Below are positions 1-45,558 of a stretch of DNA of 45,558 nt, one piece after another. Positions within the stretch are counted from its first letter, which is position 1. Each line of letters begins with the position of its first letter. The notes under the pieces were generated by a model. It was not told where the DNA came from, searched no databases, and worked only from the letters and a program-made list of their open reading frames with translations. The translations under genes were made by a program, and so were the position numbers. Source of the DNA: an uncultured Bacteroidota bacterium (lineage in GTDB: Bacteria > Bacteroidota > Bacteroidia > Flavobacteriales_F > PHOS-HE28); the NCBI GenBank assembly GCA_902825795.1, contig CADECG010000008.1, forward strand, positions 1-45,558. Direction: 5' to 3'.

Positions 1-1
1 C

Positions 2-640
2 CAGGAATGGAACGACGCCGTCTTCCTGCATTGGAAGGTGGACCCAGGCGTCTTGAGAGCATTCGTGCCTGCACAGTTAGAGCTCGACATTCACCAAGGC
101 GCTGCGTGGGTATCAATCGTCGCCTTCACCATGCAGCGGATCAGGCCGAGGGAACTGCCCGCATTTGCGCCACTCTCCAATTTTCACGAAGTGAACGTGC
201 GCACATACTTGCGGAACAAGGACAAGGCCGGCGTGTACTTCCTGAGCATCGAGGCCGGAAGCCGTATTGCATGCATGCTGGCACGAAGACTCTCAGTGCT
301 GCCGTACCGCCATGCGCTCATCTCGCGCTCGAAGGGTGTCTTCCGGTCGTCGTCCTTTCATGGTGAAACGCTCGAATTGCGCTATCGTGCGGGTACACTA
401 ATGACAGAGAAGTCAGATCATGATCGCTGGCTTACTGAGCGTTATGCGCTATTCCAAGATGCGAAGGAATCAATCCTACGCTACGAAACACACCATGACG
501 AGTGGCCGCTCCATGCATGCGAACTGCTGGAATGGCATAGGGAGCAACCACGATGGCCGGACCTGCTGGGCGCATGGCCCGATGCCCTTCACTATTCGCC
601 GGGCGTTGCGGTGCTCGCTTGGGAAGCGCAGACCTGCTAG
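2..640 (+). CDS. DUF2071 (YqjF-like) family protein, 5' partial
   Basis: The reading frame is open from the first bases of the window, so the start lies outside it. The translation begins QEWNDAVFLHWKVDPGVLRA, which fits the beginning of the DUF2071/YqjF fold (a W..hFLHW.V....L). The family motifs continue with LELD..GAAWVSIVAF and LPAFAPLSNFHEVNVRTYL, then a late tyrosine- and tryptophan-rich part ending ALHYSPGVAVLAWE. The family is about 230 to 250 residues long, so only a few N-terminal residues are missing. The molecular function of DUF2071 proteins is not established. A hairpin 59 bp downstream separates it from the convergent lipoprotein gene. The family call is firm; the function is unknown. 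Confidence 0.85.
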   Translation, partial: QEWNDAVFLHWKVDPGVLRAFVPAQLELDIHQGAAWVSIVAFTMQRIRPRELPAFAPLSNFHEVNVRTYLRNKDKAGVYFLSIEAGSRIACMLARRLSVLPYRHALISRSKGVFRSSSFHGETLELRYRAGTLMTEKSDHDRWLTERYALFQDAKESILRYETHHDEWPLHACELLEWHREQPRWPDLLGAWPDALHYSPGVAVLAWEAQTC

Positions 641-698
641 GCCGAGACGCTTTCAACACGTCGCCCTGTCTTCGTTGCCATGGCCCGGCCAAGAATGA

Positions 699-725
699 CA
701 ACGGCGGGATGGAACCCCGCCGTTG
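699..725. terminator. Bidirectional terminator hairpin
   Basis: A perfect 10-bp stem (CAACGGCGGG at 699-708 and CCCGCCGTTG at 716-725) with a 7-nt loop sits between two convergent genes, the DUF2071 gene ending at 640 and the lipoprotein gene ending at 745. There is no long T run on either side, so the assignment rests on stem strength and position. Confidence 0.6.
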
Positions 726-744
726 CTGACCGATATGTTCGTGT

Positions 745-1314
745 TCACTTCTTCGCCGGATCCTCGGCACCGCCCATCATGCCGAGCTGCTCCATCATCT
801 TCATCTCTTCCATGTAGCCCCAGTGCTCCACGATCTTCCCGTTCTCGAAGCGTAGGATGTCCACACAGTTCACATCCACCGGCAGGTTGGTGGCTGGCAT
901 GCCTTCCATCATCGCACCGGTGTTCTTTCCCTTCCATCGGTAATGCGCGATCACACGGTCGCCTTCGGTCGTTAGGCGCAGATCCTCAGCCTTGCTGTCG
1001 GTGAAGGCCGCGGTGGACATGGCGATCATGTCTTTCAGTTGCTGGATGCCGGTGCTGGTGACACCTGGCATGGACATGTGGGTCGTGAAGTTCTCGGCAA
1101 CGATCTCGTCGAGGCCATCGGTCTTGCCGGTCCACCAGGTATCGAGGAGGCGCTGAGTTGCCTGCTTCATCTCGTCCGTCGCCGCCTTGTTGGCGCTGTC
1201 GGCCGCAAGCATGGCGGTGTGCTCGGCCATCATCTTGTCGTGCTCCGGGCTGGAGCCACCTCCGCAAGCGACGAGCATCGCCAGCGGGAAAGCGAGGAAA
1301 AGTTGTTTGATCAT
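745..1314 (-). CDS. NTF2/SnoaL-like ester cyclase lipoprotein
   Basis: This 189-residue protein starts MIKQLFLAFPLAMLVACGGG, a lipoprotein signal with the cysteine at about residue 17. I chose the ATG at 1314 because the longer upstream frame would put non-signal sequence before it. After a charged linker with an EHDKMMAEHTAML stretch comes a SnoaL/NTF2-like alpha+beta cone: LLDTWWTGKTDGLDEIVAENFTTH, then GVTSTGIQQLKDMIAM, RVIAHYRWKGKNTG, and a final DILRFENGKIVEHWGY. That last segment is typical of SnoaL-like polyketide cyclase / ester cyclase proteins. It is probably anchored in the outer membrane facing the periplasm. The substrate is unknown. Two further NTF2-like genes lie at 11824 and 22293, but they are different in sequence. 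Confidence 0.8.
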   Translation of the reverse strand: MIKQLFLAFPLAMLVACGGGSSPEHDKMMAEHTAMLAADSANKAATDEMKQATQRLLDTWWTGKTDGLDEIVAENFTTHMSMPGVTSTGIQQLKDMIAMSTAAFTDSKAEDLRLTTEGDRVIAHYRWKGKNTGAMMEGMPATNLPVDVNCVDILRFENGKIVEHWGYMEEMKMMEQLGMMGGAEDPAKK

Positions 1315-1385
1315 TGGGTTGGGATCGTGAGTGTGGCCCGAAGATATTCGGACCCGACGGATCGACCAAGGACCGCCGCGTAGTG

Positions 1386-1453
1386 GCCCCCTCTCTTCGC
1401 TCACCCCCGACAAGTCGGGACGAAGACGCATGGCAAAGAAGTCCATCTACTGG
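1386..1453 (+). repeat. Dispersed repeat, copy A (start-codon-bearing)
   Basis: The core running from TCTTCGCTCACCCCCG through ATGGCAAAGAAG to the TGG codon matches copy B (6101-6170) at 57 of 60 positions; copy B has two extra bases just upstream of the core. The element carries a small hairpin (CCCGA-CAAG-TCGGG) and then an ATG at 1430 that opens a 24-codon frame beginning MAKKSIYW and stopping at 1504, overlapping the start of the next gene. Both copies lie just downstream of a divergent gene start and in front of a plus-strand gene. Confidence 0.75.
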
Positions 1454-1487
1454 TTTCCCGCCCCAGTACCTTGGGCCGCGAATCCGC

Positions 1488-2672
1488 ATGCTATTTTCCT
1501 GTGACCGCGTCCCGGACCTCCGGCTCAGCTTGAACGAATCGTTGCACATGGTGCACCGCGAGGACTGGAACACGGTGGCCCGTGGCGCTAGCCTCTACCT
1601 GCAATACGATCATCTGCTGGCCTTGGAAGACCGCATGTACGCGGGCACGGAGTTCCGCTACGTGATCTACTACAGCAAAGAGAACCGACCGGTGGGGATC
1701 GCTTGTTTCCAAGTGGTTGACCTGGAAGATCGGGGGAGCACATACGGCGATAAACTCTGCCGCTTGGGCAAGCGTGTGGGCAGTCACCTGTTCGAGGATC
1801 GGCGGGTACGGTGCCTCGTGGCCGGCAACGTGTTCCATGCCGGCGATCACGGCAGCCACTTCGTGGATGGCATCAGCATGGAACGGCGGATCGCGACGGT
1901 GGCCGACACACTCCTTCGGTTGGAGAAGGGCGATCCATTCCCCACCAAGGCCAGTGCGCTGGTGGTGAAGGACATCGTGCCGCCTTCCACGAACGGTGCG
2001 CCTTCCGATCCACCCAAAGGCTACCATATCATGCGCACCGACGTGAACATGGTGATGGCGGTGGATCCATCGTGGAAGTCGCTCGAAGACTACCAGACCG
2101 CGTTGACCGCGAAAGCACGCACGCGATTAAAGAACGTGATGAAGCGCTCCGAAGCATTGGAGGTGCGCGTGCTCGATGCAGCAGCGATCGAACACCACGC
2201 GGACCGATTGCAAGTGCTGTTCGACAACGTCCTTGCCCGTTCGCCCTTCATCATGGGTCGTTTGAACATGGCCGTGTATGCCGACTGGAAACGGCAGATG
2301 GGCGAAGCACTGCGGTTCCTCGCCTACGAATTGAACGGCGCGATCATCGGGTTCAGCTCGGCGTTCCTTCATGGCAGCACCCTCGATGCGCATTACGTGG
2401 GCTTGGACCACGAGCACAACGAGCGCCACGCCGTTTACCAACGCATGCTGGTGGACCACCTGGTCTGCGGCATCCAGCACAAGGCCTCAAGCATCATTTT
2501 CGGGCGCACAGCCGAGCAGGCGAAGAGCAACCTGGGCGCGGTACCGGAGGACATGTACTTCCTCGTGCGCCACCGCAACGCCATGGCCAACAAGCTGATC
2601 GGTCCGTTGCTGCGCAGTGTGCAACCGGCGGAGTTCGAACTGCGCAACCCGTTCAAGCGCGCTACGGCCTGA
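1488..2672 (+). CDS. GNAT/FemAB-like acyltransferase family protein
   Basis: The 394-residue product has an N-terminal part of unclear family (MLFSCDRVPDLRLSLNES onward) and a C-terminal GNAT/FemAB-like half. That half has LTAKARTRLKNVMKRSEALEV, then a helical LQVLFDNVLARSPFIMGRLN, a core AYELNGAIIGFSSAFLHGSTLDAHYVGLDHEHNE, and a closing FGRTAEQAKSNLGAVPEDMYF. The H-Y-V-G-L-D and R-TAEQ-K features resemble COG3146/FemAB-type aminoacyl or acyl transferases, but the donor and acceptor are not deducible. The start at 1488 is the first ATG in frame after dispersed repeat copy A; an ATG further in (MVHREDW) is possible. The stop codon is one base from the next gene, so the two are probably co-transcribed. 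Confidence 0.7.
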   Translation: MLFSCDRVPDLRLSLNESLHMVHREDWNTVARGASLYLQYDHLLALEDRMYAGTEFRYVIYYSKENRPVGIACFQVVDLEDRGSTYGDKLCRLGKRVGSHLFEDRRVRCLVAGNVFHAGDHGSHFVDGISMERRIATVADTLLRLEKGDPFPTKASALVVKDIVPPSTNGAPSDPPKGYHIMRTDVNMVMAVDPSWKSLEDYQTALTAKARTRLKNVMKRSEALEVRVLDAAAIEHHADRLQVLFDNVLARSPFIMGRLNMAVYADWKRQMGEALRFLAYELNGAIIGFSSAFLHGSTLDAHYVGLDHEHNERHAVYQRMLVDHLVCGIQHKASSIIFGRTAEQAKSNLGAVPEDMYFLVRHRNAMANKLIGPLLRSVQPAEFELRNPFKRATA

Positions 2673-2673
2673 C

Positions 2674-3915
2674 ATGGACTCGCTGACGCAGATCGTTCTG
2701 GGAGCTGCTTGCGGCGAAGTGGTGTTGGGCAGGAAAGTCGGGAACAAAGCCATCCTCTGGGGTGCTATTGCGGGCACCATTCCCGACCTCGACGTACTGG
2801 CCCGCTCGCTCTTCGATCCCCTTCGCGCCAACGAATTGCACCGCGGCATTACGCATTCGCTCTTCTTCAGCGTTGCGATGGCGCCGCTATTGGCCTATTG
2901 GCTTAAGCGCCACGCGGCGTCGCTCCTTTCCGTTTTCACGTTGTTGGTCGCGCTCACCTTCGTGCAAAGCGCGGAGAGCTGGCTGGTACGCGGTCTCCTC
3001 CTGACCATCACGGCCGGCATCATCGTGCTCATCTTCCGCCGAAAGCGGAATGAGGACAACGCCACTGCCAAGCAGTGGGGTTGGCTTTTCTTCTGGAGCT
3101 TGGTCACGCATCCCTTGCTCGATCTGCACACCACCTGGGGAACCCAATTCCTGTGGCCGCTTCCATGGAAGATGAGCTACAACAACATCTTCGTGGTGGA
3201 CCCGCTGTACACCGTGCCCTTCATGATCTGCGTGGGCGCAGTGATGTTCATGCGGCGCGACAGCGCCCGTCGCCGGTGGGTGAACTGGCTGGGCATTGGC
3301 ATCAGCTCGGCGTACATGGTTTTCACCATCGTGTGCAAACGCATCGCCATCGGCGCCATCGCGGCATCGCTGGAACGTCAGCACATTGCACACACCGACT
3401 TCTCCACACGGCCCACACCCTTCAACAGTATTCTCTGGACGGTGAACGTGGACGCTGGCGATCACTACCTGCTCGGCTACCACTCCCTGCTGGACACCAA
3501 GCCCGAAGTGGAATTCGTACGCGTGGACAAGGGCTTGGAGGCTCTGGGGCCATGGGCGGATCACGAGAAGGTGCGCCGGCTTCAAGTGCTCGCCGATCAC
3601 AACTTCGTTGTTCGGCTACAGGGTGATACCATCGTGTTCAGCGATCTGCGCTTCGGACAGATGGGCGAGCCCGGGCCCGACAAACCGTTCGTGTTCTCCT
3701 ACCTGCTCATTCCCGAGGCGTTGGATACACGGCCGGATGAAACGACGACCGCCAGTGCACCACCGGCGGACTTCAGCGCGCTCATCACTAAGAAGAATGA
3801 TCCCGAGGATGCGTCGCACGCACTGCGGGTGGAACTGATCCCGCCGGGGCCGCCGAACGGCGAAGACATCGGCACCCTGATGGAGGAGTTGTGGGTCCGG
3901 GTAAAGGGAGAGTGA
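2674..3915 (+). CDS. YdjM-type membrane-bound metal-dependent hydrolase
   Basis: A 413-residue protein of the PF04307 (YdjM, formerly DUF457) family. The N-terminus MDSLTQIVLGAACGEVVLG is the family signature (DslTQivlGaa.Ge..lG). It is followed by GAIAGTIPDLDVL with the metal-binding Asp, HRGITHSLFF with conserved histidines, and HPLLDLHTTWGTQFLWPL, matching the family's H.lLD..t.yGtq.l.Pf. About six membrane segments lie within residues 1-230; the C-terminal 180 residues are a soluble extension common in Bacteroidota members. Family members are annotated as predicted hydrolases; the substrate is unknown. It begins one base after the upstream stop, suggesting translational coupling. Confidence 0.85.
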   Translation: MDSLTQIVLGAACGEVVLGRKVGNKAILWGAIAGTIPDLDVLARSLFDPLRANELHRGITHSLFFSVAMAPLLAYWLKRHAASLLSVFTLLVALTFVQSAESWLVRGLLLTITAGIIVLIFRRKRNEDNATAKQWGWLFFWSLVTHPLLDLHTTWGTQFLWPLPWKMSYNNIFVVDPLYTVPFMICVGAVMFMRRDSARRRWVNWLGIGISSAYMVFTIVCKRIAIGAIAASLERQHIAHTDFSTRPTPFNSILWTVNVDAGDHYLLGYHSLLDTKPEVEFVRVDKGLEALGPWADHEKVRRLQVLADHNFVVRLQGDTIVFSDLRFGQMGEPGPDKPFVFSYLLIPEALDTRPDETTTASAPPADFSALITKKNDPEDASHALRVELIPPGPPNGEDIGTLMEELWVRVKGE

Positions 3916-3947
3916 GAGGTTGAAAGAGAGCGGATCGACCCTCTCAC
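3912..3947. terminator. Hairpin between convergent genes
   Basis: GTGAGAGG (3912-3919, overlapping the stop codon of the YdjM-type gene) pairs with CCTCTCAC (3940-3947), leaving a 20-nt loop. It lies between convergent genes. The long loop and absence of a T run make it a weak call. Confidence 0.35.
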
Positions 3948-3963
3948 ACTTTCACTGCATTCC

Positions 3964-4473
3964 CTAGCTGAACTGCGCCACCACCATGAACATAAGGGCG
4001 AGCGTAACAGCCCAATAGCCGAAGTTCACCATGATGTACTTGAACGACTTGCGCTCGAAGAGCGCGTTGGTGACGATGATGGGCAGGATCAGAACGATGG
4101 AGATGACCATGCTATGTGCCAGGCCGTGGGTCCAGCTGCTATAGCGGGCAACGTATGCGTCGATATGTCCTTTCAGTTCCGTTCCGAACGCGGATGCGGA
4201 ATCGATGCCCGCACCATGCTCGATCACCGGCCTGAAGAACGCGGCGAACATGGTTCCGTGGTCCGCGAGGACCTTGTAGGCCAGCCCCAACAGGAACGCC
4301 ATTACGAAGCTCACGCCGAAGATCAATGGCATGTTGCCGCCCTTCACTTTCTCATCGGTCATGCCAGCGGCCTTCATCCACGCGTTGCCGAAGACCTTGG
4401 GGTTGTACCAGATGAAGCCGACGATCATGGGCACCAGTGCCGCTAGAAGTTGAACGAGCCAATTGACCTGCAT
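3964..4473 (-). CDS. DUF1761 family membrane protein
   Basis: The 169-residue protein starts MQVNWLVQLLAALVPMIVGF, followed by IWYNPKVFGNAWMKAAGM. The W-Y-.P..FG..WM...G motif identifies DUF1761. Four hydrophobic segments are visible: the N-terminus, PLIFGVSFVMAFLLGLAYKV, HSMVISIVLILPIIVTNALF and FGYWAVTLALMFMVVAQF. A helical insertion with two histidines lies between the second and third. The start at 4473 is the ATG right before the first membrane helix. Function is unknown for the family. It is convergent with the YdjM-type gene and is followed upstream by the LysE-like gene on the same strand. Confidence 0.85.
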   Translation of the reverse strand: MQVNWLVQLLAALVPMIVGFIWYNPKVFGNAWMKAAGMTDEKVKGGNMPLIFGVSFVMAFLLGLAYKVLADHGTMFAAFFRPVIEHGAGIDSASAFGTELKGHIDAYVARYSSWTHGLAHSMVISIVLILPIIVTNALFERKSFKYIMVNFGYWAVTLALMFMVVAQFS

Positions 4474-4522
4474 GTTGGGGGGTGTTAGGTGAAGCGTCAA
4501 ATCTATTCGCCTCCCCAACTCC

Positions 4523-5149
4523 TCATCCCGATCCGGCGATCCAGAACAAGCGCACGCTTGACAGCAAGAGCACAACAGCTATCGCACGGTACACCCCTTT
4601 CATCACCTTCTCCGAGAGCAAGCGCGCCAGCCGCGGTGCCAGCCAAGCCTTCAGTAAGTCGCTCAGGAGGATAGCCGAGAGCGCGGCTATGAAGAACCAG
4701 GTCCTATCGCCCGCGTTACCGTATGCGTTGGTGGCGTGCAGGACTAGTCCCGCCCACACCGCGAAGACGAACGGGTTAACGAAATTGACGAGGAAGCCGC
4801 TGGTGAACAAGCCCAGTGCATCGCGTTTGCGCAACGCAGACTGTGGAGTGCCGGTGCGCGGCCTCTTCAGCAAATAGAACAGACCGAGCGCGAACAACAC
4901 GACGCCTCCAACGAGCGCGAGCACCTGCCCGTTCACCGCCCCGCCGAACACCGCGCGCGCGCCGATGGCGCAGATGAGCAAGGCCAGTACATCGGAAACG
5001 ATGATGCCCAATGCCACCAGCGCACCGCCTTTGAACCCATGCGCCAAAGCGGCCCGCAGCAGCGTGAAGAATACGGGACCCAGCAACAGCGCGGTGGCCA
5101 AGCCCCAGCCCAGGCCTTCAAGGATGTGCACACGGCAAAGTTGCGCCAT
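4523..5149 (-). CDS. LysE/RhtB family exporter
   Basis: A 208-residue inner-membrane protein with about six helices. The signature near the N-terminus, EGLGWGLATALLLGPVFFTLLRAAL, corresponds to the LysE G.......GP....l..al pattern. It is followed by GFKGGALVALGIIVSDVLALLI, FTSGFLVNFVNPFVFAVWAG (the conserved NPK/NPF region), and a C-terminal SDLLKAWLAPRLARLL. Family members export amino acids or related small molecules; the substrate cannot be read from the sequence. I chose the ATG at 5149 (MAQLCRVHILEG) because the longer frame upstream is arginine-rich and does not look like protein. Confidence 0.85.
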   Translation of the reverse strand: MAQLCRVHILEGLGWGLATALLLGPVFFTLLRAALAHGFKGGALVALGIIVSDVLALLICAIGARAVFGGAVNGQVLALVGGVVLFALGLFYLLKRPRTGTPQSALRKRDALGLFTSGFLVNFVNPFVFAVWAGLVLHATNAYGNAGDRTWFFIAALSAILLSDLLKAWLAPRLARLLSEKVMKGVYRAIAVVLLLSSVRLFWIAGSG

Positions 5150-5204
5150 GCGCTGACGACTTCTGAAGCGACTGGACGATCGGATCGCAGCGCGATCATT
5201 GCGC

Positions 5205-5462
5205 TCAATGCACCATGTACACCGTCTCGGCGATCGTGAACGCATCCTCCTTCGTGGTCATCATCCACGGCGACTCCACGACCTCTTCGCGGTCCGGGCC
5301 GTACACCTGCCACCACCAGCGTTTGCGATCCATCTGCTCCACACGCAGCAGGTAGCCATCTTCGGTTTCAGCAACGAAGTCGTCGTCTTGTGAGGTGGCC
5401 TCAGCGGATCCGCTGGTGGTGAGCCATGTCACCGGAGCAAAGGGGTTCGGGCGGATGGGCAT
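5205..5462 (-). CDS. Small hypothetical protein
   Basis: An 85-residue acidic protein (MPIRPNPFAPVTWLTTSG...) with no signal peptide. The centre TEDGYLLRVEQMDRKRWWWQVYGPDREEVVESPW alternates in a way that suggests a small beta sheet with a tryptophan cluster. I do not recognise the family. It lies between the LysE-like gene and the toxin gene on the same strand. Coding is supported by protein-like composition and clean fit between neighbours, but the start could be internal. Confidence 0.6.
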   Translation of the reverse strand: MPIRPNPFAPVTWLTTSGSAEATSQDDDFVAETEDGYLLRVEQMDRKRWWWQVYGPDREEVVESPWMMTTKEDAFTIAETVYMVH

Positions 5463-5489
5463 GATCCACGGTCTTGCTCACGGGCAATA

Positions 5490-5819
5490 TCACCGGGGAA
5501 GCTCCTTCAACAGGCCGTCGAGTTCCGCCTTGGAAACGGAACCCTGTTCGGCTTTGTCATAGATGGTCAAGAGATGCACCTCTTTCACCACATGGAACAC
5601 GCATGTGATCACGCGCGCCCCGCCAGACTTGCCCGCGCCTTTTGATTTGATAGCCAACCGGACCTTGAAACAATGCTTGCCTATGGACGTGCCTTGTTCG
5701 GGATCCTGCGCGAGCGATGCCACCAGCGCATTGATCTCCTGCTTCAGCGAATCATACTTCTTGATCAGGCGCTTCGCCTTCACATTGAAGGTGCGTGTGA
5801 CGCTTACGCTATAGTTCAT
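5490..5819 (-). CDS. RelE/ParE-type toxin
   Basis: The 109-residue basic protein MNYSVSVTRTFNVKAKRLIKKYDSL... has a RelE/ParE layout: an N-terminal strand, two helices (AKRLIKKYDSLKQEINALVASLAQDP), then strands with KVRLAIKSKGAGKSGGARVITCVFHV and a final VHLLTIYDKAEQGSVSKAELDGLLKEL. The Y-D-K-.E...... L..LL tail is typical of RelE-like proteins in Bacteroidota. It overlaps the upstream gene by 11 bases, with antitoxin first. Whether it cleaves mRNA or poisons gyrase cannot be told. Confidence 0.8.
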   Translation of the reverse strand: MNYSVSVTRTFNVKAKRLIKKYDSLKQEINALVASLAQDPEQGTSIGKHCFKVRLAIKSKGAGKSGGARVITCVFHVVKEVHLLTIYDKAEQGSVSKAELDGLLKELPR

Positions 5820-6078
5820 TCAGGAACTCTCTGGCGGATTGGAGTTTCTTCTTGCCGGAAACATGGTCCTTCACTTCCTGAACGGCCTGGGTGAGTTCAG
5901 CCATGAAGCGCTTTTCTTTCACTGTGTACACTCGCTTCTTAGCCTTGCTCTTCGGCTGACCATTCGCTTTGGCCGGTTTCGGAATACGCTCCACCTCAAC
6001 CCCCTCGATCTCGTGCAGGATATCGGTGACAAGTTTCTCCTTGCCTGGATCGATAATGCTCACCAAGTAGTGTCTCAT
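5809..6078 (-). CDS. Antitoxin of the RelE-type pair
   Basis: An 89-residue protein with a short N-terminal strand region (MRHYLVSIIDPGKEKLVTDILHE), a lysine- and proline-rich linker (KPAKANGQPKSKAKKRVY), and a C-terminal helix (EKRFMAELTQAVQEVKDHVSG) ending in SAREFLNEL. It lacks a recognisable DNA-binding fold. It is called an antitoxin because it directly precedes, and overlaps by 11 bases, the RelE-type toxin gene, the classical order. The C-terminal helix is the probable toxin-binding part. Confidence 0.7.
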   Translation of the reverse strand: MRHYLVSIIDPGKEKLVTDILHEIEGVEVERIPKPAKANGQPKSKAKKRVYTVKEKRFMAELTQAVQEVKDHVSGKKKLQSAREFLNEL

Positions 6079-6100
6079 GGTGCTGCCAAGTTACAGCGCA

Positions 6101-6170
6101 GCCCCCTCTATCTTCGCTCACCCCCGCCAAGTCGGGACGAAGACGCATGGCAAAGAAGACCATCTCCTGG
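6101..6170 (+). repeat. Dispersed repeat, copy B (start-codon-bearing)
   Basis: Copy B matches copy A (1386-1453) at 57 of 60 core positions, with a two-base insertion after GCCCCCTC. It begins 22 bases from the antitoxin start on the opposite strand. Its ATG at 6147 is the start of the following lipoprotein gene, so the repeat supplies both the leader and the first eight codons (MAKKTISW). Confidence 0.75.
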
Positions 6171-6803
6171 CCCCTTGCCGGGAGCATCTGTTTCCTTGTT
6201 GGGATCTGTTCATGCTCGACCCCGCAGGACAAGCTGCCTGAGCAACAGCGCGTGACCTTGGATACGATCGCACTAGAGGTTTCCTTTCCGGCCCCTGCCG
6301 CTTCTGTGGCATTGCCACGAACGAATGTCCGTGTGGTGGTTTCAATGATCGATTCGATCTATCGCTTGGTCGGTCATTCGCTGGATACACAAACGGTTAA
6401 ATTGAGCATGGCCCGTCCTTACCACTTGCTGATGTTCGATCATGCTGAGGCCGAGAACTACTTCGAGTATTTGACATTCGGGTTCTTAGAGTACCGATCG
6501 AGCGGTGCAGCTGACTCGGCCTTTGCCCGTGTTGAGGCACTGACTGTTAGTGGAACACTTCGGACCGAGGATACTGAGAAGGAACGTCAACGTGCGATGG
6601 AGGCGGAAAGGATATTCAGCAAAGCGGGGTCGACCTTCCTTCTATTGGGCAATGTGATCATGCACCACGAACGGAGATGCAACTACTCTGGTCAGGATGC
6701 CCGGAACGAAGAGCGGCTTGTCGATGCCCTTTTCAACCATTATCCGGGCACACGAATGATGCAAGGTCTCTGCGGATATGGTCCAGTGCGGAGGAGACCT
6801 TGA
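6147..6803 (+). CDS. Hypothetical lipoprotein with repeat-derived N-terminus
   Basis: A 218-residue protein. The N-terminus MAKKTISWPLAGSICFLVGI then CSC fits a lipoprotein signal with the cysteine at about residue 21 or 23. The mature part has VTLDTIALEVSFPAPAAS, a mixed region MIDSIYRLVGHSLDTQTVKLSMARPYHLLMFDHAEAENYF, a glutamate- and arginine-rich helix (TEDTEKERQRAMEAERIFSKAG), then GSTFLLLGNVIMHHERRCN and a C-terminal helix ARNEERLVDALFNHY. I do not recognise the family. The first codons come from dispersed repeat copy B. It ends 18 bases before the aldehyde dehydrogenase gene. Confidence 0.65.
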   Translation: MAKKTISWPLAGSICFLVGICSCSTPQDKLPEQQRVTLDTIALEVSFPAPAASVALPRTNVRVVVSMIDSIYRLVGHSLDTQTVKLSMARPYHLLMFDHAEAENYFEYLTFGFLEYRSSGAADSAFARVEALTVSGTLRTEDTEKERQRAMEAERIFSKAGSTFLLLGNVIMHHERRCNYSGQDARNEERLVDALFNHYPGTRMMQGLCGYGPVRRRP

Positions 6804-6821
6804 ACCTTAGTTTCGCTGAAC

Positions 6822-8276
6822 ATGGCAAAGAAGAACACGATCAGCTGGCCTTTGGCACCAGCCCCCGAATCCAAGGACCACTTCACCCTGAAGTCCCAAT
6901 ACGAGCTCTTCATCGGCGGCAAGTGGACGGCACCGAAAAGCGGCAACTACTTCGACACCATCAACCCTGCCAACGAGCAGAAGATCGCGCGCATCGCCGA
7001 GGCGAACGCTACCGACGTGGACGCCGCCGTGAAGGCCGCGCGCAAGGCCTACGACAACGTGTGGTCGAAGATGCCCGCCGCCGAACGCGCCAAATACATC
7101 TACCGCATCGCGCGCCTGCTGCAGGAGAAAGCCCGCCAGTTCGCCGTGGTCGAGAGCATGGACGGCGGCAAGGCCATCCGTGAAAGTCGCGACGTGGACG
7201 TGCCGCTCGCCGCCGCGCACTTCTTCTACTACGCCGGTTGGGCCGACAAGCTCGGCTACGCCTTCCCCGGAAAAACACCCAGCGCATTGGGCGTCGCCGG
7301 GCAGATCATCCCGTGGAACTTCCCGCTGCTCATGGCCGCGTGGAAGATCGCGCCCGCGCTCGCCTGCGGCAACACCGTGGTGCTGAAACCCGCCGAGACC
7401 ACACCGCTCACCTCCCTGCTGCTCGCCGAGCTCATCCAGGAAGCCGAACTGCCCGATGGCGTCGTGAACATAATTACCGGTGCGGGGGCCACGGGCGCGG
7501 CGCTCGTCAACCATCCGGGCATCGACAAGATCGCCTTCACCGGCAGCACCGGCGTGGGCAAGCTCATCCAGAAGAGCATCGCAGGCACCGGCAAAAAGGC
7601 CACGCTCGAACTCGGCGGCAAAGCGGCCAACATCATCTTCGCCGACGCCACCATCGACCAGGCCGTCGAAGGCATCATCAACGGCATCTACTTCAACCAG
7701 GGCCACGTGTGCTGCGCCGGCAGCCGCCTTTTCGTGGAAGAAGGCGTGCACGACGAAGTCATCAAAAAACTCAAGCACCGCATGCGCTCGCTCGTCGTGG
7801 GCGATCCGCTCGACAAGAACACCGACATCGGCGCCATCAACAGCAGGGAGCAGCTCGGCACCATCAACAAATACCTCAAGGTGGGCGTGGCCGACGGCGC
7901 GGAGATGTACCAGCCCGCGTGCGAGCTGCCCAGCAAAGGCTTCTGGTGCCGCCCCACGCTCTTCCTCAACGTGGCGCAGAGCGCGCGCATCGCGCAGGAG
8001 GAGATCTTCGGCCCCGTGCTCGCCGTGCAGACCTTCCGCACCGTGGACGAGGTGATCCAGAAAGCCAACAACACGCTCTACGGCCTCAGCGCCGGCGTGT
8101 GGACGGACAAGGGCAGCAAGATCTTCAACCTCACCAGCAAATTGCGCGCGGGCGTCATCTGGGCCAACACCTACAACAAGTTCGATCCCACCTCACCCTT
8201 CGGCGGCTACAAGGAAAGCGGCTACGGCCGCGAAGGCGGCTTGCACGGCTTGAGCGCGTACTTGAATTTGAGTTGA
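6822..8276 (+). CDS. Aldehyde dehydrogenase family protein (catalytic)
   Basis: A full-length NAD(P)-dependent aldehyde dehydrogenase of 484 residues. After MAKKNTISWPLAPAPESKDH comes YELFIGGKWTAP and INPANEQKIARIAEA. Other hallmarks are PWNFPLLMAAWKIAPALACGN, LKPAETTPLT, the nucleotide-binding FTGSTGVGKLIQ, the catalytic Glu region ELGGKAANIIF, and the catalytic Cys in FNQGHVCCAGSR at about residue 291-292. The C-terminus has EEIFGPVLAVQTF and PFGGYKESGYGREGG. In many Bacteroidota such a gene is directly followed by an ALDH-like gene lacking the catalytic part, as in a split ALDH16. Here that partner is at 20758, on the same strand but about 12.5 kb away. The coding DNA is conspicuously GC-rich. 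Confidence 0.92.
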   Translation: MAKKNTISWPLAPAPESKDHFTLKSQYELFIGGKWTAPKSGNYFDTINPANEQKIARIAEANATDVDAAVKAARKAYDNVWSKMPAAERAKYIYRIARLLQEKARQFAVVESMDGGKAIRESRDVDVPLAAAHFFYYAGWADKLGYAFPGKTPSALGVAGQIIPWNFPLLMAAWKIAPALACGNTVVLKPAETTPLTSLLLAELIQEAELPDGVVNIITGAGATGAALVNHPGIDKIAFTGSTGVGKLIQKSIAGTGKKATLELGGKAANIIFADATIDQAVEGIINGIYFNQGHVCCAGSRLFVEEGVHDEVIKKLKHRMRSLVVGDPLDKNTDIGAINSREQLGTINKYLKVGVADGAEMYQPACELPSKGFWCRPTLFLNVAQSARIAQEEIFGPVLAVQTFRTVDEVIQKANNTLYGLSAGVWTDKGSKIFNLTSKLRAGVIWANTYNKFDPTSPFGGYKESGYGREGGLHGLSAYLNLS

Positions 8277-8283
8277 GTGGTTT

Positions 8284-8384
8284 GGGCGTGCCCCCTCGCA
8301 AAGCCTCGGGGTCCGGCTTTCCGCTGCAAGTCCGCACTCGTCGTTCCTCCTCGCTTGCGGGCTTTTCGCTTCAATCCCTCACGC
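8284..8384 (+). repeat. Structured intergenic repeat (GGGCGTG...CACGC element)
   Basis: The element is bounded by GGGCGTG (8284-8290) and CACGC (8380-8384), whose inner bases pair. It contains two related 19-mers: GGCTTTCCGCTGCAAGTCC at 8315-8333 and GGCTTTTCGCTTCAATCCC at 8360-8378. From memory, this framework (GGGCGT, then GGCTTTCCGCT.CAA, then a second CGCT.CAATCCCT.ACGC) recurs in intergenic regions of Flavobacteriales genomes. Its role is not known to me. It lies between the aldehyde dehydrogenase gene and the accessory operon. Confidence 0.6.
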
Positions 8385-8403
8385 GAAATCCAAGGGGCGG
8401 AAA

Positions 8404-8440
8404 TTGAACGACGAAATCGCTTCTGCGTCTCGTCGTTCAA
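8404..8440. other. 11-bp inverted repeat, possible terminator for the minus-strand operon
   Basis: TTGAACGACGA (8404-8414) pairs perfectly with TCGTCGTTCAA (8430-8440) around a 15-nt loop. It lies 35 bp beyond the stop of the minus-strand gene ending at 8475, and on that strand the hairpin is followed by TTTCCG, so it could end that transcript. It directly adjoins the structured repeat. Confidence 0.45.
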
Positions 8441-8474
8441 GGGCAATCCAGCGGGACGTGAGGGTATATCTACT

Positions 8475-9182
8475 TCACGGCACTGGGTCTCTTCTTCCTG
8501 AGAGTATGGCAACGAGATTGACAACTGCGGTTGTCGCTTCAACACACATCGCCGCATCTCTGAAGCTGGCAGTGCGGCGATGTTGGAGCGCCACGGCAAG
8601 CTTCAGCGCCGACCGCGCATGGCTGCGGATCTCTTCGTTGTTTCCTCCCTGTAGCTCGGTCGTGAAATAGGCGCTGAGCATCCGATTCGCATCTGTATCA
8701 CTTGGTGGAACCCCGTCTTCTGTTGGATGTCGTTCCGGAACGAACACTGCCTGCGCTACCGAAATGAGCACTTCCCTTCCGAATAAGCCGACAGCCTGGA
8801 ACTGCTCTTCGGTCGAAGCAGAGGCGAGCCAATCGCGTAGCTCACCGACCACACGATCAACGCGCGTCCAACCGGTTGGTAAGTATGGTTCAGCATGTCC
8901 TGTTCTAATGACGCTGAGCAAGGGCTCGATGAAGCGGTTCACGAATTCACGCCGCGATTGGTATGTTGACATGTCCCCATTCTTCCATCTCCCATACCAC
9001 TCCCAGAGGTCACCGTATGGGAGAGTGTTCGGTATCCCCTTTCTTCCGAGAGAGGCTGCTACTCTCGCGTAGAGCGCGCGATACCCGTCGTTGACATCAT
9101 TGATGGGGCGACCGCCGGTAGCTACGTCGATCATCATCGCTCGAATGCGATCGATGGATTGAAGTAGCTCGTCATTGTTCAT
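8475..9182 (-). CDS. Unknown protein coupled to AlbA_2/HATPase gene (candidate defence partner)
   Basis: The 235-residue soluble protein starts MNNDELLQSIDRIRAMMIDV. The ATG at 9182 overlaps the upstream stop as ATGA, so this start is well supported. The N-terminal half reads VATGGRPINDVNDGYRALY and NTLPYGDLWEWYGRWKNGDMSTYQSRREFV, a pattern I associate with uncharacterised proteins but cannot name. The C-terminal half is helical (RSALKLAVALQHRRTASFRDAAMCVEATTAVVNLVAIL), similar in style to the C-terminal helices of abortive-infection-like hypothetical proteins. There are no visible nuclease or NTPase motifs. Translational coupling with the AlbA_2 gene implies a joint function. A defence role is inference only. 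Confidence 0.7.
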   Translation of the reverse strand: MNNDELLQSIDRIRAMMIDVATGGRPINDVNDGYRALYARVAASLGRKGIPNTLPYGDLWEWYGRWKNGDMSTYQSRREFVNRFIEPLLSVIRTGHAEPYLPTGWTRVDRVVGELRDWLASASTEEQFQAVGLFGREVLISVAQAVFVPERHPTEDGVPPSDTDANRMLSAYFTTELQGGNNEEIRSHARSALKLAVALQHRRTASFRDAAMCVEATTAVVNLVAILSGRRDPVP

Positions 9183-10636
9183 CTCGCCCAACTGGGTATG
9201 TAGGAAGCGTTTCGCTTCGACACGCTTTCAGGATCACTAGGCACAATGGCACCGGCTTCCATCGCCTCCGTGATGTAGCGCGACGCCATTGGGTGGTTCT
9301 TCTCCGAAATGTTGAACCGTTTGCGCAACGAGGCGTTCGTCATCTCCTGGTTGTTCACGTAGAGCAAGCAGGCGTGCTGGTAGATGGCTCGGATACGATC
9401 TTCCTTGCGCATTCGTCCTGTGGGCGTTGGTGCATAAAGCGTCACCCGCATGTGATCGTCCTCGCGCTGAAACTTCGGTGCTGGGAGTTGGTGTTCTTCG
9501 ATCGCTTCGATGGCCAGGTCCACTCCGCTGCCGCGTTCTTCGCAGATGCGCATCCGTCGCATGAGCGAGGCCATGGCCTCATTGCGCGAGCGCGGGGCGG
9601 AATCGATGAAGCGCTCTGGGTCCACAAGTGGCCTGCCCGGATTGGTGATCTCGATACGGTCGGTGAACACTTCGATGATCACGCTGCTGCCAGTGAGTTC
9701 GAGGTCTTGGTGGATCAAGGCGTTCGCAACGAACTCGCGGATAGCGACCTCGGGATACAGCTTGCGTTCCTCGCGAAGCGCACTTCGGATCACCTCGTTC
9801 GGTGGTAAGAGGTCGTGTACGTATTTCACCAGGCCGGCGAAACCCGAAGCATAGCCTCGCGTTCCGATGATCTCCTTGCTTTCAGTACGTGAGCGTTTGA
9901 CACCGTTGTACACCACCAAGCGCACCATTTTCCGCTTGAGGGGTTCGAAGCGTGCTATGTCGCGTGCAAAGAGCAAGGCGCCGAGGTTGGTGATAGTCCA
10001 GCCGTTCGATCCCGTTTGCACTATGTTGTCTTGCTCCAGTGCTTGCAGAACCGCTTTGCGAGCTTCAGGTTGACGTGTTCCCTGTAACCGGAAATAGCTA
10101 TCGTGATCGAGGAGGTCGAAGACATCTTCATCCTTCAGGTCGTATAGAACGGGCCGTTCTTCGAACCGGTCTCCGGATGAGGTTTGAATGGCCCGTGTGA
10201 TCTCCTGTCGACTCATCTTCACGGTTTGCCCTGCCGACCGGATATAGCTGTACTCGACACCTTTCCCGCGCAAGTGCACCGGCCTCGCCGAATGTTCCGG
10301 GATCTTGATGAAGAGCACCGGCGCTCCGCGATGTTCGCTGATGGTATGGTCCAATTCCACAGGAGGTTCAACTCCATTCCGGGCTATCTGACCGAGACGT
10401 TGCACGACCTGTTCCATGTCCTCTCGGGACAAAGGAGCTGGTTCGCCTTCATTCGAAATACCGAAGGCCATGAAGCCTCCACCTTCCAAGTTGCTGAAGG
10501 CCGAGAGGTGCTGCGATAGCTTATCGCCGTTCTCGGAAAGGGCAGACTTCCAGTCCATGTCGTTCCGTTCACTCGGCACTGGAAACAGGCTGCGCTCCAA
10601 GGCGGCTAAGGCGTGGTGATGCCATACTGAGGCCAT
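9179..10636 (-). CDS. AlbA_2 (Schlafen-type) / RecG-like HATPase_c_4 protein with C-terminal winged helix
   Basis: This 485-residue protein has an N-terminal AlbA_2 domain (residues about 20-150): SERNDMDWKSALSENGD, then AFSNLEGGGFMAFGISNEG and SARPVHLRGKGVEYSYIRSAGQTV. The middle contains LGALLFARD and MVRLVVYNG. A GHKL-type ATP-binding segment HATPase_c_4 follows, with EVAIREFVANALIHQD (about 296-310), DRIEITNPGRPLVDPERF and a late CEERGSGVD. The last about 75 residues look like a winged helix (NQEMTNASLRKRFNISEKN). I chose the start at 10636 because the AlbA_2 fold needs the residues before the internal Met at 27. Such proteins are annotated as RecG-like or ATP-binding transcriptional regulators, and related domains occur in phage-defence loci. 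The stop overlaps the next gene by 4 bases. Confidence 0.85.
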   Translation of the reverse strand: MASVWHHHALAALERSLFPVPSERNDMDWKSALSENGDKLSQHLSAFSNLEGGGFMAFGISNEGEPAPLSREDMEQVVQRLGQIARNGVEPPVELDHTISEHRGAPVLFIKIPEHSARPVHLRGKGVEYSYIRSAGQTVKMSRQEITRAIQTSSGDRFEERPVLYDLKDEDVFDLLDHDSYFRLQGTRQPEARKAVLQALEQDNIVQTGSNGWTITNLGALLFARDIARFEPLKRKMVRLVVYNGVKRSRTESKEIIGTRGYASGFAGLVKYVHDLLPPNEVIRSALREERKLYPEVAIREFVANALIHQDLELTGSSVIIEVFTDRIEITNPGRPLVDPERFIDSAPRSRNEAMASLMRRMRICEERGSGVDLAIEAIEEHQLPAPKFQREDDHMRVTLYAPTPTGRMRKEDRIRAIYQHACLLYVNNQEMTNASLRKRFNISEKNHPMASRYITEAMEAGAIVPSDPESVSKRNASYIPSWAR

Positions 10637-10648
10637 GATCGGGCTTTG

Positions 10649-10867
10649 AGTTACATGTTCAATGCGCTGAAGGACAGGCGATAGAGCCGCATTGGTTGCC
10701 TTGTGACCAAAAATAGTTACATAAGACAGAGATGCATTGGAGCAGTTATCAACACAAATGCTATCCGACTACTCATTCCATTCAGGACTCCCAGTTACAT
10801 GCGCATCCGGCTGATAGACAGGCGGATGGCCGGAGGCGTAGAGTTCTGGGGAGGGACTAGTTACATG
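10649..10867. promoter_or_regulatory. Four AGTTACAT direct repeats upstream of the AlbA_2 operon
   Basis: AGTTACAT occurs at 10649-10656, 10715-10722, 10793-10800 and 10859-10866, the same way round each time, with start-to-start spacings of 66, 78 and 66 bp. Three of the four are followed by G. A partial copy (AGTTATCA) starts at 10743. The array fills the 5' region of the minus-strand AlbA_2 gene, the nearest copy being 13 bp from its ATG. It may be an operator array bound by the winged-helix protein of the operon, but that is inference. Confidence 0.6.
10708..10715 (-). promoter_or_regulatory. Possible -7 box for the AlbA_2 operon
   Basis: On the minus strand TATTTTTG matches the Bacteroidota -7 consensus TAnnTTTG exactly and abuts the second AGTTACAT repeat. 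No TTG is present at the usual -33 distance, which would fit a promoter needing an activator. The predicted transcript would have about a 65-nt leader. Confidence 0.4.
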
Positions 10868-10973
10868 ACCCCAAACTGTTGATAGGTCGGATTAGTGGTG
10901 AAGTGGTGGTGAACTGGTGGTGTTGTGGTGGCGAAGTGCCACGACGACTCGAGCATCGTCACTCCCGGAGGCA
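10868..10973 (+). other. Non-coding stretch with GGTG-rich low-complexity tract
   Basis: No gene is seen between the last AGTTACAT repeat and the truncated DUF2200 copy. From 10895 to 10933 the plus strand is a run of TGGTG units broken by short AA, AACT and TT spacers. Confidence 0.5.
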
Positions 10974-11062
10974 CCCAACTTTGAAGTCCAATGAAACCAG
11001 GAGCCAACAACCAACGCGTTTACCGTACGGCCTTCACGAGCGTCTATCCGGGCCATGTCTAA
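10974..11062 (+). pseudogene. Truncated 5' duplicate of the DUF2200 gene
   Basis: The ATG at 10991 opens a 23-codon frame starting MKPGANNQRVYRTAFTSVYP and closing with a TAA at 11060-11062. It is nearly identical to the first 20 residues of the intact DUF2200 protein at 12483 ([20 protein letters not shown]). Similarity extends upstream of the ATG (CCCAACTTTG versus CCCAACATTG), so this is a DNA duplication and not a chance match. It marks the right edge of the AlbA_2 module. Confidence 0.7.
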
Positions 11063-11082
11063 CCTTGTCGCAATACCGCATC

Positions 11083-11105
11083 ATGCCCCGCCTCATTGTC
11101 CACGG
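11083..11105 (+). repeat. MPRLIVHG leader element, copy 1
   Basis: The 23-mer beginning ATGCCCCGCCTCAT matches copy 2 at 12414-12436 at 22 of 23 positions. Here it opens a 20-codon frame whose TAA overlaps the ATG of the Crp-like gene as TAATG at 11143-11147. In both places the element sits 60 to 70 bp in front of a gene start. Confidence 0.55.
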
Positions 11106-11144
11106 CTTCACAATCTCGCTCGCCGTCGCCAAGGCACAGTCCTA

Positions 11145-11732
11145 ATGGCCGATCCACAACAAGCCCTTTGCGCGCATTTCGATCGCTATCTGGCCTTGGA
11201 CGAGGCCGAGCGAACGGCCTTGAAAGAGCGCAGCCGCGTGCGGCGGTTGAAGAAGCGCGGCTTCATCCTGCAGGAGGGCGAGGTATGCCGGTCCTACACC
11301 TATGTGGTGGAAGGTTGCATGCGCATGTACGAGGTGGACGAGAAAGGGGTGGAGCACAACCTGCAGTTCGCCCAGGAGAACGAGTGGATCGTGGATATCG
11401 GAAGCTTCCACACGGAGAAGCCGAGCAGCCTCTTCATCGAGGCACTGGAGGCGTGTGTGGTCGTGTGCATCGAACACGCCGACCTGCTTCATCTGTATAC
11501 CCAGCACCCCAAGTTCGACCGCAACTTCCGGGTGATCATCGAGGACCTGTTCGTGGAACTGCAACAGCGGCTGCTTCGCCGCAATGCCTCCAACGCGGAA
11601 CAGCGGTACGCGCATTTCGTTCAGCACCATCCGGGCCTAGCGGCCCGTGTGCCCAATGTGCATGTCGCCTCCTACCTCGGCGTAACGCCGGAGTTCCTCA
11701 GCCGCCTGCGGGCGAAGACGAGCAAGCGCTGA
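11145..11732 (+). CDS. Crp/Fnr family transcriptional regulator
   Basis: A 195-residue protein. An N-terminal cyclic-nucleotide-binding-like beta roll covers about residues 20-120, with RRLKKRGFILQEGEVCRSYTYVVEGCMRMYEVDEKGVEHNLQF. This is followed by the dimerisation helix FRVIIEDLFVELQQRLLRRN and a short winged helix AARVPNVHVASYLGVTPEFLSRLRAK. The recognition helix T-PE-FLSRLR is typical of Bacteroidota Crp-like proteins. No FNR-type N-terminal cysteine cluster is present, so oxygen sensing by an iron-sulphur cluster is unlikely. The start is fixed by the TAATG junction with the small upstream frame. An FNR-type palindrome follows immediately after the stop. Confidence 0.85.
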   Translation: MADPQQALCAHFDRYLALDEAERTALKERSRVRRLKKRGFILQEGEVCRSYTYVVEGCMRMYEVDEKGVEHNLQFAQENEWIVDIGSFHTEKPSSLFIEALEACVVVCIEHADLLHLYTQHPKFDRNFRVIIEDLFVELQQRLLRRNASNAEQRYAHFVQHHPGLAARVPNVHVASYLGVTPEFLSRLRAKTSKR

Positions 11733-11733
11733 A

Positions 11734-11753
11734 ACCTTGATCTGGATCAAGGT
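11734..11753. promoter_or_regulatory. FNR/CRP-type operator palindrome
   Basis: ACCTTGATCTGGATCAAGGT has perfect 8-base arms and contains the FNR-family consensus TTGATnnnnATCAA. It starts two bases after the Crp-like gene's stop and lies about 70 bp before the lipoprotein gene at 11824. A weak -7-like AACCTTTG (11797-11804) lies between. It probably controls the lipoprotein gene; the neighbouring Crp-like protein is the natural candidate to bind it. Confidence 0.65.
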
Positions 11754-11823
11754 CATTTCTTGATGCGCTCCATGGCGGCATGCGTGCCGTGCGGGAAACC
11801 TTTGTCCCGTCAACGAACAGGTC

Positions 11824-12312
11824 ATGAAGCACAACGTCCTCCTCGCGCTATCGGTGGTCATGCTCATGGGCTGCCAAGCGCCCAACGAGCAAACCACCAC
11901 GAACCACAACAACACCGCATCCATGAACACATCCAACGACCAAGCAGCGATCAAAAGCCTGCTCTTCGCCTACCGCGACGCCCTCAACGCCTCCAGCGTG
12001 GACCAGGTGATGCCGCTCTACACCCCGGACGGTGTCTTCATGCCAACAGGCTTCCCGACAGCGGTGGGCACGGAACAGGTGAAGGACGCCTACGCCGGTG
12101 TCTTCTCGATGATCAAGTTGAACATCGAGTTCTTCATCGACGAGATCGAAGTGGACGGCGACCATGCGTTCGCCCGCACCAGCTCGCGCGGCACCACGTT
12201 GATCCACGCCACGGGGCAAAGCGTTCCCGAAGAGAACCGGGAGCTGTTCGTACTGCACCGCAACAACGGCACTTGGAAGATCGCGCGGTACATGTTCAAC
12301 AAGATGAAGTGA
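11824..12312 (+). CDS. SgcJ/EcaC-type (DUF4440-like) NTF2-fold lipoprotein
   Basis: The 162-residue product starts MKHNVLLALSVVMLMGCQAP, a clear lipoprotein signal (cysteine at residue 17), followed by a Thr/Asn-rich tether. The mature domain is the SgcJ/EcaC or DUF4440 NTF2-like fold: DQAAIKSLLFAYRDALNASS, then VMPLYTPDGVFMPTG, GTEQVKDAYAGVFSMI and the closing NRELFVLHRNNGTWKIARYMFN. The function of family members is usually unknown. The FNR-type palindrome upstream suggests respiratory or redox-linked expression. A strong terminator follows. Confidence 0.85.
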   Translation: MKHNVLLALSVVMLMGCQAPNEQTTTNHNNTASMNTSNDQAAIKSLLFAYRDALNASSVDQVMPLYTPDGVFMPTGFPTAVGTEQVKDAYAGVFSMIKLNIEFFIDEIEVDGDHAFARTSSRGTTLIHATGQSVPEENRELFVLHRNNGTWKIARYMFNKMK

Positions 12313-12330
12313 CCTCGAACATGGACGATG

Positions 12331-12358
12331 GGAAGGACCGCGCGATGGCGGTCCTTCC
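12331..12358 (+). terminator. Rho-independent-type hairpin
   Basis: GGAAGGACCGC (12331-12341) pairs perfectly with GCGGTCCTTCC (12348-12358) around a 6-nt loop, followed by TATTT. It lies 18 bp after the lipoprotein stop codon. Confidence 0.75.
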
Positions 12359-12413
12359 TATTTGCGATCGCTCCAATTGAGGCACGTAGTTTTGGACGGT
12401 CAACACGTTCACC

Positions 12414-12436
12414 ATGCCCCGCCTCATCGTCCACGG
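12414..12436 (+). repeat. MPRLIVHG leader element, copy 2
   Basis: This copy matches copy 1 (11083-11105) at 22 of 23 bases and likewise opens a short frame (MPRLIVHGRDLGRCC...), here stopping at 12480, two bases before the DUF2200 ATG. It may be a leader peptide or simply a mobile piece of DNA. Confidence 0.55.
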
Positions 12437-12482
12437 TCGTGATCTCGGTCGCTGTTGTGATGGTCCCCAACATTGCTGAACG

Positions 12483-12845
12483 ATGAAACCCGGAGCCAAC
12501 AACGAACGCGTCTACCGCATGGCCTTCGCGAGTGTCTACCCGCACTACGTGACCAAGGTGGAAAAGAAGGGCCGCACGAAGGAGGAGTTGCACACCGTGA
12601 TCCGCTGGTTGACCGGCTACACCGAGAAGGGGCTCGCCAAAGTGATCGCCGACAAGACCGACTTCGAGACCTTCTTCGCAAAGGCGCCCAAATTGCACCC
12701 GAACGTGGGCATGATCACCGGTGTGATCTGCGGTTACCGCGTGGAGGACATCGAGGACCCGCTGATGCAAAAGCTCCGCTACCTGGACAAGCTGGTGGAT
12801 GAACTGGCCAAGGGCAGGGCCATGGAGAAGATCCTGAGGAAGTAG
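12483..12845 (+). CDS. DUF2200 family protein
   Basis: A 120-residue cytoplasmic protein with the DUF2200 pattern from end to end: [38 protein letters not shown], then [48 protein letters not shown]. Family length is about 115 to 120, so it is complete. Function is unknown. A truncated copy of its 5' end lies 1.5 kb upstream. Three bases separate its stop from the next lipoprotein gene, suggesting an operon of three. Confidence 0.9.
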
Positions 12846-12848
12846 GCG

Positions 12849-13265
12849 ATGCGGTCCCCCTCCGTTTCCATCCTCGTCGCCGCGTTCATGATCATCGGGT
12901 TCGCAGGGTGCTCTGGCTCCCCACCCTCCATCGTAGGCAAATGGTCGGGGCTGATGACCGTGAAGTGTCCGCACCCGGGCATGCTGCCGGGGAACTATGG
13001 TCCGCTCACGATCTCACTGGATCTGAGCGCGGATGGCCAATGCACCAACGTGCACGGGTCCGGCATCGGCGCCGACATCACCGCGCACGACACCTACGTG
13101 AAGCTGGACAGCCTCCTGCTCGTAACCAACTTGTGGGGCACGGATACGTTGAGTATCGCCAGTCATACCGAAACCGAACTGGTCCTACGGCGCGCACCCT
13201 TTGAGAACGGTTGCCAGCATTTCTTCACGATGACGCGCGAAGCTGCAGTTGAAAGGACTCCATGA
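12849..13265 (+). CDS. Small hypothetical lipoprotein
   Basis: A 138-residue protein with a signal MRSPSVSILVAAFMIIGFAG followed by C at residue 21, a good lipobox. The mature part begins PPSIVGKWSG, reminiscent of lipocalin-like small domains (GKW start), and continues with beta-rich segments LTISLDLSADGQCT and YVKLDSLLLVTNLWGTDTLSI. Two further cysteines (GQC and NGC) may pair. The family is not recognised with certainty. Its stop overlaps the next start as ATGA. Confidence 0.75.
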   Translation: MRSPSVSILVAAFMIIGFAGCSGSPPSIVGKWSGLMTVKCPHPGMLPGNYGPLTISLDLSADGQCTNVHGSGIGADITAHDTYVKLDSLLLVTNLWGTDTLSIASHTETELVLRRAPFENGCQHFFTMTREAAVERTP

Positions 13266-13807
13266 TGCGTGGCGGGAACATCCTCGGTCTCCTGTGCGCG
13301 TTCGCGATTGGCACAGGCGTGCATGCACAGTTCCCAGGCCGGATAGGATCTGTGCGGCCACCGGACGGCTGGCCCAAGGAGGTCGTGGAGATCTACCAGC
13401 CCATCGTCACGGACAGCACCTTGCTCTTCGGAAAACCATGGCTCGTATGGCACTGCACGAGCACGCCGGACGACTACGAGTTCTACTACGACGTGGACAT
13501 GAGGAGCATCCGCAAATGCTGGGGCCGCAAAGAGGTGTTCGATCGTGTGGAAGTCAATGGCGTGTACTCGTTCGTGCAAAAGGAACTCGGTCCGCTCTAC
13601 GCGACGATCGAGCCCTCGGTCGGTGGTTTCCTTTACACCGAAGTCCACTTGGACAGCGCAGAGACCGCAAAACCGGCGCGAACCGTTCGCCTGCTGTTCG
13701 ACACGGACCACGTGGTGCGAACGGACACTTCGACCATGTACCAGTGGAACAGCGAAGAGCTCACCACGCGCCTTACGCGCTACGTGGAGCTGAAGCCCGC
13801 AGATTGA
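13262..13807 (+). CDS. Secreted hypothetical protein
   Basis: A 181-residue product. The N-terminus MMRGGNILGLLCAFAIGTGV then HAQ is a type I signal peptide, with cleavage expected after HAQ. The mature protein is rich in aromatic residues (PWLVWHCTSTPDDYEFYYD), has a cysteine in KCWGRKEVF, and ends with charged segments. I do not recognise the domain. The 4-base overlap with the preceding lipoprotein gene indicates coupled expression and perhaps a shared envelope role. Confidence 0.75.
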   Translation: MMRGGNILGLLCAFAIGTGVHAQFPGRIGSVRPPDGWPKEVVEIYQPIVTDSTLLFGKPWLVWHCTSTPDDYEFYYDVDMRSIRKCWGRKEVFDRVEVNGVYSFVQKELGPLYATIEPSVGGFLYTEVHLDSAETAKPARTVRLLFDTDHVVRTDTSTMYQWNSEELTTRLTRYVELKPAD

Positions 13808-13829
13808 TCCACATCGGGCAAGGCCGCGA

Positions 13830-14210
13830 TCACTTGTTGGAGTGCATCGCCATCTGGTTCCCTTCGGTGTCCACGAAGAAGGCCATGAAGCCGTTGGGGC
13901 CGATGCCGGTCTTGGGCATGGTCACTTTTCCGCCGGCCTTCTCCACGCGGCCCAATGCATCGCTCAGGTCGGGATCGGCGTTCAGGTAGATCACACAGCC
14001 GGTCATGCTCGGCGTGTGCATGGGGCTCTGGCTGATGCAGCCGTTGGCTTTGCCACTTCCGCCTTCCATAGGGAACATGGCCGCCTTCATCGGCCCCATC
14101 TCCATTTCCTCCATGGTGATGTTGAACACGGTCTCGTAGAACTTCTTCGCGCGTTTGATGTCTTTGGCCGGTATCTCGAACCAGTTGAGGCTGTTGGTCT
14201 TGCTGTTCAT
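13830..14210 (-). CDS. VOC family (glyoxalase-like) protein
   Basis: A 126-residue single-module VOC protein: NSLNWFEIPAKDIKRAKKFYETVFNITM at the N-terminus (W.eipv.D...ak.FY..vF), a middle CISQSPMHTPSMTGCVIYL, and a closing VEKAGGKVTMPKTGIGPNGFMAFFVDTEGNQMAMHS. This is the phage/bleomycin-resistance-like subgroup common in Bacteroidota. Metal dependence and substrate cannot be told. It is downstream of the SRPBCC gene on the same strand, and both may be driven from the dyad promoter at about 14770. Confidence 0.9.
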   Translation of the reverse strand: MNSKTNSLNWFEIPAKDIKRAKKFYETVFNITMEEMEMGPMKAAMFPMEGGSGKANGCISQSPMHTPSMTGCVIYLNADPDLSDALGRVEKAGGKVTMPKTGIGPNGFMAFFVDTEGNQMAMHSNK

Positions 14211-14285
14211 GGGATGTTGGGTTTTCGGTTTGGGTGATCGAAGGTTGGGGAGTTGTTGTGTGCTTCTCGTCGGTGGCTCGGTTCC

Positions 14286-14735
14286 TCAGGCTTTCCGCTC
14301 CACATGGGCCTTGAGCCCGGCGAAGAACTTCTGGATGCCCGCAGAGGTTTGCTTGCGGATCATCAGGCGGTCCAGCACTTTGCCTAAGAGGCCGAACTTC
14401 ACCGTGTATTCCATCACCTGCTCCACTTCGGTCCCTGAGGGCGTTGGCTTGAAGCAGTAACTGTGGCGGAGCCCTTTGATAGGGAAGGAGCAATCCGTCA
14501 GTTGGTAGCACAGCGACCGGCCGGGTTCGAATTCGGTGATCTTCTCCTCGAACCAGTTCTTGCCGTCGCGCATCAGCACTTTGCGCTTCGCGTCCAACCC
14601 GGTCCGTTGGGAGGAGATGATGGTGGCCTTCTTCACCGTAGGGTCGTACTTGTCCAGTTCTTCCAGGTCGGAAAGGACCTTCCACAGCTCTTCTACACGG
14701 GCGTTAACGGTGATCCGGTTCTGCAGGGTGGTCAT
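14286..14735 (-). CDS. SRPBCC family protein
   Basis: The 149-residue protein starts MTTLQNRITVNARVEELWKVLSDLEELDKYDPTVKKATI, the SRPBCC (START/polyketide cyclase-like) opening. It continues with RKVLMRDGKNWFEEKITEFEPGRSLCYQLTD, VEQVMEYTVKFGLLGKVLDRLMIRKQ and a C-terminal helix GIQKFFAGLKAHVE that caps the hydrophobic cavity. It probably binds a small hydrophobic ligand. The start at 14735 is the ATG just before the first strand; the longer frame would run into the promoter dyad. It is divergent from an HxlR regulator, the usual partner arrangement. Confidence 0.88.
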   Translation of the reverse strand: MTTLQNRITVNARVEELWKVLSDLEELDKYDPTVKKATIISSQRTGLDAKRKVLMRDGKNWFEEKITEFEPGRSLCYQLTDCSFPIKGLRHSYCFKPTPSGTEVEQVMEYTVKFGLLGKVLDRLMIRKQTSAGIQKFFAGLKAHVERKA

Positions 14736-14764
14736 GGGACAAAGGTGATCAAATACTTCGGAAA

Positions 14765-14796
14765 AGAAAGTATAACGTTCGAACGTGCTACTTTCG
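14765..14796. promoter_or_regulatory. Symmetric divergent promoter and operator between SRPBCC and HxlR genes
   Basis: A 12-bp perfect palindrome, ACGTTCGAACGT (14775-14786), is flanked symmetrically by GAAAGTA (14766-14772) and TACTTTC (14789-14795). TACTTTCG on the plus strand and TACTTTCT on the minus strand both resemble the Bacteroidota -7 box. They are equidistant (12 bp) from the palindrome centre and face outward towards the HxlR gene and the SRPBCC gene. The arrangement suggests one HxlR dimer site controlling both promoters. Confidence 0.65.
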
Positions 14797-14860
14797 CACC
14801 GTGCAAGGAACCGATGGAATGCTGGTCGACAGGAACAAACGCCGGAAGGATCTTCGCTGA

Positions 14861-15271
14861 ATGGAGCACGGAACACATTGCCCCATCGCCTTCGGGCTGA
14901 ACCACTTTGGCGACCGGTGGACCTTGTTGATCATCCGCGACCTGCTCTTCAAGGGCAAGCGGCAGTACCGCGAGTTCCTCGAAGGCGGGGAGGGCATCGC
15001 GACGGCCGTGCTCGCGGATCGCCTGAAGAAATTGGAAACCACGGGCATCATTACGGCCACCGCTGGAGAAGGCCGTGGCAATCCGTGGTACTACTCGCTC
15101 ACGCCGCGCGGCAAGGACCTCCTGCCGGTGATGCTCGAAATGATCCTCTGGAGCGCGAAGCATGACCCGCGAACAGCAGCACCTTCATCGTTCGTGAGCA
15201 AAACGCGCAAGGCCCTGACGAGCAAGGAGCGAAAGGCGCTCTTCGCGGAACTGTTGAAGGACCTTCCTTAG
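14861..15271 (+). CDS. HxlR family transcriptional regulator
   Basis: A 136-residue winged-helix protein starting MEHGTHCPIAFGLNHFGDRWTLLIIRDLLFKGKRQYREF. This is the HxlR signature (C.....l..ig.rWtllIirdLl.G..ry.eF). Then come VLADRLKKLETTGIITATAG with the recognition region, and WYYSLTPRGKDLLPVMLEMILW. The cysteine at residue 7 is the conserved HxlR cysteine that may sense thiol or aldehyde stress. It is divergent from the SRPBCC and VOC genes and probably represses them and itself through the palindrome at 14775-14786. Confidence 0.9.
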   Translation: MEHGTHCPIAFGLNHFGDRWTLLIIRDLLFKGKRQYREFLEGGEGIATAVLADRLKKLETTGIITATAGEGRGNPWYYSLTPRGKDLLPVMLEMILWSAKHDPRTAAPSSFVSKTRKALTSKERKALFAELLKDLP

Positions 15272-15287
15272 GACTTGGAGCGGTGAG

Positions 15288-15845
15288 TTATCTCCTCACC
15301 TCATACCTCATCGCCACCGCCCCCGAGCCGAACTCCTCCCGGCCCACGAGCTTCAGGTCAACCATCTTGGAAAGTCCCGCGAACAAGGTGGGTCCGCGAC
15401 CAACGATCCGCGGATGTACCACGATCTGGTCCTCATCGATAAGCTCCAGTTCCGTCAAGGCCATGGCGAGTTGCACGCCGCCCACACCGATGCCCTTGCC
15501 CGGCTGCTGCTTGAGGTTTTGAACGAAGGGGGCCAGATCGCCGCGCACCATTTCGGTGTTCCACTCTGCGGTGTCCACAGTGCTTGACACGAGGTATTTC
15601 TTCGCCGCGTCCATCGTGCGGGCGAACGGATGCATCCACGGCGGCATCCACTCCGGCCACACTCCGCTCGGTGGCAAGCGCCACGCTTCCTCCATCATCT
15701 TGTAGGTGACGCGACCCAACAGCATGGCATCGCACCCGGCGATGTACGCCTCCGCGTTGCGGTGCAGGTCCGCGTCCGCGATCCCCACTGTGTGATCGTA
15801 GCAGCCGTCCAGGGTGACGTTGATGGAGAAGCGAAGGGGCCGCAT
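15288..15845 (-). CDS. RibD C-terminal/dihydrofolate-reductase-like protein
   Basis: A 185-residue protein of the RibD_C (bacterial bifunctional deaminase-reductase C-terminal) fold. It begins RPLRFSINVTLDGCYDH (family: ..i..SvDG), then IAGCDAMLLGRVTYKMMEEAW, KKYLVSSTVDTAEWNTE, GVGGVQLAMALTELELIDEDQIVVHPRIVGRGPTLFAG and a terminal RYEVRR. The G-.-G..L motif and the ..P...G.G..LF motif are those of the NADPH-binding family. The physiological substrate is unknown for these stand-alone proteins. A second, diverged member is at 17931. Confidence 0.87.
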   Translation of the reverse strand: MRPLRFSINVTLDGCYDHTVGIADADLHRNAEAYIAGCDAMLLGRVTYKMMEEAWRLPPSGVWPEWMPPWMHPFARTMDAAKKYLVSSTVDTAEWNTEMVRGDLAPFVQNLKQQPGKGIGVGGVQLAMALTELELIDEDQIVVHPRIVGRGPTLFAGLSKMVDLKLVGREEFGSGAVAMRYEVRR

Positions 15846-15904
15846 GGCGCTCCGGGGTTGGGCGGGTTAACTAGTGCTCTTGTCGGGTTCGCCGCAGCGT
15901 ATGG

Positions 15905-16930
15905 TTAGGCCGCAACAATGTTGGAGTGACCCGTCTCGAGTTCGAATCTGTAGCGCGTGCCATCGAAATCGATCGCCTCCGCATGGTGTTGGTGAAGCTC
16001 GAAGCCCTCAGTGAAAATTTCTTTGCCGCTCTCTGACCAGAGCAACTGGCCTGAGTAACTGAGTCTCGCAATCTGAAACTCACCGTGCGAAATGATGCTC
16101 TGATAGCCTGGTGCGTCATAAACTCCGAAGCACGTCGCTGTGTCTGTGCAAGTGTGCCATAGCAACCGCAGCATCGGAAGCTCCAAAGCGCATACAAACG
16201 GCCCAACCGCGACGAAGCAAGTATTGTCGCGAACAAACGCTGAGTGCTCGTGAACTCCGCTTGCCCCGCCACTAGCCAGAAGAACGCGGGAAGCAAGGAT
16301 AGTGTCACCAGAGCGGACGGTGATTCGATGTCGCGATGATGGAAGGTAACCGTCTTCCCCTAGGAAGTACTCCTCCACTAACGGAGTGGGACTATCCGCG
16401 GAACCGTAGGCGTAAGGCGACTCAGCAGTTAGAACAATCTCATGGTCCATGTGCGGAATAGTGAGACGCTCGGTATATGCGCCGCGCCCCAGCTCAACAT
16501 CTTTCTTAATGTCATTCAGGTCCTGCAGGATCGCCTTCTTGATCACGCCCTTGAAGAAGACCATCGGCAGTGACTTCAATCGTGCAGCGAACCCTTGCGG
16601 CTGGGTTTCATGAATGCCGGTGAGCGTGACGCTGCCATCGCTTCCGGAGATGCGGTTGGTGGTGATGAACACGAAGCCACTGTCTTCTGCGCGGGTGGTG
16701 TAGTATTCGTTCTCCTTCGCCTCCGTGATCCACTTCTCCACGGTGGCTGGCTTGCCGAAAAGGATGCGGGTCTCGCGCCAACGCAGACCGAGGAGACCTG
16801 TCGCGGGCTTATGCACCACTTCGATCTTTTCGACGCCACTGAGGAGCTGCGCAAGGTTCGCGATGTCCGTGGTCGCGGCCCAGACCGCGGCCTTGGATGC
16901 GTTGATGGTGAGATGCGCTTCGACGATCAT
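15905..16930 (-). CDS. SRPBCC domain fused to a second unrecognised domain
   Basis: This 341-residue protein has two parts. Residues 1-150 are an SRPBCC module (HLTINASKAAVWAATTDIANLAQLLSGVEKIEVVH, WRETRILFGKPATVEKWITEA, FAARLKSLPMVFFKGVIKKAILQDLNDIKKDVE), a complete fold by length. Residues 161-341 form a separate domain beginning MDHEIVLTAESPYAYG, with GVHEHSAFVRDNTCFVAVGP, LLWHTCTDTATCFGV, SIISHGEFQIARLSYSGQLLWSESGKEIFTEGF and EAIDFDGTRYRFE. From memory, this second part exists as a stand-alone protein in other bacteria, but I have no family name. The met at 161 (position 16450) could be the old start of a separate gene. Confidence 0.75.
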   Translation of the reverse strand: MIVEAHLTINASKAAVWAATTDIANLAQLLSGVEKIEVVHKPATGLLGLRWRETRILFGKPATVEKWITEAKENEYYTTRAEDSGFVFITTNRISGSDGSVTLTGIHETQPQGFAARLKSLPMVFFKGVIKKAILQDLNDIKKDVELGRGAYTERLTIPHMDHEIVLTAESPYAYGSADSPTPLVEEYFLGEDGYLPSSRHRITVRSGDTILASRVLLASGGASGVHEHSAFVRDNTCFVAVGPFVCALELPMLRLLWHTCTDTATCFGVYDAPGYQSIISHGEFQIARLSYSGQLLWSESGKEIFTEGFELHQHHAEAIDFDGTRYRFELETGHSNIVAA

Positions 16931-16969
16931 TCGGGCCAGTGCGAGTTGATAGGCGTACCCGCTCTCCTT

Positions 16970-17356
16970 TTATTGGTCATGATCAACATTGGGTCGGCGT
17001 TGCGCGACGTGCCAAAGCACCCCGGCCGGGTCGACAACGTAAGCGATCCGCAAGCCCCAAGGCTGCAGTGCCGGTGCTTTCGGCGCTGGCACTCCGAATG
17101 TTCCGGGGAGATCCAGTGAGGAAATGTGGGTCCACCACGCGTCGAGATCGTCGACCATGAGCTGCATCATGAAGTTCTCGGCCCATTCTTTCTGGTAATG
17201 CCGTTGAAGGAGAAAACTGCTCGCTCCGATCCGGAAGATCACCACTTCATCAGAGTCCAGCACTTTGGCAAATCCCAATGCCTCATAGAAGCGCTTGGAT
17301 AGTCCGAAGTCCTTTGCTGGGAGGAAAGGCCGGGCAAGCTCATTGCTTGTATTCAT
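16970..17356 (-). CDS. VOC family (glyoxalase-like) protein
   Basis: A 128-residue VOC protein: NELARPFLPAKDFGLSKRFYEALGFAKVLDSDEVVIFRIGASSFLLQ, then a middle MQLMVDDLDAWWTHISSLDLP, and a closing PWGLRIAYVVDPAGVLWHVAQ. The P.ka.D...skrFYe.LGF opening and the final D.a.vLWH are typical of bleomycin-resistance-like proteins. It differs from the VOC gene at 13830. The ligand is unknown. Confidence 0.88.
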   Translation of the reverse strand: MNTSNELARPFLPAKDFGLSKRFYEALGFAKVLDSDEVVIFRIGASSFLLQRHYQKEWAENFMMQLMVDDLDAWWTHISSLDLPGTFGVPAPKAPALQPWGLRIAYVVDPAGVLWHVAQRRPNVDHDQ

Positions 17357-17397
17357 GATGATCCGTTCGGTCTTTGCATGGACGTCACCTCTGTGCT

Positions 17398-17409
17398 AAC
17401 GATCATGGC
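17398..17409 (+). repeat. 12-bp direct repeat flanking hicBA, left copy
   Basis: AACGATCATGGC here is repeated exactly at 17926-17937. The two copies bracket the HicBA toxin-antitoxin genes with little else between them. Confidence 0.5.
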
Positions 17410-17418
17410 AGCGTCGGC

Positions 17419-17658
17419 TTAGAACAGCAGGGTCAGAAGTTCATCGCGTGTCATCTGGTGATGAGCAGCGATATCGCCCAGTATGCCCGAAAGCGTTCCG
17501 ACCTTGATCGGCCGGTGGTCCGGAATGGTGATGTGGTGCGTGCCGTTTCGCGATGTGGTCAGGCGGATGTGGCTTCCGCTCTGTCGGGTCACTTCGTACT
17601 CAAGTTTACCCAGCGCCTTGATCAGCTCCTTGCCCGTGAGGTCACGCGGGATCCTCAT
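17419..17658 (-). CDS. hicA: HicA-type toxin
   Basis: The 79-residue protein starts MRIPRDLTGKELIKALGKLEYEVTRQSGSHIRLTTSRNG, the HicA double-stranded-RNA-binding-like fold. It has the G-S-H motif carrying the likely catalytic histidine at about residue 29-31. THHITIPDHRPIKVGTLSGILGDIA is the conserved C-terminal part. HicA toxins are mRNA interferases. Its start overlaps the antitoxin stop by 4 bases (ATGA). Confidence 0.92.
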   Translation of the reverse strand: MRIPRDLTGKELIKALGKLEYEVTRQSGSHIRLTTSRNGTHHITIPDHRPIKVGTLSGILGDIAAHHQMTRDELLTLLF

Positions 17659-17861
17659 GCCGCGATCACGATCTCCTTCACCATGTGAAGGCGGATCACT
17701 TTGGGCATTTCTGCCGCATCGAAGTGTGTGGCCACGGCGTCCTTCACGTTCGCCTTAAGTTGCTCCAGATCGTCACCATCCGTGAAGATGGAATGATCCA
17801 AGGCTCGGGCATCATAGCCACCTTCCGGCGACTCGTCAACGATGAAGATGATCTCCTTCAT
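17655..17861 (-). CDS. hicB: HicB-type antitoxin
   Basis: The product MKEIIFIVDESPEGGYDARALDHSIFTDGDDLEQLKANVKDAVATHFD is the degraded RNase H-like HicB fold found in short HicB proteins (E..eGGy.a......I.T.gd.leeL..nv.dAv..hF). It lacks the C-terminal DNA-binding domain of longer HicBs. I chose the ATG at 17861; another ATG at 17879 would add six residues (MPYFRG). The order antitoxin-then-toxin with ATGA overlap supports the pairing. Confidence 0.88.
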   Translation of the reverse strand: MKEIIFIVDESPEGGYDARALDHSIFTDGDDLEQLKANVKDAVATHFDAAEMPKVIRLHMVKEIVIAA

Positions 17862-17925
17862 GCCTCGAAAGTAAGGCATGGCCCGATCACGCGGCCAAGG
17901 ATCATTGGCTGGTCACGGCAGCTTC

Positions 17926-17937
17926 AACGATCATGGC
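17926..17937 (+). repeat. 12-bp direct repeat flanking hicBA, right copy
   Basis: AACGATCATGGC identical to 17398-17409. It overlaps the stop codon end of the minus-strand DHFR-like gene (TGA at 17931-17933 on the minus strand). Confidence 0.5.
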
Positions 17938-18509
17938 TTTCGCAGCGCTCCAACATGTCGATATGTGTTCAGCAACAACCCCGTCGGCATCGCCTTCGAA
18001 CTGACGAAAACGAACTCGCGCGGGTCCATGCTGTCCGAGAAGCAGCGCTTGCCCTTGCCCAGCAGGATCGGATAGACGATAAGCACCAACACATCCACCA
18101 ACCCCTGCTGGAGCAGAACGGAAGTCACCGACGCACTTCCCCAGATCAGCAGGTCAGGGCCGTCCTGTGATTTGAGGCGGCGGATGCCTTCCATCGCATC
18201 CTTGCCCAAGTCTCCGAGCGGTCCCCATTCCAAGCTTTCCGGTCGGTGGGTAACGATGTACTTCGTCGCGGTGTTGATCTTATCCGCGAACGGACCGCCG
18301 CTCATTTTGGGCCAGTGACCGGACCAGAGATCGTAGGTCTTGCGCCCCAGCAACAGGTCGAAGCTCTCGCCCTGTGCCTCGGCAACGGCCGCTGCCCCTT
18401 CCGGACTTCGGTACGCCGCCGTCCATCCGCCGTTGGCGTAATCATCATCACCGGGCGGCGCGATCACGCCGTCCAGCGAGATGTGTTCCATCATTCGGAT
18501 CTTTCTCAT
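17931..18509 (-). CDS. RibD C-terminal/dihydrofolate-reductase-like protein
   Basis: A 192-residue protein with the RibD_C/DHFR-like fold. It starts MRKIRMMEHISLDGVIAPPGDDDYANGGW, followed by FDLLLGRKTYDLWSGHWP, KINTATKYIVTHRPESLEWGPL, LLIWGSASVTSVLLQQGLVDVLVLIVYPILLGKGKRCF and a C-terminal TGLLLNTYR. The LLGRKTY and G.as....L motifs fit the family. This YyaP/YwjB-like branch is different from the gene at 15288. The reaction is unknown. Confidence 0.88.
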   Translation of the reverse strand: MRKIRMMEHISLDGVIAPPGDDDYANGGWTAAYRSPEGAAAVAEAQGESFDLLLGRKTYDLWSGHWPKMSGGPFADKINTATKYIVTHRPESLEWGPLGDLGKDAMEGIRRLKSQDGPDLLIWGSASVTSVLLQQGLVDVLVLIVYPILLGKGKRCFSDSMDPREFVFVSSKAMPTGLLLNTYRHVGALRKP

Positions 18510-18538
18510 TGGGGTAGATCTTTTACTAATAGCCCCAA

Positions 18539-19105
18539 CTATCTGAAGCCCCGGAACACTCCACCTCCATCAACGGCGCCAGAAAAATCGACGAAGTCCA
18601 TGTTCGCGATGGACAGGTTATTCTGTATATCCTGAATCACCGATGACACGGCACGAAATTCCGCTCCCGGGTCCGCGCTCGGGTCACCGTACAGATTCAC
18701 GATCAATAGAGGATGTTCGGCCTCTGCAGTGGCCTTTTGATCAACGATTATGATGAACGTATGAGGATAATCATTTGGAATGGAAGCGAGCAACTGCTGC
18801 TTCGTCATTCCTTCGAAAGCACGATCATCGATGAACGTGACATACGCCTCAAATCCTTCAGGGCTTGGCTTTTGGACAGCCTTACAAATCGCTTCCCAAG
18901 CTGCGCGATTGGAAAAGTCTGTTCGCATGACCGGCGTATCGTCCGTGTTTGGAATAGGTTTCATTTCGGTCACTTCGTTAACCACTGGGGTTTCCGGCAC
19001 TGTGTCGGTTACTACCAACGATTCTTCCTTCTGTGCCTGCTCATGCGATTCACAACCCGAAATCGTGAGAAGGGCGAACAAAAGGGTTGAAGTCAGGAGC
19101 CGCAT
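18539..19105 (-). CDS. DUF6924-type domain lipoprotein
   Basis: The 188-residue protein has a signal MRLLTSTLLFALLTISG followed by C at 18, an acidic linker to about residue 60, and a domain with RTDFSNRAAWEAICKAVQKPSPEGFEAYVTFIDDRAFEG, then PHTFIIIVDQKATAEAEHPLLIVNLYGDPSADPGAEFRAV and a final IQNNLSIANMDFVDFSGAVDGGGVFRGF. The last stretch (NLSIANMDF.#F....D..GvFRGF) is the DUF6924 signature. Most family members are cytoplasmic, so a lipoprotein version is unusual. Function is unknown. Confidence 0.78.
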   Translation of the reverse strand: MRLLTSTLLFALLTISGCESHEQAQKEESLVVTDTVPETPVVNEVTEMKPIPNTDDTPVMRTDFSNRAAWEAICKAVQKPSPEGFEAYVTFIDDRAFEGMTKQQLLASIPNDYPHTFIIIVDQKATAEAEHPLLIVNLYGDPSADPGAEFRAVSSVIQDIQNNLSIANMDFVDFSGAVDGGGVFRGFR

Positions 19106-19112
19106 TGTTTTC

Positions 19113-19120
19113 CGAAACTA
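19113..19120 (-). promoter_or_regulatory. Possible -7 box for DUF6924 gene
   Basis: TAGTTTCG on the minus strand (19120 down to 19113) lies 7 bp before the ATG at 19105, so transcription would start at or next to the start codon. No -33 TTG is evident. Confidence 0.3.
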
Positions 19121-19128
19121 GTCATCCA

Positions 19129-19482
19129 CTACTTCGGCTCCCACAATTCGATCTTGTTCCCTTCCGGATCGTAGACCCACGCGAAGCGGCCGTAATCCTC
19201 ATCCTGTCGCTTGGGATCGACGCGCACACCATCGGCCTCGAGCTTCTTCAGCAGGCCATCGATGTCCTGCACGCGCAGGTTCAGCATGAACTGTTGCTTG
19301 CTGTCGAAGTAGTCGCTGTCGCGCTTGAACGGAGAGAACACCGTGGGGCCGGCATCCTGCTGCCAGATCCAGCCGTTCTCTTGGTCGTTGATGCCGAAGT
19401 GCTTGTTGTACCAGCTGGCAAGCGCCTTGTGGTCGTCCGAGCGGAAGAAGAATCCGCCGATACCGGTGACGTGTCGTGACAT
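19129..19482 (-). CDS. VOC family (glyoxalase-like) protein
   Basis: A 117-residue VOC protein: GIGGFFFRSDDHKALASWYNKHFGIN, then FMLNLRVQDIDGLLKKLEADGVRVDPKRQDEDYGRFAWVYDPEGNKIELWEP. The DPEGNKIELWEP ending is the classical glyoxalase/extradiol-dioxygenase-like tail with the metal-binding glutamate (E). It is the third VOC gene in the cluster. The start at 19482 gives MSRHVTGIGGFFF, the usual beginning for this subgroup. Confidence 0.9.
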   Translation of the reverse strand: MSRHVTGIGGFFFRSDDHKALASWYNKHFGINDQENGWIWQQDAGPTVFSPFKRDSDYFDSKQQFMLNLRVQDIDGLLKKLEADGVRVDPKRQDEDYGRFAWVYDPEGNKIELWEPK

Positions 19483-19570
19483 GGGGTGGTGATCGATGGC
19501 ACCAATGTAAGAGAGCAGGACAGCGCGCTCGCCACCGAAGCACCCAGGGTCGCTTGGTTTTTCCAGACGC

Positions 19571-19939
19571 TCAAGTTCTCATCCTTCCAGCGTATGACTC
19601 GCTGAACGGCACTTCACGGTCGAAGATCTCCAAGTACTCGAAAAACCTCTTCAGTGCATGCAGGTGATTGTCATTGCACTCGTCGAGGATGGGCCCAAGC
19701 CTGAAGGGACCTTGCGGTGCTCCGGTTTTCGCGTGGATCCAATCGGTGAACATATCGATGTATCGGTCGCCTTTTGGGCCGCGCTCCACAAAATAGCACA
19801 GCTCATAACCTGAAAGGAATGTCTGCAGGATTTGCATTGCGTTGCGTTCGTTCATCGATCCGCCGGTATACATCGCAGGTCGTGTCCGCATGTGATGAAG
19901 CAGCAATTCTGTGAGGTCTCGGACGGGACTATCGTTCAT
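19571..19939 (-). CDS. Hypothetical protein
   Basis: A 122-residue protein without signal peptide: SPVRDLTELLLHHMRTRPAMYTGGSMNERNAMQILQTFLSGYELCYF, then a central GDRYIDMFTDWIHAKTGAPQGPFRLGPILDEC and a C-terminal helix HALKRFFEYLEIFDREV. The RPAMYTG...L..FLSGYE pattern recurs in small uncharacterised proteins that I loosely associate with immunity-like families. I cannot name the family. Confidence 0.65.
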   Translation of the reverse strand: MNDSPVRDLTELLLHHMRTRPAMYTGGSMNERNAMQILQTFLSGYELCYFVERGPKGDRYIDMFTDWIHAKTGAPQGPFRLGPILDECNDNHLHALKRFFEYLEIFDREVPFSESYAGRMRT

Positions 19940-20056
19940 GAACGGAAGATACTCTTTGAAGTATCAGGAATGGGAACTACCCATCCATCCACACAGAGGT
20001 CAACTGATGGTCCCAGCATTCCAGAGCGGCGCTGTTCGTTCACGCAATTTGGTGGG

Positions 20057-20710
20057 ATGAGTATCCGCATCGGGACCGCAACGGTCTTCCTCCTTCTCAG
20101 CCTTCCTTCCTTTTCGCAGAATGCGCTCGACCTGCACGCTATGGTCAACCAAGGCAACCTCGAAGTCTACAACCGGGACCTAAGCCTTATCGATGAACCC
20201 GCTCACGCTGGCATCCGCTTGAGCAAGGCCTATGGCGAGGGCGTCGCGTGGCTGAAGGGCGTTGAGTTCTCCAACGGCGTGATCGAGTTCGATGTGCGCG
20301 GCGAGGATGTGAAACAGCACAGCTTCGTGGGCATCGCCTTCCACGGCGCGAACGATTCCACCTTCGATGCGATCTATCTCCGTCCCTTCCAGTTCAAGGC
20401 AACGGCCGATTCGTTGCGGATGCGGATGATCCAGTACATCTCGCTGCCGCAGCACACGTGGCGCACGTTGCGCGTACGCGCTCCCAGGGTGTATGAGCAT
20501 TCCATCGAACCGGCCCCCGACCCGAGTGCGTGGGTGCACATGCGGGTGGTGGTGGAAGGCGATACGATCTCCACCTACATCAACGGAGCCACGGAACCGA
20601 GCTTGATCGTGAAGAAGGTGACGCAGCGGCGCAGTGGCCGTGTCGGGTTCTACGTTGCGGATACCTCAGGTGGGGATTTCGCGAACTTGAAGATCACCAC
20701 GGCGAACTAG
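20057..20710 (+). CDS. Secreted concanavalin-like (LamG/DUF1080-type) protein
   Basis: A 217-residue protein. The signal MSIRIGTATVFLLLSLPSFS is cleaved around SFSQ. The remainder looks like a single jelly-roll lectin/glucanase domain: YGEGVAWLKGVEFSNGVIEFDVRGEDVKQHSFVGIAFHG, then DAIYLRPFQF, WVHMRVVVEGDTISTYINGATEPSLIVKKV and RSGRVGFYVADTSGGDFANLKIT. These repeating W/F-D-V and G.vgfyv...G.f.n..i elements match 3-keto-disaccharide hydrolase-type (DUF1080) or LamG folds. The start at 20057 is the ATG at the signal peptide. Ligand unknown. Confidence 0.78.
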   Translation: MSIRIGTATVFLLLSLPSFSQNALDLHAMVNQGNLEVYNRDLSLIDEPAHAGIRLSKAYGEGVAWLKGVEFSNGVIEFDVRGEDVKQHSFVGIAFHGANDSTFDAIYLRPFQFKATADSLRMRMIQYISLPQHTWRTLRVRAPRVYEHSIEPAPDPSAWVHMRVVVEGDTISTYINGATEPSLIVKKVTQRRSGRVGFYVADTSGGDFANLKITTAN

Positions 20711-20757
20711 TGGAACCGGGTGGGCCGTAGCTTTGGCTACGCACAGCCACCTGGCTC

Positions 20758-21720
20758 ATGAGCAAGACCATCACCAAGCCCGCCGTCGTCAAAGCCTCCC
20801 TCAACGGCCATAGTACAAACGGTGCTACGAAGAAGAGCGAACGCCTCCCCGTGATGAAGACCTTCAAGATCTTCATCGGCGGCAAGTTCCCACGCACCGA
20901 GAGCGGGCGCTACTACCAAGTGAACGGCGCTGATGGCAAACCCTTGGCGAACATCTGCCGCAGCAGTCGCAAGGACGTGCGCGATGCCGTGATCGCCGCG
21001 CGTGGTGCGGTGAGCGGCTGGGCCGGTCGCAGTGCATTCAACCGCGGGCAGATCCTCTACCGCATCGGTGAGATGCTCGAAGGACGCCGCGCGCAGTTCG
21101 TGCACGAGATCATGTTGCATGGTGGCACGCGCGAGCATGCCGAGGCACGCGTATCGGCGGCGATCGATCGCTGGATCCACTACGCCGGTTGGTGCGACAA
21201 GTACCAAGCGGTGTTCAGCAGCGTGAACCCCACGAACAGCTCGCACTTCAACTTCAGCGTGCAGGAACCCACCGGCGTGGTGGGCATCATGGCACCAGAA
21301 GGCAGCGCATTGCTTGGACTTGTCTCGACGATCGCACCCGTGATCGCAGGCGGCAACACCTGCATCGTGGTCGCCAGCGAAAGCATGCCGTTACCTGCCG
21401 TCACCTTCACCGAAGTACTCGCCACCAGCGATCTGCCCGGCGGCGTGGTGAACCTGCTCACGGGTTACCGCAAGGAACTGCTCAAACCGCTCGTGACGCA
21501 CATGGACATCAACGCGGTCGTTGTTGATGGCGCTACCAAGGATGAGCGTACCATGCTGGAGACCGAAGCCACTTGCAACCTGAAGCGCGTGGTGTATCCG
21601 AAGGTTTCCGACTGGTCGAAGGAGGAAGGCCAATCACCCTACTTCATCCTCGACACGCAGGAAGTGAAGACCACTTGGCACCCGATCGAACGCGGGCAGG
21701 GTGGGGGTGGGGGGTATTGA
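20758..21720 (+). CDS. Aldehyde dehydrogenase-like protein lacking the catalytic domain
   Basis: A 320-residue protein matching only the N-terminal NAD-binding two-thirds of ALDH: KTFKIFIGGKFPRTESGRYYQVN, ARGAVSGWAGRSAFNRGQILYRIGEMLEGRR, VGIMAPEGSALLGLVSTIAPVIAGGNTCIVVASES, and VVNLLTGYRKELLKPLVTHMDINAVVVDGA. It stops before the catalytic cysteine. In place of the canonical PWN, LKPAE and GST motifs it has MAPEG, VASES and VVDGA, so it is not a functional dehydrogenase. Such proteins resemble the C-terminal half of ALDH16 and usually follow a catalytic ALDH gene directly. Here the catalytic partner is about 12.5 kb upstream on the same strand. It probably binds that partner as a structural subunit. 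Confidence 0.8.
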   Translation: MSKTITKPAVVKASLNGHSTNGATKKSERLPVMKTFKIFIGGKFPRTESGRYYQVNGADGKPLANICRSSRKDVRDAVIAARGAVSGWAGRSAFNRGQILYRIGEMLEGRRAQFVHEIMLHGGTREHAEARVSAAIDRWIHYAGWCDKYQAVFSSVNPTNSSHFNFSVQEPTGVVGIMAPEGSALLGLVSTIAPVIAGGNTCIVVASESMPLPAVTFTEVLATSDLPGGVVNLLTGYRKELLKPLVTHMDINAVVVDGATKDERTMLETEATCNLKRVVYPKVSDWSKEEGQSPYFILDTQEVKTTWHPIERGQGGGGGY

Positions 21721-21740
21721 TCTGTGTAAGCATTTCCGCG

Positions 21741-22202
21741 ATGCCGGATTACGTTATTAAGCCGCTTGTTGGAGTTGGGCCGGTTCTCTTGGGCATGACC
21801 CGCGACGAGGTGCGTCGAGCAATGCCTGAGCCGTCAACGCCGTTCCGCAAAGTGTCGACCGCGAAGTATGAGACGGACTCATTCCACAAGAGTGCGTTCC
21901 AAGTCTACTATAGCGGTGACCAGCCGACCGTGGAGTTCATTGAGCTATCAAGCGACCCTATCGTACACGTGCTTTACGGGGAGCTCGACATTTTCAATGC
22001 ACCAGCCGATGAAGTTATCGCGTATGTCAGTCGCGATGCTGAATACGATCGCAGCGACCCGGAGATCCCATATAGCTATCTGTTCCGGGGATTGGAGTTG
22101 AGCCTGTGGCGTCCCTTGCTCCCAGAGGATGAGAATGACAGCGATGGGCGTTGCTTTGCAACGATCGGGATCGGCAGGAGAGGGTATTATGGTGAAGGTT
22201 AA
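21741..22202 (+). CDS. Conserved hypothetical protein (GVGPVLLGM-type)
   Basis: A 153-residue protein starting MPDYVIKPLVGVGPVLLGMTRDEVRRAM, then FHKSAFQVYYSGDQPTVEFIELSSD, DELVA-like helix PADEVIAYVSRDAEYDRSDPEIPYSYLF, and a C-terminal LELSLWRP and CFATIGIGRRGYY. The pattern (GvGp..lGMtr.eVr..m ... fhds..qv.Yd... veFIEl ... sYif..leLslWRp ... F.tigig..GYy) recurs in uncharacterised proteins across phyla. From memory, some are near toxin/immunity loci. No catalytic residues are apparent. Confidence 0.75.
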   Translation: MPDYVIKPLVGVGPVLLGMTRDEVRRAMPEPSTPFRKVSTAKYETDSFHKSAFQVYYSGDQPTVEFIELSSDPIVHVLYGELDIFNAPADEVIAYVSRDAEYDRSDPEIPYSYLFRGLELSLWRPLLPEDENDSDGRCFATIGIGRRGYYGEG

Positions 22203-22246
22203 AGGGGATGCCTGTAAGTCCCGCAGGGGTCACTGCTTTGGGGACC

Positions 22247-22275
22247 TTGCGGCGGGAAGCGTATTGATACCTTGC
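22247..22275 (+). promoter_or_regulatory. Possible promoter for the NTF2-like gene
   Basis: TTG (22247-22249) and TACCTTGC (22268-22275) are 18 bp apart, close to the Bacteroidota TTG-N19-TAnnTTTG spacing, 18 bp before the ATG at 22293. The -7 match is imperfect. Confidence 0.25.
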
Positions 22276-22292
22276 CCGGATAGAGCACCGAC

Positions 22293-22841
22293 ATGACCAA
22301 GTTATTTCTCGCAATGGCCTTTTGCACAGCTCAGGTGTTTGCGATCGCGCAGTCCGATGTTTCCATTGAACGGGAGCTGGTCGTTCGCTCCAACGAGCTG
22401 ATGAGCGCGGTGGAACAACAGGACCGGGCCGCATTGGAACTGCTTGTGGCGGATGAGTTCATGCTTGAGGTCCCCGGCGATACCGCGCGCACTCCACGTG
22501 CGGAATGGATCGACAACGCCGTGAACCTGAAGTGGGAGGGATTCAAGTTTCACAACATCAAGGTGCGCTCGTTCGGTGAGGTCGCGGTGGTCAGTTCATT
22601 GCTCGACTTCAAGGTGACGACCGGCATAGGGATCCCGATCAGTTCCGATGTGCAGGTAACGGATGTGTGGGTCCGCCGCGACGGTCAGTGGCTGATCGCT
22701 GTCCGTCAATTGGGTGCGGATTCCCTCTCCGGCACAGTGCGGATGGTTTTGGGTTTTCTTGCTGCGCTTGTGCTGTGTTTCTTCGTTAGGCTTTTCGTGC
22801 GGCTGAGGAGAAAGGCCAAGGCGAGGAAGGCGTTGGTATAG
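22293..22841 (+). CDS. DUF4440/NTF2-like protein with C-terminal membrane anchor
   Basis: The 182-residue protein has a signal peptide (MTKLFLAMAFCTAQVFAIAQ), then an NTF2-like domain: ERELVVRSNELMSAVEQQDRAALELLVADEFMLEVPG, EWIDNAVNLKWEGFKFHNIKVRSFGEVAVVSSLLDFKV and VTDVWVRRDGQWLIAVRQLG. This is the DUF4440 pattern. It ends with a clear membrane helix (VRMVLGFLAALVLCFFVRLF) and a short basic tail RLRRKAKARKALV. An NTF2-like periplasmic domain with a C-terminal anchor is unusual. The ligand is unknown. Confidence 0.78.
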   Translation: MTKLFLAMAFCTAQVFAIAQSDVSIERELVVRSNELMSAVEQQDRAALELLVADEFMLEVPGDTARTPRAEWIDNAVNLKWEGFKFHNIKVRSFGEVAVVSSLLDFKVTTGIGIPISSDVQVTDVWVRRDGQWLIAVRQLGADSLSGTVRMVLGFLAALVLCFFVRLFVRLRRKAKARKALV

Positions 22842-22859
22842 GCATCATGTTCAACTGAG

Positions 22860-23987
22860 ATGAACCGCTTGCATATAGGGATCGGTGGGTCGCTGCTGGC
22901 AGTGGTGCTCGCCTTTGCGGCGTGCCGCAAGGATGTGCCGGTGACACAGGAACCGGGGGAACCCGTGCTCGTGCTTCCGGAATCGATGTACAGCTACGCG
23001 GTGCCGCCGATGCCGGCGCACTTCGATAACATCCTGCTACAGATCTGGGAAAGCACGCCGGCCGATAATCCGGTGACCGATGCCGGGGCCACGCTCGGCC
23101 GGGTGCTCTTCTACGATCGCAATCTCAGCGCGAACCGCACCACCAGCTGCGGTAGTTGCCATCACCAGGACAGAGGCTTCTCCGATCCGCACGCTTCGAG
23201 CACGGGGCACATGGGCCAGCCCACGCGCCGCAATGCCATGCACCTCGTCAACCAGTTCTACTCGCGCCAACACTTCTGGGACTTCCGTGCACCAACGTTG
23301 GAAGCACAGGTGCTGATGCCGATCCAGGATGCGGTGGAAATGGGCATGACACTTCCGGAAGTGCTCGGCCGCTTGCAAGCGATCCCGCACTATCGTCCGC
23401 TGTTCACCAATGCCTTCGGCAACGACAGTATCACGGAAGACCGCATCGCCCGTTCGCTTGCGCAGTTCATCCGCTCCATTGCCAGCTACCGCACGCGCTA
23501 CGATGCCGGTGAGGCGAACGCCTTCGCGGACTTCACCCCGATGGAACTCGACGGCAAGAACCTCTTCTACAACGGAGCCACTAAGTGCAACCACTGCCAC
23601 ATGACGGCCAACTTCCACAACCGCGAGGCGCGCAACAACGGGCTTGACGCGGTGTACGCCGACAATGGCCTTGGCGAGATCACGGGGGACGAAGCGGACA
23701 ATGGGATGTTCAAGGTGCCCAGCCTGCGCAATTCGGAACTCACCGCGCCCTACATGCACGATGGCCGGTTCAACACCTTGGAGGAAGTGGTGGAGCACTA
23801 CAATAGCGGAGTACAGCCGCACCCCAACCTCGATGATCGCCTCACCGTGGAGGGCTTGGTGGGAGGGACCCCTTTACAGATGGGTCTCTCGCCTTACGAG
23901 AAGCAGGCCTTGGTCGCTTTTCTGAAGACGCTCACCGATGTTCCGCTCGTGAACGATCCCCGGTTCTCGGACCCGTTCGTGCATTGA
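22860..23987 (+). CDS. Di-haem cytochrome c peroxidase lipoprotein
   Basis: A 375-residue protein of the CcpA/MauG family, reducing hydrogen peroxide with electrons from cytochrome c in the periplasm. The signal MNRLHIGIGGSLLAVVLAFA is followed by A-C, so it is probably a lipoprotein. There are two haem sites: CGSCH (residues about 97-101) in TTSCGSCHHQDRGFSD, and CNHCH (about 243) in GATKCNHCHMTANFHN. The family segments RRNAMHLVNQFYSRQHFWDFRAPTLEAQVLMPIQD and FKVPSLRNSELTAPYMHDG are also visible; the last contains the distal Met/His region. Length is slightly above the usual 320 to 350 residues because of the lipoprotein tether. It lies 18 bases from the NTF2-like gene. Confidence 0.93.
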   Translation: MNRLHIGIGGSLLAVVLAFAACRKDVPVTQEPGEPVLVLPESMYSYAVPPMPAHFDNILLQIWESTPADNPVTDAGATLGRVLFYDRNLSANRTTSCGSCHHQDRGFSDPHASSTGHMGQPTRRNAMHLVNQFYSRQHFWDFRAPTLEAQVLMPIQDAVEMGMTLPEVLGRLQAIPHYRPLFTNAFGNDSITEDRIARSLAQFIRSIASYRTRYDAGEANAFADFTPMELDGKNLFYNGATKCNHCHMTANFHNREARNNGLDAVYADNGLGEITGDEADNGMFKVPSLRNSELTAPYMHDGRFNTLEEVVEHYNSGVQPHPNLDDRLTVEGLVGGTPLQMGLSPYEKQALVAFLKTLTDVPLVNDPRFSDPFVH

Positions 23988-24096
23988 GCTGAGGTGCAAG
24001 GCCGGAAGGCTTGAACACCAATACGTCTGGCCGCAGTGCAATGCGGGATGCGGTCGCTTGAACGGCGGCTCCTTGGGAAATAGTTCGTGCGTCATT

Positions 24097-24124
24097 ATAT
24101 ATTCAACCATATGGTTGAATATAT
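24097..24124. promoter_or_regulatory. 28-bp perfect palindrome, ArsR operator
   Basis: The sequence reads the same on both strands from 24097 to 24124, centred on CATATG (24108-24113); the inner half is ATTCAACCATATGGTTGAAT. It ends 9 bp before the ATG of the ArsR-type gene. On the plus strand TATATTCG (24120-24127) could be a -7 box overlapping its right arm, which would put the transcription start at the start codon. Bound repressor would block this promoter directly. Confidence 0.8.
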
Positions 24125-24133
24125 TCGCCCCCG

Positions 24134-24469
24134 ATGGCAACCCCACAGACCCTCGACCGCACCCTCACCGCACTCGCCGATCCAACGCGTCGGGCGATCC
24201 TGCGACGCCTTTCTTCCGGCGAAGCCCGCGTAACGGATGTCGCGCAACCCTTTGGCATGTCGCTCAATGCGGTCAGCAAGCACATCCTTGTGCTCGAGCG
24301 CGCCAAACTGGTGAAGCGCCGTAAGGTCGGCCGCGACCACTACCTCAGCTACCGGCCCGAACCGCTGGATGCGGCGGCGAAGTGGATCGCTGAAACGCGC
24401 ACGTTCTGGGCAACGCGCCTGGATGCCTTGGAAAAACTGCTGCGCGACGAGGACGCGGCCAAGCGCTGA
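24134..24469 (+). CDS. ArsR/SmtB family winged-helix regulator
   Basis: A 111-residue protein: LDRTLTALADPTRRAILRRLSSGEARVTDVAQPFGMSLNAVSKHILVLERAKLVKRRKVGRDHYLSYRPEPLDAAAKWIAE. This is the classical ArsR-type domain with the recognition helix SLNAVSKHILVLE. It carries no cysteine pair for metal binding. The tail FWATRLDALEKLLRDED is the dimerisation helix typical of the sub-group that precedes an AHSA1-type SRPBCC gene. It sits directly behind a 28-bp palindrome, so autoregulation is likely. Confidence 0.92.
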   Translation: MATPQTLDRTLTALADPTRRAILRRLSSGEARVTDVAQPFGMSLNAVSKHILVLERAKLVKRRKVGRDHYLSYRPEPLDAAAKWIAETRTFWATRLDALEKLLRDEDAAKR

Positions 24470-24496
24470 TCAACAACGAACCAAACAACCCGACAC

Positions 24497-25030
24497 ATGG
24501 ACAAGTACGGAACCGTCATCGCACCGAACACCCTCCGCTTCGAACGTTTACTGCCCGGCCCCATCGAACGCGTATGGGCCTATCTCACCGAATCGGAGAA
24601 ACGCGCCAAGTGGCTGGCCAGCGGCGCCATGGACTTGCATGTAGGCGGCGACGCGGAGCTCTTCTGGCTGCACACCAACTTGGACACGGCCAAGCCCGAT
24701 GACCCACCCGAGAAGTACAAGAACGGCCACCGCATGAAGGCGACCATTACGCGCTGCGAACCACCGCATGTGCTGGGCTACACATGGGGCGCACGCGCCG
24801 ATGCGCTCTCGGAAGTGGTCTTCGAACTGAGCGTTAAGGGCAACGATGTGCTGCTCGTCCTCACGCACCACCGCCTGCCCAACCAGAACGATCTGCTCGG
24901 TGTATCCGGCGGCTGGCACACGCACCTGGATGTGTTGGTGGAGCACTTGAACGGACGTACCGCACCTGCCTTCTGGAGTAAGATGGACAAGCTGAACGCG
25001 GAGTACAAGAAGCGGCAGGGTGGCGCTTGA
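24497..25030 (+). CDS. SRPBCC (AHSA1-like) family protein
   Basis: A 177-residue protein: MDKYGTVIAPNTLRFERLLPGPIERVWAYLTESEKRAKWLASGAMDL at the start (R.lpgp.erVW..lte.e..akWla.g...), then ITRCEPPHVLGYTWGARADALSEVVFELSV, LLVLTHHRLPNQNDLLGVSGGWHTHLDVLVEHLNGR and a final FWSKMDKLNAEY. It belongs to the AHSA1/Aha1-C-like subgroup of SRPBCC proteins, usually in operon with an ArsR regulator as here (27 bp gap). The ligand is unknown. Confidence 0.9.
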   Translation: MDKYGTVIAPNTLRFERLLPGPIERVWAYLTESEKRAKWLASGAMDLHVGGDAELFWLHTNLDTAKPDDPPEKYKNGHRMKATITRCEPPHVLGYTWGARADALSEVVFELSVKGNDVLLVLTHHRLPNQNDLLGVSGGWHTHLDVLVEHLNGRTAPAFWSKMDKLNAEYKKRQGGA

Positions 25031-25078
25031 TCGTGCTTGGGGTCATCCGGTCAGTGCCTTGAAGTTCGTTCCAGATGT

Positions 25079-26107
25079 TCACTGCACAGCAACGCGCTGC
25101 ACGGATCTTCCAATAGTGGTTTCCACGGTCAATAAGTACACGCCGCGCACCAGATCCCGCACATCGATCGCTGCTTGATGGGCAACACTGCCTGAGCGCA
25201 CGCTGCGTCCTTGGGCATCCGTCAACGTATAGCTCCCCATCCCTTGCAGCGCAATGGAAACATGCTCATTGGCCGGGTTCGGGAACACCGTGAATGGGTC
25301 GGCTTGTTCGTCATGCGAGAATCCCACGCTCGTGTCGAACGCATAGATGAACACCGTTTGGTAAGCGAAGGCACTGCCGCCTTGCCTGTTCGCGACCAAG
25401 TAGAGGAACTCCCCATCATAGAACATCCCTTGTGGCCGCTGGTCATTGTCGATCGGCGTATCGGGGAGGTCGATCCAGCCGAGGTCTTGGTCCGTTGAGA
25501 GGTCGTATGCGTAGATGCGTTCCTGGTCGCCGTTCAAGTTGTCGGTGACATAGAAGAGCGTGTCACCACGCAAAGCGATACCGTATGGCTGTTCGCCATG
25601 AAGCGGCACCGTATCAATTGGTGCGGGATCGCCGGGCACCCATTTGTAGGCGTACGCGAAGGGGAACACATTGAAGTCGGGGTAGTACATGGTATACCAC
25701 ACGGCGTTCCCGTCAGCGCACAAGTCGCCGATGCCCGATGAGTTGCCACCGATCACATCAGGGAAGGTCCATGTGTTGAGCAGCACTCCGCCATTGTCCA
25801 CTTCATACAAGTGCGCGCCGTTGGTAGTGAAGTCCTCGGCGATCAAGTATGAGCCGGGCTTGCGCACCATGCCGTGGTTGAAATCGAACCCCGTCGTTTG
25901 TTGTCCGAGGATGGTACCCGCGTGATCGCTGAAGTACACATCGCCGGAAAAATCGTCCCCGAGGAAGATCGTATCGGCGTTCACATGTATTCCCCAGAAC
26001 CCTTGGCTGATACCGGGGTAGGGGATGCTGTCGACAAGGATCTGGGCGTTCGCGGAAGCTGCGACGAGCAGTGCGCTGGCGCAGGTGGGCAAGTAACGTG
26101 GTTCCAT
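25079..26107 (-). CDS. T9SS type A sorting domain protein (beta-propeller-like)
   Basis: A 342-residue secreted protein. The signal MEPRYLPTCASALLVAASAN is followed by AQ. The body contains repeated phrases typical of beta-propeller proteins: GFWGIHVNADTIFLGDDFSGDVYFSDHAG, GIALRGDTLFYVTDNLNG and MFYDGEFLYLVANRQGG. The C-terminal about 75 residues (FTVFPNPANEHVSIALQGMGSYTLTDAQGRSVRSG... LVRGVYLLTVET) are the T9SS type A sorting domain (FPNPa...v.i) that directs secretion and surface attachment. I chose the ATG at 26107, just before the signal peptide. No catalytic motif is visible. Confidence 0.85.
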   Translation of the reverse strand: MEPRYLPTCASALLVAASANAQILVDSIPYPGISQGFWGIHVNADTIFLGDDFSGDVYFSDHAGTILGQQTTGFDFNHGMVRKPGSYLIAEDFTTNGAHLYEVDNGGVLLNTWTFPDVIGGNSSGIGDLCADGNAVWYTMYYPDFNVFPFAYAYKWVPGDPAPIDTVPLHGEQPYGIALRGDTLFYVTDNLNGDQERIYAYDLSTDQDLGWIDLPDTPIDNDQRPQGMFYDGEFLYLVANRQGGSAFAYQTVFIYAFDTSVGFSHDEQADPFTVFPNPANEHVSIALQGMGSYTLTDAQGRSVRSGSVAHQAAIDVRDLVRGVYLLTVETTIGRSVQRVAVQ

Positions 26108-26168
26108 GGTCTTGTGCTGGTCGCCGAAAGGTAGGACCACGTGGTTCCTGCGCATAGCTTGTCACCCT

Positions 26169-27368
26169 ATGCGCTTCGTCCACTTTCTTGTTGCAGGTGT
26201 TCTGTCGGTGCTGCTGCTGTGGATCAACATCGCGGTGCATCGCGCGCCGGCAATTGGTTCCGCGGAGGAGGATGCAGCATTGAAAGAACAGCTCGCGTTC
26301 TTGGAACCGCGTATTCGGGACGGTCTCGCTGCCGAAATGCAGGAACTCTTTCCGGAAGGCCGGGTGTTCACCTATGCGTTGTACGGCCTCGCTTGGTGCG
26401 GCGTGGCCGAGCGACTTGTCGCGGCGGATACTCTACGGACCCACGCGCAACGGGAAGCGCTTTGGGCCTATGAGATGATCGATTCGCGACTATGCTGGTC
26501 GCAGTTCCCCAAGGAGGCGACCCCCGAGTTCGGGGTCTTCTATGTGGGCTGGCGCAATTATCTGTTGGCACGTTTGGTTTCTTCAGGTGCAGCATCGCTC
26601 GACACGTCCTTGGTGTCTGCATTCGATCGGCAAAGCGACAGTCTGGCCCGTGCTTTCGCGCGTTCGGGTTCGCCGTTCTTGGAGTCGTACACCGGTGCCG
26701 CTTGGCCAGCGGACGCCACCGTGGCCATGGCATCACTGGTCATGCACGGGCAATTGCGCGAACGCGATCATAGCGCTGTAACCACGCGTTGGGTGGCGCA
26801 GGTGCGCGAGCGACTGGATGAACGGGATCTGATCCCGCATGCATGGCAACCGTGGGAGGATCGGCTGGGCCAGTCGGCGCGGGGCAGTTCGCAGGCGCTC
26901 ATGAGTGTGTTTTTGCCGCTCATCGACACGGCATTGGCTACGCAACAGTTCACCCGGTTCCGCGAGTTATACGTCACGGAACGTTTCGGGGTCCCGGCCG
27001 TGCGGGAGCATCCGATCGGCGATGGCTCGCCCGGGGATGTGGACAGCCGCCCGTTGATCCTCGGTTTTGGCCCCGCCGCTACGATCGTGGGTGCTGGCGC
27101 CTGCCGGACGAACGGTGATGCACACCACGCAGCGGAATTCGCGTCCACGGTGCATGGCTTCGGGTTCTCGACCGGTATTGATGACAAACGCTACGTCTTT
27201 GGCGCGTTGCCCATAGCGGACCTCTTCATTGCATGGGTGCGCACCATGCCCTGCGCAACGGAACACGATGGCACTCCGATGTTCAAACGCTTTCATCTCT
27301 GGTGCGCGCTGTTGCTTGTGCTGCTATGGTCGCCGGTACTGGTACGTTGGTGGCGTGCACGTGGTTGA
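26169..27368 (+). CDS. Hypothetical membrane-anchored protein
   Basis: A 399-residue protein with an N-terminal membrane segment (MRFVHFLVAGVLSVLLLWIN) and a C-terminal one (FKRFHLWCALLLVLLWSPVL), so the large middle part is probably in the periplasm, anchored at both ends. The middle is helical: LKEQLAFLEPRIRDGLAAEMQELF, FGVFYVGWRNYLLARLVSSG, and GSPFLESYTGAAWPADATVAMASLVMH, suggesting an alpha/alpha toroid. A conserved-looking tail has RPLILGFGPAATIVGAGACRTNGDAHHAAEF and FGALPIADLFIAWVRTMP. I do not recognise the family. The ATG at 26169 is chosen as the one before the first helix. Confidence 0.72.
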   Translation: MRFVHFLVAGVLSVLLLWINIAVHRAPAIGSAEEDAALKEQLAFLEPRIRDGLAAEMQELFPEGRVFTYALYGLAWCGVAERLVAADTLRTHAQREALWAYEMIDSRLCWSQFPKEATPEFGVFYVGWRNYLLARLVSSGAASLDTSLVSAFDRQSDSLARAFARSGSPFLESYTGAAWPADATVAMASLVMHGQLRERDHSAVTTRWVAQVRERLDERDLIPHAWQPWEDRLGQSARGSSQALMSVFLPLIDTALATQQFTRFRELYVTERFGVPAVREHPIGDGSPGDVDSRPLILGFGPAATIVGAGACRTNGDAHHAAEFASTVHGFGFSTGIDDKRYVFGALPIADLFIAWVRTMPCATEHDGTPMFKRFHLWCALLLVLLWSPVLVRWWRARG

Positions 27369-27471
27369 AGTCCGTTGCGCAAGGAAGCCCTGTTGACAAC
27401 TCACCCGCTCTTTGGGCTTGCACAAGTTGTCGATGATCCTACTTTGGCGGCACACTCTAACACCGACCACC

Positions 27472-27630
27472 ATGCCAGCTGTAGAAGGTTACTGCGTGAA
27501 GTGCAAAGCGAAGCGCGAAATGAAGGATGCCAAGGAGAACACCATGGCCAACGGCCGCAAGGCCATGAAGGGCACGTGCAGTGTTTGTGGCACGGGCATG
27601 TTCAAGATCCTGGGCAACGCCAAGAAGTAG
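27472..27630 (+). CDS. DUF5679 zinc-ribbon protein
   Basis: A 52-residue protein, MPAVEGYCVKCKAKREMKDA..., with two CxxC pairs: CVKC at about residues 8-11 and CSVC at about 36-39. The KAKREMKD and MANGRKAMKGTCSVCGTGMFKI segments fit DUF5679, a small zinc ribbon common near ribosome-associated or DNA-related genes. The start at 27472 is the ATG that begins this domain; a longer frame upstream is not protein-like. A strong terminator follows 20 bp after the stop. Confidence 0.85.
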   Translation: MPAVEGYCVKCKAKREMKDAKENTMANGRKAMKGTCSVCGTGMFKILGNAKK

Positions 27631-27650
27631 TCACAGGACAAACAATGGAG

Positions 27651-27675
27651 AAGGCCCCGACTTGTCGGGGCCTTT
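27651..27675 (+). terminator. Rho-independent terminator after DUF5679 gene
   Basis: AAGGCCCCGAC (27651-27661) pairs perfectly with GTCGGGGCCTT (27664-27674) and is followed by T and CCTG. The hairpin ends transcription between convergent genes; the same CCCGAC/GTCGGG core occurs in the dispersed repeats. Confidence 0.75.
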
Positions 27676-27698
27676 CCTGTTCTTGGGTGCCGGTATGA

Positions 27699-27926
27699 TC
27701 AACTGTGCGTGCTGGACAGTTCGCGCCAGAAGTCGCGGAGTTGTTTGCGGAAGAGCAGGAAGAGGAGGATGTAAGGGACTGGTATCAACCAGAGGATACC
27801 GGCATTGATGCCGCCTGCATCGCCGTTCTGTTCCGCCACCGCTTTGCACATGGCACAGCCTTGGGCCAGCAGTTCGCTCGTGAGCACGAACGACAGGACG
27901 AGAAGGGCGGAGAGGCGTTTCAGCAC
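27699..27926 (-). CDS. Small membrane protein of the cytochrome oxidase locus
   Basis: A 75-residue protein with a signal-like N-terminus (MLKRLSALLVLSFVLTSELL), a short conserved motif QGCAMCKAVAEQNGD, and a C-terminal membrane helix (NAGILWLIPVPYILLFLLF) followed by RKQLRDFW. From memory, proteins with the QGC.MCKA motif followed by one helix sit next to DUF420/SCO genes in Bacteroidota. The two cysteines might bind a metal, possibly copper, but that is inference. The first codon is GTG, directly downstream of a -7-like box. Confidence 0.75.
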   Translation of the reverse strand: MLKRLSALLVLSFVLTSELLAQGCAMCKAVAEQNGDAGGINAGILWLIPVPYILLFLLFRKQLRDFWRELSSTHS

Positions 27927-27930
27927 GGGA

Positions 27931-27938
27931 CGAAAGTA
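27931..27938 (-). promoter_or_regulatory. Possible -7 box; leaderless start
   Basis: TACTTTCG on the minus strand (27938 down to 27931) is 4 bases from the GTG at 27926. This matches the -7 form seen at 14789 and 32173, so transcription may start at the GTG itself. No TTG at the -33 spacing is obvious. Confidence 0.35.
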
Positions 27939-27953
27939 GTCGGACGATGAACC

Positions 27954-28475
27954 TCAGTAGTAGTCCATCATCATCAAGTACACCACCACACCGGTAATAC
28001 TCACATACAACCACAAGGGCAGCGTGACCTTCGCGATCTTCCGGTGCTTGTCGAAGCGACTGCTCAACGCACGGTTCAACGTGATCAGCACCAATGGTAC
28101 GATCGCCGCTGCCAGCACAATGTGCGTTAGGAGGATGAACAGGTAAACCCCACGCACGGATCCGCCATACACCGCACTTTCGAAACTGGAGTGCTGTGTT
28201 ACATATAGTACGAGGAAAAGCGCGCTGAGCCCCACGGCCAAGAGCATCAGCTTCTTATGAAGCTCCACTTGCTTGGCCATGATGGCGCGCCAAGCCATGA
28301 TCAGCACGACCGTGGTGAGCGCATTGATCACACCGTTGATGGCCGGCAAAGTGCCGCGCGCAATACCCAACGTGAACAGGTCAGGACCGAGGTAGAGAAA
28401 GGCCACCAAGCCGAGCAGCACAACGCTCAGCACCCATATCAACCCACCGTTGTTCTTGGCCTTTGCGGTGGTCAT
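27954..28475 (-). CDS. DUF420 family membrane protein
   Basis: A 173-residue protein with about five membrane helices, of the DUF420 family (YozB/CtaM-like). It contains LGIARGTLPAINGVINALTTVVLIMAWRAIMAKQVELHKKLMLLAV (the P.ina..n....v.l..G......g....Hr..m motif) and VYLFILLTHIVLAAAIVPLVLITLNRALSSRFDKHRKIAKVTLPLWLYVSITGVVVYLMM. Conserved histidines in the family (VELHKK, LTHIVL) may contact copper or haem. DUF420 genes are usually beside cytochrome oxidase assembly genes. It overlaps the SCO gene by 4 bases. Confidence 0.88.
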   Translation of the reverse strand: MTTAKAKNNGGLIWVLSVVLLGLVAFLYLGPDLFTLGIARGTLPAINGVINALTTVVLIMAWRAIMAKQVELHKKLMLLAVGLSALFLVLYVTQHSSFESAVYGGSVRGVYLFILLTHIVLAAAIVPLVLITLNRALSSRFDKHRKIAKVTLPLWLYVSITGVVVYLMMMDYY

Positions 28476-29173
28476 TGCTCGTTCTTTTCCTTTTCCAAAC
28501 GGACCCGTTTCCGCTCTTCACCCATCAGCATCTTGGCGTCGGTCACCAGTTCCTTCACCTTGGCGGGATCGGTGCCGTCATAGAACCCTCGGATATGCCG
28601 CCGCTTGTCCACGAGCACGAAATTCTCGCTGTGCAGGAAGCCCCCTGGTGCAAGGACATCTTTTTTCGCCGCAAGCAGGTAGCCCTCGCTGCCTTGGGTG
28701 TACAGGGCCTCCTTGTCGCCTGTCACGAACTTCCAGCGAGCGGTATCCGCGCTGTATTCGCGGGCGTAGTTGGCCAGCACCTCCACTGAATCGTGCTCCG
28801 GGTCAACGGTATGGCTCAGGAACACGATATCGCCGTATCCATCAACGGTGGTCAGTTGCAGGTGCAACAGTTCCCGCATGTGTGCGCTCATGCGCGGGCA
28901 GATCGTGCCGCAGCGGGTGAAGAAAAAATCGACGATCAGGATCTTGCCCTCAAGGGTCTTGTCGGTTACCGGCTTCCCGTCGATACCGGTAAAGGAGAAC
29001 GGGGGTATTTCGTGGTAGAGGGTATCGCCGTTCGCCAGCGCCTCGTGGGGTCCGAGGATCGGCAATTCACGGTACTTGCTTTTCCCGGTGCTGATCAGGA
29101 AATAGATGATCGGCAGAAGGATGAAGACACCTCCCAGCAGCAACCATTTGCGCAGGGGCGAGGCGGGCTGCAA
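28472..29173 (-). CDS. SCO1/SenC family copper chaperone
   Basis: A 233-residue membrane-anchored thioredoxin-like protein that helps load copper into cytochrome oxidase subunit II. The N-terminal anchor is LLLGGVFILLPIIYFLI. The metal-binding CxxxC is in DFFFTRCGTICPRMSAHM (about residue 93-97), and the conserved histidine is in FLHSENFVLVD. There is no in-frame ATG at the 5' end; the only plausible start is the TTG at 29173, 3 bases after the upstream stop. The C-terminus is a charged KRVRLEKEKNE tail. Confidence 0.87.
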   Translation of the reverse strand: MQPASPLRKWLLLGGVFILLPIIYFLISTGKSKYRELPILGPHEALANGDTLYHEIPPFSFTGIDGKPVTDKTLEGKILIVDFFFTRCGTICPRMSAHMRELLHLQLTTVDGYGDIVFLSHTVDPEHDSVEVLANYAREYSADTARWKFVTGDKEALYTQGSEGYLLAAKKDVLAPGGFLHSENFVLVDKRRHIRGFYDGTDPAKVKELVTDAKMLMGEERKRVRLEKEKNEQ

Positions 29174-29176
29174 GAC

Positions 29177-29545
29177 CTACAGGAAGTGATTGAGTGCGCG
29201 CTCGATGTAGTTGCTCTCCCAGAGCGCGATCCAGATCAAGTACATCACGAAAAGGCCGTATGGCAAAAGGATCATGGCGCGCACGTTGCGGCGCTCATCA
29301 CCCAAGTGCATGAAACGCATAACGATGAACGTGGCCTTCACCAAAGTGAGCACGATGAAGCTCCACTTCACGCTCTGCCATGAATCGGGGAAGATGTCGC
29401 GCCAAGCGGCACCGAGATAAACCTCCACGGCAGTGATCACTGCCATGATCAGGGTCACCATCCAGATGCCCTTGCGGATCTTTTTGCCCTGCTCCTCGCT
29501 GTGGTGGTTGTCGAGGCTGTATTCGATCACATCGTCGCGTTCCAT
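29177..29545 (-). CDS. Cytochrome c oxidase subunit IV family protein
   Basis: A 122-residue protein with three membrane helices: KGIWMVTLIMAVITAVEVYLG, VKWSFIVLTLVKATFIVMRFMHLGDERRN, and MILLPYGLFVMYLIWIALWE. The K..fivm.FMHL.dE..n motif is the subunit IV (caa3 type) signature. The N-terminal part is acidic and histidine-containing (DNHHSEEQGKKIRKG), typical of Bacteroidota members. The gene order in the operon (III-III-IV-SCO-DUF420) is the usual one. Confidence 0.9.
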   Translation of the reverse strand: MERDDVIEYSLDNHHSEEQGKKIRKGIWMVTLIMAVITAVEVYLGAAWRDIFPDSWQSVKWSFIVLTLVKATFIVMRFMHLGDERRNVRAMILLPYGLFVMYLIWIALWESNYIERALNHFL

Positions 29546-29575
29546 ATCGATCCGGTTTTGCGGCAGTGCCGTTCG

Positions 29576-30463
29576 TCAAACGAGGTAGAAGAAGGTGAAC
29601 ACGAACACCCATACGAGATCCACGAAGTGCCAGTACAAGCCTGCCTTCTCCACCATCTCATAGTGACCGCGACGATGGTACACGCCGCGCATGACACCCA
29701 GCAGTATGATGATGTTGATGACCACCCCGCTGGCCACGTGGAAACCGTGGAAGCCGGTGATGAAATAGAAGAAGTTGGCGTATTGGGCGGGTCCATACTC
29801 GTTGTTCACCATGCCCGTGCTGCTCCATGGGTAGGGAGCGCCGGCCACATAGTTGATCTGCTTGTTCCAGAGCGCCATAGCGGCGTCGCCCTCCACATGT
29901 TCGTGGCCGTGCAAATAGCCGGTGCCATCAGACTTCACCAAATGGAAACCATTGTCAGGCTTGGTCGGGTTATCGGTATCATGGTCGTTGTTGTGCACCC
30001 AGTACTTCTCCCCATCGGATGTGGTGATATATCCACCGCTGCCGTGCTCGAAGTGGCTCCATTCCCAAGCCTGCGAACCAACGAAACCAGCTCCGCCGAG
30101 TACCGTTAGGAACAGCCAGAACACCACGTTCTTTTTGTCCATGCGATGCCCGGCTTCCACCGCAAGAACCATGGTAACCGAACTGAAAATGAGCAGGGCC
30201 GTCATGAAGGCCACATACATCAGCGGGAAGTCGCCGTGCACAAAGGGCAAGGCCCGGAACACGGTTTCGCCCATCGGCCACACGTCGCCCACGGGCAAAC
30301 TGTGGCGCACGAAGCCATAACCGATCAGCAGTCCGGTGAAGCTAAGGGCGTCGCTCACCAGAAAGAACCACATCATCAGCTTGCCGTAGCTGACGCTGAA
30401 CGGGCTACGGCCGCCTTCCCAAAGTACCTCGTTCGGTATCGCTTTCGATGCTTCTCCTGACAT
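29576..30463 (-). CDS. Cytochrome c oxidase subunit III (second copy)
   Basis: A 295-residue haem-copper oxidase subunit III with five or more membrane helices: LMMWFFLVSDALSFTGLLIGYGFVRH at the start (family: f..sE...F...i....r), FMTALLIFSSVTMVLAVEAGHR, FWLFLTVLGGAGFVGSQAWEW, then a 70-residue hydrophilic insert rich in His and Asp, and YFITGFHGFHVASGVVINIIILLGVM and the final WHFVDLVWVFVFTFFYLV, which is the canonical C-terminal motif. The insert (residues about 140-210) is larger than in most members. Confidence 0.93.
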   Translation of the reverse strand: MSGEASKAIPNEVLWEGGRSPFSVSYGKLMMWFFLVSDALSFTGLLIGYGFVRHSLPVGDVWPMGETVFRALPFVHGDFPLMYVAFMTALLIFSSVTMVLAVEAGHRMDKKNVVFWLFLTVLGGAGFVGSQAWEWSHFEHGSGGYITTSDGEKYWVHNNDHDTDNPTKPDNGFHLVKSDGTGYLHGHEHVEGDAAMALWNKQINYVAGAPYPWSSTGMVNNEYGPAQYANFFYFITGFHGFHVASGVVINIIILLGVMRGVYHRRGHYEMVEKAGLYWHFVDLVWVFVFTFFYLV

Positions 30464-30487
30464 GCTTCTTGGATTGCGGCGGCAATG

Positions 30488-31126
30488 TTAATGAACGGCC
30501 GTTAAGAACAGAAAGAGGAATACCCACAGCCCACCGAGGAAATGCCAGTAGACCGTCCCGCTCCAATGTCCGATATGTTCCGTAGCGGTATAGCGGCCCA
30601 GATAGCCCTTGGCCACCATGACGAGCAGGCCGATGAGGCCTAGCGCCAGATGCGCCAGGTGCAATAGGGTAAGCATGTACAGATAGCTGCTGCTCCCGTT
30701 CCAGAGCTCTTCGATCTCAGCGTTCAGGGCGGTTTGTCTGGCGGTGTCGGTCTCCAGGAAGTAATTGCCGTTCTCGAAGACCAACGGGACCCCTTTCCGG
30801 CTCATGGTGAAATCCTCACCGTAGGTGCCTTTGATATTGAGGACACCGCCGTCGCCGGCCAACGAGTTGCCACGGGCGTAGAGGTCACCGAACCCCTCGA
30901 ACTGGAAATAGGTGAAGCCAAGACCCAAGGCCAAGGCCACGGCTGTGAGCAAGGCGCCCCGCCTTCCGCTTCCCTTCTTGGTGGCTGTGTATGCGATCTG
31001 CAGCACGACGCTACTGACCACGATGGCAACTGTGCTGTACAGGAATGCGTTCGGCAAGCGCAGCCAAACCCAGTAACCGCTTCCGCTGCTGACGATGTAT
31101 GCGCTCGTGAGCCCGGCAAAGAGCAT
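30488..31126 (-). CDS. Cytochrome c oxidase subunit III (first copy), 5' end disrupted by a frameshift
   Basis: A 212-residue subunit III-type protein: MLFAGLTSAYIVSSGSGYWVWLRLPNAFLYSTVAIVVSS, a hydrophilic insert around 90-130, LYMLTLLHLAHLALGLIGLLVMVAKG and the final GTVYWHFLGGLWVFLFLFLTAVH. The ATG at 31126 lies in the middle of what should be the first helix. Flavobacterial homologues have a longer N-terminus ending in IVMLFAGLTSAYIV. That N-terminus is encoded upstream (31127-31211) but in another frame, with an ATG overlapping the ctaB stop. One base too many (or two too few) near 31136-31148 would explain it. See the separate entry for that fragment. Confidence 0.82.
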   Translation of the reverse strand: MLFAGLTSAYIVSSGSGYWVWLRLPNAFLYSTVAIVVSSVVLQIAYTATKKGSGRRGALLTAVALALGLGFTYFQFEGFGDLYARGNSLAGDGGVLNIKGTYGEDFTMSRKGVPLVFENGNYFLETDTARQTALNAEIEELWNGSSSYLYMLTLLHLAHLALGLIGLLVMVAKGYLGRYTATEHIGHWSGTVYWHFLGGLWVFLFLFLTAVH

Positions 31127-31211
31127 GACGATAGCAGATCAGCTTCACAAGCAACCGGCGGGCGCTGTGGCGCATGGCCAGATCCTCAGCGGCTGCTTCT
31201 GGGTCGCTCAT
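31127..31211 (-). pseudogene. 5' fragment of subunit III in a shifted frame
   Basis: On the minus strand, ATG at 31211 overlaps the ctaB stop as ATGA and encodes MSDPEAAAEDLAMRHSARRLLVKL before its frame runs into arginine-rich nonsense. Just downstream, the frame of the main subunit III gene reads SAIVMLFAGLTSAYIV. Joining the two by moving one base gives the expected flavobacterial N-terminus. It could be a genuine mutation, programmed frameshift, or sequencing/assembly error. Confidence 0.65.
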
Positions 31212-32212
31212 AGGCGGTCAAGCACGTAGGCCAATTGTACCAGGGGCAGATGCAAGAAGCTCGCGAACATCAACCGACGTGCATCTTTTTTGTCGTGGCT
31301 GCGGTAGAGCTGAACGGCGGGGGCCACCATGAGCAGACCAGCGGCCACCGCTACGACCATGCTGGCCACGCCACTAAAGCCGAAGAACCAAGGCAGCATG
31401 CCGGCCGGCACCACCAGCAAAGCACTGATGAGGATCCAAACCGTTGTTCGTGTATCACGGCCACCTTTCGAGGGCAGCAACCGGAAACCCGCCTTGGCGT
31501 AGTCTTCATCCAGCACCCATGCGATCGCCCAGAAATGAGGGAACTGCCAAACGAACTGCACCAAGAACTGCAAGCCCGGACCGAGCCCGAAATGACCTTG
31601 TGCGGCAACAAAGCCGAGCATGGGGGGAATGGCCCCGGGCAGTGCCCCGACGAATACCGCCCATGGGCTGTAGCGCTTGAGCGGGGTGTAAAGGGCAGCA
31701 TACATGAACAAGGCCAACAAGCCCAGTATGCCGCTAAGGGACCCGAAGACCAGCCAAAGCGTTGAGACACCGGCCGCGCCGGCCAGCAAGGCTATCACAA
31801 TGGCTTCGCGTGACGTCAGTGTACCGCGCACCAAGGGACGTTCGCTCGTCCGGGACATCAAGGCATCCTGCTCCTGCTCGATAACTTGGTTCAACGCGTT
31901 GCTCGCCCCGGTGACCAAGAATCCGGACAATGAGAGCAGGAATAGACCGGACCAAGAGAACGCGCCTTGTGGTACACCCATCAAATAACCGAGAGCTGCG
32001 CTGAAAACCACCAGTGACGCCAGCCTGAGCTTGAAGAGCGCCGCGACTTCGCGAAGCTTTACGGCAAACGGAACGGCGACGGTTGCGGTAGGGGTCCTTT
32101 CCAAAGCGCGGCGAAAATATCCGCTGGGACCATGTGGCCCATCAACGGTTTTCAACCGGCGTGGTGAGCATCTACTTTCGTCGGCCCGTATCGAGGTTGG
32201 GGCCGCGTCCAT
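31208..32212 (-). CDS. ctaB: Protohaem IX farnesyltransferase (haem O synthase)
   Basis: An up to 334-residue UbiA-family prenyltransferase that makes haem O for the oxidase. It has about nine helices. The core begins LFKLRLASLVVFSAALGYLMGVPQG. The first Asp-rich motif is NALNQVIEQEQDALMSRTSERPLVRGTLT (N....d...D..M.RT..RPL). The conserved TPLKRYSPWAVFVGALPGAIPPMLGFVA and FPHFWAIAWVLDEDYAKAGFRLLPS follow. The only in-frame ATG at the 5' side is at 32212, which overlaps the start of the divergent small gene and gives about 50 non-family residues. A TTG at 32104 (MERTPTATVAVPFAVKLRE) would fit family length better. Confidence 0.88.
   Translation of the reverse strand: MDAAPTSIRADESRCSPRRLKTVDGPHGPSGYFRRALERTPTATVAVPFAVKLREVAALFKLRLASLVVFSAALGYLMGVPQGAFSWSGLFLLSLSGFLVTGASNALNQVIEQEQDALMSRTSERPLVRGTLTSREAIVIALLAGAAGVSTLWLVFGSLSGILGLLALFMYAALYTPLKRYSPWAVFVGALPGAIPPMLGFVAAQGHFGLGPGLQFLVQFVWQFPHFWAIAWVLDEDYAKAGFRLLPSKGGRDTRTTVWILISALLVVPAGMLPWFFGFSGVASMVVAVAAGLLMVAPAVQLYRSHDKKDARRLMFASFLHLPLVQLAYVLDRL
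32173..32180 (+). promoter_or_regulatory. Possible -7 box for small membrane protein
   Basis: TACTTTCG matches the -7 form used in this window and lies 31 bp before the ATG at 32211. No clear -33 TTG. Confidence 0.3.
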
Positions 32213-32321
32213 GAAGGAACTGAAGCAATTCTGGAAACAGTACTCACCCTATTTCCTGGATATTTGGCAGTACTTGGTGATCCTGCTCGTCGTGATCATA
32301 GCGGCCATTGTCATCCTTTGA
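32211..32321 (+). CDS. Small single-helix membrane protein (36 aa)
   Basis: The frame MKELKQFWKQYSPYFLDIWQ then YLVILLVVIIAAIVIL is a charged amphipathic N-terminus followed by one membrane helix that reaches the stop. It starts one base from the 5'-most ATG of the divergent ctaB gene, so it shares the intergenic region. A clear protein-like composition and a -7-like box upstream support coding. I do not know its function; it may associate with the oxidase complex. Confidence 0.55.
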   Translation: MKELKQFWKQYSPYFLDIWQYLVILLVVIIAAIVIL

Positions 32322-32337
32322 TCCGTTCGGTCGGGCC

Positions 32338-32376
32338 AAAAAATGAACAGCGCGTGCAAATGCGCAGGCTGTTCAT
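32338..32376 (-). terminator. Terminator of the conserved periplasmic protein gene
   Basis: ATGAACAGC (32343-32351) pairs with GCTGTTCAT (32368-32376). On the minus strand the hairpin is followed by a run of six T (A run at 32338-32343), just downstream of the gene ending at 32395. Confidence 0.7.
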
Positions 32377-32394
32377 CAAAGGGTCTTGTGGCAC

Positions 32395-33363
32395 CTAGCG
32401 AGTGGTGCGTCGCTTACCGCCACCACCACCGGTGTTGCGCGGCGGGGTGGATTTGCCCGGTTGGCTCGGCTTCGTTCGCGGTTGCGTGACTTTGCCTGGC
32501 TTTGCTGTCGGCTTCGCTTTGCCCGTTTTGCGCTGCCCGGGTTTTGCTTGTTCGTTCACCATCGGCTTGCTACGGGGCGCTTCGCCAGCAATGCGCTGTT
32601 CCTTGGGTATTACGCGTTGCTGCTTTCGAACGGCAACGTTGCGTTGGACCATGACGGATGCGTTGCGATGACGGCCGTATAGCGCGTGGGCGCCCCCCAC
32701 ATGACAGACATTCGTGTAGTGGTACCACCCGTGATAATGGGCGTGGTAGTGGTGGAAGTGCCCCCAATGCATACAATACCATGGCGACCACCAACCTGGG
32801 TAGTAGCCCCAGTACCATGGCGAGATCCATACGTTGAACGAGGGTCCGTAACACCATTGCACGCAAGGCCAAGCCCAAACGTTCACGGTGATATATGCAC
32901 CGAGGTCATCGGGGGCGGAGGGGCCACGCGGACCCTTGGTGCCCTCGGTTTCCGAATAAGGTTCAACGATCCTTTCAGGCCCGTACAAGTCTTCGTCGCC
33001 CCGGATCTGCACGAGAGCGTTCGCATCACCAGTTTTTTCCAGCTCGATGACGGCCACGTCCTGAGCCTCTTCTTTGCTCACCGCCACTTGCATCACAATG
33101 GCAAACGCATTGTTCTCTTTGTGGCTTTCAACGCGTATGTAGTCAACCTTCCCGTCGTCGTCCAGGTCAAGGTTGTTCACATGGTTGGCTTCGTCGTTCA
33201 GCGACTTTTCGAAAGCCTCGAGGTTGTTGGACTTCTTGAACAGGTCCAAGGCGCCCTCCAAGCTGAAGTGGTCGCCGGGGAGGCCGGTGCTATCGGCAGG
33301 TGCGGTCGCCGCGTTCACGATCGCCGAAACAAAAAGAGCGGAGATCAAGGATGGGGTTCTCAT
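32395..33363 (-). CDS. Conserved secreted protein with Trp/Tyr/His-rich middle and basic tail
   Basis: A 322-residue exported protein. The signal MRTPSLISALFVSAIVNAAT precedes a Bacteroidota-typical domain: LPGDHFSLEGALDLFKKSNNLEAFEKSLNDEANHVNNLDLDDDGKVDYIRV (with an EF-hand-like DLDDDGKVDYI loop), AFAIVMQVAVSKEEAQDVAVIELEKTG and ALVQIRGDEDLYG. The middle is rich in aromatic residues and histidine (WISPWYWGYYPGWWSPWYCM, HFHHYHAHYHGWYHY). The C-terminal 80 residues are lysine/arginine/proline-rich and disordered. The N-terminal half is common in Bacteroidota without known function. The ATG at 33363 is chosen because it starts the signal peptide. Confidence 0.78.
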   Translation of the reverse strand: MRTPSLISALFVSAIVNAATAPADSTGLPGDHFSLEGALDLFKKSNNLEAFEKSLNDEANHVNNLDLDDDGKVDYIRVESHKENNAFAIVMQVAVSKEEAQDVAVIELEKTGDANALVQIRGDEDLYGPERIVEPYSETEGTKGPRGPSAPDDLGAYITVNVWAWPCVQWCYGPSFNVWISPWYWGYYPGWWSPWYCMHWGHFHHYHAHYHGWYHYTNVCHVGGAHALYGRHRNASVMVQRNVAVRKQQRVIPKEQRIAGEAPRSKPMVNEQAKPGQRKTGKAKPTAKPGKVTQPRTKPSQPGKSTPPRNTGGGGGKRRTTR

Positions 33364-33430
33364 GATTTGTCGAGTTGAAGTTCGGACTACCATGACCGTG
33401 CCGGGTTTGATCCTGTACGGCACAAATGAA

Positions 33431-33458
33431 ATGCCCTGCACCTTTTAGCGCAGGGCAT
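33431..33458 (-). terminator. Terminator of the large T9SS gene
   Basis: ATGCCCTGC (33431-33439) pairs with GCAGGGCAT (33450-33458) around a 10-nt loop. On the minus strand the hairpin lies downstream of the T9SS gene stop and is followed by TTCATTTG. Confidence 0.6.
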
Positions 33459-33480
33459 CCAACCTTTACTGGCCTAGAGC

Positions 33481-36400
33481 TTACTCAAGGATCAGCTTGC
33501 CACTGACTGATCGATCCGCCCGGGTCACTCTATAGAAATACATGCCCATCGCTTGGCCGGAAGCATCCCACTGCATCAGGAGATCCCCGCCCGGCAGCAT
33601 CTCTCCATCATACAAACGCGTCACCAGTACCCCCGTCATGTTGAAGACCTCAACGGTGGTATGCGCAGCTTCATCCATGGCATGGATGGCCAACGTGGTC
33701 ACCCCATTGAACGGATTAGGGAATGCCGTAACGCGGATATCCTCGAGAAGGACCTCCTCCTCGATCTCCAGTTTTGGTACTCCGTTGCAGAGCAAGTAAC
33801 CGGCAGCTTCCGTCCCACCTTCGTATCCGTTGTTGATGGTGCTGATCGCTGTGTGCAGTTGGGCCAGCGTGTAACTCGACGTGCAGCCACCAATGCGCTT
33901 GTCCGCTTCTGTGGCCAAGGTCGCAACGGTCATTCCGGCGAAGGGACCACTACCGATCACCATGTCCTTCAGGGCGAGTTGGCTCGTGCTGAACCATGGG
34001 TTGTACGCGTCGAACTTCAACGTCAATTTCAATGCGACAAGTTCACCGGCGAGGGCATTGGAATAGCCAGAACCCGGATTGGTGAGTGTGCCAGCAGGCA
34101 GGGCAGCGATCGCACCGGTCGAAGGCAAGAATGCGGTAACCGCAGCAGCCGTGGTCAGCTTCAGCTTGTTGGTTCCGCAGCCAATGGTCAGGTAGTCCGG
34201 CGAGGTGTACAACCATCCGAAATAGGCCGTCATGTAAGCGGCTGGGTTCGTGCTGCCGTTGCTCGCCGCACCCCATGTAGCCTGTGACTCCGTGCGCAAC
34301 CCATCGCAAATGGTCGCGCCAACAGGTGGGGTGTACGTGGCGGATGCCGAACTGCTGCAGCCGTTGGACGACGTTACCGTTACCGCATAGGTGCCCGCTG
34401 CGCTGACCGTGGCGGTAGCAGTGGTTTGAACAGGATTGGTCGTCCAGCTGTACGTGTAAGGTGATGGCGCAACGCTTGCAGCTGCCGTGATGGTCCCAGC
34501 CGCTGTATTGGTGGTGCACACGACCACTGGCAGTGGTTTCGCAGTCACGGTGATCGCCGCTGAAGTGCTCGAACACCCACCACTTGTTATCGTAACGGTA
34601 TGGCTGCCGGAGATCGAAGCAACATAAGTACTAGCGCTTGCCCCAGCTATGGTCGTTCCATTGCGTTTCCACACGTACGTGTACCCTGCGCCCGTGTTCG
34701 AACTGAGAGTAACGCTTCCACCGGAACAGAACGATGTGCTTCCCGTTGCAGATATGGTAGCGGCAAGTGATACCGGCGTTCCGGCACACTGGCAGTTAGC
34801 GCTCCATTTGTCGTTGATCGTACATGCGTTGCCGTCGTTACAAGTTGCCCCGGGTACCGCTGGCCCACCGGCCACGCCTTGACAATCGATCGGAAGTGCT
34901 GCTGAAGGCACGTAGCTCACGGATGCGATCTGGCCACAGCCGTTCGCGTCCGTAACACCCACGGTGTAGGTACCGGCCGCGCTTACGAAGGCGGTAGCGG
35001 TGGTTTGGATTGGGTTCGTGGTCCACGCATAGACGTACGGCCCGGGAGTACCGGTTACAGTTGCGGTAACCGTTCCTGCGGCTCCGTTCGCCGTGCACGC
35101 AATGGTGGGCAGCGCGTTCACGGTCACCGTGGTGGCGGGAGACGTTACCGTGCACCCGTTCCGCGTAACGGTAACAGTGTGACTTCCGGAAGTGTTGGAG
35201 TTGTATGTGCTGGCCGTTGCGCCGGTGATCACTGTGCCGTTCCTGCTCCAGGTGTACGAGTATCCTGCGCCGGTGCTGGCGTTCAAGTTCACACTTACAC
35301 CCGTGCAGAATGCGGGAGATGATGCGGGCGTGATGGTTGCGGTAGGTGTGTTAGCAACCCCTACGCACTGGCAGTTCGTATTCCAAGTGTCGCTGATCGT
35401 GCAGGCGTTGCCATCGTTGCAAGCTGCGCCGGGGAGGGCATTGCCTCCCACCACGCCCAAGCAATCCGGCGCAGGTGCACCACCGGCCGCGGTGGAGAGC
35501 GCGCCGAGGGAGAGGTTGAAAAAGCTTCCGCTAGGTGTCGTCTGCAATTTGATCGCACGCACCATGTACTGAGCACCGGCGACGAATGGCACGCCGGAGT
35601 TCTGGAAAGTGGTACCGGTGATCACGGCCGTGTTCATGCGCGTGAGGCTGCCGTTGGCGTTGATCCTATCGATGTGATAGCCCAGCACGGTTTCAGCGCT
35701 TGCCGTCCAAGTGAACGAGGCGAGGCCCCCTGCGTTCGCAACCGAGAAATTCGATGGAGGCGCAACCATCCGAGTGCGCAACGTGGGATCTCCCATCAGG
35801 CCTAAGTGTACACGCCCAATTGTGCCTTGCCATCCGTCGGTCAGTGGCGTGTAGAGTGCGGAATTGTTCATGGTGGCCAGTGTGCTGGTGCCAATGGTTT
35901 CGCCCATGCCCATGTGGTGGACGTACCAGGCCGGTATAGCGGCATAGCAATTCACCAATGCATCGCCACTGGCCAATGCGGCACGCAGGAAATTGTTCTT
36001 GTTGTCCCAATCGCCGAAATAGCTTCCGAAGGACATGTTGAACACGCTGCCGAGTGCGACGGTGTTGGCGTAGTCATCCGTGATGGCCACGTTGCTCGCC
36101 CCGTTGTAGGTGAGCACGCCACCAACCGTGGCTTGAAGCCCACCGCCGCTGGCGTAAGACCACAGGTAGCTCTGTCCGTTCACGTAATAGGTGAACGGGA
36201 AGCCCGTGCCCGGAGCTGCGGTGACGTTGGCGGCACCGACCATCGTGGAGAAGCCGCGCCAACCGCTGCCGGCCATCGGGCTGCCGGCCCATTGCAGATT
36301 GTCGAACATGATGGCCCGTTCCTGAGGTACCAGGCCCTTCACCTTGTAGTTGTGGAGTTTGTTCAAATAGTTGCGCGTGAGTTGGGTCTCTGATTGCGAG

Positions 36401-37215
36401 AAGGCCGGCATGTCATACATGTCCACGCGGCCCACTTGCAATTCAAGCGCACTCGGGTAGTCGCTCTGATCGAATTTGCCATCACCCGGAACGTTGTTGT
36501 TAGCGGTGCGCGCAGCGCTCGTCACGTTCACGCTGTTGTCCGTCCAGGTGCCGTTCAGTTCCCCGTAGTATCCATCGCAAGGCCAAGCGCCTTTGTGTTC
36601 GCTGTGACCATCGGGATTCTGATTGCCGCTATAGGGCACGGCCAAGTGCCCAACAACGAACAGGGCCTTTACGTTGACGGGATCGGCATTGTAGTATGCC
36701 TGTACGGTGCTACGAACGGTTGCAACGGATGCGGTCCGTGCGAGATCCGTGCGTAGAACGGTCCATCCGTCGGCCTTCATATCGTTTTGGAGCTGCGTTA
36801 ATTCCGTGGCCAATGATGATGTGAACGTGTTGTCCACCAGTAGGACGACTTTTCCCCGATAGTCTGTCGCGGGTACTTCAATGCCGGAGCACAAATAGCC
36901 GGTACCGGTGGTTCCGCCGGCCACCCGAACCACCTTGTATTCGTACGCCGTCCCAACAACGACGGCATAATCGATGTAGCTGGTAGCAGTAGCCGCTGGT
37001 GCAGCAATGGCACCGCCCCAAGCGGTTGCACTACGCAGTTTGCGGTAAACCGTGATACTGCTCGTATTGGGTAGCGTTGTCCATGACAATGTGATTCTGG
37101 GGGTGACCTTTTGAACGGTGGCCGATAGCGACACGGACACGAATTCACTACTGCTCTGGGCGATGCAAAAACTGACTACGCTCATGGCCAGAACAGAGAG
37201 ATGATGACGGAGCAT
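33481..37215 (-). CDS. Large T9SS type A sorting domain protein with gingipain-like fold and tandem repeats
   Basis: A 1244-residue secreted protein. The signal MLRHHLSVLAMSVVSFCIAQ is followed by a fibronectin-like segment (residues about 25-110). Residues about 115-540 resemble the peptidase C25 (gingipain) fold: GKVVLLVDNTFTSSLATELTQL, VKALFVVGHLAVPYSG, LQVGRVDMYDMPAF, and the closing GRVHLGLMGDPTLRTRM typical of C25. Where C25 has Tyr-.-Gly-His-Gly the protein reads LTYNGAS, and where the nucleophile Cys is expected it reads MSFGSYFGD. So the catalytic residues may be absent. Two tandem blocks of about 195 residues follow, each beginning DC.GV.GG and CNDGNACTI.D. A C-terminal T9SS sorting domain (TAFPNPFNGVTTLAIHAM... 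) ends it. Confidence 0.82.
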   Translation of the reverse strand: MLRHHLSVLAMSVVSFCIAQSSSEFVSVSLSATVQKVTPRITLSWTTLPNTSSITVYRKLRSATAWGGAIAAPAATATSYIDYAVVVGTAYEYKVVRVAGGTTGTGYLCSGIEVPATDYRGKVVLLVDNTFTSSLATELTQLQNDMKADGWTVLRTDLARTASVATVRSTVQAYYNADPVNVKALFVVGHLAVPYSGNQNPDGHSEHKGAWPCDGYYGELNGTWTDNSVNVTSAARTANNNVPGDGKFDQSDYPSALELQVGRVDMYDMPAFSQSETQLTRNYLNKLHNYKVKGLVPQERAIMFDNLQWAGSPMAGSGWRGFSTMVGAANVTAAPGTGFPFTYYVNGQSYLWSYASGGGLQATVGGVLTYNGASNVAITDDYANTVALGSVFNMSFGSYFGDWDNKNNFLRAALASGDALVNCYAAIPAWYVHHMGMGETIGTSTLATMNNSALYTPLTDGWQGTIGRVHLGLMGDPTLRTRMVAPPSNFSVANAGGLASFTWTASAETVLGYHIDRINANGSLTRMNTAVITGTTFQNSGVPFVAGAQYMVRAIKLQTTPSGSFFNLSLGALSTAAGGAPAPDCLGVVGGNALPGAACNDGNACTISDTWNTNCQCVGVANTPTATITPASSPAFCTGVSVNLNASTGAGYSYTWSRNGTVITGATASTYNSNTSGSHTVTVTRNGCTVTSPATTVTVNALPTIACTANGAAGTVTATVTGTPGPYVYAWTTNPIQTTATAFVSAAGTYTVGVTDANGCGQIASVSYVPSAALPIDCQGVAGGPAVPGATCNDGNACTINDKWSANCQCAGTPVSLAATISATGSTSFCSGGSVTLSSNTGAGYTYVWKRNGTTIAGASASTYVASISGSHTVTITSGGCSSTSAAITVTAKPLPVVVCTTNTAAGTITAAASVAPSPYTYSWTTNPVQTTATATVSAAGTYAVTVTSSNGCSSSASATYTPPVGATICDGLRTESQATWGAASNGSTNPAAYMTAYFGWLYTSPDYLTIGCGTNKLKLTTAAAVTAFLPSTGAIAALPAGTLTNPGSGYSNALAGELVALKLTLKFDAYNPWFSTSQLALKDMVIGSGPFAGMTVATLATEADKRIGGCTSSYTLAQLHTAISTINNGYEGGTEAAGYLLCNGVPKLEIEEEVLLEDIRVTAFPNPFNGVTTLAIHAMDEAAHTTVEVFNMTGVLVTRLYDGEMLPGGDLLMQWDASGQAMGMYFYRVTRADRSVSGKLILE

Positions 37216-37501
37216 GGGCAAATGGTTCGGGTTTTCCGGGGCCCAAAAGAAGTCTATGGCACAACGCGAGTAAACCCCCTGAGGTCCTTGATGGACAAGG
37301 CTTTTGGCGCTTCTGTCGGGCAGCAAAGCCGTTTCATCGGGTGCTTTGCCGGATCGGACCGGAGCATGTCCCGCTTCGACGGTTCGGGCAACGATCCGCC
37401 GAAGGCACCGATCCATTCCGACGGGGGCCATGTGCAGCCCGTCGGAGAACGCGTGTTCGCATTAACAGGCGATCGTTCATTGCGTGCCGCATCTTCGCGG
37501 A
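37216..37501. other. Gene-free stretch upstream of the large T9SS gene
   Basis: No convincing gene is seen. It holds two weak inverted repeats: CCTTG/CAAGG around 37290 and GCAAAG/CTTTGC around 37325. It presumably contains the promoters for the divergent T9SS gene and the small plus-strand gene at 37502. Confidence 0.4.
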
Positions 37502-37645
37502 ATGCGCAGGAACGTGTTCCGAGTACTCGCCCGGTTGAACAAGTTGCTGTTGCCGAAACTGTGGCATCGCGACCTGCGCAAACTGAGCAAGGTTCAGTTG
37601 GCCGTTGCGGCTTGGCGCTACTTCGTCACCAAGAACGCCCTGTAA
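37502..37645 (+). CDS. Conserved small basic protein (47 aa)
   Basis: The frame MRRNVFRVLARLNKLLLPKL, WHRDLRKLSKVQLAVAAWRY and FVTKNAL is a basic helical protein. From memory, proteins of the form M..ff.ilakiNkallPk...rdL.kLsk.q.Ai.a.RY.VT.nAL of about 48 residues are widespread in Bacteroidota. Their function is unknown; they are sometimes mislabelled as SsrA-binding protein. It is convergent with the SGNH-like gene ending at 37650, 5 bases away. It is missed if only frames above 60 codons are considered. Confidence 0.75.
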   Translation: MRRNVFRVLARLNKLLLPKLWHRDLRKLSKVQLAVAAWRYFVTKNAL

Positions 37646-37649
37646 GAGT

Positions 37650-38561
37650 TCACTGCATCAAGGCGTCGACCAGCTTGCGTTGTGCATCAATGGTCAGATG
37701 CAGAGGATCGCGATAATTTTTGCGGTCAGCGCTGATCGGGTTGCCCAATGTGTCGAGGTCGATGTACGTGGCGATATTACCCAAACGCTCACGGTATCGC
37801 GCTTGCAGTGGGTCCAACCCTGCTATTGAACGGATCCCGTGCAGTTCATGGTACGCTGGCCACTCGATCAGCACGAGTTCGGTCCCACGCTGGCGGCAGT
37901 GACGCGCGATCGACTCAAGTCGCGCATAGAACGAAGTGTCCATGATGAAGTTGGTCGCCGCCTCCGTCTCCATGTCAATGACATTGTTCCAATGATCGGG
38001 TACCAGCACATCGTATTGAACGGACTCCGGTGACCAAGTTGCTTTCAACGCCAGCGCGGTAGCGGTAAGCACGCGCCTGTTGCTCACGTATAGGCCCGGG
38101 GTGCTTTCCACCGCGAATGGTTCGCTGTAGAGATCGTAATCCTGACCTGCAGCCATGTTGCGAAAGCTCACTTGCAACCAAACTGTTTTGGGCGAGGTAA
38201 TGCTGTCGATATAGCCGAATACATCCGCCGCTGTGCGGTGGTTTCCACCAGGCACACCGAAGTTGTACCACTGCTTCCCGGTGACTTGCGCCAAGTAGTC
38301 CAAGTCGAAGTAGGAGAGGCGCGAATCACCAATGAGGACATTGGGGACCGGTGCGCGGCGGTATTCCTTCATCTTCCAAATCAGGTTGCTGAAGGCCATG
38401 GTGCGGCCATCGTGGTTGAGGTTCTTGCGCTTCACGGCATCATCAACCACAGGGAACCAGTTGAAGTAGTTGTAGGGATCCACGACAACCACTGCGCCGA
38501 ACACGAAGGCGAACGGCGCACTGATGAGGGCAAGTCGGAGGAAGAATTTGCGCAAGCCCAT
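37650..38561 (-). CDS. SGNH/DltD-like membrane-anchored protein
   Basis: A 303-residue protein with an N-terminal membrane anchor (MGLRKFFLRLALISAPFAFVFGAVVVVDPYNYF). The rest resembles an SGNH-hydrolase-like partner of MBOAT acyltransferases: NVLIGDSRLSYFDLDYLAQ (GDSR with the likely catalytic serine), WYNFGVPGGNHRTA, KTVWLQVSFRNMAAG, RGTELVLIEWPAYHELH and a C-terminal YRDPLHLTIDAQRKLVDALM (family D..H). It overlaps the MBOAT gene by one base (TAATG). By analogy with AlgX/DltD it may transfer acyl groups to an extracellular polymer, but the acceptor is unknown. Confidence 0.8.
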   Translation of the reverse strand: MGLRKFFLRLALISAPFAFVFGAVVVVDPYNYFNWFPVVDDAVKRKNLNHDGRTMAFSNLIWKMKEYRRAPVPNVLIGDSRLSYFDLDYLAQVTGKQWYNFGVPGGNHRTAADVFGYIDSITSPKTVWLQVSFRNMAAGQDYDLYSEPFAVESTPGLYVSNRRVLTATALALKATWSPESVQYDVLVPDHWNNVIDMETEAATNFIMDTSFYARLESIARHCRQRGTELVLIEWPAYHELHGIRSIAGLDPLQARYRERLGNIATYIDLDTLGNPISADRKNYRDPLHLTIDAQRKLVDALMQ

Positions 38562-40030
38562 TAGAACTGGAAGTAGATGAACTGTGCAGTGTGGTAGTAG
38601 CTGCCCAGGAAAATGCAGAAGGCCACAATGCCCGCGTATACGGCATACCGTTTCATGGGCGACCACGAGGCAAGGCGCAATGTCATGGATCTGCGATCGT
38701 GCATGCGCTGCACCAGTTCCATGATCGCGATGCCGAGCAAGGCCACGTACATCTCATTGGCCGAAGAACCGACCAGCGGGGCCCAGAACGAGAGCGCGTC
38801 GCTTGTGAGGAAGCCACCGAGGTTGGTGAACAGATGCGTTGCTATGTACCACGCATTGGTCATAGTGTCGGCCCGGAAGAAGATCCATGCGAACGCCACC
38901 AGTACAAGTGTGCTGATCGTTTGAACGACTTTGTTCAGCCAAGGAGCCTTGCCCAGACCCAGCGCCGCTCCCAACTTGCCTCTGGCGTTCACCGTCACTA
39001 CCGCGAACACGAGATAGAAACCATGGAGCCCTCCCCAAGCGATGTAAGTCCAGTTAGCACCATGCCATAGACCGCTGAGCAGGAAGGTGATCATGAGGTT
39101 GTAGTACCAACGCCATTTCACAACGCGATTGCCCCCCAAGCTGATGTACACATAGTCGCGGAACCAACTACTGAGACTGATGTGCCAACGTCGCCAGAAC
39201 TCGCTGATGTTGGTGCTGTAGTAAGGGGTGCGGAAGTTCCGCATGAGATCGATGCCCAGCGTTCGTGCCGCGCCCAGCGCTATGTCGCTATAGCCGCTGA
39301 AGTCGCAGTAGATCTGTATGGTGAAGAAGATCGTGGCGAGGATCAGTGCGGGCCCGTCGTGTGCCTGTGGATCATCGTACACATGGTTCACCATAGCGGC
39401 CACTCGGTCCGCGATCACCAGCTTCTTGAAGAATCCCCATGCCATCAACTTCAACCCGCTTGTTACCGTCTTGTAGTCGAAGTCGAACTTCAAGTGCAAT
39501 TGGCGCAAAAGGTTGTCGGGGCGTTCGATCGGTCCGGCCACCAACTGTGGATAGAACATCACGTACAGTGAGAAGAGGCCGAGATGGCGTTCAGCAGGCT
39601 GGTTGCCCCGGTACACTTCAATGGTGTAGCTCAACGACTGGAACGTGTGGAAGGACAGTCCGATAGGGAGGATGATACCGAGGTCGGGAACGCTGTAATC
39701 CAAGTACCCGAACGAGTGGACCAGAGCTTCCCAGTTGTCGGTCAGGAAGCCGTAATACTTGAAGATCGCGAGCACGCCGACATTGGCGATGATACTCGCG
39801 ACCAACCAGCGTTTGCGCGTGGCGCCCGTGCTGCCGGCTATAAGGATGCCGGCGGCATAATCAACGGCGATGGTGAAGGCGAGAATGAGGATATACACCG
39901 GCACGAAGGCCATGTAGAACCAGCAACTCGCGGCCAAGAGCATTGGCCAGCGGTAGCGGTAGGGCAACACGTAGTACAGTGTTGTCACCAGCGCGAAGAA
40001 GAACAGGAACTGGATCGAATTGAAGATCAT
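38561..40030 (-). CDS. MBOAT family O-acyltransferase (AlgI/DltB-like)
   Basis: A 489-residue integral membrane protein. It starts MIFNSIQFLFFFALVTTLYYVLPYRYRWPMLLAASCWFYMAFVPVY, with the AlgI-like opening. Later come PIGLSFHTFQSLSYTIEVYRG, FYPQLVAGPIERPDNLLRQL, LKLMAWGFFKKLVIADRVA, CDFSGYSDIALGAARTLGI and FWRRWHISLSSWFRDYVYISLGGNR. The catalytic histidine is in LLSGLWHGANWTYIAWGGLHG. Family members move acyl groups across the membrane for O-acetylation of exopolysaccharide or D-alanylation. The linked SGNH-like gene is the expected partner. Confidence 0.92.
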   Translation of the reverse strand: MIFNSIQFLFFFALVTTLYYVLPYRYRWPMLLAASCWFYMAFVPVYILILAFTIAVDYAAGILIAGSTGATRKRWLVASIIANVGVLAIFKYYGFLTDNWEALVHSFGYLDYSVPDLGIILPIGLSFHTFQSLSYTIEVYRGNQPAERHLGLFSLYVMFYPQLVAGPIERPDNLLRQLHLKFDFDYKTVTSGLKLMAWGFFKKLVIADRVAAMVNHVYDDPQAHDGPALILATIFFTIQIYCDFSGYSDIALGAARTLGIDLMRNFRTPYYSTNISEFWRRWHISLSSWFRDYVYISLGGNRVVKWRWYYNLMITFLLSGLWHGANWTYIAWGGLHGFYLVFAVVTVNARGKLGAALGLGKAPWLNKVVQTISTLVLVAFAWIFFRADTMTNAWYIATHLFTNLGGFLTSDALSFWAPLVGSSANEMYVALLGIAIMELVQRMHDRRSMTLRLASWSPMKRYAVYAGIVAFCIFLGSYYHTAQFIYFQF

Positions 40031-40182
40031 GCGGGGAAGTGCTGCCTGGGCGGCGGCCTGCTACGCGGCGCTTTCCTGACGGGTTGCAAGATCCACTGAC
40101 CGCCGCTCACCTTGCTGTGACCCGTCGCATGGTTTTCAGCGCTTCCGGGTTGATGGAACTTCCTCCTGATCGGACGAAAGCC

Positions 40183-41559
40183 TCACCCGAACAGCTGTCC
40201 TAGTACGTCATCAACCCTGCTGACCTGCACAACATCGATGCCTTTGGTGTCTTTGATGCCAGTAGTCCCTTTCGGCACGAACACACGTGCGAACCCGAGT
40301 TTGCGGGCTTCGGCGATGCGTTGCTCCGTGCGTGTTACAGGTCGGATTTCCCCGGTGAGTCCCACTTCGCCGGCGAAGCACACATCCATGGGTACAGCAA
40401 TGTCTTCACTACTGCTGAGCACCGCGCACACTACAGCAAGGTCGATAGCGGGTTCCTCTATCCGGAAGCCGCCTGCCAGATTCAGGAAGACATCCTTTTG
40501 GCCGAGGCGGAACCCGCAACGCTTCTCCAGAACAGCAAGCAGCATATTCATCCTGCGCAGATCGAAACCCGTGGCGCTGCGTTGTGGCGTTCCGTATACC
40601 GCGCTGCTTACGAGCGCTTGGACTTCTATCAGCAATGGGCGCCCACCGTCCATTGTAACGGACACGACCACGCCACTTGGCCTTTCGCCGCGTTGGCCCA
40701 GCAATACTTGGCTGGGGTCCGCGACTTCGGTGAGGCCAGTGCCACGCATCTCGTAAATGCCCAACTCGTTCGTGCTGCCGAAGCGGTTCTTCAGCGGCCG
40801 CAGCAAGCGGTAGGCGTGGTCGCGATCACCTTCGAACTGAAGCACGCAGTCCACCATGTGTTCCAGCACTTTCGGTCCGGCGAGCAGCCCTTCCTTGGTA
40901 ATGTGCCCAATAAGCACGACCGGAATGCTGGTGGTCTTGGCAAGTCGAAGCAGCTCGGCGGTGCATTCACGCACTTGGCTAACGCTGCCGGGGCTGGCAT
41001 CCAAAACCGCTGTGTGCAGCGTCTGTATGCTGTCGATCACCAACAAGCCGGGCTTCAATTCCTCAACTTGTTTGAAGATGTTCTGGGTATTGGTTTCGGT
41101 AAGGATGAAGCACTTTTCAGCAGCCCCCGGGAGCTTATGCGTGTCGATGCGCTCCGCGCGCATTTTGATCTGGTGTTCGCTCTCCTCGCCGCTTACATAA
41201 AGTGTGCGCAGCCGTGGGGCCCGAACGGCGGTCTGAAGGAGCAGGGTGCTTTTTCCGATCCCCGGTTCGCCCCCTAACAACACAATGCTGCCGGGTACGA
41301 TGCCGCCACCAAGCACGCGATCAAGTTCTGCATCACCCAGTGGAATGCGTGGACCATCTTCAAGTGGAATGGCGCTGATGGCGATCGGCTTCGGAGTGCG
41401 TGACTTCAGCGAAGTCGGCATCGCGCGTTTCTCTTCCGCACGGTCGATCACCTCTTCCACCAATGTGTTCCACTCCTTGCAATTGCCGCACTGGCCCAGC
41501 CACTGTGCGAAGCTGGTACCGCAATTCTGGCAAACGAAGGCAGATCGGACCTTAGCCAT
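40183..41559 (-). CDS. radA: DNA repair protein RadA
   Basis: A 458-residue RadA/Sms protein for recombinational repair branch migration. An N-terminal zinc finger (CQNCGTSFAQWLGQCGNCKEW) is followed by a RecA-like ATPase with Walker A GGEPGIGKST (about residue 100), LLVIDSIQTL (Walker B), and the RadA-specific KNRFGSTNELGIYEM. A Lon-like C-terminal domain has DVCFAGEVGLTGEIRPV. The ATG at 41559 begins directly before the zinc finger and overlaps the rfaE2 gene by 8 bases. It is the last gene of the panC-panD-flippase-rfaE2-radA minus-strand operon. Confidence 0.96.
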   Translation of the reverse strand: MAKVRSAFVCQNCGTSFAQWLGQCGNCKEWNTLVEEVIDRAEEKRAMPTSLKSRTPKPIAISAIPLEDGPRIPLGDAELDRVLGGGIVPGSIVLLGGEPGIGKSTLLLQTAVRAPRLRTLYVSGEESEHQIKMRAERIDTHKLPGAAEKCFILTETNTQNIFKQVEELKPGLLVIDSIQTLHTAVLDASPGSVSQVRECTAELLRLAKTTSIPVVLIGHITKEGLLAGPKVLEHMVDCVLQFEGDRDHAYRLLRPLKNRFGSTNELGIYEMRGTGLTEVADPSQVLLGQRGERPSGVVVSVTMDGGRPLLIEVQALVSSAVYGTPQRSATGFDLRRMNMLLAVLEKRCGFRLGQKDVFLNLAGGFRIEEPAIDLAVVCAVLSSSEDIAVPMDVCFAGEVGLTGEIRPVTRTEQRIAEARKLGFARVFVPKGTTGIKDTKGIDVVQVSRVDDVLGQLFG

Positions 41560-42073
41560 TTTTGATCTTCTCGACAAGCGCAGTTGTGGAGAAGCCTTGA
41601 ACAAAGGACAACGAGCGCACCGAGCCACCGTAAGCAAGCACTACCTCGCTGCCAATGATCTGGTCGGGTTTCCAGTCGCCGCCCTTCACCAACACATCCG
41701 GTTTCAATGCGGTGATCAGTTCCAAGGGGGTGTCCTCTTCGAATACGACCACCGCATCCACGCAACGCAATGCCCCTAATACCATTCCGCGGCTCTGTTG
41801 GTCGTTCAAAGGGCGGTCCGGTGCCTTGCCCAATCGCTTTACCGAGGCATCGCTGTTGAGCCCGATGACGAGCCGATGGCCAAGCGCAGCGGCTTCTTCC
41901 AGATACTGGACATGCCCTTGATGGAGAATGTCGAAGCACCCGTTCGTGAACACGATGCGATCGCCCCTGAGTCGCCAAACGTTCATCATCCGCCGCACCT
42001 GAATGAGATCCATGATGCGTGCTTCGGAACCCCGGACGGCAGGGGCAAGAACAGGGGCGTGTGTTCCGGTCAT
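41552..42073 (-). CDS. rfaE2: D-glycero-beta-D-manno-heptose 1-phosphate adenylyltransferase
   Basis: A 173-residue nucleotidyltransferase, the RfaE2/HldE C-terminal type, activating heptose-1-phosphate as ADP-heptose for LPS core. It has the IVFTNGCFDILHQGHVQYLEEAAALG motif, with HQGH as the HxGH active site, followed by VIGLNSDASVKRLGK, RPLNDQQSRGMVLGALRCVDAVVVFEEDTP and PDVLVKGGDWKPDQIIGSEVVLAYGG. The start at 42073 forms ATGA with the stop of the flippase gene; an alternative in-frame Met (MDLIQVRR) lies 20 codons further in. A single-domain form is usual in Bacteroidota. Confidence 0.93.
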   Translation of the reverse strand: MTGTHAPVLAPAVRGSEARIMDLIQVRRMMNVWRLRGDRIVFTNGCFDILHQGHVQYLEEAAALGHRLVIGLNSDASVKRLGKAPDRPLNDQQSRGMVLGALRCVDAVVVFEEDTPLELITALKPDVLVKGGDWKPDQIIGSEVVLAYGGSVRSLSFVQGFSTTALVEKIKNG

Positions 42074-43092
42074 GATGTTGTTCGGCGTTTTGCGGCTGCC
42101 GATAAAAGTAGAGACAGGCCGCCAAGCACGATGATCATCAGCGTTTGTGCCACCCAGAGCAACCATCCCATTGCCAAGGCATCGGGCTGCAGAAGATCGT
42201 CACTGTCCACACCAGGCATGTACGCGCTGACGATGAGCGCAACGAAGGCCGGATACACGCCGATGCCGCCTTGCACCAGTGCTATGCCGATCGAGCCGGC
42301 AATGAAACCTGCGAACACCCCCGCAGCTGGCACTTCGGCCGTGGATGGCAGGGCCAAGAAGCCGACCCAGAACATGCCGATGTACAATCCCCAAATAAGG
42401 AAGGTGTGCAACACAAAGGCTGCTGTGCGGCGCATGCGCAGCACCGAGCGCAAACCATCCGAGAATCCCCGAATGGTATCTCTCAAGCGGGTCCTTAGCA
42501 CAGGCCGTGTTAGAAGGAGCCATGCGCCAACGGCCCCGCATATGACCAGTACTACGATCACCCACACCCACCAAGGCGCGCCGGACGTGGCTTCGGTGTC
42601 CTGGCCGGCACGAAAGGCCTTTACGCGGGCTTGCAGCAGATCCAGTTTGTCCACTTGCAGGAAGAGCGTGACGGCTGCGATACCAAGCAACATCAGCATA
42701 TCAATGATCCGCTCGGCCAGAATACTGCCGAAACCCTTCTCGAAGGGCACACCCTCGCTGCGGTAGAGCGAAACGGCTCGACTGGCTTCCCCGGCCCGCT
42801 GCACCAGCATGTTCATGAAGTAACCGTTCATGACCGCATGGTAGCAGTTCCAAAAACCCGGTGCGTATCCCATTGGCTCCAGAACATACCGCCAGCGCCA
42901 TCCGCGGCTCATATGACTGAGCCACCCGAGCACCACGGAGGCGAAGAGCCACCTAAGATCCGCTTGCCGAAAAGCCGCGAACAATTGTTCGCGTTGCTTG
43001 GCATCCAGAGCCGAATAGAAATAAACCACCAACCAGATCCCCAGCGTGATCGGCACCGCCAGCTTCAAGAACCCGAAGACCGCTTTCTTCAT
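42070..43092 (-). CDS. Lysylphosphatidylglycerol synthetase-type (UPF0104) transmembrane protein
   Basis: A 340-residue protein with about eight membrane helices, the flippase-like domain found at the N-terminus of MprF (PF03706). Signature regions are LRWLFASVVLGWLSHMSRGWRWRYVLEPMG, NGYFMNMLVQRAGEASRAVSLYR (N.......gE..R), FGSILAERIIDMLMLLGIAAVTLF, and GSIGIALVQGGIGVYPAFVALIV. Proteins of this size flip or transport lipid substrates, but the exact one is unknown. It is a standard member of the panC-panD-radA operon in Bacteroidota. Confidence 0.9.
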   Translation of the reverse strand: MKKAVFGFLKLAVPITLGIWLVVYFYSALDAKQREQLFAAFRQADLRWLFASVVLGWLSHMSRGWRWRYVLEPMGYAPGFWNCYHAVMNGYFMNMLVQRAGEASRAVSLYRSEGVPFEKGFGSILAERIIDMLMLLGIAAVTLFLQVDKLDLLQARVKAFRAGQDTEATSGAPWWVWVIVVLVICGAVGAWLLLTRPVLRTRLRDTIRGFSDGLRSVLRMRRTAAFVLHTFLIWGLYIGMFWVGFLALPSTAEVPAAGVFAGFIAGSIGIALVQGGIGVYPAFVALIVSAYMPGVDSDDLLQPDALAMGWLLWVAQTLMIIVLGGLSLLLSAAAKRRTTS

Positions 43093-43114
43093 GTGCTGCG
43101 CGGTCTTTGAGGGC

Positions 43115-43468
43115 TCACTGTTTCAGCCTATTGGTACGTTCGTCGGGGAAGACGACCGTCGGCTTGAAGGCTTTCGCTTCCTCGAGTGTCATGTGTGCGT
43201 AGGCGACCACGATCACAATATCTCCTACGCTCACACGGCGCGCCGCTGGGCCGTTCAGGCAAACGACCCCGGTACCGCGTGGCCCCTTGATCACATACGT
43301 GTACAAGCGATCGCCGTTGTTTACGTTGAGCACCTGGACTTTCTCACCCTCCACGAAACCTGCCGCATCGACCAGATCCTCATCCAATGTGATGCTCCCG
43401 ATGTAATTGATGTCGGCCTCAGTCACCGTTACACGGTGAAGCTTGGCACGTAGTACTTCGATCGTCAT
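43115..43468 (-). CDS. panD: Aspartate 1-decarboxylase
   Basis: A 117-residue pyruvoyl enzyme making beta-alanine for pantothenate. The self-cleavage site is Gly-Ser in [22 protein letters not shown] (Gly 24 / Ser 25). [13 protein letters not shown] at the start and [34 protein letters not shown] are family-typical, and the length is normal. It lies 51 bases after panC in the same operon. Confidence 0.97.
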
Positions 43469-43519
43469 GCGTGGTTGTCTCCGGTCGTCGAGCCCCTGCT
43501 CCGTGAAAGGGCGGCGAAG

Positions 43520-44365
43520 TTATCGGCGCAACGTGATGTTGTCGATGAGCCGCACTTTGCCAACGTATGCAGCGACCATTGCGATGGCCTCGTTACGTAA
43601 GTCCCATTCCATGATGGGTTGTAAGGTGAGCGGATCAACAGTTTCCAAATAGTCAAGCGTGATGCCCGGGTGACTCAGGATCATATCCATGGCCGAATGC
43701 CTCGCTGCCGTTAACGAACCAACGGCCGAGGCAGCCTGGATCGAGGACAGCGCACGGAACAGCACGGAGGCTGTTTCGCGCTCTTCCGTCGACAGTCGCA
43801 AATTGCGGCTGCTCATTGCAAGCCCATTCGTTTCCCGCAGGGTAGGGCAACCGATCATATTCACTGGCCAGCTCAAGGCTTGGGCTACGTGCCGCAGAAT
43901 GGCCAGTTGTTGACGGTCTTTCTCCCCGAAATATGCGGAATCGGGTCGGACGTAATGGAACAGGCGCTCCACAACGTTCACTACACCTTGGAAATGTGCA
44001 GGCCGTGAAGCGCCCTCCATGATCTTATCCAAACCGCCCAGCTCATATGCGAAGACCCCATGGTCCGCATACAACCCGATCTCGGAAGGAACAAAGACCA
44101 TGTCACAGCCAGCCCTTTCCAGAGACTCCGTGTCGGCGCCCAACTGTCGTGGATAGTTGGCGAGGTCTTGGGCATTGTTGAACTGGAGCGGGTTGACGAA
44201 GATGCTGCAAGCGACGGTCTTGTGTAATGATTTTGCTTTGACTATCAGGGACATATGTCCATCATGTAGGGCTCCCATGGTGGGAACAAAACCTACCGAT
44301 CCGCCACTCCGGCGTTGGGCTGCACTCCAAGCGGCCGCAGCGATTGGATCAACGATGAACTCCAC
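43520..44365 (-). CDS. panC: Pantothenate synthetase (pantoate-beta-alanine ligase)
   Basis: A 281-residue enzyme condensing pantoate and beta-alanine with ATP. Features are VGFVPTMGALHDGHMSLI (HxGH), SIFVNPLQFN, PRQLGADTESLERAGCDMVFVPSE, YFGEKDRQQLAILRHVAQAL (the EKD..Q motif) and GLAMSSRNLRLS. There is no in-frame ATG at the 5' end; I chose the GTG at 44365 (MEFIVDPIAAAAWS), which gives the usual length. A TTG at 44383 would add six residues. It is the first gene of the minus-strand operon and divergent from the starch-synthase gene. Confidence 0.93.
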   Translation of the reverse strand: MEFIVDPIAAAAWSAAQRRSGGSVGFVPTMGALHDGHMSLIVKAKSLHKTVACSIFVNPLQFNNAQDLANYPRQLGADTESLERAGCDMVFVPSEIGLYADHGVFAYELGGLDKIMEGASRPAHFQGVVNVVERLFHYVRPDSAYFGEKDRQQLAILRHVAQALSWPVNMIGCPTLRETNGLAMSSRNLRLSTEERETASVLFRALSSIQAASAVGSLTAARHSAMDMILSHPGITLDYLETVDPLTLQPIMEWDLRNEAIAMVAAYVGKVRLIDNITLRR

Positions 44366-44440
44366 GTCTGTCGCGCATTTCAAACTCTGCCGTCAGGGCC
44401 TAAACTATGGTCGACCTTACAAGCACCCCTTCTTTTTCTA

Positions 44441-44448
44441 TATTTTTG
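44441..44448 (+). promoter_or_regulatory. -7 box of the starch-synthase gene
   Basis: TATTTTTG matches the Bacteroidota -7 consensus TAnnTTTG and lies 25 bp before the ATG at 44474. A TTA at 44417-44419 is at about the -33 distance. The region is AT-rich relative to its surroundings. Confidence 0.5.
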
Positions 44449-44473
44449 TCCCCGCAATCCCCCGAACATTCCG

Positions 44474-45295
44474 ATGAGCATCAAAAACGTGAAAGTCCTT
44501 ACCGTATCGCAAGCCATCAATCCGTTCCTCGATGGCCCCGAAATGGCCAGGACAGCGCGCCAGCTTCCGCAAGGGATGTTGGACCGTGGCAATGAGATCC
44601 GAACATTCATGCCCAAATGGGGTAACATAAACGAGCGCCGCCATCAGCTGCACGAAGTCATCCGGCTGAGCGGTATGAACCTGATCATCAACGATACCGA
44701 CCATGCGCTTCTGATCAAAGTAGCGAGTGTGCCCAATGCACGCATGCAAGTGTATTTCATCGATAATGAGGAGTACTTCAAGCGCAAGGCAGTGATCCAC
44801 GATGCCAATGGGGATTTTTACAAGGACAATGATGAGCGGGCCGTATTCTTCTGTCGCGGTGTGCTCGAAACCGTGCGAAAATTGGGATGGGTGCCGGACA
44901 TCATTCATTGTCATGGCTGGATGACCGCGTTCATCCCCTTGTACATCCGTCACTTTTTTACCGATGATCCACACTTTGAGAACGCCAAGCTCGTTTTCAG
45001 TGTCTACGACGATAAGAAGGAAGCACTGGACAAAGACTTGGCGAAGAAGTTGACAATGGAAGGGTTCGACAAGAATCTGGTGAGCGGTTTGGCGAAGCCC
45101 AATACCGATGAACTGTACAAGTTCGGATTGGGCTTGTGCGATGCAGTTGTTAAGGGAAGCGCCAAGTTGCCCAAAGACCTGAACGCTGCGGTTGACAAAA
45201 GCGGCAAGCCGGCACTGGATTACGTGGGCCCGGACCAACACGTTGCCGCGATGGCCGACTTCTACGCCGCTGTGTTAGAGGAAGCACTCGTGTGA
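44474..45295 (+). CDS. Short glycogen/starch synthase (GT5 N-terminal domain type)
   Basis: A 273-residue protein starting MSIKNVKVLTVSQAINPFLDGPEMARTARQLPQGMLDRGNEIRTFMPKWG, a GT5-like opening with an altered K.GGL motif. Then come VYFIDNEEYFKRKAVIHDANGDFYKDNDERAVFFCRGVLE, VPDIIHCHGWMTAFIPLYIR (the HCHGW.t acceptor/donor motif) and LGLCDAVVKGSAKLP. It lacks the C-terminal Rossmann domain of full glycogen synthases (about 480 residues), but this length is the normal form for this Bacteroidota subgroup. Whether it is catalytic alone is unknown. Confidence 0.85.
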   Translation: MSIKNVKVLTVSQAINPFLDGPEMARTARQLPQGMLDRGNEIRTFMPKWGNINERRHQLHEVIRLSGMNLIINDTDHALLIKVASVPNARMQVYFIDNEEYFKRKAVIHDANGDFYKDNDERAVFFCRGVLETVRKLGWVPDIIHCHGWMTAFIPLYIRHFFTDDPHFENAKLVFSVYDDKKEALDKDLAKKLTMEGFDKNLVSGLAKPNTDELYKFGLGLCDAVVKGSAKLPKDLNAAVDKSGKPALDYVGPDQHVAAMADFYAAVLEEALV

Positions 45296-45305
45296 TTTGA
45301 AAAAA

Positions 45306-45558
45306 ATGCTGGAGACTCATTATGGGCGGCCCACAAGCTGGGCCGCCCTATTTTTTTTCCTGCTGACCATTATCGGTGGATGCAGGAAACCGGAAGATGA
45401 ACTGGGATTGGACCTGCTTCCGGCCGACCATCTATTGGGGCTTTTCGAAACGGACACGACTACACTTCTGGCATACACCGTGTTGGATGAACCGGTGCGC
45501 ACCAGCCAGCTGACGCGCAATGTGCTGGGCTCATATGTGGACCGTCAGTTCGGTATGC
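45306..45558 (+). CDS. DUF4270-type lipoprotein, 3' partial
   Basis: The frame is MLETHYGRPTSWAALFFFLL then TIIGGC, a lipoprotein signal peptide, followed by RKPEDELGLDLLPADHLLGLFETDTTTLLAYTV and EPVRTSQLTRNVLGSYVDRQFG, matching the start of DUF4270 proteins (G.dllp....l.....Dt..l...t........s.l.....Gs..D..FG). It runs off the window. It begins 10 bases after the starch-synthase stop, as usual in Bacteroidota. A strong terminator is embedded in its codons 7-18. Confidence 0.78.
   Translation, partial: MLETHYGRPTSWAALFFFLLTIIGGCRKPEDELGLDLLPADHLLGLFETDTTTLLAYTVLDEPVRTSQLTRNVLGSYVDRQFGM
45324..45358 (+). terminator. Strong terminator inside the DUF4270 5' coding region
   Basis: GGGCGGCCCA (45324-45333) pairs perfectly with TGGGCCGCCC (45339-45348), a 10-bp GC-rich stem with a 5-nt loop CAAGC, then TA and eight T. 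By structure it is the strongest terminator in the window. It serves the starch-synthase gene but lies within the DUF4270 signal-peptide codons. Confidence 0.85.

Follow-up and report, generated by a model that had tools for sequence, protein, structure and literature searches.

The two genes analysed here are best explained as a Schlafen-type defence gene that moves horizontally and regulates itself, followed by an exchangeable downstream slot. In this genome the slot is occupied by an AbiJ-like abortive-infection protein, which combines an N-terminal domain associated with Abi_C and a divergent C-terminal domain that may be HEPN-like. We put the probability of this reading at roughly 0.55. 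The genes lie on a 45,558-nucleotide stretch of DNA from an uncultured Bacteroidota bacterium, hereafter the window.

Results

The gene pair and its flanks

The upstream gene encodes a protein with AlbA_2, HATPase and winged-helix parts (the AlbA_2 protein), and the downstream gene a shorter protein (the partner; Table 1). As had been described in the initial annotation, the two genes overlap: the stop codon TGA of the AlbA_2 gene (9181-9179) and the start codon ATG of the partner (9182-9180) share the letters ATGA. The partner reading frame can be opened from a TTG (8475-9191, minus strand; 238 aa), and the ATG at 9182 gives 235 aa. Both reading frames are real genes, because they have homologues of up to 80% (AlbA_2) and 64% (partner) identity. 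Each is present in one copy in this genome. The pair has a GC3 of 0.58/0.67, lower than the 0.81-0.89 of the genes on either side.

The earlier description of the flanks was also correct, with the repeat element and the truncated DUF2200 duplicate both in place. The repeat has more copies in the genome (75-89% identity; C36, C113 and others), and a 90% copy is also found near the 80%-identical AlbA_2 gene of a congener (L147, 9833-9937); it is possible that the repeat is linked to movement of the cargo. On the other side, two 27-nt pieces (11079-11105 and 12410-12436), 93% identical to each other, resemble the start of another gene (MPRLIVHGFTIS), and a longer version of this piece is present in L097 (11234-11908); the pieces look like a relic of a second gene at the site. 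A scan for promoters and terminators gave nothing beyond chance level.

Table 1. Positions in the window of the gene pair, its domains, the upstream motif copies and the flanking elements
Feature	Position	Strand	Basis
Genomic repeat element, ~105 nt, hotspot edge	8282-8387	.	Homology to most congeners ends here
Partner gene, AbiJ-like, 235 aa	8475-9182	-	ORF; start overlaps AlbA_2 stop (ATGA)
Partner C-terminal domain, residues 102-231	8490-8879	-	Common to AbiJ_NTD3 proteins; all-helical model, suggested to be HEPN-like
Partner N-terminal domain, residues 3-99	8886-9176	-	L003 match; hhalign probability 95.5 (E 1.5e-8) to N-terminal domain of Abi_C proteins
AlbA_2/HATPase/winged-helix gene, 485 aa	9179-10636	-	ORF and homologues
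C-terminal winged-helix region, ~residues 424-472	9221-9367	-	Weak Fic-like_C match; conserved MTN-x-[SL]-LR-x-RF block; helix table
HATPase_c_4 domain, residues 316-400	9437-9691	-	Pfam 7.6e-25
AlbA_2 (Schlafen core) domain, residues 23-141	10214-10570	-	Pfam 4.9e-13
Motif copy 1, ATGTAACT on coding strand	10649-10656	-	-20 from AlbA_2 start
Motif copy 2	10715-10722	-	-86
Motif copy 3	10793-10800	-	-164
Motif copy 4	10859-10866	-	-230
DUF2200 gene fragment, other insertion edge	10974-11050	+	82% to 12466-12542

The AlbA_2 protein and its relatives

Judged by its domains, the AlbA_2 protein appears to belong to the Schlafen-core/GHKL/winged-helix group. The domains named in the initial annotation were recovered well above threshold in Pfam (SLFN_AlbA_2, 50.1 bits, cut-off 25.3; HATPase_c_4, 87.2 bits, cut-off 26). 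The putative C-terminal winged helix, where the Fic-like_C match of Pfam is sub-threshold, carries a block that is conserved in the alignment and the recognition stretch SEKNHPMASRYI. The E-x4-[ED]-[FW]-K stretch, a putative acidic active site, reads ERNDMDWK, i.e. E-x4-D, in this protein. Residues 281-379 also have a weak, distant similarity to an uncharacterised protein of known structure (PDB 3lmm; E 0.003).

Homologues of the AlbA_2 protein are 35-49% identical to it phylum-wide and on plasmids, and 80% identical in one congener. Type I R-M operons house or adjoin the homologues in L054, L057, L064, L066, L076 and L077, HsdR-type genes adjoin those in L060, L063 and L148, and other methyltransferases those in L069, L072, L078 and L080, while the homologue in L079 is part of a DUF499/DUF1156/PLD anti-phage locus. 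Schlafen RNases fused to a minimal histidine kinase and a wHTH have been described as effectors that back up BREX and related systems (PMC12839542), and a preprint cited there reportedly finds that anti-phage defence is mediated by bacterial Schlafens. The AlbA_2 protein has the domain order of this fusion (COG2865 type; AlbA_2, HATPase_c_4 and a putative winged helix), and its homologues likewise reside in operons of type I R-M and of other methyltransferases. In contrast to the described fusion, the gene for it is a solo one located in a hotspot, preceded by its own motif array and followed by a slot that holds an AbiJ-like gene.

A motif array upstream of the AlbA_2 gene accompanies one type of recognition helix

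The stretch singled out in the initial annotation ends at 10867 and so includes a motif array that was absent from the description. The window contains four copies of the motif AGTTACAT (coding strand: ATGTAACT), against a mean of 0.37 and a maximum of 2 in shuffles, and all four stand at 10649-10866, upstream of the AlbA_2 gene, with spacings of 66, 78 and 66. Just upstream of the array, an 11-bp unit (GTGGTGAAGTG) stands in four imperfect tandem copies (10895-10938).

The motif recurs in front of AlbA_2 homologues. Four ATGTAAC[TC] copies precede the gene in L147 (spacings 78, 55 and 66), in surrounding DNA that has diverged. In L058 five ATGTRAC copies are found upstream, with TATGTGACT repeated at an 11-bp period within two clusters; L078 has two copies, and L053, L055 and L056 carry the motif at -40/-42. 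The motif having been defined in the window, the only clean prediction is L149, which was fetched after the motif and the predicted helix type had been noted and has three ATGTRAC copies, at -91, -80 and -14. Altogether, 37 upstream regions contained 21 sense matches to ATGTRAC (shuffles: mean 1.5, maximum 6, n=500); measured against the background rate, 16 were observed in 34 upstream regions where 0.8 were expected.

Presence of the motif goes together with the type of recognition helix. It was found upstream of 7 of 9 genes whose product has the helix N[HY][PS][MI][AV]SR and of 1 of 28 with other helices (Fisher 2.6e-5; 3.7e-4 after removal of near-duplicates), p-values that are optimistic because the class was set after the first carriers had been seen and the proteins share a common ancestry. 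The single carrier outside the type (L078) has the helix NYPAASR, close to the consensus. Two genes within the type, L079 and L154, lack the motif; one of the two starts 2 nt behind an upstream gene and the other overlaps such a gene by 4 nt, and they would need no promoter of their own. The ATGTAACT/ATGTRAC array looks like a control switch of the AlbA_2 gene.

ATGTRA also reads as a start codon plus a stop codon, and it could act in RNA, as part of the mRNA leader. A DNA site is favoured over such a role because the C after ATGTRA is constant. We also considered a type III toxin-antitoxin arrangement, in which an array of RNA repeats precedes an RNase, and rejected it: what is shared is limited to the 8-nt motifs, which in L058 form 11-bp repeats, and there was no Rfam match.

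The partner shares both its domains with AbiJ-type proteins

The partner had been described as a protein of unknown type and of no recognisable family. The latter is true of single-model searches, as no curated model in Pfam, NCBIfam or PADLOC matched it over its cut-off, but not of domain comparison, by which both of its domains are found again in abortive-infection architectures of the AbiJ type; the partner is, thus, no longer of unknown type. In the AbiJ family, AbiJ-NTD1 to 5 are followed by a HEPN domain (Abi_C, PF14355; PMC3710099), and the partner has the same two-domain layout. Its N-terminal domain, which is not among the Pfam AbiJ_NTD models, also precedes Abi_C in L003/L106, L104, L105, L107 and L108 (hhalign). 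Its C-terminal domain is ~57-65% identical to the C-terminus of AbiJ_NTD3 proteins (E of their N-termini 3.6e-53 and 3e-52), and a homologue of the partner (L007) has a further N-terminal domain, which recurs in the Abi_C protein L109 (42% identity, E 6e-27). Given this sharing with AbiJ_NTD3 and Abi_C proteins, the C-terminal domain of the partner therefore replaces the HEPN domain of AbiJ (PMC3710099).

The C-terminal domain is not Abi_C itself, since it has no profile similarity to it (hhalign prob 0.1-0.3) and no PF14355 match. The HEPN motif Rx4-6H (R-x4-6-H) is absent from its alignments; instead, R186 and H201 are invariant in the broad alignment, and a QHxRTAxFR block is present in closer homologues. 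The structural model of the domain is confident and single-domain (pLDDT 88, pTM 0.83), and the most probable PDB matches to it in Foldseek were HEPN proteins, at E-values that are not significant (2hsb, prob 0.93, E 0.45; 1wol, prob 0.77, E 1.0). Because these E-values are 0.45 and higher, the HEPN-like nature of the domain is a suggestion. A BFVD fold search with it gave nothing useful, and no viral copies of the partner were found. A match of the partner to GAP1-C (E 0.0012) was set aside, as its 18.7 bits fall below the cut-off of 27.9 and the domain sharing points elsewhere. Unannotated homologues from Planctomycetia (L005, 64%) and Eremiobacterota (L006, 62%) are also full-length, at 233-234 aa, but are encoded without an AlbA_2 neighbour.

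The pair lies in a variable spot that often carries defence genes

In genomes of the same genus, homology to the window ends right after the aldehyde dehydrogenase gene (~8387), and the sequence beyond differs per genome. Positions 8277-11143 of the window form a genus-wide variable spot with different cargo in each congener, often defence or toxin-antitoxin genes. Such cargo was seen at 7 of the 11 congener sites: Abi_C (L092), a ThsB-type TIR and PIN (L094), type II R-M (C5 methyltransferase and, by sub-threshold match, an ApaLI-like enzyme) with PDC-S22 (L095), an N6 methyltransferase (L097), another AlbA_2 with Fic (L098), a type VI retron reverse transcriptase (L101) and Fic (L103). At the remaining 4 nothing was recognisable. 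On the upstream side of the dehydrogenase gene, used as a control, 1 of 10 proteins matched PADLOC (PDC-S13); because the cargo was selected visually from lists of open reading frames, this is a comparison and not a statistic. One congener (G435; L096) has two copies of the aldehyde dehydrogenase gene (366-1379 and 9957-11549), ~9 kb apart and flanking other genes.

Defence genes are also found around homologues of the partner: IetAS adjoins L015, an SpbK-like TIR adjoins L021 and a QatC-like gene lies near L016, while HsdS adjoins L003, a homologue of the N-terminal domain. The suggestion that the locus serves defence is, thus, supported by context (the hotspot cargo of congeners, the R-M operons around AlbA_2 homologues and the defence genes around partner homologues), but not in its original form of a two-gene module.

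The pairing is local and the downstream slot changes

The pair is not conserved together in any other locus examined, which argues against a module. None of the ~39 loci of AlbA_2 homologues elsewhere (20 from the phylum, 9 from plasmids, 10 from the class and genus) has an adjacent partner gene, and none of the ~21 partner loci elsewhere, some of which are on short contigs, has an adjacent AlbA_2 gene. The partner homologue in L009 has an AlbA_2-type gene of another kind (30%) at a distance of ~5.7 kb. Among the loci examined, the AlbA_2-partner pairing is unique to this genome, and is a local combination. Unrelated phyla contain homologues of the partner, as do plasmids of Rhizobium, Bosea, Rhodococcus, Clavibacter, Haliscomenobacter and others; the distribution is patchy, with carriers making up 1 of 45 genomes in the order, 3 of 395 in the phylum and 2 of 347 in another phylum.

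The clearest example is the congener G398 (L147), in which the 80%-identical AlbA_2 gene is followed, 24 nt on, by a DUF2130 gene (2.4e-88); DNA homology spans positions 9186-10725 of the window and ends at the AlbA_2 stop codon. The DUF2130 gene (5617-7044 of L147) lies directly downstream of AlbA_2. DUF2130 may be a defence effector.

Discussion

We propose the following working of the locus. At rest, the winged helix of the AlbA_2 protein would sit on the ATGTRAC copies before its own gene, and the operon would be kept low. A signal of infection, probably sensed by the GHKL ATPase and/or the N-terminal domain of the partner, would free the AlbA_2 protein. The Schlafen core and the AbiJ-like protein would then, as two separate effectors with presumed RNase or toxin activity, shut down the infected cell and so block the phage. 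The described homologues of the Schlafen core are of the RNase type (PMC12839542). What the analysis shows is the order of the genes, their domains, the motif array and how it accompanies the helix type, the position in a hotspot and the exchange of the slot in a congener; the binder of the motif, the signal, the RNase or toxin activity and the phage protection are inferred.

The two genes might instead be independent solo defence genes that came to stand side by side in a hotspot and are co-transcribed without any functional link, the partner not being regulated by the AlbA_2 protein. This would agree with the hotspot nature of the site, with the solitary state of partner homologues at every other locus and with the AlbA_2 homologues that everywhere else lack the partner. 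However, the ATGA overlap implies translational coupling, the sole motif array stands before both genes, and the AlbA_2 gene of the congener has a different, close downstream gene, so that the slot itself may matter; we consider an accidental juxtaposition unlikely, though worth keeping in mind. It is improbable that the AlbA_2/HATPase/wHTH protein is a transcriptional regulator only, with no RNase activity, which silences a toxic AbiJ-like protein in a regulator-effector or toxin-antitoxin-like pair. AlbA_2 genes mostly occur without the partner and so are no dedicated antitoxin, and this architecture is treated as a Schlafen-family RNase effector (PMC12839542), even though the winged helix, the motif array, the co-occurrence of motif and helix type, and the effector-type architecture of the partner would all suit such a regulator. 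A role outside defence, as a mobile stress or housekeeping regulator next to an unrelated partner, is very improbable in view of the hotspot cargo, the R-M operon context, the defence neighbours and the patchy distribution described above; it would be consistent with there being no PADLOC model for the partner.

Beyond the self-regulated defence gene with an exchangeable slot that we favour for this locus, we tentatively advance a wider, twofold proposal, of which we are doubtful as a whole. Solo bacterial Schlafens of one helix type may form self-regulated defence operons. Their winged helix would recognise arrays of ATGTRAC, in which the copies often lie multiples of ~11 bp apart, and would govern an exchangeable downstream slot, AbiJ-like here and DUF2130 in the congener. 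Jointly with this, the C-terminal domain of the partner may be a HEPN-like effector not described before, whose active site differs (R186/H201) and which is interchangeable with the Abi_C HEPN domain after N-terminal domains of at least three kinds.

The pairing first noticed at this locus is, thus, a local combination rather than a conserved system. The analysis adds a domain for which there is no model and which, in AbiJ-type proteins, stands in place of the Abi_C HEPN domain; because the domain is unmodelled, catalogues of defence genes now miss the partner family. For the large and poorly understood bacterial Schlafen-type group, the analysis offers a candidate control element, in the form of a short DNA motif paired with a type of recognition helix.
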